A stretch of DNA of 48,434 bases, taken from Candidatus Zhuqueibacterota bacterium (GTDB taxonomy: Bacteria; Zhuqueibacterota; Zhuqueibacteria; Oceanimicrobiales; Oceanimicrobiaceae). Of this stretch, positions 1 to 48,434 are shown piece after piece (within the stretch, counting starts at the first letter, position 1; each line of letters opens with the position of its first letter). The DNA lies in assembly GCA_029262005.1 (NCBI GenBank), contig JAJDAG010000143.1, forward strand, positions 1 to 48,434. The letters run 5' to 3'. The translations under genes and the position numbers were made by a program. The notes beneath the pieces are model-generated. The model was not told the DNA's origin. It worked only from the letters and a program-made list of their open reading frames with translations, and ran no database searches.

Positions 1-2
1 CC

Positions 3-2258
3 GGAGCGGGTGGGTCGAATACGCCGCCTGTGGCTGTTGATGACGCCGATGTCACAGCGGTGGGTGTTGCCGCAGTGATTGATATTCTCGCCAATGATTC
101 TGACCCGGATGGCAGCCTTGATGCCACAAGCGTTGTTGTCGACACATTGCCTGCGAACGGCTCTGTTTCGATAAATTCCAATTCCGGCGTGGCGACTTAC
201 ACGCCGAACAACGGCTTTAATGGCACCGATACTTTTACTTATACAGTAAAAGATGATCAGGCAGCTATTTCGAATCCGGCAACCGTAACCATCACGGTGA
301 GCGCCGGAAATGTTGCGCCTGTGGCGGTTGATGACCTGGCCGGTACGGCTGAAAACACGGCCGCAGTGATTGATATTCTCGCCAATGATTCTGACCCGGA
401 TGGCAGTCTTGATGCGACAAGCGTTGTTGTCGGCTCGCCGCCTGCGAACGGCGCGGTTTCGATAAATTCCAATTCCGGGGTGGCGACTTACACGCCGAAC
501 AACGGCTTCAGCGGCACAGATAGTTTTACTTACACAGTAAAAGACGACGCCGGCGCCACTTCAAATGCGGCAACGGTGACAGTAACAATTAATGCCAGTG
601 GCGGTGGCCAGACTTTGACGTTTAATTCGATACAGGACGGACAGATTAAGTTGACTGAACCGGCGAAGAAATACGGCAGCAAAAGCACGGCAAAGCTTGA
701 AGCCGGCAAGTTTGAATCCTATTTTAAATTTAGTGTAAGCGGCGTTAGCGGCACGGTTCAAAGCGCAACCTTGCGACTCAAAGTCACGGACCAACCCTCA
801 GATGGCGCTGATCAAGGCGGTGCGGTTTATTCGGTTTCGAATAATTTCTCAGGCACAAACACCCCGTGGAGCGATGCGTTGCTTAGCGGAAATAACGCCC
901 CTTCAATCAGTGGTTCTCCACTCAGCAGTGTCGGAGCTGTTGTCTCAAATCAAATTGTTGAATTCGACGTAAGTCAAGCGGTATCGGGTAATGGCATGTT
1001 CAGTTTTGGCCTCAAAACTCCTTCAGGAAATCAGGTGAAATATTACACTCGTGAAGGTACTACGCCGCCCGAATTGGTGATTACCACTGGTTCTTCCGGC
1101 GGCAGTGGCAATTTGTCTCCAGTGGCGGTAGATGATGCAGGCACAACGAATAAGAATGTAAACCTGGTGCTGGATGTACTGGCAAACGATTCTGATGCGG
1201 ATGGCTCTCTCGATCCGACTAGCATTGTATTGGTGGGGCAGCCGGCAAATGGCAGCGTTGTAATCAATCCTTTTTCAGGCATCGTAACTTACACACCGGC
1301 ACAGGATTTCTCTGGCGCAGATTCATTTGTTTATACCGTTGATGATGATGAAGGCGCTACTTCCAATTCAGCCACTGTTGCGATAACTGTGATTGGCGAT
1401 GGCGGCGGAAACACAACCATCACTTTCAATCCCACGGATGATGGTCAGATTAAGGTGACTGAGGCCGGCAGCAACTATGGCGCAAAAAGCACCGCCAAAG
1501 TCGAGGCGAACAAGTTTCTCACGTATATGAAATTCAACCTAACCGGAATCTCAGGGACTGTGCAAAACGCGCGGCTTCGACTGAAGGTTGCGGATGGCGC
1601 CTCCGACGGTAGCAATGATGGCGGGTCTGTTTATCTGGTAGGGAACAATTTTGCAGGAACGAGCACGCCTTGGTTAGAGGCTGTTCTGACTGCAGGAAAT
1701 GCCCCGGCAATAAGCGGTTCATCGTTGAGCAGCGCAGGCTCTGTTTCAACAAATGAGATTGTGGATTTAGACGTCACCTCTGCTGTGTCCGGCAACGGTG
1801 TTGTTAGTTTTGCCTTGTCCAGCAGCAGTACGAATCAGGCCAAGTACTACAGCCGTGAAGGGCTGACGCCTCCCGAGTTGATCGTTGACGTGAATTTTCC
1901 TTCATTGGCCGAACGGGAAAAGTCAAAAGAGATTATCGCGAAAGCAGAGTTTGATATGTCGGAATTGGCACAGTTGCCGACGGAGCTGTCATTAAGTCCA
2001 AACTATCCTAATCCGTTTAACGCTGGAACACAAATAGAATATGCTCTGCCTGAGGCAGCCAGAGTGCAGCTAAAGATATACAATGTTCTCGGGCAGGAAG
2101 TGCGCGTGCTCGTGGATCAGGTACAGGAGCCGGGATTCAAAAAGGCTTTCTGGAATGGCAGGGATAGCAACGGCAATCCAGTTTCTTCAGGAACTTACTT
2201 CAGCTACTTTGTTGTGGGGAGCAAGAGGCTGACCCATAAACTGATTTTGCAGAAGTAG
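3..2258 (+). CDS. Secreted multidomain surface protein with T9SS sorting domain (5' end outside window)
   Basis: The frame is open from base 3 with no start codon, so the gene begins upstream; 752 residues are visible. Counting from base 3, it holds two near-identical tandem-95 (cadherin/Ig-like) repeats (about 8-105 and 106-200, each with the NDSDPDGSLDAT motif), a DNRLRE-type beta-sandwich (about 205-365), a third tandem-95 repeat (about 372-466), a second DNRLRE-type domain (about 470-635), a short linker and a C-terminal T9SS type A/FlgD-like sorting domain beginning NYPNPFN and ending HKLILQK. In the FCB group such tails direct export by the type IX system and are cleaved at the cell surface. 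It probably acts in adhesion or binding outside the cell; its target is unknown. The domain order R-R-D-R-D suggests duplication of repeat+DNRLRE pairs. A stable inverted repeat lies about 65 bp after the stop. Confidence 0.88.
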   Translation, partial: GAGGSNTPPVAVDDADVTAVGVAAVIDILANDSDPDGSLDATSVVVDTLPANGSVSINSNSGVATYTPNNGFNGTDTFTYTVKDDQAAISNPATVTITVSAGNVAPVAVDDLAGTAENTAAVIDILANDSDPDGSLDATSVVVGSPPANGAVSINSNSGVATYTPNNGFSGTDSFTYTVKDDAGATSNAATVTVTINASGGGQTLTFNSIQDGQIKLTEPAKKYGSKSTAKLEAGKFESYFKFSVSGVSGTVQSATLRLKVTDQPSDGADQGGAVYSVSNNFSGTNTPWSDALLSGNNAPSISGSPLSSVGAVVSNQIVEFDVSQAVSGNGMFSFGLKTPSGNQVKYYTREGTTPPELVITTGSSGGSGNLSPVAVDDAGTTNKNVNLVLDVLANDSDADGSLDPTSIVLVGQPANGSVVINPFSGIVTYTPAQDFSGADSFVYTVDDDEGATSNSATVAITVIGDGGGNTTITFNPTDDGQIKVTEAGSNYGAKSTAKVEANKFLTYMKFNLTGISGTVQNARLRLKVADGASDGSNDGGSVYLVGNNFAGTSTPWLEAVLTAGNAPAISGSSLSSAGSVSTNEIVDLDVTSAVSGNGVVSFALSSSSTNQAKYYSREGLTPPELIVDVNFPSLAEREKSKEIIAKAEFDMSELAQLPTELSLSPNYPNPFNAGTQIEYALPEAARVQLKIYNVLGQEVRVLVDQVQEPGFKKAFWNGRDSNGNPVSSGTYFSYFVVGSKRLTHKLILQK
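43..625 (+). repeat. Tandem near-identical 291-bp coding repeats
   Basis: Two consecutive tandem-95 units are nearly identical at the DNA level. For example, the stretch beginning cgcagtgattgatattctc occurs at 71 and again at 362, an offset of exactly 291 bp (97 codons). The third repeat (about 1117-1400) is clearly diverged in DNA, so the first pair is a recent duplication or is kept similar by recombination. Confidence 0.85.
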
Positions 2259-2324
2259 CAGGGTTGTCCTCAGTCGGTTATTTTGCTGCTTTCTGTGCAG
2301 TATGAAGATCTGCGTTCTGCACGT

Positions 2325-2369
2325 ATTAAGCTCGAATCTACGCTCGATGCAAGTAGATTCCGGCTTAAT
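2325..2369. repeat. Imperfect inverted repeat / hairpin between convergent genes
   Basis: ATTAAGC...GAATCTAC and GTAGATTC...GCTTAAT form two perfect stems of 7 and 8 bp separated by a 2-nt internal mismatch, with an 11-nt loop. It lies between the stop of the surface protein (+) and the end of the rhodanese gene (-). It could act as a bidirectional terminator, although neither side has a clear T-run, or be a relic of a small mobile repeat. Confidence 0.55.
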
Positions 2370-2417
2370 GCCTGCTGATTTTCAAATCCGCCACAATACA
2401 AAAAATCCGCACAAGCG

Positions 2418-2840
2418 CTATTGAACGGTGTAACCCGCGTCCTGCCAGGCTTTCAAACCACCGAGTAGCGCATAAAGTCTTGTATAACCATTCTCGAATA
2501 AAATTAGCGCCGAACTGGCGCTGCTGAATTCCGCCGTTCAGGTGCAGTAAAACACAATATCCTGGTTTTGCGGGAACTCATTGAGCCGGGCAGATGTGTC
2601 GCTATAGGGAATATTCAAAGCTTCAGGAATGTGCCCAGCGTCAAAAGCATCTTTTGAACGAACATCGACAACCATGATCGTCTGGCCGCCATCGAGTCGC
2701 GCTTTCAGAGTTTCAACGGTCATGCGGGGCACTTCAGAAATTGTTTTTGGGATGTCCGCAGATACTGGATCGTCCCCTGTGGTGCAGGCCATGCAAATGT
2801 GCACTACAATTATAGCGCCCAGATAAAATCTATTTTGCAT
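2418..2840 (-). CDS. Rhodanese-like lipoprotein with in-frame TGA, probable selenoprotein
   Basis: ATG at 2840 is preceded by GGAGAG with 5-nt spacing (a GTG at 2852 is possible). The N-terminus is a lipoprotein-like signal (hydrophobic run, then CMAC, Cys19). The body is a single rhodanese domain: MVVDVRSKDAFDAGHIPEALNIP-type substrate-fold motifs and the active-site strand DIVFYCT. A TGA at 2540-2538 follows. The same frame then continues for 39 residues with a normal rhodanese C-terminus (TAEFSSASSALILFENGY..., then LLGGLKAW) to a TAG at 2420-2418. Many rhodaneses carry CxC here (YCxCPxE), so TGA sits where the second Cys is expected and would give Cys99-Thr-Sec101. A hairpin that fits the bacterial SECIS rules follows at once. 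Read through, the protein has 140 residues; stopping at TGA would remove the last third of the fold. It is the last gene of a three-gene minus-strand redox/metal cluster. The alternative is a nonsense mutation in a pseudogene. Confidence 0.78.
2506..2522 (-). promoter_or_regulatory. Bacterial SECIS-like hairpin after in-frame TGA
   Basis: On the minus strand, 15 nt after the TGA (2540-2538), AGCGCC pairs perfectly with GGCGCT around the five-base loop AGTTC. The loop G is 23 nt after the TGA and is the second loop base. Bacterial SECIS elements are known to place a small apical loop, with a G in its first two bases, about 16-37 nt past the UGA, where SelB binds. The fit is read from sequence; SelB binding is inferred. 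Confidence 0.65.
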
Positions 2841-2916
2841 CCATCTCTCCACCTGTTTAATTTCTCTGTTTTATCCGTTGCGGTATGCATTTGTAAAGAG
2901 ATCTGTAATTAACTCC

Positions 2917-3234
2917 CTACTCAACAATAATTTTTCCGATTTCACGATGATTCTTGCAATAATATGGAAACGTGCCTACATTTTCAAATGTGTGTTCACG
3001 GCTCTCATTCATCTCTAAAAAAGTAAAGTCAAACTCGCTTGTGGGGTTTTCAGGTGTGCCACTCTTCGCGATGTGGAAGTCACCGCACAGGCGTGCCGAC
3101 AGCAACTTTTTTTCTGCGGGCAAAAAATTGTTGCTGGTAATGGAGATGTCCACAATTGAAGGAGCGGAGATATTCAAGGGGTTGTCTTTGTTGCTGCAAC
3201 ACCAGCAAGTTATCACCAGGGAGCAAAGCAGCAT
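2917..3234 (-). CDS. Cupredoxin-like small protein, frame locally disturbed
   Basis: The 105-residue ORF ends in a plastocyanin-like copper-site motif (TFENVGTFPYYCKNHREIGK, with Cys and His ligands) and has GDFHIAKSGTPENP, which fits the first copper His region. The N-terminus MLLCSLVITCWCC is signal-like. Two things are off. Between 3106 and 3083 the used frame reads LLSARLC, while the +1 frame after a seven-base A run (3107-3113) reads VAVGTPVR, the sequence expected of this family, before hitting a TGA. Also, the best ribosome site (GGAGGG) fits an ATG about 23 nt upstream that is out of frame. One or more indels have therefore probably damaged the gene, or the assembly. It would be an exported copper/electron-transfer protein if intact. 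It is followed by the rhodanese gene. Confidence 0.55.
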   Translation of the reverse strand: MLLCSLVITCWCCSNKDNPLNISAPSIVDISITSNNFLPAEKKLLSARLCGDFHIAKSGTPENPTSEFDFTFLEMNESREHTFENVGTFPYYCKNHREIGKIIVE

Positions 3235-3282
3235 GAGGCGGGGCAGAGACTGTTCATCGAATTCCCTCCAGCAAGGTGTGAA

Positions 3283-3438
3283 TCATGACTCTTCTTTGTC
3301 TGAACAAGGAGCGTTTTTATGGACGACTCGTTTTTTCAATTCACACCATAAACCAACAAAAGTACGGCATGATTTTGAGCCATCGGAAAGCTCTTTGGGC
3401 CAATCAGCGTATTTGCATTTCAGATCACAGAATTTCAT
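3283..3438 (-). CDS. Small cysteine-rich conserved protein (51 aa)
   Basis: The start chosen is ATG at 3438 with GGAAG 5 nt upstream; the longer open frame before it has no family-like sequence. The product begins MKFCDLKCKYADWPKE and has five cysteines (4, 8, 24, 32, 45) in a C-x3-C ... C-x7-C ... C pattern, rich in Lys and with no membrane segment. I recall similar short Cys-patterned proteins as conserved hypotheticals, but no function is known to me. The Cys spacing suggests metal binding. It is the first gene of the minus-strand cluster with the cupredoxin-like and rhodanese genes and is divergent from the spermidine-synthase-like gene. Confidence 0.62.
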   Translation of the reverse strand: MKFCDLKCKYADWPKELSDGSKSCRTFVGLWCELKKRVVHKNAPCSDKEES

Positions 3439-3581
3439 TAGACTTCCATTAATCAAATTTTGAATTTGCTTGTTAATATAAAACAAAAAAGAGGTCACCT
3501 TCAATACTTTTTTCATCATTGAGTATGAAGTGCAATATCCAAAACTTATCGGGTTGCATGTGTTCCGGGAAGTCAATTCCC

Positions 3582-3609
3582 TTGAAAACATTTTATAAAA
3601 TAGTATATT
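3582..3609 (+). promoter_or_regulatory. Candidate sigma70 promoter for the spermidine-synthase-like gene
   Basis: TTGAAA (3582-3587), a 16-bp spacer and TATATT (3604-3609) lie about 80 bp before the chosen start at 3690. Confidence 0.4.
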
Positions 3610-3689
3610 GTAAATAGCCGATTGTGGCGTCAGTAAATAAATCTAAAATGAGCGGCAATTTTTAACAAATGGACCATAGGAGATTTTGT

Positions 3690-5225
3690 ATGCTGCACTG
3701 GTATCTTTATGTCATCGTGTTTGTTTCCGGCGGCGCTGTACTGGCTCTCGAAATTCTTGGGACTCGAATCCTCGGTCCGTTTTATGGTGTTAGTTTGTTC
3801 CTGTGGTCAGCGTTGATAACGGTTACTTTAGTGGCACTCAGTCTCGGATATGCACTGGGGGGACGTATCGCTGACAAGGGTGCAACCACACTCCGGTTGA
3901 ATTATATCCTTGCCGGAGCCGGATTGTGGACACTTCTTACACCTCTACTCAAACAGCCTGTTCTATTTCTAACAGAGCCTTTTGGACTTCGCTTTGCAGT
4001 CCTGGTTGCCGCATTTTTGCTGTTTGCACCATCACTTACATTGCTCGGCATGGTGAGTCCTTTTGCAATCCGGATTCGCGCACAAAGCCTCAGTGTCGTA
4101 GGCCGAACCGCCGGGGATCTCTATGCAATTTCTACAATGGGCAGTGTGGTTGCTGCCCTTTTGACCGGTTTTTTCCTTATACCCACAATGGGTGTCAATC
4201 GTTTAACCATGATGATTGGGATAGCATTGCTGTTGCTTTCAGCCGTCGGATTATTAAAAGAAAAAGAGGTTGTTAAAAACCGACTGACAGCAATTGTCCT
4301 GCTCGCCATGGCAGCAGGAGCTATCTATTTTGCATCGGTTAGCCATGCACAAAAAGAAAATGGCTTAGTGGCTGTACGCCAAAGCTCGTATGCCGAACTA
4401 AGAGTTGTGGATATGGGTGGTTTGCGGCATCTTATCATAGATGGTGGGGTCCACACCATCGTTGATGCCAATACCTGGAAATCGTTCTTCCCGTACACCC
4501 ATATCGTCGATTTGAGCCAAATGTTTTTTTCTGAACCGGGAAGGCTGTTGCTGATTGGCCTGGGAGGTGGTACAATTGTCAAGAACTTTTCAAAAGCCGG
4601 ATGGCAAGTTGATGTAGTTGAAATTGATCCTGCCGTGGTAACCCTGGCTAAAGCGCATTTTGGCCTCTCTCCTTCTGAAGGAAATGTTTATACAGTGGAT
4701 GGGCGACAATTTTTGATGCGACATAATCAAAGGTACGAGGTTATTGTCATGGATGCCTTTGGCAGCAGCTCGATTCCATTTCATTTGGTAACGGAAGAGT
4801 CTTTTGGGTTGATATCAAGTCGTCTTCGAGAGCAGGGTGTTTTTGTGATGAATATAGAGTCCAGGGGATGGTATGATCCGCTGGTTAACTCTTTGGCAGC
4901 AACTCTGAGGCAACATTTTCAAAACGTGGTGGTTTTGCCTGCTTTTTCGTCAGAAGAGCAATTGGGAAATATGATTTTTTACGCGTCCCATCACAAATTG
5001 CAACTACCAGCGCCTTTGGAGTGGGACTACAGTGATCTTGATTTTCGTAGTAGTCCACAATATTATAAATATCGAGCATGGGAGAATCGGTTTGAACCGG
5101 ATATTCACAATATATCGATTTTGACTGATGATCTTAATCCCGTTGATCTGTGGTCGGAGGCGATTAACCTGGAAGCGAGGCGTGTTTTACATGACTATTT
5201 TGGGACGGAGGCCTTAAGTTGGTAA
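3690..5225 (+). CDS. Membrane protein with C-terminal spermidine-synthase-like domain
   Basis: The start chosen is ATG 3690, which has AGGAG 7 nt upstream; the ATG at 3669 overlaps that site. The first ~210 residues form about seven hydrophobic segments (for example GGAVLALEILGTRILGPFYG at the start), the arrangement seen in 'fused MFS/spermidine synthase' proteins. The C-terminal ~290 residues resemble the aminopropyltransferase fold: LLIGLGGGTIVKNF (about 287-300) for the nucleotide-binding loop, VVEIDPAVV, and DGRQFL followed by VMDAFGSSSIPFHL. Classical enzymes have GGGDGG and DSTDP-like motifs; here both are altered, so polyamine synthesis is not assured. It stands alone, divergent from the Cys-rich cluster. 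It is probably an inner-membrane protein with a cytoplasmic or periplasmic Rossmann domain of unknown substrate. Confidence 0.8.
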   Translation: MLHWYLYVIVFVSGGAVLALEILGTRILGPFYGVSLFLWSALITVTLVALSLGYALGGRIADKGATTLRLNYILAGAGLWTLLTPLLKQPVLFLTEPFGLRFAVLVAAFLLFAPSLTLLGMVSPFAIRIRAQSLSVVGRTAGDLYAISTMGSVVAALLTGFFLIPTMGVNRLTMMIGIALLLLSAVGLLKEKEVVKNRLTAIVLLAMAAGAIYFASVSHAQKENGLVAVRQSSYAELRVVDMGGLRHLIIDGGVHTIVDANTWKSFFPYTHIVDLSQMFFSEPGRLLLIGLGGGTIVKNFSKAGWQVDVVEIDPAVVTLAKAHFGLSPSEGNVYTVDGRQFLMRHNQRYEVIVMDAFGSSSIPFHLVTEESFGLISSRLREQGVFVMNIESRGWYDPLVNSLAATLRQHFQNVVVLPAFSSEEQLGNMIFYASHHKLQLPAPLEWDYSDLDFRSSPQYYKYRAWENRFEPDIHNISILTDDLNPVDLWSEAINLEARRVLHDYFGTEALSW

Positions 5226-5335
5226 GCATTTTTCTATTCTTTGAATGTAAGCGCCCGGCACAGGTCTTCCCGTAATCACCGCTAAGTATAATCGTGCACA
5301 TGCCTTTTATTCGGAATGAAGGAGGCAAATAGCCC

Positions 5336-5563
5336 TTAATTATCGGGCAGTGCCTTGATTTCACCGGTGGTGATAATTTCGACATGATAACCTTCAATCT
5401 CGGAGGGTATTTTCCTCGCTAGTTCCTCTGAATTTTTGACCACATAAACGTGGAGGCAATCCTTGCCGGCGCATAAACTTTGGCCGACTCCTACGACGCC
5501 TGCAATGGCCATTAATTCATCGGCATGGTCCTTTAGTACCTGTTCAATGCTTTGTTGAGGCAT
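5336..5563 (-). CDS. Free-standing copy of the neighbouring protease's N-terminal domain (75 aa)
   Basis: ATG at 5563 has an excellent AAGAAGGAG site 7 nt upstream. A GTG at 5668 would add a hydrophobic leader (MNTLNILTVALLVTQC), so an exported form cannot be excluded, but that start lies right at the tail of a terminator. The 75 residues (IAGVVGVGQS..., VYVVKNSEELARKIP, EIITTGEIKAL) align along their length with residues of the trypsin-like lipoprotein encoded just upstream (GIIGTATGMS..., VQITGEIRAI). It is thus a separated pro-domain-like module with two cysteines (CAGKDC). It may bind or regulate the protease; this is inference. No other function is recognised. Confidence 0.6.
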   Translation of the reverse strand: MPQQSIEQVLKDHADELMAIAGVVGVGQSLCAGKDCLHVYVVKNSEELARKIPSEIEGYHVEIITTGEIKALPDN

Positions 5564-5683
5564 GATGTTTTCTCCTTCTTCTTTGATACCATGCTCTTTT
5601 GAGCAGGTTTGGATAGTGCCACATTGAGTAACCAGAAGCGCTACAGTCAATATATTGAGTGTATTCACGATACCTCTTTGTGT

Positions 5684-5717
5684 AAGATAAAAATAAAGGG
5701 GAGACAATTGTCTCCCC
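5684..5717 (-). terminator. Rho-independent terminator after the trypsin-like gene
   Basis: GGGGAGAC pairs with GTCTCCCC around an AATT loop (5698-5717). On the minus strand it is followed by a T-rich tail (TTTATTTTTATCTT). It separates the protease gene (stop at 5779) from the small domain gene. Confidence 0.7.
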
Positions 5718-5778
5718 CCTTTAATTACAAATTTTGCTGCTCCCCCCCTAACGGGAAGTCTGTTCAATTGTCTACCGG

Positions 5779-6858
5779 CTAGTCGCCAATCACTGTTACC
5801 CCAAAGTTTGATAAAACAGCATCGATGGGATTGGCAATCGTTGTGCCGCCGCCACCTGCAAACAAAAGCCCTATTGGCTTGCGCGCATTAGAACCTTTCT
5901 GGATGACGATAAGCGAACCTGAGTCACCGCCGGCGCTGAAGCTACCGCCACCAAGGACGATTTGGTTTACAAAACGGGCTGTCCCTGAATCGTAACCAAT
6001 ATTGATGGTCGCGTTGATTCCTTGCACACGGCCGTTAGTTCCTTCAGTCGTACGGCCGTATTTTGTTACCTTCAAGCCGACTGAAGCAGCGGCAGTGGTT
6101 GCTCTTGGTTTGCCGTAGCTTACGGAAGCCGTTTCTCCGGTTACATCAGCGGTGTTCCCAACTGCTGCGATTGCAGCATCAATGGTGTTGTTGGCACTCG
6201 TGGAGAAAACGATACTTTTGTAAGCGCTAAGCCTGGCTATTTCATCTGCAGCGGTGCCGCCATCATAAGGACCGGGCTGATAAATTGGATCGTTTATGTT
6301 GGCCAGGTTTTCATTTGCCATGACATGGTTGTTGCTCAAAATATAAGTAGTGCCATTTTTTTGAACCAGACAACCTAATGTGCCCGCCGTAATATCAGGG
6401 TGACCTAGTGAGACACCGTTTGGTGCAGGACGATGTTTGGCTTTTGGATCAAAACCACCACCATTACCAGGAGGACCCTTTATGGCCCTGATTTCCCCTG
6501 TGATTTGAACAACTACGGGTATATCTTCAACCGCTTCAGGAAGCGCGGCGCCTTTTGCCAACACTTCGGTTTTGGCAAAAACGAGTATAACGGGTTGGCC
6601 GTCTTCACTCATGCCAGTGGCAGTGCCGATAATCCCCGGTCTGTCCAGAAATGCCTGTGTGTGGCGATCCTGAACCTCCATTGCTGCTTTAACTATCGGG
6701 TTGGTTGGGCTAAGCACGACTTCTTCCTGGGCTGCCGTTTCCGGTGCGCTCGGAGATTGAAATTGTTCGCTACAACCAATCCAGAGTGATACCGTTAAGA
6801 GCAGGCTCAGCAGAGTCAGTCCGAATAACCTTGAGTGCCTCGAATTAGTTTGGCTCAT
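5779..6858 (-). CDS. Trypsin-like serine protease lipoprotein
   Basis: ATG at 6858 follows GGAGGAG; the longer frame upstream is not used. Residues 1-28 are a signal peptide ending LWIG-Cys29, a good lipobox, so the mature protein is probably a lipoprotein. After a linker comes a small alpha/beta domain (about 50-135) with the pattern GIIGTATG...VVVQITGEIRAI, then a Gly-rich link and the S1-type protease fold: YILSNNHVMA (catalytic His), NTIDAAIAAV (Asp) and FSAGGDSGSL (Ser). All three catalytic residues are present. The organisation resembles bacterial trypsin-like proteins with a NAL1-like core. It acts outside the cytoplasm; the substrate is unknown. A terminator and then a gene encoding only the N-terminal module lie downstream. 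Confidence 0.83.
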   Translation of the reverse strand: MSQTNSRHSRLFGLTLLSLLLTVSLWIGCSEQFQSPSAPETAAQEEVVLSPTNPIVKAAMEVQDRHTQAFLDRPGIIGTATGMSEDGQPVILVFAKTEVLAKGAALPEAVEDIPVVVQITGEIRAIKGPPGNGGGFDPKAKHRPAPNGVSLGHPDITAGTLGCLVQKNGTTYILSNNHVMANENLANINDPIYQPGPYDGGTAADEIARLSAYKSIVFSTSANNTIDAAIAAVGNTADVTGETASVSYGKPRATTAAASVGLKVTKYGRTTEGTNGRVQGINATINIGYDSGTARFVNQIVLGGGSFSAGGDSGSLIVIQKGSNARKPIGLLFAGGGGTTIANPIDAVLSNFGVTVIGD

Positions 6859-7007
6859 AACTCCTCCATAAATAAAAGGTATGAATACGAATGGTGTAAA
6901 ACAGGGGGGGGTTGAACAATAAGAATAAAGAAAATTTAGAAACAAATGTCAAGGCCGAAATGCGAAATAATGCAAAAAGTTGCGTGGTTTGACTGGGGAT
7001 TGAGTTT

Positions 7008-7300
7008 ATGTTTGTTATTCAGAAGAGATTCAAGTTAATGCAGAGTTTTCCCAATCCGTTTAATCCTTCAACCACGATAAAATACAGTCTTCCTGAGGCG
7101 TGTAAAGTCAGCCTGAAGGTTTATGATCTTGCGGGGAGAGAGGTTCGACGGCTGGTTAACCAGGAGCAACCTCCGGCAATTATCGCGCGGAATGGGATGG
7201 GCGAAATAATGCCGGTAAGATTGTGGCCAGCGGTCTGTCTATTTACTGGCTGCAAGCGGGTGATTTTGAGGAAACTAAGAATATGCTTTATCTTTATTAA
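7008..7300 (+). pseudogene. Orphan T9SS sorting-domain remnant, frameshifted
   Basis: From about 7029 the frame reads FKLMQSFPNPFNPSTTIKYS, then SLKVYDLAGREVRRLVNQEQ, a classical C-terminal T9SS sorting domain, but nothing encodes the passenger protein upstream: an in-frame stop lies just before. At 7175 one base is missing (a GG where GGG is needed). In the next frame the domain continues as GNYRAEWDGRNNAGKIVASG and runs to MLYLY and a stop at 7298-7300. It is most likely the decayed tail of a lost secreted protein. An assembly error is the alternative for the shift but not for the missing 5' part. Confidence 0.75.
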
Positions 7301-7457
7301 AAGCCGGACACGACTGATTAAAAGCACAAATTTCAGCCCTTGATGAGTGTCTTCAGGCTGTCCCGGGTACTGCAAGTTGAAGCGGATTCCGCTGGGCACG
7401 GAAGCGGTTGTTTTTGTGCTTTCAGCCTAATTGTTCTTCCTCAAAACGCAACGCCTT

Positions 7458-8909
7458 CTACTTCGTCAAAACTTTAATCTTATCGCCCGGCTTGACCCGA
7501 TCCGTCAATTGCATGCCATTGACAATGGCGAGCTTTTCGGGGGTTAATTCTTTGCTTGGATGTTTTGCCAGGAATTGACCGAGAGTTGCGGCACGTCGAA
7601 CAGCCACCACTTTAATATGCGTGGGTTTCACCAACCTGGCTTTCTGATTTTTTAACCGGTCAAAGCCGTTCATTGTGGATTGAAAATATTTCTGATTGCT
7701 ACTGAATTTGGCATCGCTGGAAAACCCGTGAAAGACATAAACATTTTGTCCTTTTTCAATAAAATAAGAAAGGACGGTTAACGCGCCCTGTTCCGTTGTC
7801 AGGTTGATTTGCCGGATTTCCGTGATCAAGCCGTTGGTTCGCCGGTTGGTTGAAATGGTGACTTCTCCTTTGGAATCTGTGACAAATTTATCGGCGGCTG
7901 CGCGCGCACTTTTTTCCTGGGCCAGGGTAAACTGGATTCCGGCGGACTGCTCCTGATTGACCATCTGCACCATTTGTGGACTGTTTTGCAATTGCCAGCC
8001 TGTTGGCACCGGAAACTGAAAGTCCATTTGCGGATGGTAGAACATGTTGTTCTCGACAAAACCTTGCCGCGGATCTTCGCCGAAAATAAGTCCGTCAATT
8101 AAAGCCAGATAGGATTCCCTGCTTGTTTTATAGCGCTTTCCTGCTGCATTTACCTGGGCTTCTTCTGCAAGGCGCAGGGTGGTTGATTCGCGCTCTACCG
8201 GGTTTGGGTGGGTTGATTGCCAGTCCGGCAGACTCTGACCGCTTTCAGAGCGCAAGCGATTGAGTGTGCCGAAAAAGTGTGACATGTTTTTGGCGTCATA
8301 GCCGATTGTGGTTGAATATTTGACTCCAAGCTTGTCTGACTGTCGCTCCTGATCCCGACCGAATTTAAGAAAAAGCAGGCCAATGCTCTGTGCGGCAACG
8401 TCGCTGTACTGGCGAAATGTCTCTGAGAATATGGTGCCGGCCGCCAAGCCCATTTGTGCTATCTGCGCGCGTGTGTAGGCTTTGGCGCCGTGTCTGGCGG
8501 TTACATGGCCGATTTCATGGCCGAGCACACCAGCGACTTCTGCCTCGGAATTCATGTAGCCGAGGATGCCGCGCGTGAAATAAACATAGCCACCGGGCAG
8601 CGCAAAAGCGTTGATGACCGGGCTGTCGAGCACGCGAAAATAAAATTGTAAATGTGGCCGGTGCGACTCCCGGGCCATTTTTTGCCCCATGGTGTCGATG
8701 AATGTGGCCAGTTTTTTGTCGTCATAAAGGCCGTATTGAGCGACAATTGCGGGATCAGACTGTGCGCCCAACGCGACTTCCTGGCCTTCGCTCAACAAGC
8801 TGAGTTCACGTTTTCCGGTTACTGGATTGACTGCGCATGAATTGAATGTGAAAATAAGCAACGCAAAAAGAACTGTGGTTTTTGCTTTGGTTTGGATGCT
8901 CTTTTGCAC
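7458..8909 (-). CDS. M48-family metalloprotease lipoprotein (BepA/YfgC-like)
   Basis: It starts at GTG 8909 with GGGAGG upstream. The N-terminus is a signal peptide with Cys25 (FTFNSC) and the AVNPVTGKREL segment common in this family. The catalytic motif is HEIGH (131-135), with Glu188 in DQERQSDKLG as the probable third zinc ligand. A middle region (about 290-410) and a C-terminal LysM-like tail (TLGQFLAKHPSKELTP... NGMQLTDRVKPGDKIKVL) follow. Relatives are periplasmic proteases and chaperones that act on misfolded outer-membrane proteins such as LptD. It is a single gene; no terminator is obvious. The start region faces the M49-like gene across a 243-bp divergent spacer. Confidence 0.88.
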   Translation of the reverse strand: MQKSIQTKAKTTVLFALLIFTFNSCAVNPVTGKRELSLLSEGQEVALGAQSDPAIVAQYGLYDDKKLATFIDTMGQKMARESHRPHLQFYFRVLDSPVINAFALPGGYVYFTRGILGYMNSEAEVAGVLGHEIGHVTARHGAKAYTRAQIAQMGLAAGTIFSETFRQYSDVAAQSIGLLFLKFGRDQERQSDKLGVKYSTTIGYDAKNMSHFFGTLNRLRSESGQSLPDWQSTHPNPVERESTTLRLAEEAQVNAAGKRYKTSRESYLALIDGLIFGEDPRQGFVENNMFYHPQMDFQFPVPTGWQLQNSPQMVQMVNQEQSAGIQFTLAQEKSARAAADKFVTDSKGEVTISTNRRTNGLITEIRQINLTTEQGALTVLSYFIEKGQNVYVFHGFSSDAKFSSNQKYFQSTMNGFDRLKNQKARLVKPTHIKVVAVRRAATLGQFLAKHPSKELTPEKLAIVNGMQLTDRVKPGDKIKVLTK

Positions 8910-8930
8910 GATGGGCCTCCCTGTATTGTC

Positions 8931-8959
8931 TTGACATTCGATTTGGATTTTCTTATACT
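8931..8959 (+). promoter_or_regulatory. Sigma70-type promoter for the M49-like gene
   Basis: A consensus TTGACA (8931-8936), exactly 17 bp, and TATACT (8954-8959). Transcription would start near 8966 and leave a leader of about 190 nt before the M49-like start; no regulatory structure is evident in that leader. Confidence 0.55.
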
Positions 8960-9155
8960 GCCGTGTTCAAAAGTATGTGAAATTCCAGTCTCAAAAGCAA
9001 AGAAAAAGTGCAGCATTAACAACATTCTTATTTGGCCGGTGCCTTAAAAGGGCATTGCTGCAATATCGTACGTTTGCTTGGTTGCCGGGGTTAGGCTAAG
9101 ATTTTTCTTTGATTCAATTTAATATATTTCTCAGCACTTTTTTGAGGAGGGCATG

Positions 9156-10841
9156 ATGCTTCGTTTAAAGGTTTCATTTCTGTTTTTAGCGTTATCGGTT
9201 TTAGTGGCAGGTTGTGTTAAGAAGAATGATGTAGAACTCAATATTCATGAAAATGTTGGCGAATTATTGTCGAAATTCGCCCCGGTTGAGATTTTTGCTG
9301 ATATTTCCTTTTTGCCTGAAAATGAGCAAAAAGCGCTTGCCAAGCTGGTTGAGGCCAGCAAGTACATGGATGAGATTTTCATTCGTCAGGTTTGGGAGAA
9401 AAATCCGGAGTACCAGGCGGCTCTGGCTGAGAGAAAGGATGATCTCGGCATGAAAGCGGCTGCATATTTTGCCATCTCAGTTGGCCCATGGGACAGACTG
9501 GACGAGCACGAAGCACCTTTTATCAATGATCTGAAAAAACCGTTGGGCGCCGGCTATTATCCCGCTGACATCAGCAAAGAGGCATTTGAAGCCTATGTAA
9601 CAGCGCATCCGGAGCAGGCTGAGTCGCTTAAAGGGCTCTTTACCATCGTCCGGGCAAACGCAGAGAACCTTGTTGCAGTGGATTATTCCGTTGCCTTTGA
9701 AGCGTGGCTTACGCCGGCTGCCCAACTTATGAAAGAAGCCGCTGACCTCACCGAAAATGAGTCTCTTGCTAAATTTCTGGTGGCGCGCGCTGCTGCATTC
9801 TACTCCAACGACTACCGCGAAAGCGACATGGCGTGGATGGATCTGGATAGCCCGGTAGAAATAACAATCGGTCCGTATGAGACTTACGAAGACAAGTTGT
9901 TTGGCTACAAAGCGGCTTTCGAGTCATTTGTAACGGTGACAGATCCTGAAGAAAGTAAGAAACTGGCGGGATTAAGAAATGAGCTGCCTGCCATGGAGCG
10001 TAATCTGCCGATTCCGGATAAGATGAAAAACATGAGCCGTGGAACTGAATCGCCAATTCGGGTTGTTGATGTGGTTTTCACCGCGGGCGATACCAAGTCC
10101 GGCGTTCAGACAATTGCTTTCAACTTGCCAAATGATGAGGTTGTACGCGAGCAGAAGGGCAGCAAAAAAGTACTGCTTCGCAACGTGATTGCCGCCAAGT
10201 ATAAAAAGATTCTGAAGCCAATTGCAGAAACACTGCTGACCGAAAATCAGGTTCAATATCTTTCCTCAGAGGCTTTTACAAACGAAGTGCTTTTTCATGA
10301 ATTGTCGCACGGCCTTGGCCCGGGAAAAATTGTTCTCGCCGGCAGAGAAACAGAGGTTCGCCTTGAATTGAAGGAACTTTACTCTGCGCTGGAAGAAGCC
10401 AAGGCTGATATAATGGGTGTTTATAATATCCATTTCATGCTGAAAAAAGGGCTTTTTGACGAAAGTTTCAGAAAACAAATTGCCGTTACATATCTTGCCG
10501 GATTATTTCGTGGTATTCGTTTTGGCATTGGCGAGGCGCACGGCAAAGGCAATGCGCTGCAATTGAATTATTTGCTTGAAAAAGGCGCATTGACTTACGA
10601 TCAGGCTTCGGGTAAATTTGCGGTCAATTTCGACACCTTCGAAAATTGGGTACGCGAGCTTGTGCAGGATATTTGTATTTTACAGGCCACTGGCGATTAC
10701 GCTGGTGTCAAAGCCTTGTTTACAAAATATGTTGTTTTGCCTGAGTCGATTTCATCCGGCCTCAGCAAGCTTGAGGCGATTCCGGTTGATATTGTACCCA
10801 TTTACCCGCTGGCCGAGCAGTTAGCCGGTGGCACAAATTAG
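9156..10841 (+). CDS. M49-like zinc peptidase lipoprotein
   Basis: ATG 9156 is preferred over the adjacent ATG 9153 because GGAGG lies 6 nt before it. The signal peptide ends VLVAG-Cys20, a clear lipobox. The C-terminal half carries NEVLFHELSHGLGPG (HELSH at 381-385) and, about 28 residues later, SALEEAKADIMG, which supplies a downstream Glu. This HExxH...EEAKAD arrangement matches the bacterial dipeptidyl-peptidase-III-like (M49) family, although true DPP III has HExxxH. The N-terminal region is helical with no recognised motif. It probably cleaves peptides in the periplasm or at the surface; the substrate is unknown. It stands alone, upstream of a gene-free island. Confidence 0.8.
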   Translation: MLRLKVSFLFLALSVLVAGCVKKNDVELNIHENVGELLSKFAPVEIFADISFLPENEQKALAKLVEASKYMDEIFIRQVWEKNPEYQAALAERKDDLGMKAAAYFAISVGPWDRLDEHEAPFINDLKKPLGAGYYPADISKEAFEAYVTAHPEQAESLKGLFTIVRANAENLVAVDYSVAFEAWLTPAAQLMKEAADLTENESLAKFLVARAAAFYSNDYRESDMAWMDLDSPVEITIGPYETYEDKLFGYKAAFESFVTVTDPEESKKLAGLRNELPAMERNLPIPDKMKNMSRGTESPIRVVDVVFTAGDTKSGVQTIAFNLPNDEVVREQKGSKKVLLRNVIAAKYKKILKPIAETLLTENQVQYLSSEAFTNEVLFHELSHGLGPGKIVLAGRETEVRLELKELYSALEEAKADIMGVYNIHFMLKKGLFDESFRKQIAVTYLAGLFRGIRFGIGEAHGKGNALQLNYLLEKGALTYDQASGKFAVNFDTFENWVRELVQDICILQATGDYAGVKALFTKYVVLPESISSGLSKLEAIPVDIVPIYPLAEQLAGGTN

Positions 10842-10917
10842 TCTCAGTTCGTCGGCGCTGTCACTGCAATAAATAGCCACAATAACTGAGTGAACTGTGA
10901 CTTGAACCTGAATGATT

Positions 10918-11372
10918 CATAAAATTTGTCAACTTGAAAAACAAATTTTTAACGCAGTGAACGCAAAGGACGCAGAGTTAAAAATGCTTAAATTTTAAAA
11001 AATATTTAACCTTACAGAGTATGGCCGGATTAAGTCATAATTTAAGGTCAAAAGCCATGCACCCGGTTGTTACTCAGGAGGCGTCCTTTCGCTAAAGCTA
11101 ACTGCTGGTAATTAAGTAGATTCCTCCTGAATGACAAAGGCGCTGTGAATTAAGCAGGATAGTATCTTTACTTTTTTTCTCTGCGAACTCAGCGTACTCT
11201 GCGGTTTAAGAAAAATTTAAGTTAGCAATAATCTGTGTTTCATCTGTGGAAATTCGTGAGGAACACTTATTTTGACGCGTGATTGATAACAACTGTACCC
11301 ACACAGATCAACACAGAACCATAAAATTTGTCAACTTGAAAAACAAATTTTTAACGCAGTGAACCCAAAGGA
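10918..11372. repeat. Gene-free island with a 53-bp direct repeat and CTCTGCG-type repeats
   Basis: The 640 bp between the M49-like gene and pgi hold no supported ORF. A 53-bp sequence at 10918-10970 recurs at 11320-11372 with one mismatch (starting CATAAAATTTGTCAACTTG), 402 bp apart. Next to them are CGCAGAG heptamers on one strand (10971-10977) and their complement CTCTGCG on the other (11179, 11197, 11409), two of them inside an identical TTTTTCTCTGCGAAC. Repeats of this flavour are common as dispersed intergenic elements in environmental genomes. There is no transposase and no clean target duplication. Confidence 0.75.
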
Positions 11373-11480
11373 GTCGGAGAAGGACGAAATGTCTATTGTT
11401 AGATTTTTCTCTGCGAACCCTGTGTTACATTTTTTACTGCATAACTCAGGCTAACAATTGATAACATGAGGAGAGAATTT

Positions 11481-13175
11481 TTGTCCGCCTTGCATGCTTC
11501 TGAAATGAAAAAAGCGGTTGCCGCCGCAATTCGTGAAATCGCTGAAAAAGATGTTGTCCAACGCATTTGGGCGCAGGATCACACTGTCTGGAGTCCGGAA
11601 CCCACTGAGATAACCAACCGGTTGGGCTGGCTAAAAAGTCCGATTGTTATGATGTCAAAAATAGTGGAGATAAACAGGTTTGCGGATGATGTGCGCAATG
11701 CCGGATATTCACACGTTTTGTTGCTTGGCATGGGCGGTTCGAGTTTGGCGCCCGAAGTGTTTCGTTTTACTTTTGGCGTGAAGGCAGGCTACCTTGATTT
11801 GTCTGTGCTTGATAGCACCGACCCAGGTGTGGTGCTGTCTTATGCCCGAAAACTGGATCCCGCTAAAACGCTTTTTATTGTTTCAACCAAGTCAGGAGGC
11901 ACTGTTGAAACCGCGTCTTTTTTCAAATATTTTTATAATTTGACTCTGGAGAAAGTTGGCAAAGAACAAGCCGGTGACCATTTTGTGGCGATTACCGATC
12001 CAGGTAGCGCTCTGGAGCAAACAGCCGCTGAGCTGAAATTTCGTAAAACATTTTTAAACGATGCTAATATCGGTGGCCGGTATTCGGTGCTGTCTTATTT
12101 CGGACTGGTGCCGGCGTCGTTGCTGGGCGTGGATATTCGCGAGCTGTTGCAGCGCGCACAAGCCATGGCTGAGCAGTGTAAAAACCCGAACGTTGAAGAG
12201 AATCCGGGCGCGCATCTGGGTGCAGTCATGGGGCAACTTGCGGCTGAATGTCGTGACAAGCTGACGTTGCTCATGCCCAAAGCGATTTCAAGTTTTGGTG
12301 GTTGGATTGAGCAGCTTGTGGCCGAAAGCACGGGCAAGGACGGCAAAGGCATTCTGCCCGTTGATCTGGAGGTGCCCGGCAAGCCGGATGTTTATGGCGA
12401 TGACCGATTTTTCGTTTACAGCAAACACGGGTCTTTGCCTGATTTAGATGAAACTGTTTCCGGCTTGCAAACGGCCGGGCACCCGGTTTTTCAGCTTGAA
12501 ATGGCGGATGAATATGATTTGGGCGCTGAGTTTTTTCGCTGGGAATTTGCCACGGCCGTGGCTTGCGAACGCCTGCAAATCAATCCCTTTGACCAACCTG
12601 ATGTGGAATCGGCAAAAGTAGTGGCGCGCGAGATGATGAGCGCGTTCAGCGCAAAAGGCAAGCTTCCCTCTGCTATCCCGGCTCTGGTTTCAGGCGAGAT
12701 TGAAATTTACGGCAACATTAACGGTCGCGAATTACCTGAAGTTCTACAAAATTTCTTTGACCAAGGTACCAACAACTCGGTAAACGGATATGTTGCCATT
12801 CAAGCTTACCTGCCTGGTGTTCCTGCGGTGAATACAGCTCTCGAACACCTCCGCCACACGCTGCGGGATAGATATAAATTGCCGGTAACGCTAGGCTACG
12901 GGCCACGTTTTTTGCATTCAACCGGACAGTTACACAAGGGCGATGCTGGCAATGGACTGTTTGTGCAAATCACAGCAGACAGCATTGAAGATGCTGAAAT
13001 TCCCTCTGAGCCGGGAAGCTCAACGTCTGAATTTTCTTTTGGGGTACTGAAAAGTGCCCAGGCCATGGGTGATCGCCAGGCGCTTTTGGACAAAAACCGG
13101 AAGGTGATTCGATTACATTTGCAAGGTGAACTTGTTGCCGGGGTTAAGCGGATTGCTGAATGCCCGGCAGGCTGA
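11481..13175 (+). CDS. pgi: Glucose-6-phosphate isomerase
   Basis: It interconverts glucose-6-phosphate and fructose-6-phosphate in glycolysis and gluconeogenesis (cytoplasm). Two SIS subdomains are visible: LLGMGGSSLAPEVF and FIVSTKSGGTVET for sugar-phosphate binding, GGRYSVLSYFG, and FGGWIEQLVAESTGKDGKG carrying a typical catalytic Glu region. The sequence is of the type found fused to transaldolase in some bacteria (YVAIQAYLPG, RFLHSTGQLHKG), but no transaldolase part is present. Start: AGGAGAG overlaps the ATG at 11466 and sits 5 nt before TTG 11481, so TTG is chosen; ATG 11466 would add five residues. It is a single gene after the repeat island. Confidence 0.88.
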   Translation: MSALHASEMKKAVAAAIREIAEKDVVQRIWAQDHTVWSPEPTEITNRLGWLKSPIVMMSKIVEINRFADDVRNAGYSHVLLLGMGGSSLAPEVFRFTFGVKAGYLDLSVLDSTDPGVVLSYARKLDPAKTLFIVSTKSGGTVETASFFKYFYNLTLEKVGKEQAGDHFVAITDPGSALEQTAAELKFRKTFLNDANIGGRYSVLSYFGLVPASLLGVDIRELLQRAQAMAEQCKNPNVEENPGAHLGAVMGQLAAECRDKLTLLMPKAISSFGGWIEQLVAESTGKDGKGILPVDLEVPGKPDVYGDDRFFVYSKHGSLPDLDETVSGLQTAGHPVFQLEMADEYDLGAEFFRWEFATAVACERLQINPFDQPDVESAKVVAREMMSAFSAKGKLPSAIPALVSGEIEIYGNINGRELPEVLQNFFDQGTNNSVNGYVAIQAYLPGVPAVNTALEHLRHTLRDRYKLPVTLGYGPRFLHSTGQLHKGDAGNGLFVQITADSIEDAEIPSEPGSSTSEFSFGVLKSAQAMGDRQALLDKNRKVIRLHLQGELVAGVKRIAECPAG

Positions 13176-13273
13176 TTCTGGCTGGCTGTGCCAAGTCCTT
13201 TTCACGTAACTCCGGCACGACCCTTTGAATAAAAGAGTATAATCTTGCGGCTCGAGACGATTAGTCCTACAGA

Positions 13274-14662
<1,389 letters not shown>

Positions 14663-14738
14663 TTTGATTCTGCCATTTTATTGTTGATAATTCGCTGGGC
14701 AAATGAGGTTGGCGCAGCTTGTGTGGCTTATTGCCGGT

Positions 14739-14768
14739 ATAATATAAACCACCGGGCAATATTTGCAA
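14739..14768 (-). promoter_or_regulatory. Candidate sigma70 promoter for sdaA
   Basis: On the minus strand TTGCAA (14768-14763), 18 bp, then TATTAT (14744-14739), about 75 bp before the sdaA start and just past the end of the anti-sigma gene. Confidence 0.35.
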
Positions 14769-14771
14769 GCA

Positions 14772-15272
14772 CTATCGGAAGAAAGAAGGAAGTCTTCTGC
14801 GGGAATGGCTGAAGAGGTGGTCCAGCGCGCTCATTATACCAAGCATTACTACACCGGTACCAAGCAGGCCGAGATCCAGATTGAGTTCAGAAAAGAAATT
14901 AAGCAAAGTTGTAAAAGATTTTCCGGTTTCGTTTAAGTTGAAGTTTATCTTTGTAAGAAAATCAAAGCCACCTAAAAAGAATGTGCCGCCGATAGCCGCG
15001 GCAAAACTCAGAAACACTAGCAATATTTGCCATAAATCAGAGTTGAGACTCTCACCTGACTCATGTTCAATTCTTTCCAGCACCGAGTCTGCAAATTCTG
15101 CTGATAACTCGTTGGGAATATTTTGGCCTAATGCAACATACAAAGCTTCATACGCGGCAATTTCTTTCTCTGTGGCACTGTCGATTTGTGCAGCAACTGT
15201 CGCGTTTTTACGGCGAGGGTGAGAATCGAGGTAAGCCTGAATCTCTTCATCGGTCATGCGTTTGCGTGCCAT
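14772..15272 (-). CDS. Probable anti-sigma factor, membrane protein
   Basis: A 166-residue protein whose ATG (AGAGGAA upstream) overlaps the end of the ECF sigma gene by 19 bp, the usual sigma/anti-sigma coupling. Residues 1-85 are a charged, helical cytoplasmic region (MTDEEIQAYLDSHPRRK...). Two hydrophobic segments follow: about 91-111 (ILLVFLSFAAAIGGTFFLGG) and about 132-151 (LDLGLLGTGVVMLGIMSALD). There is no HxxxCxxC zinc motif. The assignment rests on position and topology rather than on a recognised domain. Confidence 0.65.
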   Translation of the reverse strand: MARKRMTDEEIQAYLDSHPRRKNATVAAQIDSATEKEIAAYEALYVALGQNIPNELSAEFADSVLERIEHESGESLNSDLWQILLVFLSFAAAIGGTFFLGGFDFLTKINFNLNETGKSFTTLLNFFSELNLDLGLLGTGVVMLGIMSALDHLFSHSRRRLPSFFR

Positions 15273-15835
15273 AATTCCTCTTGCTCGTATTTATCGATAA
15301 GTCTTTTTTTCAAAAGTTTTCTGGCCCGGAATAGATAGCTCTTGATGGTTCCTTCCGGCATATCGAGAATTTGTGCGATTTCAGTGTAACTCATTTCTTC
15401 CAGATGAAAAAGTGTCAGAATCGTGCGGTACTGCTGTGGTAATCGACTGATTTCATGTTGCAGTCGCTGCGAGGTGTCTTGCTCTACGGTGTGCCTGTCT
15501 GCTGATATTTTTTCAGGCAGCGCGTTCTCTATGGCCTCTTCTTCAGCAGTGCAATCGTCAAACAACGGCACGCTTTTTTTCTTCAGGCTGTTGATGCACG
15601 TGTTTATGGCGATTCGCGCAATCCACGTTGAAAGTTTTGCTTCATGGTTGAATTTCGACAGATTTTCATAAATTTTGACAAAGATATCCTGACAGACATC
15701 TTCTCTGTCCGTGGCATGCGCGACCATTCTGAAAACAATGTTGAAAACCAGACGTTCGTACACCACGATTAGGTGACGGAACGAATGCGTGTCGCCGGCT
15801 TTAATTTTTTCGATAAGTTCTTTTGTATCTGTCAT
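15254..15835 (-). CDS. ECF-type RNA polymerase sigma factor
   Basis: ATG 15835 (MTDTKELIEKIKAGD) is chosen: an ORF start at 15883 lies upstream of the probable promoter and has no family sequence. Region 2 has VFNIVFRMVAHATDREDVCQDIFVKIYENL and region 4 has LSRLPQQYRTILTLFHLEEM... and TEIAQILDMPEGTIKSYLFR, typical of sigma-70 group 4. It would direct RNA polymerase to its own regulon. The likely anti-sigma gene overlaps it. A GCAACTT-15-GTC motif just upstream recurs before the two divergent plus-strand genes, suggesting autoregulation and a local regulon. Confidence 0.92.
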   Translation of the reverse strand: MTDTKELIEKIKAGDTHSFRHLIVVYERLVFNIVFRMVAHATDREDVCQDIFVKIYENLSKFNHEAKLSTWIARIAINTCINSLKKKSVPLFDDCTAEEEAIENALPEKISADRHTVEQDTSQRLQHEISRLPQQYRTILTLFHLEEMSYTEIAQILDMPEGTIKSYLFRARKLLKKRLIDKYEQEELWHANA

Positions 15836-15850
15836 AAGTAGGCTCAAAAT

Positions 15851-15879
15851 AGCAGACAGTTTAATATACAAAAAGTTGC
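15851..15879 (-). promoter_or_regulatory. ECF-type promoter motif, sigma/anti-sigma operon
   Basis: On the minus strand GCAACTT (15879-15873), 15 nt, then GTCTGCT (15857-15851), close to the classical ECF GGAACTT...GTCTAA layout. The predicted start near 15845 leaves about 10 nt before ATG 15835. Confidence 0.5.
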
Positions 15880-15902
15880 ACAATTATTCGTGAAATAAAT
15901 TT

Positions 15903-15930
15903 GCAACATTTTTTATGTTGCTTTGTCGAA
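15903..15930 (+). promoter_or_regulatory. ECF-type promoter motif, DUF6249-like gene
   Basis: GCAACAT (15903-15909), 15 nt, then GTCGAA (15925-15930). It is back to back with the minus-strand motif, with the same spacing, and lies about 70 nt before the start at 16000. Confidence 0.5.
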
Positions 15931-15999
15931 TGGAGTACGGCAAAGAAAGTTCTACAAATTAAAGCCGAATACAAATAATTAAATATCATGGAGGCAACA

Positions 16000-16362
16000 A
16001 TGTCGGAAGAATTAGTCCCTATTATCATCGTTCCAGTCATTTTTTTTTGTATTGCATACATCATAAAAAGTCTCTCGGATAACGGTGTGCGGCGAAAGCT
16101 GGCTGAAAAAGGTTTGGTTGACGAAAACATCAAATATCTTTTTCAAAAACCACGTTTGGACGTTGTTCCTAACTCGTTGAAGTGGGGGATGGTTCTGATT
16201 GCTATCGGAGTCGCATTCCTGGTTGGCCAAATGGTGCCCCATGCAATTCGGGAAGAAGCAACAATTAGTGCGATGTTCATCCTTTCCGGCCTTGCATTGG
16301 TCGCTTATCATTTCATTGCAACAAAAAAACTCAAAGATTTGGGAGGCGACGAAACGTTGTAG
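16000..16362 (+). CDS. DUF6249-like small membrane protein
   Basis: ATG 16000 has GGAGG 6 nt upstream; the ATG at 15988 overlaps that site. The 120-residue protein has an N-terminal membrane segment (VPIIIVPVIFFCIAYII), a cytoplasmic-looking charged stretch (RRKLAEKGLVDENIKYLF), and two more hydrophobic segments (WGMVLIAIGVAFLVG and ISAMFILSGLALVAYHFI). The layout, with the 'rrklaekGl' then 'LKWGmvliaiGva' pattern, fits DUF6249 proteins, which often sit beside ECF sigma genes. Its function is unknown. A terminator follows. Confidence 0.68.
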   Translation: MSEELVPIIIVPVIFFCIAYIIKSLSDNGVRRKLAEKGLVDENIKYLFQKPRLDVVPNSLKWGMVLIAIGVAFLVGQMVPHAIREEATISAMFILSGLALVAYHFIATKKLKDLGGDETL

Positions 16363-16392
16363 TCTTCCCACAACATCGTTACTAAAAAAAGG

Positions 16393-16448
16393 CCGTGTTG
16401 CTTCATGTCCGGATTAACTCCCGGACATGTTTGCGGCACGGTTTTTTT
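16393..16448 (+). terminator. Rho-independent terminator
   Basis: A 9-bp stem CATGTCCGG/CCGGACATG (16404-16412 and 16421-16429) is enclosed by an outer CCGTG/CACGG stem and followed by seven Ts (16442-16448). It ends the DUF6249-like transcript and shows that the next gene needs its own promoter. Confidence 0.7.
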
Positions 16449-16467
16449 GTTTTAAACACAGGACTTG

Positions 16468-16495
16468 GCAACTTTTACATTTCCTTCCCGTAAAA
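16468..16495 (+). promoter_or_regulatory. ECF-type promoter motif, four-repeat protein gene
   Basis: GCAACTT (16468-16474), 15 nt, then GTAAAA (16490-16495). It is the third occurrence of the motif in 650 bp, with identical spacing. It lies between the terminator and the gene, about 50 nt before ATG 16547. Confidence 0.45.
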
Positions 16496-16546
16496 ACATC
16501 TTTTACGAGGCAAATTGAAGCGACCAATGCCGCAGGAGTCACCTTT

Positions 16547-18280
16547 ATGAGTTCCATTTGCTACATATTGTTCTTAACTGCTGTCACATTCGTAATGAAC
16601 GCGCACGCAGATGATCATATCCTGGCCGACATTAAGGATATCCGGCCACATCAGGTCAAAGTTGAAGGCTTCAGACTTAATTCTGAGCAAACCGTTGACA
16701 TTGAGGCAGTTGGGTTTCGTAGAAGTCGCAGGATGAAAACCATGTTCACGCGGGCCTGGATTTTGGATGCGCACAGCCGTGAAGTTGTTTGGCAATTGCG
16801 AGATGCCGAAGTTTTGCGGAAAAGTAGGTATTTTGTTGAATTTGAGGACCGTGTAACCCTGCCGGCTGGAGAGTACGAAGTTTATTACTCCTCATACCCT
16901 GTTTTTTATGGAGAAGATTGGAAGGGGTTGATAGATAAAATTTTTGAAGGAATTTTTGACGCCAACTCCGGCGGTGAATTGCACCATGCCTATAAAAGGG
17001 AGTGGGACCGTTTCAAGATTGTTATTAAAGGAAAAGGTCGTCGTTTTGAGGTGGAGCAGATGTCCGAACTGCGCCGGGTTTTTACTCAAGACGCCTTTGT
17101 AAACTTAACAGGCCTCGGAGATGACGCCAATGAGCGCCGGAGCTTTGAGCTTAAAAAAGATCTGGATGTGTTTGTTTATGCTCTCGGGGAATCTCGTGAT
17201 GATGGCACTTTTGACTACGGCTGGATTATCAATCTGGAGAGCCGGAAAAAGGTGTGGAAATTCAACTTGCAAGATTCTGAACATGCCGGTGGCGCTAAGA
17301 AGAACCGGGAGATCAGGCAAACACTCTTCCTGCCCAAAGGAAAATATCTTGCCAGTGTTGTAACCGATGATTCTCATTCTGCGGGCGACTGGAACGAAGC
17401 TCCGCCCAATGATCCGTTTTTTTGGGGACTAACAATCAAGCCGGCTGAGCCGTCGCAGCGCAGATTTGTTGTTGAGCGTGATAATGCCGAGGTGCAACAG
17501 AAAAAAGCGCTTCTGCAATTTACCCGTCTCGGCAATGATGAATATCGGTCAAAATATTTCGTTTGTAAAAAAGACGTGGATGTGCACATTTATGCTATTG
17601 GTGAGGGGGAACATCGTGAGATGTTCGACTATGCATGGATTCTTGACTCCAAGACACATGAACGGGTCTGGGCCATGAATTATCGTAACACGGAACATGC
17701 AGGTGGCGGAGAAAAAAATCGATTATTTGATGGCATCGTGCATTTGCAGCGTGGGGATTATGTGCTTTGTTTTGTAACCGATGACAGTCATTCCTACTGG
17801 GAATGGAATACAGCGCCACCTTACGACCGGGAGAACTGGGGTGTTACAGTCTATGCAGTCGGCGACCAGGACAAAGCATCTGAAGTATTCGATTTTCAGG
17901 CTGTTGAAAAACGTGCAGTGGTTGCTCAGATTATCGATGTGCACGATGACGACAGAGAACGCGAATCCTTCGTAATAAACCATGATCGCGAGGTCGATGT
18001 TTATGCAATCGGTGAAGGTAGCGGGGGGCGAATGCATGATTATGGCTGGATTGAAGACGCCGAAACTCGCGATGTGGTGTGGGAAATGACTTTTCGCAAG
18101 ACTCAACATGCCGGGGGCTCTAAAAAAAATCGCATGGTTAATGACCGTATTTTTTTGAGTAAAGGACGTTACATCTTGTTCTACGAAACAGACGATTCAC
18201 ATTCCTGCGAGGAATGGAATGCCGATCCACCATACGATCAAAAGGGCTGGGGAATTACGCTTTATCAGGTTGAAAATTAG
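16547..18280 (+). CDS. Secreted protein with four copies of an unrecognised ~115-aa domain
   Basis: ATG 16547 has AGGAG 8 nt upstream; the longer frame starts inside a terminator hairpin. Residues 1-21 are a signal peptide ending NAHA. Then come four repeats: a diverged one (about 42-165) and three clear ones (about 183-298, 321-436, 458-577). Each clear copy has a (V/H)YA(L/I)GE motif, F/HDY(G/A)WI, W-x-(M/F)-x-x-(R/N), (E/Q)HAGG-x-KNR, and a closing (T)DDSHS...W-N-x-x-PP-x-D-x-x-x-WG. The invariant Asp, His, Trp and Asn could form a metal or carbohydrate site. I do not recognise a characterised family. It probably works in the periplasm or at the surface, under ECF control with the neighbouring membrane protein. 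A strong terminator follows. Confidence 0.82.
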   Translation: MSSICYILFLTAVTFVMNAHADDHILADIKDIRPHQVKVEGFRLNSEQTVDIEAVGFRRSRRMKTMFTRAWILDAHSREVVWQLRDAEVLRKSRYFVEFEDRVTLPAGEYEVYYSSYPVFYGEDWKGLIDKIFEGIFDANSGGELHHAYKREWDRFKIVIKGKGRRFEVEQMSELRRVFTQDAFVNLTGLGDDANERRSFELKKDLDVFVYALGESRDDGTFDYGWIINLESRKKVWKFNLQDSEHAGGAKKNREIRQTLFLPKGKYLASVVTDDSHSAGDWNEAPPNDPFFWGLTIKPAEPSQRRFVVERDNAEVQQKKALLQFTRLGNDEYRSKYFVCKKDVDVHIYAIGEGEHREMFDYAWILDSKTHERVWAMNYRNTEHAGGGEKNRLFDGIVHLQRGDYVLCFVTDDSHSYWEWNTAPPYDRENWGVTVYAVGDQDKASEVFDFQAVEKRAVVAQIIDVHDDDRERESFVINHDREVDVYAIGEGSGGRMHDYGWIEDAETRDVVWEMTFRKTQHAGGSKKNRMVNDRIFLSKGRYILFYETDDSHSCEEWNADPPYDQKGWGITLYQVEN

Positions 18281-18316
18281 TTTGGTGGCGATTCTTGCGT
18301 GAATGACAATAAACCG

Positions 18317-18346
18317 GCCGGTCAATTATTTTGACCGGCTTTTTTT
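18317..18346 (+). terminator. Rho-independent terminator
   Basis: GCCGGTCAA and TTGACCGGC form a 9-bp stem with a TTATT loop, followed by seven Ts, 36 bp after the four-repeat gene. Confidence 0.85.
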
Positions 18347-18460
18347 GCGAGATATCGACTGACCGCCGCTGCGCTCCCGCCGCCGTGTATCCTTCTTTTC
18401 GGCCATGGAACCTGTGCCAAACCATCCATTACAATTGGCAGAGCATGCGCCAAAATGAAG

Positions 18461-18489
18461 TTGACAATCGTGTAAGAATTCTCTATTAT
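18461..18489 (+). promoter_or_regulatory. Sigma70-type promoter of the porX-tsaE-tsaB operon
   Basis: TTGACA (18461-18466), 17 bp, TATTAT (18484-18489). Transcription would begin near 18496, 30 nt before the porX ATG. Confidence 0.6.
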
Positions 18490-18525
18490 AAAGATTCATT
18501 TTTTTGAGTATACAAGGTTGTCCGA

Positions 18526-20091
18526 ATGGCTGTTAAAGGTAGAATTATTTGGGTAGATGATGAAATCGATTTGCTGCGTTCGCATATCATTTTTTTGCAG
18601 GAGCATGGCTATGAGGTTACACCTGTTACCAATGCCGACGATGCAATTGCGCTGATCGCAAAAGAACGCTTCGATATTGTGTTGCTGGATGAAATGATGC
18701 ACGGTAAAGATGGTCTGACAGCTTTGACGGAGATCAAAGATAGCCAACCCTCTTTGCCCGTTGTCATGGTCACCAAGAGTGAAGAGGAATCGCTCATGGA
18801 AGATGCCATTAGCAGCAAGATAGATGATTATCTTACCAAACCCGTGAACCCAAGCCAGATTCTTCTCATTTGCAAAAAGATACTTGAACGGAACAAGATC
18901 GCCATTGAGCGAATTTCACGTGACTACATTTCGGAATTTAATGAGATTTCAAACATGCTCGGCGGTCGGCCCCAATGGCCGGATTGGGTCGAAATCTATT
19001 CCCGACTCGTTGATTGGGAAGTTGAAGCAGACCGGCATAGTGAATTGGATATCAAAGTCACACTCGCCGATCAAGCCCATGAATGCAATGCAAAATTCGG
19101 CGCTTTCATTGAAGAGAATTATCCCTTTTGGCTTAAAGGTGAAGAAGACAGGCCAACGCTCTCAGTTGACTTAGTCAAGAAATACGTCGTGCCGCATTTA
19201 TTGAAAAAAAGAAATGTTGTTTTTCTGGTTCTGGACAATTTACGTCTGGATCAATTGCAAACGATTGAGCCTTTACTGTATCCATATTTTCACATCCGGA
19301 AAGATTGTTACTGCTCGATTTTACCAACGGCCACGCCTTTTTCGCGCAATGCAATTTTTAGTGGTTTATTTCCCAGTGAAATTGCCGAAAAGCATCCTGA
19401 TTTGTGGAAAGGGAATGATGACGACGAACGTAGTTTGAATCGCCATGAGCACCAGCTTCTGGATTTTCATCTGGAAGATCTGGGGGTTGAGCTAAAACCA
19501 GATTCAAAATACATTAAAATACTGGATGTTAAAGAAGCCCGGTCTGTGGTCAGAAAAGTGGCCACTTATTCGAATATTCCACTGGTGGCAATAGTTGTAA
19601 ACTTTGTGGATATTCTCGCGCATAGCCGTAGTGACTCCAAGGTTTTGCAGGAAATTATCCCGGACGAGGCTGCCTATCGTTCGCTGACAAAATCATGGTT
19701 TGAACATTCCTACGTTTTTCAAATGTTAAAGGAATTTTCGAAAAGAGATGTCACCGTGGTTATCACCACGGATCATGGCAGCCTGCGCGGTATGAGAGGG
19801 ACAAAAGTGATGGGCGACCGGGATACCTCAACCAGCCTCCGCTACAAATACGGCAATAGTTTAAAGGCCGATCCGCGACATGCGATAGTTGTAAAAGACC
19901 CTTCATCATACAAACTGCCATCGCGCGGAATTAACACAAATTACCTGTTGGCCAAAGAAGATTATTATTTCGTTTACCCGACGAACTACCACCACTATTT
20001 GAACCATTATCACGATAGTCTGCAGCACGGTGGTGTGTCCATGGAAGAGATGATTTTGCCAGTGGCAACGCTGGAGCCCGTTCAGCACTGA
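18526..20091 (+). CDS. porX: PorX-type response regulator with PglZ-like phosphodiesterase domain
   Basis: Residues 1-125 form a receiver domain with acidic D11/D12, the phospho-acceptor Asp55 (DIVLLDEMM), a switch Thr and a Lys in DYLTKPVNP. A helical linker (about 130-205) leads to an alkaline-phosphatase/PglZ-like domain (about 210-515): VFLVLDNLRLDQL (metal Asp), LPTATPFSRNAIFSG (nucleophile Thr268 or Thr270), VNFVDILAHSR, VVITTDHGS and a late His (SLQHGG) supply the usual metal ligands. In Bacteroidota PorX works with the PorY kinase to control type IX secretion and can hydrolyse oligonucleotides. Its presence with PNPFN-tail proteins supports a T9SS in this organism. It is followed at 9 bp by tsaE. 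Confidence 0.9.
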   Translation: MAVKGRIIWVDDEIDLLRSHIIFLQEHGYEVTPVTNADDAIALIAKERFDIVLLDEMMHGKDGLTALTEIKDSQPSLPVVMVTKSEEESLMEDAISSKIDDYLTKPVNPSQILLICKKILERNKIAIERISRDYISEFNEISNMLGGRPQWPDWVEIYSRLVDWEVEADRHSELDIKVTLADQAHECNAKFGAFIEENYPFWLKGEEDRPTLSVDLVKKYVVPHLLKKRNVVFLVLDNLRLDQLQTIEPLLYPYFHIRKDCYCSILPTATPFSRNAIFSGLFPSEIAEKHPDLWKGNDDDERSLNRHEHQLLDFHLEDLGVELKPDSKYIKILDVKEARSVVRKVATYSNIPLVAIVVNFVDILAHSRSDSKVLQEIIPDEAAYRSLTKSWFEHSYVFQMLKEFSKRDVTVVITTDHGSLRGMRGTKVMGDRDTSTSLRYKYGNSLKADPRHAIVVKDPSSYKLPSRGINTNYLLAKEDYYFVYPTNYHHYLNHYHDSLQHGGVSMEEMILPVATLEPVQH

Positions 20092-20100
20092 GGTCCGGTG

Positions 20101-20589
20101 ATGAAAAAAAAGGCCAATTTTACTATGCCGGCAACGGGTGAAAAAAAAACAGTGACAACTTTCAGCGATGATGAGACAATGGCGCTTGGCAGAGCTATTG
20201 CGCAGAACCTGCAAGCGGGTGATGTCGTCGCGTTGTATGGCGAAATGGGCAGCGGTAAAACCACATTTGTTAAGGGCATTGGCGCAGGGCTTGCCAGCGA
20301 GGAAGATGTCAGCAGCCCGACATTTACGCTCATTAACGAATATACGGGAAGGCTGCCGATTTATCATTTTGACTTTTATCGCATCAACTCGAGCAGTGAA
20401 GCATTTGAACTTGGCTGCGAACACTATTTTGCCGGGGAAGGTGTCTGTTTGCTAGAGTGGTCTGAGCGGGTGCTGGATTTGCTCCCTGCCAGGCGGATCG
20501 AAATACATTTTCAAAATCAGTTCTCTGCAGGAAATACCACTACCAGAGAAATTACAGTTCTTTGCCTCAGAGATAAAGGTGAGAAGTGA
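20101..20589 (+). CDS. tsaE: tRNA t6A synthesis ATPase TsaE
   Basis: ATG 20101 (GAGG upstream) is preferred to the GTG directly before it. The Walker A loop GEMGSGKTTF lies at about 47-56, followed by SSPTFTLINEY and the IYHFDFYRI motif, all typical of TsaE (YjeE). The protein drives the TsaBDE complex that makes threonylcarbamoyl-adenosine-37 on ANN-reading tRNAs (cytoplasm). It is part of a tight operon: porX ends 9 bp before and tsaB overlaps its stop. A C-terminal extension of about 20 residues is family-variable. Confidence 0.93.
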   Translation: MKKKANFTMPATGEKKTVTTFSDDETMALGRAIAQNLQAGDVVALYGEMGSGKTTFVKGIGAGLASEEDVSSPTFTLINEYTGRLPIYHFDFYRINSSSEAFELGCEHYFAGEGVCLLEWSERVLDLLPARRIEIHFQNQFSAGNTTTREITVLCLRDKGEK

Positions 20590-21263
20590 AAATTCTTGCT
20601 ATCGATACTGCGTCTGAACTTTGTGGCGTGGCCGTGACTGAAGATCAGCACTTGGTGGCTGAGTACCGTTTGAATAGAAAAAACCTGCACAACGAGAAAC
20701 TCATCGATGCAATCCAGATGATTGTGCGTGATACAGGGTTGGCGTTGAGTGAGGTAGACGTAATTGTGGTGGCAGCCGGGCCGGGCTCATTCACCGGACT
20801 AAGAATCGGCTTTGCTGTGGCAAAAGGCCTTGCATTCTCATTGGGCACGCGCCTGGTTACGGTTAATACACTTGATGCTCTGGCTTACGGTGTCGTTTAT
20901 TGGCAGGGTAATATTTGTACCATGATTAAAGCACGGGAAAAAGAGTGCTATGTTGCACTATATCGCAGCAGACCGGATTTCGAGCGCATCTCAGAATATC
21001 GTGTGGTTGCATTCAGTCAACTGGATGAAATCTTTGACGAGAAAACTTTACTCCTTGCCAATCCCCCTGCTTTAGTCGAAAACATCAAAAACGAATTTGT
21101 GGAGCTGGCCGGGGAAGAGTTAGCAGTAGCCAGTCCACTTCAAATAGCATGTCTGGGATACCGGCAGGCCTGTGCCGGCAATTGGGCTGATCCGAGAATA
21201 GCAGAGCCGTTTTATCTGAAAGATTTTATCCCCGGGAAAAAACAAGTATCCGTCTCTGTTTGA
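20586..21263 (+). CDS. tsaB: tRNA t6A synthesis protein TsaB
   Basis: It starts at GTG 20586, overlapping the tsaE stop (GTGA). It has an ASKHA fold: ILAIDTASELCGVAV at the N-terminus and the signature VAAGPGSFTGLRIGFAVAKG (about 62-81). TsaB is an inactive paralogue of TsaD that scaffolds the t6A complex with TsaE. The 225-residue length is normal. It is followed by about 100 bp without genes before rimI. Confidence 0.94.
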   Translation: MKILAIDTASELCGVAVTEDQHLVAEYRLNRKNLHNEKLIDAIQMIVRDTGLALSEVDVIVVAAGPGSFTGLRIGFAVAKGLAFSLGTRLVTVNTLDALAYGVVYWQGNICTMIKAREKECYVALYRSRPDFERISEYRVVAFSQLDEIFDEKTLLLANPPALVENIKNEFVELAGEELAVASPLQIACLGYRQACAGNWADPRIAEPFYLKDFIPGKKQVSVSV

Positions 21264-21366
21264 GCCAATGTGAGATTGTCCGTGTCAGAGCGTGGCCGGT
21301 TGCTTTTTCATGAACAACAAAGAAAAACAAGAAAAATCTAATTTATAAATTCAGTTGAAGGGTTTT

Positions 21367-21873
21367 ATGCAAACAGCAAGCGCAGAACTTATTGACAGCA
21401 GGGTTGTTACGATGCATTTCCGCGAAATGGATCTTGAGGATCTTGCGCACGTAGTGCAATTGGAAGAAGACAGTTTCCCTGACCCCTGGAGCAAAAATAA
21501 TTTTTCCTACGAAGTAGTAAACAACGAACTTTCGGAAGCCTGTGTCGTTGAGCACAACGGCAAGATTATAGGGTATGCCGTATACTGGTGTTTTGACATT
21601 GAGGCCCACCTGGCAAATTTCGCTATTGACAGTCGCTATCGTCGGCAAAATGTCGGTAGTCTTCTGTTGGAACATGTTATTGCCAATATAAGAAAAAAGG
21701 GCGTCTCCAATATTTACCTTGAGGTCAGAGCAGCAAATGTCGCGGCACTTAATTTGTACGCAAAGCGTGGTTTTGTTGAAGATGGCGTGAGAAAAGGGTA
21801 CTATCTGAAAGATAAGGACGATGCCATTTTAATGAGTTTGTCCTTAAAGGAGGGAAACGATGGACTGGTTTAA
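21367..21873 (+). CDS. rimI: Ribosomal-protein-alanine N-acetyltransferase (GNAT)
   Basis: ATG 21367 has GAAGGG 5 nt upstream; the TTG at 21355 is less likely. It is a GNAT domain: REMDLEDLAHVVQLEEDSFPDPWS at the N-terminus, then the acetyl-CoA loop (RYRRQNVGSLLLEHVI) and LEVRAANVAALNLYAKRGF, all close to RimI, which acetylates the N-terminus of ribosomal protein S18. rimI commonly lies next to tsaB. Its end overlaps accD by 14 bp. Confidence 0.88.
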   Translation: MQTASAELIDSRVVTMHFREMDLEDLAHVVQLEEDSFPDPWSKNNFSYEVVNNELSEACVVEHNGKIIGYAVYWCFDIEAHLANFAIDSRYRRQNVGSLLLEHVIANIRKKGVSNIYLEVRAANVAALNLYAKRGFVEDGVRKGYYLKDKDDAILMSLSLKEGNDGLV

Positions 21874-22810
21874 ACGCGCAAAAGAGGGACTTCAACCACA
21901 GAAGAAAAAGGAAATGCCTGAGTTGTGGCTCAAATGTAATGCTTGTGGTGAAATAATTTACAAGAAAGAACTGGAAAAGAATTTTTTTGTTTGCACAAAA
22001 TGTAATTTTCATTTTAGAATGAAAAGTTCTGAGTACATTGCCAACCTGCTGGATGACAATCAATTTGATGAGTTTAATTCGAATCTGACTTCGGTTGATT
22101 TTTTGAAGTTTAAAGCATCGAAACGTTATTCCGACCAGATTAAAACAGCGATAAAAAAAACCGGGCAAAATGATGCTATTCGTACCGGGTTCGGCAAAAT
22201 TCATGGCCATGAAATTGTCGTTTGTATTATGGATTTTTCTTTCATTGGCGGCAGCATGGGTTCGGTGGTTGGCGAGAAAATTGCCCGCGCGGTTGATGAG
22301 GCCATAAAGCGCCATCTTCCGCTCATGATCATCTCGGCCTCCGGTGGCGCCCGGATGATGGAAGGCGCTATTTCGCTCATGCAATTGGCAAAAACATCGT
22401 CCCGTCTCGCGAAACTTTCTGAAGCGGGTCTTCCCTATATTTCGCTCATTACTGACCCGACTACAGGCGGGGTAACAGCCAGTTACGCCATGCTTGGCGA
22501 TATCAACATCGCGGAACCTGGTGCATTAATTGGTTTTGCCGGTCCAAGAGTTATCAAACAAACGATTGGCCAGGATTTGCCGGACGGTTTTCAACGTTCA
22601 GATTTTCAGCTTCATCACGGTTTTCTGGATGCGGTGGTGAGCCGGCATGACATGAAAAATAAACTTAAGGAAGTGCTCGATTTTACAATGGACGTTCAAA
22701 TTGCTGCGGAAGATTTAAATGGTGAACTAATGCCTGAGACGATGCCGGAACTGGCGGAATTGCCCCTGCCGGATTCTGATAATTTGGCAGATGAAGCTGT
22801 AAATAACTAA
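21860..22810 (+). CDS. accD: Acetyl-CoA carboxylase carboxyltransferase subunit beta
   Basis: It forms malonyl-CoA, the first step of fatty-acid synthesis, with AccA. An N-terminal four-Cys zinc ribbon is formed by C26, C29, C45 and C48 (KCNACG, VCTKCN). The crotonase-like carboxyltransferase domain follows, with SASGGARMMEG, PTTGGVTASYAMLGD and IGFAGPRVI. RBS AGGAGG precedes ATG 21860. The stop overlaps the surE start (TAATG). The C-terminal tail (about 285-316) is acidic and variable. Confidence 0.96.
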   Translation: MDWFKRAKEGLQPQKKKEMPELWLKCNACGEIIYKKELEKNFFVCTKCNFHFRMKSSEYIANLLDDNQFDEFNSNLTSVDFLKFKASKRYSDQIKTAIKKTGQNDAIRTGFGKIHGHEIVVCIMDFSFIGGSMGSVVGEKIARAVDEAIKRHLPLMIISASGGARMMEGAISLMQLAKTSSRLAKLSEAGLPYISLITDPTTGGVTASYAMLGDINIAEPGALIGFAGPRVIKQTIGQDLPDGFQRSDFQLHHGFLDAVVSRHDMKNKLKEVLDFTMDVQIAAEDLNGELMPETMPELAELPLPDSDNLADEAVNN

Positions 22811-23586
22811 TGTCAAACAAAAAACCAAAAATACTGCTTAGCAACGATGATGGCATTTCGGCCCCCGGGTTGGCTGCGTTGTATGAAGAAATAAGTAAAA
22901 TTGGCGATGTGATTGTCATTGCTCCAACCAGTGAGCAAAGCGCCGTTGGCCATGCCATTACAATTTCAGACCCGCTTCGTGTATCTGATTTCAACAAAGA
23001 TGGTAAATTCTTCGGCCATGCCGTAAACGGAACGCCTGCCGATTGTGTGAAAATTGCTTATTGGGCTTTGCTTGAAGAAAAGCCTGATTTGGTGATTTCC
23101 GGAATAAATCAGGGCTCAAATGCCGGCATTAATGCCATTTATTCGGGAACCGTATCGGCAGCAACCGAGGGCACAATACTGGACATTCCGTCTTTTGCCA
23201 TTTCCCTGGCATCCTGGACTGATCCTTATTTTGGTTTTGCTGCCAAATTTGCAGGCAAGATGGTAAACCGCATATTGGAGCACGGTCTGCCTCAGGGCAC
23301 CTTGCTCAATGTCAATGTGCCGGCGGTTCGGGACCACGAAATCGCCGGTGTGAAAATCACCAGGCAAAGTCAGGCCAGATATCTTGAGCATTTCGATAAG
23401 CGGGTCGATCCTGCAAATCGTGTTTATTACTGGCTGTCGGGCCAAAAAATGGAAACTGTTGAAGACCTTGATGTGGATGATTATGCCGTCCAGAAAAACT
23501 ATGTTTCCATAACTCCTTTGCATTACGACCTCACGAACTACTCATTTCTTGAGACGCTGAATTCCTGGGAAATTCCGTCAAAATGA
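22810..23586 (+). CDS. surE: 5'/3'-nucleotidase SurE
   Basis: A metal-dependent phosphatase acting on nucleoside monophosphates. The N-terminal signature [14 protein letters not shown] contains the metal-binding Asp13-Asp14. [14 protein letters not shown] and [12 protein letters not shown] complete the active site, and GINQGSNAG...[11 protein letters not shown] is the characteristic Asn-rich loop. Start ATG 22810 overlaps the accD stop, and the stop overlaps the guaA start, so the genes are translationally coupled. Confidence 0.95.
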
Positions 23587-25133
23587 CATCAAATCAGAAC
23601 CAAAGTGAACGGATTCTCATTCTCGATTTCGGTTCACAGTACACCCAACTTATCACCCGTAAGGTTAGAGAATTGGGTGTGTATTCCGAAATTAAGCCAT
23701 ACAACACATCTATAGACGACATACACGAGCTCAATCCAAATGGCATTATTCTCTCTGGTGGACCGGATTCTGTTTATGCGGAAAATGCACCCTTGCCCGC
23801 AAAGGAGATATTTGATCTGTCAGTTCCGGTTCTGGGCATTTGCTACGGGCTGCAATTGACAGCTTATTTTCATGGCGCGAAAGTAGGTGAATCGAAAAAG
23901 CGGGAATATGGCCTGGCTGAATTGCAGGTAGACCGCGCGACAGATTTACTCCGGAGTGTTCCTGCGTCACAAGTCTGGATGAGCCACGGCGATGCGCTCA
24001 CCGAACTTCCTGCTGGATTCCAGAGTATTGCTCACACAGATAACTCACAATTTGCTGCCCTGGCGAATCTGGAAAAACAGATTTACTGCGTTCAATTTCA
24101 CCCGGAAGTCTCGCACACAGTCGAAGGTCAAAAAATTCTGAGCAATTTTATTTACGGGATTTGCCGGTGTCAGGGTGGCTGGACGCCCAGTGCTTTTGTA
24201 GAAGAAACAGTCACCGGTATTCGTAGCGCAATTGGGCGGGACAACGTGATTTGCGGACTGAGTGGTGGCGTCGATTCTGCTGTGGCCGCTGCTTTGGTTT
24301 ACGAAGCTGTAGGAGACCAGTTAACCTGCATTTTTGTGGATAATGGTCTAATGCGTAAAGATGAGGCTGAGGAAGTCGAAGACACTTTTAAAGCATATTT
24401 TAAGGCCAACTTTATTTCGATAGACGCCTCCAACCTTTTCTTGGCGAAACTCGCTGGTGTCACCGAGCCCGAGCGCAAGCGCAAGATTATTGGCGAGACT
24501 TTTATTGAAGTGTTTGAGGAAGAATCAAATAAAATCGCCAACGTGAAATATCTTGTTCAGGGCACGCTTTATCCGGACGTGATTGAAAGTGTTTCGACAC
24601 AAGGCCCATCTGTGACGATTAAAACGCATCATAATGTCGGCGGGCTGCCGGATGTTATGCGTCTCGATTTAGTCGAGCCCTTGCGGGAACTTTTTAAGGA
24701 TGAAGTTCGGCGAGTCGGCAAGGAACTCGGCCTCTCTGCAAAGATACTGGGCAGACATCCTTTCCCTGGTCCGGGCCTCGCGGTTCGAATTCTCGGAGAA
24801 ATCACCGAAGAGCGCCTGGCAATTTTGCGTGAGGTTGATGCTATCTTTATTGATGAACTTCGTAACCATGATTTGTATGATGAAATCTGGCAGGCGTTTG
24901 CTGTTTTGCTGCCGGTGAAAACAGTTGGCGTGATGGGCGATTTGCGTACGTATGAAAACGTTGCCGGGTTGCGTGCCGTAACAAGCGAGGATGGCATGAC
25001 CGCAGACTGGGCCCGTATTCCACACGATGTGCTGGCAACGATTTCCAGTCGAATTATTAATGAGGTGCGCGGGGTCAATCGGGTTGTTTATGATGTGAGT
25101 TCGAAGCCGCCAAGCACCATCGAATGGGAATAA
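23583..25133 (+). CDS. guaA: GMP synthase (glutamine-hydrolysing)
   Basis: It converts XMP to GMP with glutamine and ATP. The N-terminal glutaminase domain has the nucleophile Cys (GICYGLQL, about residue 86) and the FHPEVSHT His/Glu pair. The ATP pyrophosphatase P-loop is [13 protein letters not shown], and the dimerisation domain ends in [11 protein letters not shown], the conserved C-terminus. The ATG at 23583 overlaps the surE stop. It is the last gene of the rimI-accD-surE-guaA run. Confidence 0.97.
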
Positions 25134-25230
25134 GAGCATACTGGTTGCTGTAGCAATTTTACTTGCATTTACGGCAGATAATTTTTACTTTTTTTCGAAT
25201 TGATCTTCAGTTTATTGATTTTATGACTTC

Positions 25231-25236
25231 TATAAT
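25231..25236 (+). promoter_or_regulatory. Candidate -10 element of glmS
   Basis: A perfect TATAAT, 28 bp before the glmS ATG, with only a weak -35 match (TTCAGT at 25206). The implied leader of about 20 nt leaves no room for a glmS ribozyme. Confidence 0.35.
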
Positions 25237-25264
25237 GTAATCCCACCATCTAAGGAGAGATGTT

Positions 25265-27097
25265 ATGTGTGGAATTGTTGGTTATATTGGCGACAAGGAC
25301 GCGACCCCGATTTTGCTTGAGGGTTTACGGCGCCTGGAGTATCGTGGCTATGAATCGGCAGGCGTGGCAATTTTGACCAATGGCGATATCTCCATTGCAA
25401 AGGAACCAGGCAAGTTAGGGGAACTAGAGCAGGCGCTCACCCGGAAGCCGATTTCCGGAACACTCGGCGTGGGGCATACTCGGTGGGCAACTCACGGTCT
25501 TCCAAACAAAATGAACGCGCACCCGCACACTGATTTTACAGGCCGTCTGGCTATGATTCATAACGGAGTCATTGAAAATTACCAGGCAATAAAAACCAAG
25601 TTGCAGGCCAGCGGCTATGAGTTTACAACTGAGACAGACACTGAGGCGCTGGTTAACCTCATTTCGGAATTTTATCAAAATGGGCATACTCTGGAAGAGG
25701 CGGTTCGCTCTGCGCTGAGCCAGGTTGAGGGAACGTTTGGCATTGTCCTGATTTCAAAGGATGATCCGGATTTGCTTATCGCCGCCCGTCGTGGCAGTCC
25801 TTTGGTTGTTGGCATGGGGGAAGGTGAGTTTGTGGTTGCTTCTGATGTTGCCGCCATCATAAGCCATACCAAGGATGTCACATATCTTGATGACAATGAA
25901 GTGGCAGTGATGTCGCGCAATGAACTTGTGATTAAGACAATCGACAATCTTGAGGTCAACAAGCGGGTCGAGAAAATATCCTTCGATTTAGACAAGATCG
26001 AAAAAAGTGGTTATGACCACTTTATGTTGAAGGAAATTATGGAACAGCCGCAAACCATCGAAGATGCCATGCGCGGCCGTCTGCTTCTGGAAGAAGGTAC
26101 AGCCCATCTTGGCGGCATTGAACATGAGATTGATTCTCTGCTCTATGCGCCGAAAATGTTATTCTCCGCATGCGGCACAAGTTGGCATGCCGCTCTGATT
26201 GCAGAATACATGCTCGAAGAGTGGGTGCGCACGCCTGTGGAAGTCGAATATGCATCAGAATTTCGTTACCGCGATCCGGTGATTGAGCGTGGCTCGGTGG
26301 CATTTGTCATCAGTCAATCCGGTGAAACTGCGGACACGCTGGCTGCTTTGAAGGAATCCAAGCGCAAGGGCGCAAAAGTGCTGGCGCTTTGCAATGTTGT
26401 CGGTTCAACCATTGCCCGGGAAAGCGATGCCGGCGTTTATCTGCATGCCGGTCCTGAAATTGGTGTGGCATCTACAAAAGCGTTCACATCGCAAGTTACG
26501 GTTTGCTCCCTGATAACACTGTTGTTGGCTAGAATGCGCAATATCGGCGTTTCTAAGGGGGTGGAAATTGTCAATGAAATGAAGACGCTTCCCGGCAAAG
26601 TGCAAAGTATTCTCGATCATCACTCAGTTATTAAAGAAATCGCCAACGAATTTCACAAAAGTCAGAATTTTCTCTATTTAGGCCGTGGCTACAATTTCCC
26701 TGTGGCCCTGGAGGGCGCACTTAAATTAAAAGAAATTTCCTATATTCATGCAGAGGGGTATCCTGCCGCTGAAATGAAACACGGCCCAATCGCGCTGATC
26801 GATGAAAACATGCCGGTTGTGGTGATTGCAACAAAGGACTCAATTTATGAGAAAGTTATCACAAATATCGAAGAGGTTAGAGCCAGGCGTGGGCGTATCA
26901 TTGCCATTGCCACTGAAGGGGACGAGGAGATGAAAAACCATGCTGATCACATCATCTACGTGCCCGCGACTCTGGAATTCTTGACACCGATATTGACCAT
27001 CATTCCGTTACAATTACTCGCTTACTACATTGCCATTCTTCGCGGTTGCGATGTTGATCAGCCACGCAACCTGGCTAAAAGCGTTACTGTAGAATAG
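25265..27097 (+). CDS. glmS: Glutamine-fructose-6-phosphate aminotransferase
   Basis: It makes glucosamine-6-phosphate for peptidoglycan and LPS. The N-terminal Ntn glutaminase begins MCGIVGYIG with the catalytic Cys at position 2 after Met removal; RRLEYRGYESAG and GVGHTRWATHG are signatures. Two SIS domains follow (ISQSGETADT, GPEIGVASTKAFTSQ) and the chain ends PRNLAKSVTVE, the invariant C-terminus. RBS AAGGAGAG. The next gene starts 8 bp downstream. Confidence 0.97.
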   Translation: MCGIVGYIGDKDATPILLEGLRRLEYRGYESAGVAILTNGDISIAKEPGKLGELEQALTRKPISGTLGVGHTRWATHGLPNKMNAHPHTDFTGRLAMIHNGVIENYQAIKTKLQASGYEFTTETDTEALVNLISEFYQNGHTLEEAVRSALSQVEGTFGIVLISKDDPDLLIAARRGSPLVVGMGEGEFVVASDVAAIISHTKDVTYLDDNEVAVMSRNELVIKTIDNLEVNKRVEKISFDLDKIEKSGYDHFMLKEIMEQPQTIEDAMRGRLLLEEGTAHLGGIEHEIDSLLYAPKMLFSACGTSWHAALIAEYMLEEWVRTPVEVEYASEFRYRDPVIERGSVAFVISQSGETADTLAALKESKRKGAKVLALCNVVGSTIARESDAGVYLHAGPEIGVASTKAFTSQVTVCSLITLLLARMRNIGVSKGVEIVNEMKTLPGKVQSILDHHSVIKEIANEFHKSQNFLYLGRGYNFPVALEGALKLKEISYIHAEGYPAAEMKHGPIALIDENMPVVVIATKDSIYEKVITNIEEVRARRGRIIAIATEGDEEMKNHADHIIYVPATLEFLTPILTIIPLQLLAYYIAILRGCDVDQPRNLAKSVTVE

Positions 27098-27105
27098 GAG
27101 ATAAC

Positions 27106-28935
27106 GTGAAACTTAAAAATCGGTTTTCCTTTGTTGGCATTGCTCTTCTTTTCTGGTTTGGCCTGCCTGGTTCTCTGCTTTCCCAGCAGTCTCAAAAGGT
27201 TGAAATTGTAGCAGATGCAGAGGGCAATTTCAAGAAAGCTCTTCGAATTTATGTTGATCAGGATTATGGACTGGCAGGCAGGAAATTTATTTCTCTGGTT
27301 GCGGCCGAGCCACTACATCACAGAATGACCGCTAGTTTACTCATGGCAGGCAAGAGTCTCTACAAGCTGCGCCGGTATGTAGATTCCATTCTCTATTTCG
27401 ACCGATTGGTGACTTCTTACCCACAGAGTAAATATGTGGATGATGCTTTTTATGCAAGAGCCACGGCAAGGTATCGATTAGGCCAGCATATTGAGGCGGT
27501 AAAAGATTTGCTCTGGGTGACCGGATATAGTCGGGAGCAAGAGTTGTTGCGTAGAAGTACCCGGCTTGCAAAGTATTTAATGGCGACACAACTGTCAAGT
27601 AAAGAAGTGGAGGGACTGTTACAGTATGCCAGTGGCGAGCAGGCTTCCGCGTTGGTGAGTATGGCGCTGGCCGGTCATGAGTTGCAAAAAGGGGCAATTG
27701 ACTACGCTTTGGCGGTGCTGGAAAATCATAAAAAACGTTATGCACATGGCAAATATGCCCGGCAAATTGATGAACTCATCGGCGAGGTGCGGAACGGCGG
27801 AAATCGTGTAACCGGAGTTGGTGTGGTTTTGCCGATTAGCGGCTATTTTAGCGAGGAAGGACTGGGTGTTCTGCGCGGGATTAAATTTGCTCACAACCAG
27901 AAAAGCAAGAATGGTCAAAAGATTGTGAAGCTGGCCATAAGAGATTCCGAAAGCAGCATGATTAAGGCAATTCAGAGCACCAAAGAGCTGGTCGGACGTG
28001 AACGCGTGCAAGCAATTATCGGCGATCTGGAAAGTGGTATAACTGCTGGAATCGGCGCCCTGGCGGCTGAGCGCGATGTTGTTCTTGTTGGACCCACGGC
28101 CACTGAAAACGGTGTAGCATCGGTCGGGGAGACCGTTTTCCTGCTCAATAGCGATTTGGAGCGTAAAGGCCGCGCTTTGGCCGAATATGCCGTGAACTCG
28201 CTGGGTATGCAGACGTTTGCCACACTCGCTCCGGCTGATCATTATGGCCAGCAGATGGTCGCCAGTTTCACCGCCACCATCGATGAATTGGGTGGTAGAA
28301 TTATTGCTCAAAGCTGGTATGACACGGAGTCCGAGGATTTTGGGCGGCAGTTCAAAAACATTCGCGCGGCAGCTTTTAAATTTGATTCTACTGATGTTGA
28401 GTTAATGATGCAGGAGGCGGAAGATCGCGGCGAAACCCTCAAAGAAAGGGATATTCCCGTTCTGTCAATTGATGGTTTTTTTATTCCCGTTTATTCCGAA
28501 GACATCATGTATGTTGCCCCGCAATTGGCGCAACACAATATCCGTACTCAAATTTTGGGCGGCGAATATCTGGACGATCTGGAGATACTCAAAGGCAAGC
28601 AGATTCAGCCTTATATCAACGGCGCCATTTTTGTTAGCGATTATTTTCCGGATGAAGATAGTCGCAGCTTCCGAACATTTCGTTCTGAATTCCGTTTAGA
28701 AATGAAGAGATCTCCTGAACGCTGGGAAGTCTTTGGTTATGACGCTTACAATCTCATTGTCAATGCCATTGAAAGCGGCGCCACCAGCGGTCCCAATATC
28801 GCACGGCATATCGGGCAATTGTCCAACCACCAGGGGCAGAAAGGCGGGATCTCTTTTTTGGGTAACAGTCGGGTTAACGAAGACGTAAATTTTTTGCAGT
28901 TTATAAATGGTAGAATTGTAAAGCATCAGAATTGA
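27106..28935 (+). CDS. Exported TPR + periplasmic-binding-protein-fold protein (LpoA/LivJ-like)
   Basis: GTG 27106 has AGGAG 5 nt upstream. Residues 1-27 form a signal peptide (GIALLFWFGLPGSLLSQ). Residues about 40-225 are helical TPR-like repeats (YFDRLVTSYPQSKYVDDAFY). Residues about 240-600 are a type I periplasmic-binding fold of the branched-chain amino-acid receptor family (VGVVLPISGYFSEEGLGVLRG; DSESSMIKAIQSTKELV; APADHYGQQM; VFGYDAYNLIV). This order matches LpoA-type activators of penicillin-binding proteins, so a cell-wall role beside glmS is plausible; a solute receptor is the alternative. The lack of ABC permease genes favours the former. Confidence 0.75.
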   Translation: MKLKNRFSFVGIALLFWFGLPGSLLSQQSQKVEIVADAEGNFKKALRIYVDQDYGLAGRKFISLVAAEPLHHRMTASLLMAGKSLYKLRRYVDSILYFDRLVTSYPQSKYVDDAFYARATARYRLGQHIEAVKDLLWVTGYSREQELLRRSTRLAKYLMATQLSSKEVEGLLQYASGEQASALVSMALAGHELQKGAIDYALAVLENHKKRYAHGKYARQIDELIGEVRNGGNRVTGVGVVLPISGYFSEEGLGVLRGIKFAHNQKSKNGQKIVKLAIRDSESSMIKAIQSTKELVGRERVQAIIGDLESGITAGIGALAAERDVVLVGPTATENGVASVGETVFLLNSDLERKGRALAEYAVNSLGMQTFATLAPADHYGQQMVASFTATIDELGGRIIAQSWYDTESEDFGRQFKNIRAAAFKFDSTDVELMMQEAEDRGETLKERDIPVLSIDGFFIPVYSEDIMYVAPQLAQHNIRTQILGGEYLDDLEILKGKQIQPYINGAIFVSDYFPDEDSRSFRTFRSEFRLEMKRSPERWEVFGYDAYNLIVNAIESGATSGPNIARHIGQLSNHQGQKGGISFLGNSRVNEDVNFLQFINGRIVKHQN

Positions 28936-28943
28936 GGTGTAAA

Positions 28944-29258
28944 ATGGGAAATCAAACTTTTCTGGAAAAGACATTTCTTGCTGGTATAGGCTTATGCTCA
29001 ATGACAAAAGACAAAGCGCAGGCCCTGGTAGGTGATCTTGTTAAAAAAGGAGAGCTTGCACAGGAAGAAGGCCCTAACTTCGTCAAAACCGTGATGCAAA
29101 AAGCCGAAGAAGAAGTGGACGCACTGAAGAAGATGGTAGATACGCGCGTGCAACAAACACTCGCCGCGATTCGGCCGAACTATGATGACGAATTCAAGAA
29201 ACTCAATAAAAGAATTGATAAGCTCTCAAAGGATGTTGAAAAAATCAACAAAAAGTAA
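28944..29258 (+). CDS. Phasin-like coiled-coil protein
   Basis: ATG 28944 with GAGGTG upstream is chosen over TTG 28932. It has 104 residues: an N-terminal segment FLEKTFLAGIGLCSMTKDKAQALVGDLV and a long helical, Lys/Glu-rich C-terminus (KAEEEVDALKKMVDTRVQ; KKLNKRIDKLSKDVEKINKK) likely to form a coiled coil. The pattern resembles the phasin/PhaF-like granule-associated family, but no granule synthesis gene is nearby, so a general structural role is as likely. It nearly overlaps the previous gene. Confidence 0.68.
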   Translation: MGNQTFLEKTFLAGIGLCSMTKDKAQALVGDLVKKGELAQEEGPNFVKTVMQKAEEEVDALKKMVDTRVQQTLAAIRPNYDDEFKKLNKRIDKLSKDVEKINKK

Positions 29259-29293
29259 CCTGTTTTTATTTATTTTTTATTAAGGAGGAAAAG

Positions 29294-29818
29294 ATGAAAA
29301 AGTTATTAACGGTGTTGTCTGTGATTCTTTTGCTTGCCGGTGTAACCGGAACGAGTTACGCCCAGGGAATTGGTTTTCATGGTATTGGCGGCCGTGTTGG
29401 CTTTGCCAAGCCTGAGAACATAGATGGCACATTCAGCATTGGTGCGCATGCTAATTTGGGTGAGGTTATTGAAAATCTCGTGATTTTCCCATCTGTCGAT
29501 TATTGGGGAAAAAGCGAGCTGGGACTCGACTTTTCCCAATTTGCCATCAACGCTGATGGCCGCTATTACTTCCCCTCATCCGGAAGTATGTCCTTTTTCG
29601 GTGGCGCAGGCCTGGGCTTTATTTTTACCCATGCTGAGGTGTCTTTCCTTGGGCAGTCCGCAGGTGACACCAACATGGATATCGGTTTAAATCTGTTTGG
29701 TGGTCTTGATGTGCCCGTTGGCGAGAAGCTCTCTTTTACTGCAGAGACAAGATTTGTTGTCAGCGATATAAGCACCTTCAAGGTTCTCGCAGGCGTTACC
29801 TATCGCATGGGCGAGTAA
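29294..29818 (+). CDS. Outer-membrane beta-barrel protein
   Basis: RBS AAGGAGG lies before ATG 29294. A clear signal peptide ends TSYA-QG (about residue 23). The mature part of about 150 residues alternates polar and hydrophobic residues in eight short strands separated by Gly/Asn turns (GGRVGFAKPENIDGTFSIGA; YWGKSELGLDFSQFAINADG; MSFFGGAGLGFIFTH; LSFTAETRFVVSD) and ends with VTYRMGE, a barrel-closing strand. It fits the small OmpA/OmpX-like barrel group. Its function is unknown. A strong terminator follows. Confidence 0.82.
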   Translation: MKKLLTVLSVILLLAGVTGTSYAQGIGFHGIGGRVGFAKPENIDGTFSIGAHANLGEVIENLVIFPSVDYWGKSELGLDFSQFAINADGRYYFPSSGSMSFFGGAGLGFIFTHAEVSFLGQSAGDTNMDIGLNLFGGLDVPVGEKLSFTAETRFVVSDISTFKVLAGVTYRMGE

Positions 29819-29846
29819 TTCAGGTCTTAAATCAAGCAAGGTTTCA

Positions 29847-29882
29847 AAGAGGCTTTGACATTCGTCAGAGCCTCTTTTTTTT
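29847..29882 (+). terminator. Rho-independent terminator
   Basis: A 13-bp stem (AAGAGGCTTTGAC/GTCAGAGCCTCTT, one GU pair) with an ATTC loop and a run of eight Ts, 29 bp after the beta-barrel gene. Confidence 0.88.
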
Positions 29883-29916
29883 GTGATATGGGCAGCAGCA
29901 GGGCGTCTGTTTTCCC

Positions 29917-29945
29917 TTGCAAAAAAAATGCAAATGGGTTATATT
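29917..29945 (+). promoter_or_regulatory. Candidate sigma70 promoter of uppP
   Basis: TTGCAA (29917-29922), 17 bp, TATATT (29940-29945), directly after the previous terminator and about 50 bp before uppP. Confidence 0.5.
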
Positions 29946-29997
29946 AAGCTCGACTTTGGACGCACATCGGGATTATTTTCTATGGAAGGAGTCATGA

Positions 29998-30828
29998 TTG
30001 TCACTTATTGAAGCCGTTTTGTTGGGGCTTGTTCAGGGATTAACGGAATTTTTACCGGTTAGCAGCTCCGGTCACCTGGTTCTTGGCAAGGCGATTCTTG
30101 GTGTTGAAGAAAAAGGGATAGCATTTGAAATATTTGTCCATTTCGGCACATTGCTGGCTGTACTTACGGTTTACCGAAACGATTTGCTGCAAATGGCCAA
30201 AGAGTGTCTAAGTTTTATTTTTGGCCGTTGGCAAAGCACCCCTGCGGTAGAAAGCGCTCAGAAAACGCCGAATGGCGTCCGTTTATTTGCATTCATTTTG
30301 CTGGGAACCATTCCCGCGGCCCTATTGGGCTTTTTGTTTAAAGATACATTTGAAAGCGTCTTTTCCGATACAGTCTTTGTGAGCGGCGCCTTGATATTTA
30401 CCGGTATATTACTGACTTCAACCAATTGGGCCAGTGGCAAACAGTTGCCATTGACCGGGGTGAAAGCGTTTCTCATTGGCTTGGCTCAGGTCATTGCTTT
30501 ATTCCCCGGTGTTTCGCGTTCGGGCACGACAATCACCGTAGCGCTTTTGTTTGGAATCAAGCCGGAGGATGCAGCAAAGTATTCGTTCCTATTGGCCATC
30601 CCGTTGATTTTGGCTGTCACTTTGCTGCAGTCAGTGGAACTGTTTTCTGAACCACCGACAGGCGCGCAACTGGCACAATATTCTGTTGGCTGCGTGGTTG
30701 CGTATTTTTCCGGACTGTGGGCCATAAAATGGTTGATTGCAGTTGTGCAGAACGGCCGGTTTGCCCGATTTGCCTGGTACTGTTTTGCCCTGGGATTTTT
30801 GGGACTGGCTATGCATTTTGTCGGGTAG
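29998..30828 (+). CDS. uppP: Undecaprenyl-diphosphatase (UppP/BacA)
   Basis: It recycles the lipid carrier undecaprenyl pyrophosphate in the inner membrane for peptidoglycan synthesis. The start is TTG 29998, with AAGGAG 6 nt upstream; an ATG at 29994 is out of frame. Signatures: GLVQGLTEFLPVSSSGHLVL (about 10-29, catalytic Glu and His) and ALFPGVSRSGTTITVALL (about 163-180). About eight membrane segments, 276 residues, normal for the family. Confidence 0.96.
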   Translation: MSLIEAVLLGLVQGLTEFLPVSSSGHLVLGKAILGVEEKGIAFEIFVHFGTLLAVLTVYRNDLLQMAKECLSFIFGRWQSTPAVESAQKTPNGVRLFAFILLGTIPAALLGFLFKDTFESVFSDTVFVSGALIFTGILLTSTNWASGKQLPLTGVKAFLIGLAQVIALFPGVSRSGTTITVALLFGIKPEDAAKYSFLLAIPLILAVTLLQSVELFSEPPTGAQLAQYSVGCVVAYFSGLWAIKWLIAVVQNGRFARFAWYCFALGFLGLAMHFVG

Positions 30829-30894
30829 TTATTGTCTGAGTGCAATCCTGTTCGGGCGTGTGCTTAGAAGTTTTTTGATAAGCAGAGGAGGGAA

Positions 30895-32364
30895 ATGAAG
30901 CAGACCGAATTTTTTTCGTCGCGCTGGGCGCTGATTTTGGCAGCGCTTGGTATGGCCGTTGGTACCGGCAATATTTGGCGATTCCCCAGGATTGCAGCGC
31001 AAAATGGCGGCGGCTCTTTTCTCATTCCGTGGGTTGTTTTTCTGTTCCTCTGGTCAATCCCCCTTCTCATGATTGAATTTGCAATTGGTAAGGAAACCCG
31101 CAGTGGTACTGTTGGCGCTTTCGGTAAATTGCTTGGCCGCAAATACACCTGGATGGGGGCTTTTGTTGGTTTTTGTACCATGGCGATTATGTTTTACTAC
31201 TCCGTCGTGATGGGCTGGTGCGTTAAATATACCTGGGCGACTGTGACAGGGGGCGCTGAGCTCGCCAATTCGCAATTGTTTTGGGATGGGTTTACAACCG
31301 GTTATCAGCCGGTTCTGTTTCATTTTTTTTCCATGGCCGTTGGTTCTTTTGTTATTTATAAAGGTGTGGTTCACGGCATTGAACGCGCCAATAAAGTCCT
31401 TGTGCCACTGTTGTTCGGGTTGCTTCTGCTTGCGGCCGTACGGGCACTGACTTTGCCCGGCGCCATCGCTGGATTGAATTTTTTGTTTGAGCCCAAATGG
31501 GCGCTCCTGCTGAACCACAAAACCTGGCTCGAAGCTTTGTCACAGTCGGCATGGTCAACGGGCGCTGGATGGGGTTTGATTTTGACTTATGCCGTGTACA
31601 TGCAGAAAAAAGAAGATATTGTTCTCAATTCATTTGTTGCCGGTCTTGGTAACAACAGTGCTTCATTGCTGGCCGGTATCGTCCTTTTCGCGGCTGTTTT
31701 TTCCTTGGCGCCTGAGTTGGGCCTGCAACCTGAGGCAGTTTTGGCTGATTCCGGCCCCGCTTCAACCGGTATGACTTTTATTTGGATTCCCAGGCTGTTT
31801 GCACAAATGCCTCTGGGCGGATTTTTTATGGCTGTTTTTTTTCTCGCACTTTCCACGGCGGCACTTTCATCGATGATAGCCATGATTGAACTGGCAACAA
31901 GGATATTTATGGATGCCGGTTTGGAACGACACACCGCTATCAAATTTGTCGCTACATTTGGCTTTTTGCTAGGCTTACCCGCGGCCATGAGCCTCGATAT
32001 TCTTGGTAATCAGGATTGGGTCTGGGGACTTGGCCTCATTCTCAGCGGCATGTTTTTTACATTTGCAGCCATCAAATACGGCGTCGATAAAATGCGGACT
32101 CAATTGATTAATACCGACGGCAATGATCTGGAAGCGGGTAAATGGTTCAATGTAATCGTGACATTTTTAATTCCGGTCGAGTTTGTGTGTCTGCTTGGTT
32201 GGTGGTTTTGGCAGGCGGTGACTTCGTACGATCCAGAGGGTTGGTGGAATCCATTTCGCACCTTCAGCCTTGGTACTTGCTTGTTCCAGTGGGGTGTGGT
32301 GATTGTTCTTTTCCTTATCTTCAATAACAAGCTGTTTGCCAGAAGTGTCTCAAGTGAGTCATGA
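30895..32364 (+). CDS. Sodium-dependent (NSS-family) amino-acid transporter
   Basis: RBS AGGAGGG lies before ATG 30895. About 11-12 hydrophobic segments; the first carries WALILAALGMAVGTGNIWRFP, the sodium and substrate site signature of the LeuT/NSS family, and the central segment has SQSAWSTGAGWGLILTYAVY. At 489 residues it is the usual bacterial size. The substrate cannot be told from sequence; the adjacent 37-residue MetS-type small subunit points to the MetP-like branch that moves methionine or alanine. Confidence 0.93.
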   Translation: MKQTEFFSSRWALILAALGMAVGTGNIWRFPRIAAQNGGGSFLIPWVVFLFLWSIPLLMIEFAIGKETRSGTVGAFGKLLGRKYTWMGAFVGFCTMAIMFYYSVVMGWCVKYTWATVTGGAELANSQLFWDGFTTGYQPVLFHFFSMAVGSFVIYKGVVHGIERANKVLVPLLFGLLLLAAVRALTLPGAIAGLNFLFEPKWALLLNHKTWLEALSQSAWSTGAGWGLILTYAVYMQKKEDIVLNSFVAGLGNNSASLLAGIVLFAAVFSLAPELGLQPEAVLADSGPASTGMTFIWIPRLFAQMPLGGFFMAVFFLALSTAALSSMIAMIELATRIFMDAGLERHTAIKFVATFGFLLGLPAAMSLDILGNQDWVWGLGLILSGMFFTFAAIKYGVDKMRTQLINTDGNDLEAGKWFNVIVTFLIPVEFVCLLGWWFWQAVTSYDPEGWWNPFRTFSLGTCLFQWGVVIVLFLIFNNKLFARSVSSES

Positions 32365-32438
32365 ATTGTCAATAAAATTTTCCGTGGCACTCAACAAGGC
32401 AATACTATCTTGATTTATTCCTTAAATGGAGCCCGAAT

Positions 32439-32552
32439 ATGACTCTGTCTGCAATCATAACGATGATATTGATTTTATGCACTGTTTGGGGCGGGTTCGC
32501 CTTTGCTTTGAGAACCGTGACAAAAAAGGAATCTAAAAAGCACTCGCGATGA
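32439..32552 (+). CDS. MetS-family NSS transporter small subunit (37 aa)
   Basis: ATG 32439 with GGAG 8 nt upstream opens a 37-codon ORF: one membrane helix (MTLSAIITMILILCTVWGGF) and a basic tail (LRTVTKKESKKHSR). The size, single helix with WGG near its end and position just after an NSS transporter match the MetS small subunits described in corynebacterial MetPS. Its stop overlaps the holA start (ATGA), so translation is coupled. It probably assembles with the transporter in the inner membrane. Confidence 0.72.
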   Translation: MTLSAIITMILILCTVWGGFAFALRTVTKKESKKHSR

Positions 32553-33535
32553 CCTATCTTGAATTCATAAAAAAACTTGAGAAGGGCGACTTACATCCCG
32601 CTTATGTTTTTGCCGGGACAGAGCAGTATCTCGTTGATGATTGTCTGAAGCGGTTGTCTGAAAAGGTCGTAGAGCCTTCCACTCGCGAGTTTAATTACGA
32701 TGTTTTTTATGCAAGTCAAATTGATGCCGGCAGGATAATTGATGCTGCCTGTGCCTATCCGATGTTGGCTGACGCCCGGATGGTGGTAGTGAAAGAATTG
32801 CACAAATTGTCCCCTTCCGGGTTGACTGCTATTGGGCAATACCTTGAAAAACCCTCCGCAACAACCAGGCTTGTTCTCATTACAGAGAAATTTAGTGCAA
32901 AAAACAAAGCCTATAAGCAAATCAAAGATAAATCCTGTTTCGTTGAATTAAAGCCTTTATACGACAATCAGATCCCGGACTGGATCAAAAATCTTTTGAA
33001 ACGGCAAGGGTATGAAATAAGTTACAATGCCTGTTTGCTTATTCAGGCCCACGTTGGCAATAGCCTGCTCAACATCGCAAACGAAATAGAGAAGATTAAG
33101 CTGAACGTCGAGTCAAAAAAAATTGATGAGAGTGATGTTCAGCGTGTGGTCGGCTTGTCAAAGAAATTCAGTGTTTTTGACCTGAACGATGCTCTGGGAA
33201 ACAGGCAAGTTGAAAAGTCTCTGAGCATTTTAAATAAAATGCTGGATAGCGGCGAATCTCCAACAGCTATTCTCGCAATGGTAACCCGGCACTTCATGAA
33301 TTTGTTGAAGGTTAAAGGCGCTGTGGCACAAAACAAAAGTCCCAACGAGATAACAGCGTTGACTGGCATCCCACCTTTTTTTATTAAGAAAACCAAGGCT
33401 ATGGCTTCCCAATATCCTGCTGAACAATTTAGCACTGTTTTTTCTTGTCTGCTTGAGGCTGACTTGAATCTAAAAACCAGCCAACAACCACCTAAAATTG
33501 CCTTGCAAACAACATTGTTGAAAATATTAAATTGA
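32549..33535 (+). CDS. holA: DNA polymerase III subunit delta
   Basis: It is the clamp-loader subunit that opens the sliding clamp. 328 residues: the N-terminal LHPAYVFAGTEQYLVDDCLKRL pattern, an AAA-like core without an intact Walker A (as in all delta subunits), and a C-terminal helical collar region (LNDALGNRQVEKSLSILNKML; AILAMVTRHFMNLLKVK) that is diagnostic of HolA. ATG 32549 overlaps the MetS-like stop. Confidence 0.9.
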   Translation: MTYLEFIKKLEKGDLHPAYVFAGTEQYLVDDCLKRLSEKVVEPSTREFNYDVFYASQIDAGRIIDAACAYPMLADARMVVVKELHKLSPSGLTAIGQYLEKPSATTRLVLITEKFSAKNKAYKQIKDKSCFVELKPLYDNQIPDWIKNLLKRQGYEISYNACLLIQAHVGNSLLNIANEIEKIKLNVESKKIDESDVQRVVGLSKKFSVFDLNDALGNRQVEKSLSILNKMLDSGESPTAILAMVTRHFMNLLKVKGAVAQNKSPNEITALTGIPPFFIKKTKAMASQYPAEQFSTVFSCLLEADLNLKTSQQPPKIALQTTLLKILN

Positions 33536-33561
33536 TGTTTAAAATGAGTTCTAAAATACCA

Positions 33562-33589
33562 GGAACTTTTCTCTTTTCTCATGGTTGAA
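33562..33589 (+). promoter_or_regulatory. Possible ECF-type promoter upstream of second sigma gene
   Basis: GGAACTT (33562-33568), 15 nt, GTTGAA (33584-33589): the same layout as the GCAACTT motifs near 15.9 kb. If real, the start of transcription falls after ATG 33581 and translation would begin at the in-frame ATG 33614. Confidence 0.3.
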
Positions 33590-34207
33590 AAGTTCGAAAA
33601 AGCGGCCTCTATGTTCGAGAAAGAATCACGAAGCGATAAACGACCAACAGACGAAGACCTTATAGAACGATTTCAAGGCGGCGATGTTTATGCCTTTGAT
33701 CTTATCGTAAAGCGATATAAGGAACAATTGTTAAATTTCGTTTATCGTTTTGTCGGCAATCAGGAAGAAGCTGAAGATATCGTGCAAGAGACATTTCTGC
33801 GCGTTTATCGAAAACGACACGCTTATAAGCGAATTGCAAAATTTTCTACTTGGATTTACACGATTGCAGGTAACTTGTCTCGTACGGAGTTGCGCAGACG
33901 AAAAAGACGTAAACTGTTCTCCGTTACAGACATGGGCTTTGAGGATCGGGATTACGAAATATCCGATGAGGAGTATAATCCCGAGTCTGAGGTAGATGGA
34001 GTTATGCAAGAGGAAATAATTCATAAGGAGATCAATAATCTTTCGCCCAAATTCAGGGAAGTGATTATTCTGCGCGATGTTCAGGAACTCTCGTATGAGG
34101 AGATCAGTAAGATCATCAAAGTTCCGATAGGCACAGTCAAATCCAGAGTCAACCGGGGCAGATTGAAGCTACAGAGCCAGCTAAAGTATCTTATGAAAAA
34201 AAAGTAG
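33581..34207 (+). CDS. RNA polymerase sigma factor, ECF/group 4 (second)
   Basis: Region 2: YKEQLLNFVYRFVGNQEEAE, then DIVQETFLRVYRKR; region 3-4 linker acidic (FEDRDYEISDEEYNPESE); region 4: LSPKFREVIILRDVQELSYE and EISKIIKVPIGTVKSRVNRG. This is the RpoE/SigW-like group. No ribosome site is visible before ATG 33581 or before the later in-frame ATG 33614, so the start is uncertain. It is followed at 54 bp by an anti-sigma candidate and then an HtrA-like protein, a typical envelope-stress arrangement. Confidence 0.92.
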   Translation: MVEKFEKAASMFEKESRSDKRPTDEDLIERFQGGDVYAFDLIVKRYKEQLLNFVYRFVGNQEEAEDIVQETFLRVYRKRHAYKRIAKFSTWIYTIAGNLSRTELRRRKRRKLFSVTDMGFEDRDYEISDEEYNPESEVDGVMQEEIIHKEINNLSPKFREVIILRDVQELSYEEISKIIKVPIGTVKSRVNRGRLKLQSQLKYLMKKK

Positions 34208-34261
34208 ATTCCATAGATGATGCCGAGATTATTATTGGTAACCGTTTCAGAGTGAGGGAAA

Positions 34262-34828
34262 ATGCCTATGAGGAATTGGAAAGAATTTCAATCTGAGGTT
34301 TTCGATTATGTGGATGGTCTTCTACCTGACGAACAAAGAAAACGGCTTGATAAACAAATGCAAGCAAGCCCGGCGGCCCTTGAATTTTTTAATGAGGTCC
34401 GGGCCCTTCGCAGGCAACTGAAGAGTCTTCGACAGATTAAAACTTCTCCTGATTTCGACACGGTGTTGCGAACACAAATCCAGATGGAAAAGAACCTGAG
34501 CCGGCGCTCTCTTTTTGGTTGGACAACCAATGTGCCGGTTGCTTTGACTGCCGGCGCTCTGGCTTTGGTTGCCGTACTTTTTGTTGCTGGCTCATTTCAG
34601 AGTGATCGGGAAATGCAAATTGCTACTGCTCGGCGTTTGGGTTCTTCGGCGACTACTTTTCGTTCGGTTGGGAATTCAACTGGGGTGAACTATCCAATGG
34701 ATTTGGTGCAAAGCCACGGTGGTGGCATAAAAGTAGACTCGCGAAACAGAAATCAGCGTGCTTCAGCAAACGCCGATTCGGTCCAAACCTTACCGAAGGA
34801 CAGACCGATAGTAACAGTTGAATTCTAG
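34262..34828 (+). CDS. Probable anti-sigma factor with one membrane segment
   Basis: ATG 34262 is preceded by GAGGGAAA. The N-terminal ~75 residues match the anti-sigma style (YVDGLLPDEQRKRLDKQMQA then ALEFFNEVRALRRQLKSL) but lack the HxxxCxxC zinc motif. One membrane segment lies at about 96-114 (VPVALTAGALALVAVLFVAG). The remaining ~75 residues are a low-complexity, probably periplasmic tail. The stop lies just before the HtrA-like gene. Position and topology support sequestration of the sigma factor. Confidence 0.72.
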   Translation: MPMRNWKEFQSEVFDYVDGLLPDEQRKRLDKQMQASPAALEFFNEVRALRRQLKSLRQIKTSPDFDTVLRTQIQMEKNLSRRSLFGWTTNVPVALTAGALALVAVLFVAGSFQSDREMQIATARRLGSSATTFRSVGNSTGVNYPMDLVQSHGGGIKVDSRNRNQRASANADSVQTLPKDRPIVTVEF

Positions 34829-34868
34829 CCTGTTTTTATATTCGCGTTCCAAATACACCAAACAAGTC

Positions 34869-36077
34869 GTGACTCACAAAACAAAAATAATGCTCAGTTG
34901 GTTATTCGCCTTCCTTATCTTTTTAGAGGGTTTAAGTCACTGTGCTCTGGCCGGCGAAACTCTCTCAAGTCTGGATAAAGAACTTCAAAGTCTCATCGAC
35001 TCAACCAAACAATCTGTTATGACGGTTACGGCGACGTTTTCTCAGGTCGTTATTGAAGAAGGGGCGGGCCTTTTCCCTTTCTTTCGGACACCTTCAGGGA
35101 AAAGACCTGTTACTTTCACAAATATTGGCACGGGTGTTGTTTTTGATCAACTCGGCCATGTCATAACCAGAAGCAGTATCGTCACTGGCGCGGAGTCGAT
35201 TATGCTCACGATGGCAGATGGGCGTCAATTTCAAGCTGATTTTGTCGGACACGACTATGCGACCGGCATTGCTGTGTTGAAGACAGGGGCTCTGAATCTG
35301 CAGCCGATGGCCTTCTCTTCTGCTGATGAAATTCTTCCGGGATCGTTCAGTGTGATTATTGGTAATTCATTGGGGGTTTACCCATCCGTTGCGCTCGGCA
35401 TGGTTAATGGATTGCGAAATGACGGTTTGTTGCAGGTGTCAGCCAGCCTCTTGCCAGGCAACAACGGCAGTCCTTTAATCAGTCTCAACGGTGAACTGAT
35501 TGGCTTGTTGGCTGGACAGCTCAACAGCAACCCTGGCTTCTTTATTCCTTCGATGGTTTTCCAAAATAATGCGACAGTTGTTGCTTACCCCGTAGGCTGG
35601 ATCAAACGTATTGGTGAAGATCTTATTGAGTTGGGCTATGTTCGTAAAGGGTGGTTAGGAATTGTTGGCGCTCACGAAGGCCCGCATCCGGAAATTGGCG
35701 AGATTAGGCCGGATAGTCCTGCGCAAAAGGCAGGGCTTGTTGCCGGAGACATTATACTAAAGTTCTCCCATAAGGACGTAAATAGCATTTCTGAACTGGC
35801 AAGGGTGGTTGAGTTCACAGTTCCAGGAACTCGCATTCAGATTGAATATATGCGCGGTTCGCTGCATGCCGAAACGACCGTGGCTGTTGGCGAAAAGAGC
35901 AGAGAGGATTGGCCGGAAAACTCCTGGAATCGAGTCGAGGGTGTCCCGATTATGGATGCTGGTAATCAAGAGGAGTCAGGTGCAGCACCCGCTAGAATGC
36001 AACTTGAACGGCGGCTCAATCAATTGGAATTGGAGTTGCTCGAATTGCGCAAGTTGATTGCGCGGCATCCAAAGTAA
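34869..36077 (+). CDS. HtrA/DegP-like pseudoprotease with PDZ domain
   Basis: GTG 34869 gives a good signal peptide (MTHKTKIM + LSWLFAFLIFLEGLSHCALA); TTG 34818 and ATG 34890 are possible and no start has a clear ribosome site. The fold is that of HtrA: GTGVVFDQLGHVIT, a VIIGNSLGVYP loop, and SLNGELIGLLAG. Each catalytic position is changed. The usual TNNHVV reads TRSSIV (His to Ser103), DxxTDIA reads DYATGIA (Asp to Gly133) and PGNSGGPL reads PGNNGSPL (Ser to Asn199). The protease is therefore predicted dead. A PDZ domain (about 265-345, GEIRPDSPAQKAGLVAGDII) and a C-terminal coiled coil (RRLNQLELELLELRKLI) follow. It may be a sensor or scaffold for the upstream sigma/anti-sigma pair. A terminator follows. 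Confidence 0.85.
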   Translation: MTHKTKIMLSWLFAFLIFLEGLSHCALAGETLSSLDKELQSLIDSTKQSVMTVTATFSQVVIEEGAGLFPFFRTPSGKRPVTFTNIGTGVVFDQLGHVITRSSIVTGAESIMLTMADGRQFQADFVGHDYATGIAVLKTGALNLQPMAFSSADEILPGSFSVIIGNSLGVYPSVALGMVNGLRNDGLLQVSASLLPGNNGSPLISLNGELIGLLAGQLNSNPGFFIPSMVFQNNATVVAYPVGWIKRIGEDLIELGYVRKGWLGIVGAHEGPHPEIGEIRPDSPAQKAGLVAGDIILKFSHKDVNSISELARVVEFTVPGTRIQIEYMRGSLHAETTVAVGEKSREDWPENSWNRVEGVPIMDAGNQEESGAAPARMQLERRLNQLELELLELRKLIARHPK

Positions 36078-36108
36078 GACCTGTTTTTCACCATTTTGAT
36101 AATTTGAC

Positions 36109-36137
36109 GCCGCTTCTTTTTCAGGAGCGGCTTTTTT
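36109..36137 (+). terminator. Rho-independent terminator
   Basis: GCCGCT/AGCGGC stem with an 11-nt loop and six Ts, 32 bp after the HtrA-like gene. Confidence 0.75.
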
Positions 36138-36138
36138 G

Positions 36139-36166
36139 TTGACTTTTAAAAAAAATATACTAAATT
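36139..36166 (+). promoter_or_regulatory. Candidate promoter of the microcompartment-vertex operon
   Basis: TTGACT (36139-36144), 16 bp, TAAATT (36161-36166), between the terminator and the zinc-ribbon gene. It makes the vertex genes a separate transcription unit. Confidence 0.4.
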
Positions 36167-36199
36167 AAATGCTCGTTACTTTTAAGTGAAGGAGCCACC

Positions 36200-36400
36200 A
36201 TGGCCAAAGATCAAAGTTTTGCGGCAAAGGTTGCGATGGCGGGTGCGGGAGAGAGCGGTAATCAATGCCCGACTTGTGATGAAAAATATAGCATGGTTAA
36301 ACTTGTCGTTTCTGAACAAGTCGAAAAAAGAGACGTTTGGAAGTTTAATCAACGTATGGTTGCTGTTTGTAAGTGTAACAAATCGGAAGCGTACGGCTAA
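36200..36400 (+). CDS. Zinc-ribbon-like miniprotein (66 aa)
   Basis: ATG 36200 with AAGGAG upstream. After a Gly/Ala-rich N-terminus (residues 1-20) come CPTC (23-26), a basic/aromatic middle (MVKLVVSEQVEKRDVWKFNQ) and CKC (58-60), so four cysteines could bind one zinc. It is soluble and has no signal. No family is recognised with certainty. It is 13 bp upstream of two EutN/CcmL genes and cotranscribed with them, so it may be a partner of the vertex proteins. Confidence 0.7.
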   Translation: MAKDQSFAAKVAMAGAGESGNQCPTCDEKYSMVKLVVSEQVEKRDVWKFNQRMVAVCKCNKSEAYG

Positions 36401-36413
36401 ACCGGAGTTCGGT

Positions 36414-36683
36414 TTGATACTGGCAAAGGTTATAGGTACTGTTTGGGCCACAAGGAAGGACGAACGCCTGGTGGGTATGAAATTACAAATAGTGCGTCCG
36501 GTTGAGTTAGACTATACGGAAAAGGTAGATTTTTTGGTCGCGGTTGATTCGGTTGGAGCGGGTGTTGGTGAGGTTGTGCTTGTGTGTCAGGGCAGTTCCG
36601 CGCGACAAACTGAATTGACTGAGAACAAAGCCGTTGATGCAACAATTATGGCTATCGTTGATAAATTGGACGCGTCCGGTTGA
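36414..36683 (+). CDS. EutN/CcmL-family microcompartment vertex protein 1
   Basis: TTG 36414 has GGAG about 7 nt upstream. 89 residues of the pentameric vertex (BMC-P) fold: ILAKVIGTVWATRKDERLVG, KLQIVRPVEL, a FLVAVDSVGAGVGEVVLVCQ core and SSARQTE... ATIMAIVDKLD at the end. These proteins cap the corners of bacterial microcompartments. Its stop overlaps the start of a second copy (TTGA), indicating coupled translation. No BMC-H or BMC-T shell gene or enzyme core is in the window. Confidence 0.88.
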   Translation: MILAKVIGTVWATRKDERLVGMKLQIVRPVELDYTEKVDFLVAVDSVGAGVGEVVLVCQGSSARQTELTENKAVDATIMAIVDKLDASG

Positions 36684-36979
36684 ATTTGGCAAGAGTGATT
36701 GGCACAGTTTGGGCGACCCAAAAGGACGTCAGTCTGGTTGGGGCAAAACTGCTGATTATTCAGCCTGTTGACCACGACGAGCAGAAAACCGGCGGTCCCA
36801 TAATTGCTGTTGATACCGAGGGTGCGGGAACAGGCGAATTAGTGTATTATGTGACAGCCCGAGAAGCCACCATGCCTTGTCCTGCAGACCTAACGCCCAT
36901 TGATGCAGCGATTGTGGGCATTGTTGACCGAATCGACATTTATGACCGAAGTCACAGTAGTGCAAAATACAGTGCTTAG
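36680..36979 (+). CDS. EutN/CcmL-family microcompartment vertex protein 2
   Basis: TTG 36680 overlaps the previous stop. 99 residues, same BMC-P fold: LARVIGTVWATQKDVSLVGA, KLLIIQPVDH, IIAVDTEGAGTGELVYYVTA, AAIVGIVDRIDIY. It shares the VIGTVWAT-KD-LVG start with copy 1 but differs elsewhere, so the pair could form mixed pentamers or two vertex types. Its last codons overlap rdgB. Confidence 0.88.
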   Translation: MNLARVIGTVWATQKDVSLVGAKLLIIQPVDHDEQKTGGPIIAVDTEGAGTGELVYYVTAREATMPCPADLTPIDAAIVGIVDRIDIYDRSHSSAKYSA

Positions 36980-37571
36980 AAAGCTCGTTCTTGCTACTCG
37001 CAATAATGATAAAATAGTTGAAATAGGTAAGCTACTTCAAGGTTTAGATGTTCAACTTCTCTCGCTCGACGCCTTTCCTGAGGCGCCGGATGTTTTAGAG
37101 GACGGCGATACGCTTGAAGCGAATGCCATCAAGAAGGCAAGGGAAATCGCTGAGTATACAGGGTTGGCTGCTGTTGCCGATGATACCGGCTTGGAAGTTG
37201 ATTGTCTGCATGGTGCCCCGGGCGTTTATTCGGGTCGTTATGCTGGAGAGAACGTCAGTTATTCTGATAACGTAAATAAATTGCTCGACGAATTACATGG
37301 TGTACCCTGGGAAGAGCGAAAAGCTCGATTTCGGTGTGTGGTTGCTCTGCATGATAATGGCATGAGCAAGACGGTTGAAGGAGGTTGCGAAGGGATAATT
37401 TGCGAAAAGCCTCAGGGTAGTAAGGGCTTTGGGTATGACCCTGTTTTTTTTGTGCAGGAATATGGAAAAACGTTTGCTGAAATGGAACTAGCTGATAAAA
37501 ATACAGTAAGTCATCGAGGTATCGCCTTCAAGCGATTTCGGCAATTAGTAGAAGAACAATGGTTTAAGTAA
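36972..37571 (+). CDS. rdgB: XTP/dITP diphosphatase
   Basis: It removes non-canonical purine nucleoside triphosphates from the nucleotide pool. GTG 36972 (MLRKLVLATRNNDKIVEIG) matches the usual family N-terminus; ATG 36942 would add ten residues and neither start has a clear ribosome site. Signatures: LATRNNDKIVEI, VADDTGLEVDCLHGAPGVYS, SKGFGYDPVFF and SHRGIAFKRF. It overlaps the second vertex gene by 8 bp and is followed by tRNA-Pro. Confidence 0.93.
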   Translation: MLRKLVLATRNNDKIVEIGKLLQGLDVQLLSLDAFPEAPDVLEDGDTLEANAIKKAREIAEYTGLAAVADDTGLEVDCLHGAPGVYSGRYAGENVSYSDNVNKLLDELHGVPWEERKARFRCVVALHDNGMSKTVEGGCEGIICEKPQGSKGFGYDPVFFVQEYGKTFAEMELADKNTVSHRGIAFKRFRQLVEEQWFK

Positions 37572-37574
37572 ATT

Positions 37575-37648
37575 CGGGGCGTGGCGCAGTCCGGTAGCGC
37601 ATCTGTTTTGGGAACAGAGGGTCGTAGGTTCAAATCCTATCGCCCCGA
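37575..37648 (+). tRNA. tRNA-Pro (anticodon TGG)
   Basis: A complete cloverleaf: acceptor CGGGGCG/CGCCCCG with discriminator A, D-arm GCGCAGTCCGGTAGCGC, anticodon stem TCTGT/ACAGA with loop TTTGGGA (TGG), and T-arm GTAGGTTCAAATCCTAT. CCA is not encoded. It reads proline codons CCN. Confidence 0.96.
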
Positions 37649-37653
37649 CAAAG

Positions 37654-37685
37654 TGCCTGTCATCATTTGATGGCAGGCATTTTTT
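37654..37685 (+). terminator. Rho-independent terminator after tRNA-Pro
   Basis: An 11-bp stem TGCCTGTCATC/GATGGCAGGCA with a four-base loop and a run of six Ts, directly after the tRNA. Confidence 0.85.
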
Positions 37686-37709
37686 GTTTCATTTTCCATG
37701 CCCACACTG

Positions 37710-37738
37710 TTGAATTTTGATTTCAGGTTTTATATATT
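37710..37738 (+). promoter_or_regulatory. Candidate promoter of archease-rtcB, possibly leaderless
   Basis: TTGAAT (37710-37715), 17 bp, TATATT (37733-37738). The expected transcription start (about 37745) coincides with the ATG of archease. Confidence 0.45.
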
Positions 37739-37744
37739 TGGGAC

Positions 37745-38173
37745 ATGTCGATCAAGACATGCAAATTCCAACAAATTGAGCATACAGCCGATGTTGGGTT
37801 GAAAATCTTCGGCGCTTCGCAGAAAGAACTTTTTCAGAATGCGGCAGAAGGTCTTTTTAGCATCATCACCAACCTCAGCAAGGTTCGAAATTCCGTAACT
37901 CGCGAATTAAGCCTCACATCAACTGATACTGAGGCGCTTCTTGTTGACTGGCTTTCCGAACTTAACTTTCTTTTTCTGACAGATAGAATTGTTTTCAACG
38001 AGTTTAAAGTTCATGAATTAAACGACACCAGCATGTCTGCAAGCATTTGTGGGGAACCCCTAAATTTCAGCCGTCATGAAATATACACGGAGGTTAAAGC
38101 AGTCACCTACCATGCACTTTACATCAAGCGTATCCAAACCACTTTTGAAGCCCAGGTTATTTTTGACCTGTAG
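37745..38173 (+). CDS. Archease
   Basis: 142 residues with the archease signature QIEHTADVGLKIFG at the N-terminus, then DTEALLVDWLSELNFLFLTD and EVKAVTYHALYI at the C-terminus, which provide the metal-binding Asp/His residues. Archease speeds the RtcB ligase by helping guanylate it. It is directly followed by rtcB (10 bp). There is no ribosome-binding site upstream and a -10 element ends 6 nt before the ATG, so the mRNA may be leaderless. Confidence 0.95.
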   Translation: MSIKTCKFQQIEHTADVGLKIFGASQKELFQNAAEGLFSIITNLSKVRNSVTRELSLTSTDTEALLVDWLSELNFLFLTDRIVFNEFKVHELNDTSMSASICGEPLNFSRHEIYTEVKAVTYHALYIKRIQTTFEAQVIFDL

Positions 38174-38183
38174 GGTGTGAGTT

Positions 38184-39617
38184 GTGAAATTACGAAAAGT
38201 GACAGACTTTCTTTGGGAAATACCTAAAGAGGGGCAAATGCGCGTGCCTGCGCGTATTTATGCTACGCAAGACATGATGGAAGCCATCCGGAATGACAAT
38301 GCGCCACAGCAGGCTATGAATGTCGCGCATTTGCCAGGCATTGTCAAATACTCATTGGCCATGCCTGATATTCATTGGGGGTATGGTTTCCCAATTGGTG
38401 GTGTTGCCGCTTTCGATTTGGATGAGGGTGTCATTTCGCCCGGTGGTGTCGGTTACGATATCAACTGCGGCGTGCGACTGATGGCTTCAAAGCTCAAACG
38501 TCCCGAGGTTATTCCGAGAATCGAGAAACTTGTCCAGGCCTTATTTCAGAGTGTTCCAACCGGCGTTGGCTCAAGAGGGGATCTGCGCTTGAACGACCAG
38601 GTTGAAAAACAAGTGCTTGGAAATGGTGCTGCCTGGGCTGTTGAGCATGGTTACGGCACAGAATCGGACCTTGAATATATCGAAGAAAACGGTTGTGTGC
38701 AAGCTGCGGATTCAAATCTTGTCAGTCAAAAGGCACTTGAGCGCGGACGTTCGCAATTGGGCACTCTGGGTTCAGGCAACCACTTTCTTGAAGTCGGTTA
38801 CGTGGCGGAAATTTACGATAAAAAGGCGGCGCAAGTCCTCGGTCTGGAAATGGATCAAGTCACCGTAATCATTCACTGCGGTTCGCGCGGTTTTGGCCAC
38901 CAGGTTTGTGATGATTATTTACGGGTAATGAATTGTGCCGTTGAAAAATATAATATTGGGTTGCCGGACAGGCAGTTGTGTTGTGCCCCTTTGAACTCTC
39001 CGGAAGGGCGACACTACTTAAGTGCCATGCGGTGTGCCGTGAACTTTGCCTTTGCGAATAGGCAGGTTATTGCAAGCTGGACACGCGATGCATTTGAAAA
39101 AGCTCTCGGTCGCGAAGCTTCTGAAATCGGTTTGCGAACTGTTTATGAAGTCGCCCATAACATTGCCAAAATTGAAGAACATATTGTTGACAGCCACAAA
39201 ATGAAAGTATGTGTACATCGCAAAGGGGCGACACGTGCATTCGCAGCGGGCTCACAGGAAATACCGGCAGCCTACAGAGAGGTTGGTCAGCCGGTATTAA
39301 TACCAGGCGATATGGGCCGCTATTCTTACGTCCTGGTTGGCAGCGAGGGCGCCATGTTAAACACGTTTGGTTCCACATGCCACGGTGCGGGCAGGGCAAT
39401 GAGTCGTGTTAAAGCCAGAAAGTCGGCACGGGGCCGTTCTATTGCCTCTGAGCTGAGAGCGCAGGGCATTGTCGTTCAGGCCTCCAGCCGGCGCACAATT
39501 GATGAAGAGTTGCCTGAAGCTTATAAAGATGTCACCAGTGTGGTTGATACCTGTCAGCTCGCCGGCATTTCAAAAAAAGTGGCTCAATTGCGCCCCTTGG
39601 GGTGTATTAAGGGGTGA
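38184..39617 (+). CDS. rtcB: RNA-splicing ligase RtcB
   Basis: It joins 2',3'-cyclic-phosphate and 5'-OH RNA ends in RNA repair, using GTP and Mn. It starts at GTG 38184. Conserved features: AMPDIHWGYGFPIGGVAAFD, DINCGVRL (metal Cys at about residue 95), GTLGSGNHFLEVG, VIIHCGSRGFGHQV, and TCHGAGRAMSR with the guanylylated His. 477 residues, normal length, with no intein. It forms an operon with archease, next to tRNA-Pro. Confidence 0.97.
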   Translation: MKLRKVTDFLWEIPKEGQMRVPARIYATQDMMEAIRNDNAPQQAMNVAHLPGIVKYSLAMPDIHWGYGFPIGGVAAFDLDEGVISPGGVGYDINCGVRLMASKLKRPEVIPRIEKLVQALFQSVPTGVGSRGDLRLNDQVEKQVLGNGAAWAVEHGYGTESDLEYIEENGCVQAADSNLVSQKALERGRSQLGTLGSGNHFLEVGYVAEIYDKKAAQVLGLEMDQVTVIIHCGSRGFGHQVCDDYLRVMNCAVEKYNIGLPDRQLCCAPLNSPEGRHYLSAMRCAVNFAFANRQVIASWTRDAFEKALGREASEIGLRTVYEVAHNIAKIEEHIVDSHKMKVCVHRKGATRAFAAGSQEIPAAYREVGQPVLIPGDMGRYSYVLVGSEGAMLNTFGSTCHGAGRAMSRVKARKSARGRSIASELRAQGIVVQASSRRTIDEELPEAYKDVTSVVDTCQLAGISKKVAQLRPLGCIKG

Positions 39618-39764
39618 GAGGTGAGAAGTCATTTTTTGAACATTAAAAGGTCAATTACAAAACCAAAACTATGCATTTATCGGTTGGATGAATTGCTGCC
39701 AGGGCTGTTTTTATAAAGATAACAATTCAAGTCCATTTTCGGGAAGAAGTGCATTATTGATTGA

Positions 39765-41783
<2,019 letters not shown>

Positions 41784-41834
41784 TAAATATTTTAGCTTTG
41801 TAATTGTTATCCACGTTTAATTGAGGAGTCGGAT

Positions 41835-42230
41835 ATGTCCAGCAATAATGATGGATCTGAGTTTTTTAAAGGATTGATTTTTGGCGGTATGATTGGCGCA
41901 GTGGCGGCGTTGCTTTATGCCCCGAAATCCGGAAAAGAAATGCGGGATGATTTGCGCAAGGCTTCGCTTGACCTGATGGATGATGCGGAGACGAAGTTGG
42001 AATCTGTGCAAAAGGAAGCTGAAAGCCTGATGCAAGAAACCAACAAACAGTTGCTTGCGCTCCGCAAAGAGGCAGAATCAGCCCTCGCTGAACTCAAGAG
42101 TGACGCCACAGGTAAAGTACAAGGCGGCAAGGCTGCCGTTGGTAAAGAAAAGGACCGAATTAAAGATGCGCTCGAGGCCGGCATTTCTGCCTACAAGCAA
42201 GAGAAACAATCCAAGGCAAAGAAAGCTTAA
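41835..42230 (+). CDS. YtxH-domain protein
   Basis: GAGGAG lies before ATG 41835. One Gly/Ala-rich membrane-associated segment (FFKGLIFGGMIGAVAALLYA) is followed by PKSGKEMRDDLRKAS, the YtxH signature, and a long Ala/Lys/Glu helix. Members in Firmicutes are stress-related, with no known biochemical role. It is immediately upstream of a DUF948-like gene, a frequent pairing. Confidence 0.85.
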   Translation: MSSNNDGSEFFKGLIFGGMIGAVAALLYAPKSGKEMRDDLRKASLDLMDDAETKLESVQKEAESLMQETNKQLLALRKEAESALAELKSDATGKVQGGKAAVGKEKDRIKDALEAGISAYKQEKQSKAKKA

Positions 42231-42293
42231 CCTTTTACCCTTGAATGCCATTAATTGAATCGTTACAAATAATCATTAACGCCGCAGGAACTT

Positions 42294-42677
42294 ATGGATA
42301 TTGAGTTAAGTGTAGCCATTATTGCGGGACTGATATTCCTGAACACCATATTTGTTGTCGCCGCAATTGTGAGGCTTATGAAAGTGCTTGGGGAGGGGCA
42401 AAAATTTTTGGAAATGGCTCGTTTGCAGCTAGCTCCAATCACGCACGACGTAACACAGATTGTCGGAGATATACGCAACATTGTCAAGGCAGTTGACAAA
42501 GAAATGGACAAGGTCGGAGATAGCTTGACGGCGGTCAGGGATACCGCCCGGAGCTTGCGGGATTTTGAGTCCACCATACAAGAACGTATTGAACGGCCTT
42601 TGCTGGATCTAACAGCAATACTCTCTGCTCTCGTTAGAGGCGGTCGCGTATTCTGGCAACATTTTGCTAAACGGTAG
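42294..42677 (+). CDS. DUF948-like membrane protein
   Basis: 127 residues: one N-terminal helix (LSVAIIAGLIFLNTIFVVAA) then a helical cytoplasmic part with ITHDVTQIVGDIRNIVKAVD and a recurring heptad pattern. It matches the layout of DUF948 proteins, which are often beside YtxH genes. Its function is unknown; the pair may be structural at the membrane. Confidence 0.75.
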   Translation: MDIELSVAIIAGLIFLNTIFVVAAIVRLMKVLGEGQKFLEMARLQLAPITHDVTQIVGDIRNIVKAVDKEMDKVGDSLTAVRDTARSLRDFESTIQERIERPLLDLTAILSALVRGGRVFWQHFAKR

Positions 42678-42840
42678 ATTTGATGAGTTGAATGTATGGA
42701 AGTTCGTCATTGAAAGTACATTCATGAAACAGAAAGTCTGTTTTCCGTGGCGTTAGTGATTTTATCACCGTCAAGCGGCTCTTTTTGAACAATTACCATG
42801 TTTGTAATTGTGGCGAAAATTCCACTTTAAGAGGACACGG

Positions 42841-45800
42841 ATGCGTCCCTCAAAATCGGTTTACTTCAATTGGCCATCAGTTTTGCCGGTTGGATTATTG
42901 GTTATAGGTCTGCTTGGGATGATTCCCTTGCTTGCCTATTGGCCAATAAAAACAGTGTTCGATGATAATATTTATATTCTTATAGGCTATTTCACAGCAT
43001 ATCTGGCCGCGGTTATTGCTGCATTTGCTCTGCGCGAAGCTGTTCGATTACGACTGAACGAATTCCTGTTTTGGGGTGGTGGCCTGGCAGTCTTTGGCGG
43101 CCTGACTTGCTTTCGTAATATTGCACTCAGCTTTTCACACTGGTTACCTGGATATTCTGAGCAGCCAACTGCGTTATTTGGCTTTGATGCGGCTGCTGCT
43201 TTTCTTCTGTCATTTTATCTCCTTTTGGGTACGCTGCCATATCGGCGATTCAGTCCGGATCGCACCATGTTTTCAGTGGCTTCTTTTCTCCTTTTGGCCC
43301 TGGTTTCAGCGTATTTACTCGTAACTCCAATTACCATTTTTGGTTCACAAGACGGGCCGAGCAACATTACCCGAGTGCTTTACGGGGTTGCAGCACTCAT
43401 GGCACTGGCTTCGTCCATTCTGTTGACCTATCGCATGCTTCGCCTGAAATATGAAGCCAGCATCTGGTTGATCAGCGCATTCTCCCTTGCGGGTTTTGTC
43501 GATATTTATGCGTTGCTGTCGAGAGGCGCGGGCGACGCCTATTTTTATGCGGCAAATATTTTTAGCATCCTATTCTTGAGTTCAAGTGCTTTTGGGCTGT
43601 TTGTTTACAAAAATCAGCGATTGGCCATTAATCAGCGTTTGAGCGAAGTCCTCCGCTCTGACGATGAAGATCTGATTTTGGGAAAAAGAGCATATTCTGA
43701 AGTGATCGAAAATATGCTTGATGGTTTTATCTTAACCGATTCAGGCAATATGGTCCGTTACTGCAATGAAAAATTTGCCAAAATGCTCGGTTATGAACCA
43801 AAGAATGTTCCAGGACTACATTTGTCCATTTTTCTCACCACTGAAGACTACGACAAGATGCCAATGGAACTTTCCACACCGGACGAGCAAAACGGGCGGA
43901 CCATTGAGATCGAGCTGCGTGGAAAAGACAATCAATTTCTACCGGTACGCATGCATATTGTCTCTATCCCGGATGAGCGCGGCCGAATCTTTGGCACTCA
44001 GTACGTCGTGAGTGATCTGTCGGAGCAAAAGCGCGTGCAAGCAGAATGGCGTAAATTGGGCGACAAAAAGGTCCAGCGCCTGGCGGTTTTTCGTGAATGT
44101 ATCGAGCACGGCACCGAAGGTGTTTTGATCACAGATGCAGCCGGCCAAATCACCTTCGTCAATCGGGCGCTGGAGGATATGTCCGGCTATGATTCAGAAC
44201 AACTGGTTGGCCAGAAAACGGATATTCTTTGCCTGGATCCGCGGAGCGAGTTGATTCATGAGAGAATGTGGAATTCGGTGAAAGTTGGTAAGATGTGGCG
44301 TGGTGAGTTTACCACCCGCAGAAAGGACGGAAGCGGATTTGTTGGCGAACTGACGGTTGTTCCTATTGATGGTAAAAAAACTTCCGTTGATAATTATCTC
44401 TGGATAGAATCTGATATTACTCAACGAAAGACACTGGAGGAAAAATTACAATCTTATGCGGAAAAATTAACTAAGAAACAAGGCGAGCTAGAGTCCTCAC
44501 GAGCTTATTACGGTTCCTTGATTTCCGGCATGTCCGATATCCTGCTTGTGGTGGATAATGATGGTCAGTGCACGTTCATCAATGATTTTGGCAAGAAGCG
44601 CCTTGCATATGAAGCAGCCGAACTTGGCCAAAATAACTTGCCGATATTTTTTGATGACCTGAAACGGCTGGAGCGTGATTACGGTCAGACAATTGAAGTT
44701 GAAATCAAAGATTTTGAATGTCTTATTACCCCCAAGGAGGCGCCGGCCATTTTGTGCAGTTGGTACGCGCGGCCGTTATTTGATCGGTACAAACGCCGCA
44801 TAGGGGCAATGGCGGTAGGCCGTGATATTACCGAATATAAGAATATGCAAATTGAACTTGAGGACTATGCCAAGAATCTGGAAAAAAGCGTTGAAGAAAG
44901 AACCCTCGAACTCGAGAAAAAATTGACTCAGCTTGGCAAGTTGCTCGAGATAGGCGAAGAAATCAGGTTGAATGGTGATGTTGATGTAATTATAAATAAG
45001 ATTTGTGATGCTGTACAAGCGCTTGGTTGGCGCAAAGTGGTCATTTCCTTGCGGGACTATGATATGCAAGTTTCGCAGCCGGTTGCCACTGCCGGTCTAC
45101 CCGCGGATGAAGTAGAAAAGGTAATGAGCTGGCGCGACATTCCATTTGAACATACAGATAAGTATTTTAAAGAGCATTTCCGTATTAGCCATTCCTATTT
45201 TATCCCTCATGAAGAGGGTTTTGTTTCAGAGAAGGCGCCCTACTCCGTGTTCAGCGATTTGGGAAAAACTGTTGAAAGTGCATGGAACTCCATGGACGCG
45301 CTCCTTGTGCCCATTCGCACCAAAGATAAGGTATTGGGAACAATTAGTGTAGACGATCCGGTGGACAGGCGGCGGCCTGGTTTTGATGAAGTACGTGATC
45401 TGGAAATTTTTGCAGACAAGGCAGCCATCGCCATAGAAAACGTGAGACTGTTTCAGGCCCAGAAAGAAAACGAGAGGGAGGCCAAGTTTCTGGCCGATAT
45501 CAGCAAAATTTTTCACGCAAGCCTGAACAAGAACGAAGTGTTTGAGGCTGTTGTTGAAAAAGGCGGCAGCACAATTGGTGAATTCTGTACCCTGCTCCTT
45601 ACAGAAAAAAATGGCGACCTGCTTTTACCGGAGGCAACTTTTCATAGCGATCCACGAATTGTAGAACTTTTTCTGAAAGGTACCGAAGAGTTCCCCTGCA
45701 AGGTAAACGATGGCATTGTCGGCGCTGTTGTTGCGACCGGAAAAGCCAGCATGATGTCTACGCAATCGCCAGACAAACGCAGTCAATTTTCCGGCACCTT

Positions 45801-47673
45801 TCTTCACTATCTCGAAGAGCTGCACCCGATAACATCGCTGATGGTGGTGCCGCTTATAGCGCCGGGAAAAATAATTGGTGTCATGGCCTATGGTTTATTC
45901 GATGGAAAGCGCAGATACCGGAAAGAGGAATTGCGCCTGTCGCAAGAGCTTGCCAGCCGTGCAGCCCTTGCCATTGAAAATGCCCGTCTATTTGAAGAGG
46001 CTGGCGAAAAGGCAGCCGAGCTTGAGAAGGCCAACAAAATGAAGTCCGAGTTTCTGGCCAATGTTTCGCATGAACTGCGCACACCGCTCAATGCCATTAT
46101 TACTCTCTCAGACCTAATGGTGCGCGGACTTGCAGAGCTCAACGAAGACGAACAGAAAAAACAGCTTGGCATCATTCATCGCAGTGGCCGTAACCTGCTG
46201 AATTTGATCAATGATATTTTAGATCTGTCCAAAATAGAATCGGGAAGAATGGACCCCAAGTATTCGTATATTCCCATTGTGGCCGTTGTTGAGGAAACCA
46301 TAGAACACATTCGACCGCTCTGTATCGAGAAAGGGCTGGCGCTTGAGTTTCAATTTGACAACAAAATTCCGAAGGAGATTTACACGGATCAAACCAAGCT
46401 GACCAAGGCCATTATCAATATTCTTGGAAATGCCGTAAAGTTCACGCGAGTGGGTGAAATCTCAGTCCGGATGATCATGCCAAACAAGAATCGACTGGCG
46501 CTCAGTATTTCTGATACCGGAATTGGAATACCGGCTGATCGCATTGATGAGGTGTTTCGTGAATTTCACCAGATTGACAGCACGGATTCGAGGAACTATG
46601 GCGGTACCGGACTGGGGCTCGCCATCACCAGGCGTGTGCTGGATATTATCGGCGGTGACGTAACCGTGGAAAGTGAGCTGGGCAAAGGCTCGACGTTTAC
46701 GATTACCCTTCCGTTGAAGTCAAAGGAAGAGGTGACGAACGGGAAAAAAATAGAGGAACAGGCCGCTTTGCCACGGCACCTGGCACAAGACGCGCTTGAT
46801 GTTCAGGACGATCGTGATAATTTGGTCTCAAAGAAGAAAATTATCTTAGTCGTGGACGACGAATTGGATTCTCGCTATGTTATCTCGCATTATCTGCACG
46901 ATTTAGAATATCAGGTCATTCTGGCCGACGAAGGAGAAGATGTTCTTGAACTGGCCAGGCGTTATCAACCATTTGCCATCACGCTTGACATTATCATGCC
47001 TGATAAGAGCGGCTGGGAAATTTTGAAAGAATTAAAAGCAGATGCAGATACACGCGATATTCCTGTTTTGATTGCCACCATATTACATGAGCGCAGCCGG
47101 GCACTCGATTCAGGTGCCAGTGCCTATCTGTCCAAACCTCTGACACCGGAGGCCCTGCAGAGAGAACTACATGGATTTGTAGATATTCAGCGACCTAAGT
47201 CGTCAAGATTCGAGATTTTGAATTTATTAGGAGAGGGGCTACGCAAGAAAAAACGAGCGCGTGACAAAAAAGTGAGTACCGCTGTTAAGTCCACGCATAA
47301 CCGGATTTTGCTGGTGGATGATGATGGCGACACCCAGTATGCTCTGCGTCTGATTCTCGAAAGGGCCGGATATTCAGTTGATTTTGCCAGCGAAGGCCGA
47401 GAAGCTTTGAAAAAAGCCCAGGACCTTCAACCGAACCTGATTCTTATGGATATGATGATGCCGGGTATGGATGGCTACGAAGCCACGCGCGTGTTGAAGG
47501 CCAAGGAACAGTTTAGAAAAGTACCGATTGTCGCCATGACAGCCAAGGCTATGAAAGGTGACAGAGAAAAAACCATTCTTGCTGGTTGCGATGATTACAT
47601 AGCCAAACCTTTTGTCACTGATGATATTCTAAAGTTGCTGCAAAAATGGTTGACGGATGGCGATGGCACATGA
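42841..47673 (+). CDS. Large hybrid sensor histidine kinase (7TM, 3 PAS, 2 GAF, HK, 2 REC)
   Basis: ATG 42841 has AGAGGA 5 nt upstream; TTG 42808 is less likely. 1610 residues: about seven membrane helices (about 8-260), PAS domains near 283-400, 413-540 and 558-670, a coiled coil, two GAF domains (about 708-866 and 885-1050), HisKA with His1077 (NVSHELRTPLNAI), a HATPase with NAVKFT and GIGIPADRI/GGTGLGLAITRR (about 1190-1290), and two receiver domains with Asp1383 (ITLDIIMPDKSGW) and Asp1537 (LILMDMMMPGMDGY). There is no output domain, so phosphate presumably moves to an outside partner. No response regulator gene is adjacent. Its signal is unknown. Confidence 0.93.
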   Translation: MRPSKSVYFNWPSVLPVGLLVIGLLGMIPLLAYWPIKTVFDDNIYILIGYFTAYLAAVIAAFALREAVRLRLNEFLFWGGGLAVFGGLTCFRNIALSFSHWLPGYSEQPTALFGFDAAAAFLLSFYLLLGTLPYRRFSPDRTMFSVASFLLLALVSAYLLVTPITIFGSQDGPSNITRVLYGVAALMALASSILLTYRMLRLKYEASIWLISAFSLAGFVDIYALLSRGAGDAYFYAANIFSILFLSSSAFGLFVYKNQRLAINQRLSEVLRSDDEDLILGKRAYSEVIENMLDGFILTDSGNMVRYCNEKFAKMLGYEPKNVPGLHLSIFLTTEDYDKMPMELSTPDEQNGRTIEIELRGKDNQFLPVRMHIVSIPDERGRIFGTQYVVSDLSEQKRVQAEWRKLGDKKVQRLAVFRECIEHGTEGVLITDAAGQITFVNRALEDMSGYDSEQLVGQKTDILCLDPRSELIHERMWNSVKVGKMWRGEFTTRRKDGSGFVGELTVVPIDGKKTSVDNYLWIESDITQRKTLEEKLQSYAEKLTKKQGELESSRAYYGSLISGMSDILLVVDNDGQCTFINDFGKKRLAYEAAELGQNNLPIFFDDLKRLERDYGQTIEVEIKDFECLITPKEAPAILCSWYARPLFDRYKRRIGAMAVGRDITEYKNMQIELEDYAKNLEKSVEERTLELEKKLTQLGKLLEIGEEIRLNGDVDVIINKICDAVQALGWRKVVISLRDYDMQVSQPVATAGLPADEVEKVMSWRDIPFEHTDKYFKEHFRISHSYFIPHEEGFVSEKAPYSVFSDLGKTVESAWNSMDALLVPIRTKDKVLGTISVDDPVDRRRPGFDEVRDLEIFADKAAIAIENVRLFQAQKENEREAKFLADISKIFHASLNKNEVFEAVVEKGGSTIGEFCTLLLTEKNGDLLLPEATFHSDPRIVELFLKGTEEFPCKVNDGIVGAVVATGKASMMSTQSPDKRSQFSGTFLHYLEELHPITSLMVVPLIAPGKIIGVMAYGLFDGKRRYRKEELRLSQELASRAALAIENARLFEEAGEKAAELEKANKMKSEFLANVSHELRTPLNAIITLSDLMVRGLAELNEDEQKKQLGIIHRSGRNLLNLINDILDLSKIESGRMDPKYSYIPIVAVVEETIEHIRPLCIEKGLALEFQFDNKIPKEIYTDQTKLTKAIINILGNAVKFTRVGEISVRMIMPNKNRLALSISDTGIGIPADRIDEVFREFHQIDSTDSRNYGGTGLGLAITRRVLDIIGGDVTVESELGKGSTFTITLPLKSKEEVTNGKKIEEQAALPRHLAQDALDVQDDRDNLVSKKKIILVVDDELDSRYVISHYLHDLEYQVILADEGEDVLELARRYQPFAITLDIIMPDKSGWEILKELKADADTRDIPVLIATILHERSRALDSGASAYLSKPLTPEALQRELHGFVDIQRPKSSRFEILNLLGEGLRKKKRARDKKVSTAVKSTHNRILLVDDDGDTQYALRLILERAGYSVDFASEGREALKKAQDLQPNLILMDMMMPGMDGYEATRVLKAKEQFRKVPIVAMTAKAMKGDREKTILAGCDDYIAKPFVTDDILKLLQKWLTDGDGT

Positions 47674-47728
47674 TGATGGGCAGCAATGCAAGGTAAGTTG
47701 TTTTTACTACAAACGATTTCCCATCCTC

Positions 47729-47854
47729 TTATTTCGCCGCCTTTAATCCATTGAGCAATTGCTGCTCATCCGGTGGATTATATTCTTTGGCGGCTTTAAG
47801 TTCAACCCGAACTTTCTCATTCAGCAACAAGTCTGCTGAATATTCACCGATTGC
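47729..47854 (-). pseudogene. C-terminal fragment of a GxxExxY-type protein
   Basis: On the minus strand the frame reads AIGEYSADLLLNEKVRVELK, then AAKEYNPPDEQQLLNGLKAA and a stop (47731-47729). This is the characteristic core end of GxxExxY proteins, a PDDEXK-nuclease-like family of unknown role. An in-frame stop lies directly upstream and the conserved N-terminal part with the name-giving motif is not found, so only a decayed tail remains. Confidence 0.6.
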
Positions 47855-48434
47855 TCAAGTTTTTGCCGATTAAAAATAGTCTCTCTGTTGTGCAATATTC
47901 CGTTTAATCAAAACTATTTTACTGTTTGAGGCATGCGTGGCTGGTGAGTGGTAACCTGAAAACGGGCCGGAACGGTGTTACATATTGTCTCACATGCATG
48001 CACAAAGGCTGTTTCATCCTGGAACAGTTACGAAGCAATTACATGGGGTCTTGTGTAAAGAGTTTATGGTTGTTTTGTAATTCGTGTAGATATTTATGAT
48101 TGTAGGCTATAATTTTTACAGTGTGGGTTCTTGTAAAAATAACAAAGTGATTTTGTGTAAAAAGTTTAAAAACATTGGTTTGAAGATGTTGTTTTTCGGA
48201 TTGAATGTTTAATGGGAACAACGCAATGCCTCTTTTCGTGGATTTTTTTTTGACGCGCCTGCCGGAGCGCAAATGTTATTTTGGTGCCCTGGCATAACGA
48301 ATCTCCCGTGGCATGGTTTTAGCATTTTCGGCAGGTAATGACAGAAATTATTGTCCGCGCTCAAATCACTAACTCTCTTAGTTTCAAGTTCCAAGTGCGA
48401 CAAAATTATCTACAAATAATTCGTTTGGCGTTTT
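47855..48434. other. Gene-free AT-rich region
   Basis: I see no supported gene. Open frames here have no recognisable start sites or protein-like composition. A short sequence, TTGTGTAAA(G/A)AGTTTA, occurs at about 48051 and 48153. The region may hold upstream signals for a gene outside the window. Confidence 0.6.

Follow-up and report, generated by a model that had tools for sequence, protein, structure and literature searches.

CxU rhodanese selenoproteins have been catalogued as the family NF041203, the rhodanese-like selenoprotein form 3 of a 2026 review (PMC13188914), and as form 2 of COG0607 (PMC9312934). Since such proteins are already covered by NF041203 and form 3, the rhodanese gene described here does not represent a new type; an earlier note on this DNA had called it a probable new selenoprotein. 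The gene is located on the minus strand of the window, that is, the whole stretch of 48,434 nucleotides that was analysed. Judged by its sequence, its product is a new divergent member of the CxU rhodanese selenoproteins and not an NF041203 equivalog, because NF041203 is the nearest model and the protein nevertheless lies under the cut-off of that model.

A rhodanese reading frame continues beyond an in-frame TGA

Based on the reading frames and on comparison with homologs, the following features were deduced.

2418..2840, minus strand: predicted selenoprotein gene for a rhodanese, probably a lipoprotein, of 140 amino acid residues, with Sec101 from TGA and TAG as the stop codon
2538..2540, minus strand: TGA codon 101, very probably Sec (Cys99-Thr100-Sec101); TGA kept in the orthologue L023, in L043 and in 29 of 30 Chloroflexota-type loci selected by score, with Cys in the YCxCPxE homologues
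2843..2851, minus strand: probable ribosome-binding site, the GGTGGAG region that precedes the ATG at 2840, assigned by inspection
2784..2840, minus strand: N-terminal signal sequence to Cys19 (HICMAC), a lipobox near-miss
2506..2522, minus strand: putative bSECIS hairpin, stem AGCGCC/GGCGCT and loop AGTTC, with the loop G at +23 from the UGA
2917..3234, minus strand: small lipoprotein-like ORF rich in Cys, with a C-terminus (YYCKNH) of plastocyanin type and weak plastocyanin matches

With the TGA translated as Sec, the minus-strand frame from 2840 to 2418 reads MQNRFYLGAIIVVHICMACTTGDD...DIVFYCT-U-TAEFSSASSALILFENGYTRLYALLGGLKAWQDAGYTVQ, followed by the TAG at 2420-2418. The sole in-frame break of the rhodanese gene was the TGA at 2540-2538, located two codons past the catalytic Cys99, and 39 residues lie between this codon and the TAG. 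The full readthrough product was matched by the Pfam Rhodanese profile (PF00581) over profile positions 1-101 of 102 (E 3.7e-18), with a score of 66.3 bits against a gathering cut-off of 22.2 and with the catalytic residue Cys99 present. The translation and the profile, which covers both sides of the codon, bear out the earlier description of a single TGA two codons after the active-site Cys in a frame open to the TAG. In the ORF list, the frame without readthrough stops at FYCT after 100 residues. Gene calling with table 11 thus yields only the first 100 of the 140 residues, and the protein falls short of the cut-off of the nearest curated selenoprotein model. It had also been suggested that the family often carries CxC at this place; this is the case for the CxCPxE subgroup but not for ordinary rhodaneses, whose active-site loops were found to be shorter than that of the window protein when loop lengths were compared.

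Two neighboring ORFs were observed. The ORF at 2917-3234 (minus strand), just upstream of the selenoprotein gene, is possibly co-transcribed with it. On the plus strand, window positions 30-2258 encode repeated Ig-like segments and a C-terminal sorting-like domain, LSPNYPNPFN...GTYFSYFVVG, as read from the ORF list.

The hairpin downstream of the TGA

A hairpin starts 15 nt past the TGA and consists, on the minus strand, of AGCGCC (2522-2517), AGTTC (2516-2512) and GGCGCT (2511-2506), with a 6-bp stem and a folding energy of -9.9 kcal/mol. The perfect stem, the loop, the spacing and the position of the loop G were found exactly as first reported. According to the published bSECIS rules, the loop measures 3-9 nt and the stem 4-16 bp, a G is found in the first two loop positions, the spacing is 16-37 nt and the MFE is <= -7.5 (PMC13188914). 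When these rules were applied, the hairpin at 2506..2522 satisfied all of the constraints.

The chance level was estimated in two ways. Among all TGAs of the window, 2.4% passed the identical hairpin test and 0.9% had an equally strong hairpin; when the coding stretch was resampled synonymously, 2.1% passed and 0.2% were equally strong. As 2.4% of the window TGAs and 0.2% of the synonymous versions match by chance, the hairpin taken alone is suggestive and no proof of Sec decoding. The hairpin region was then compared in an alignment of 29 sequences, in which stem pairing was observed in 90% of cells, with 22-51% in slid-register controls. Double-sided changes, which derive from few sequences (L090 and L096), were found at four of the six stem pairs, and none of 500 shuffles was equally high. 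By inspection, one more compensated stem pair was seen in L107, which lies outside this alignment. The hairpin overlaps a conserved coding motif, SARxA.

Selenocysteine machinery of the source genome

The earlier note had pointed to the need for SelA, SelB, SelC and SelD, and all four were found in the source genome (5.77 Mb, 98.7% complete). The genes selA (569 bits), selB (367 bits) and selD (411 bits) all scored above their cut-offs and contained no internal stops, and the tRNA-Sec was detected at 70 bits with the anticodon TCA (UCA), in agreement with ARAGORN. In the phylum, selB was above the cut-off in 57 of 82 genomes, so Sec decoding is common there.

Such machinery gives a capacity only, and the sequence shows translation downstream of the codon but not the residue inserted. 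The UGA might accordingly be read through as an amino acid other than Sec, by Trp or Cys suppression or under a reassigned code. Reassignment of TGA to sense was rejected because several long ORFs of the window terminate in TGA; in addition, the hairpin conforms to the bSECIS rules, the genome encodes SelB and tRNA-Sec, and the homologues described below carry Cys, not Trp, at the site. Insertion of another residue is therefore regarded as very improbable.

The TGA is conserved in an orthologue and in wider relatives

An orthologue, L023, was found in G003, a genome of another genus of the family. It is 57% identical to the window protein, with TGA at the identical codon, and it retains a stem identical to that of the window hairpin. 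The pN/pS between the two genes was 0.27 before the UGA and 0.29 after it, and past the hairpin it was 0.22. Synonymous sites are saturated, yet the ratio stays low on both sides, which means that the codons after the UGA are translated and under selection. Residues shared by the two proteins were encoded by the same codon in 6 of 7 cases in the hairpin region and in 24 of 69 elsewhere (Fisher p 0.013), a retention as would be expected under constraint on the RNA itself. Genome G003 carries selA and selB alongside the TGA rhodanese (L023, L066, L068). A tRNA-Sec was not found in G003 by an Rfam search with 150 of 994 candidates scored, by a DNA search using selC of the source genome, or by ARAGORN on ∼71 kb near selB, selA and the orthologue.

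A single-protein scan of genome contigs yielded four loci, among which L043, from an Anaerolineaceae MAG, was the informative one: it contains YCT-TGA-PAE and a hairpin, and tRNA-Sec and selA are present in its genome. When 400 genomes of the phylum of L043 (inferred to be Chloroflexota) were searched with NF041203, strong relatives were found in 37 genomes. In 29 of the 30 loci fetched from this type, TGA occupies the exact Sec101 site (L095 has a different sequence there), a proportion that is not a population frequency because the loci were picked by their score against the selenoprotein model. In the phylum of the source genome, the TGA form was found at the threshold used in 2 of 82 genomes only, both within one family, and CxC forms were not found among the phylum relatives.

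Three plasmid-borne homologues (L111-L113), obtained through a targeted plasmid search, have Cys (TGC/TGT) at the Sec site, in the motifs YCACPNE, YCVCPNE and YCVCPSE; the YCACPNE and YCVCPNE forms occur in Pseudomonadota. Exchange of Sec and Cys at a redox-type position is a classic selenoprotein signature. No other stop codon was seen at the site in homologues, TGA or Cys being kept. In a tree of 28 sequences, the window protein and L023 were paired with support of 99/96, and this pair joined the short lipoprotein or membrane-anchored forms of Chloroflexota type with support of 92/85. Horizontal acquisition of the window gene seems plausible.

These relatives also bear on an alternative in which the TGA is an ordinary stop that leaves a truncated 100-residue fragment or a nonsense pseudogene, followed by a chance hairpin. 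The ORF does terminate at the TGA unless it is read through, and a comparable hairpin follows about 2% of random TGAs. Against this, L023 keeps both the TGA and the downstream frame under unchanged purifying selection at saturated synonymous sites, dozens of homologues share the TGA and have hairpins that covary, and the Sec machinery of the genome is complete. A chance stop or pseudogene is strongly disfavored by L023 and the wider relatives, and termination at this codon is regarded as very improbable. Given the machinery, the conserved UGA and hairpin, and the exchange of Sec and Cys in homologues, Sec is very probably inserted at UGA101, with the full-length rhodanese being made. The presence of the machinery and the retention of TGA or Cys at the site support the original proposal of an exported, Sec-decoded Cys-Thr-Sec rhodanese.

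Other forms of the protein were observed among the loci. In L107 (G352:C47), L109 (G211:C55:7600-8900) and L110 (G203:C3:2900-4300), the catalytic Cys is also TGA, in the arrangement Y/V-TGA-Thr-TGA-P. These three appear from their sequences to be Sec-Thr-Sec (UxU) rhodaneses, each with a single SECIS-like hairpin; the rhodanese forms in PMC13188914 do not include UxU. In the Chloroflexota-type loci L081:262-1860 (plus strand) and L082:30-1793 (minus strand), a CTU rhodanese is located C-terminal to a Na+/H+ exchanger (PF00999). Similarly long open frames were seen in L083-L086, L089, L091, L092, L096, L100 and L103-L105, the exchanger domain being confirmed by Pfam in L081 and L082 only. Exchangers and antiporters go unmentioned in the same review (PMC13188914).

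Likely export and lipid anchoring

The window motif HICMAC fails a strict PROSITE-like lipobox pattern owing to the Cys at -3. The lipobox of the orthologue L023 (VVLSC) passes the strict pattern, clear lipoboxes (LLAALAC, LLATLAC and similar) were found in several relatives, and L043 and L090 have an N-terminal anchor. Because L023 and the relatives show lipoboxes or N-terminal anchors, the window protein is likely exported with lipidation, and such export is likely common in the clade. The exported lipoprotein of the earlier note is thus retained as likely, with an imperfect lipobox in the window, but its description as unusual does not hold, since lipobox signal peptides or N-terminal membrane anchors also occur in the nearest Chloroflexota-type clade.

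Active site and proposed mechanism

An AlphaFold model of the readthrough product, with the TGA residue entered as Cys, gave a pLDDT of 90 (92-98 in the rhodanese domain), and Foldseek assigned it to the rhodanese fold with matches to PDB rhodaneses. In 28 aligned sequences, D59, R61, C99, the Sec position, E104, S107, G118 and G128 were invariant. Compared with the canonical CxxGxRS, the active-site loop has two additional residues and lacks the Arg, which suggests a Cys-Sec redox or persulfide-resolving site.

The selenoprotein might also work as a classical sulfurtransferase (to cyanide or an acceptor), Sec101 merely tuning the loop; the rhodanese fold, the catalytic Cys99 and the DxR and GG..W motifs are all conserved. 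This is considered unlikely, however, as the loop is unlike the CxxGxRS loop of sulfurtransferases, and a Sec two residues from a Cys is the arrangement typical of redox pairs.

Very probably, SelA, SelB, SelC and SelD decode UGA codon 101 as Sec, directed by the hairpin 15 nt past the UGA, and the product is an exported rhodanese of one domain, probably with a lipid anchor. For its chemistry, a Cys99/Sec101 redox-pair mechanism is somewhat favored. Within Cys99-Thr100-Sec101, the presumed redox pair of the active-site loop, Cys99 would take up sulfane sulfur (as a persulfide) or bond a substrate thiol, Sec101 would serve as a rapid resolving residue by way of a Se-S bond, and an extracytoplasmic thioredoxin-like partner would re-reduce this bond. 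In this scheme the protein would be a periplasmic oxidoreductase, of the persulfide or thiol-disulfide type, and not a classical thiosulfate:cyanide sulfurtransferase. Literature searches yielded no paper that addresses what CxU rhodaneses do.

Comparison with known rhodanese families

The comparison shows a wide clade of CTU rhodanese selenoproteins, which takes in lipoproteins, membrane-anchored proteins, exchanger fusions and double-Sec forms. Through this clade, what Sec does in the redox chemistry of sulfur outside the cytoplasm becomes directly testable, and the covarying SECIS could be used for its annotation. A possible, though less probable, reading is that the window gene belongs to a large extracytoplasmic clade of this kind, so far without a model of its own and spanning the inferred Chloroflexota and the source phylum, in which CxU changed to UxU in some lineages and the domain was also fused to Na+/H+ exchangers. 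If so, a selenium-based persulfide redox pathway outside the cytoplasm, so far undescribed, would be indicated.

NF041203 (rhodanese_LYCAU, "rhodanese-related (seleno)protein") likewise has a single rhodanese domain and a CxU motif with Sec two residues after the catalytic Cys. It was the best NCBIfam match of the window protein and was also matched by all 28 aligned members. The window protein differs in its score (85.1 bits against a curated cut-off of 115), in its motif (YCT-U, not LYCA-U) and in its N-terminal lipoprotein or anchor region, which lies outside the model match; no genome exceeded the NF041203 cut-off among the 82 of the phylum or among the 400 searched of the phylum of G082. 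CxC rhodanese domains, such as those of DedA/VTT fusions on plasmids of Xanthomonas and Paraburkholderia and of a copy on a Cupriavidus plasmid, share the loop YCxCPxE, with Cys in place of the Sec; two of these three plasmid homologues are annotated as DedA/VTT-domain proteins, and the third record bears no annotation there. TsoB (NF045694), a rhodanese/DsbD-fusion selenoprotein, has the rhodanese domain in common with the window protein but is a fusion model of 572 positions with UxxxxU, against which the window protein scored 32 bits (cut-off 805). The GlpE/PspE thiosulfate sulfurtransferases share the rhodanese fold with the window protein and have the ordinary, shorter active-site loop without a second Cys or Sec.
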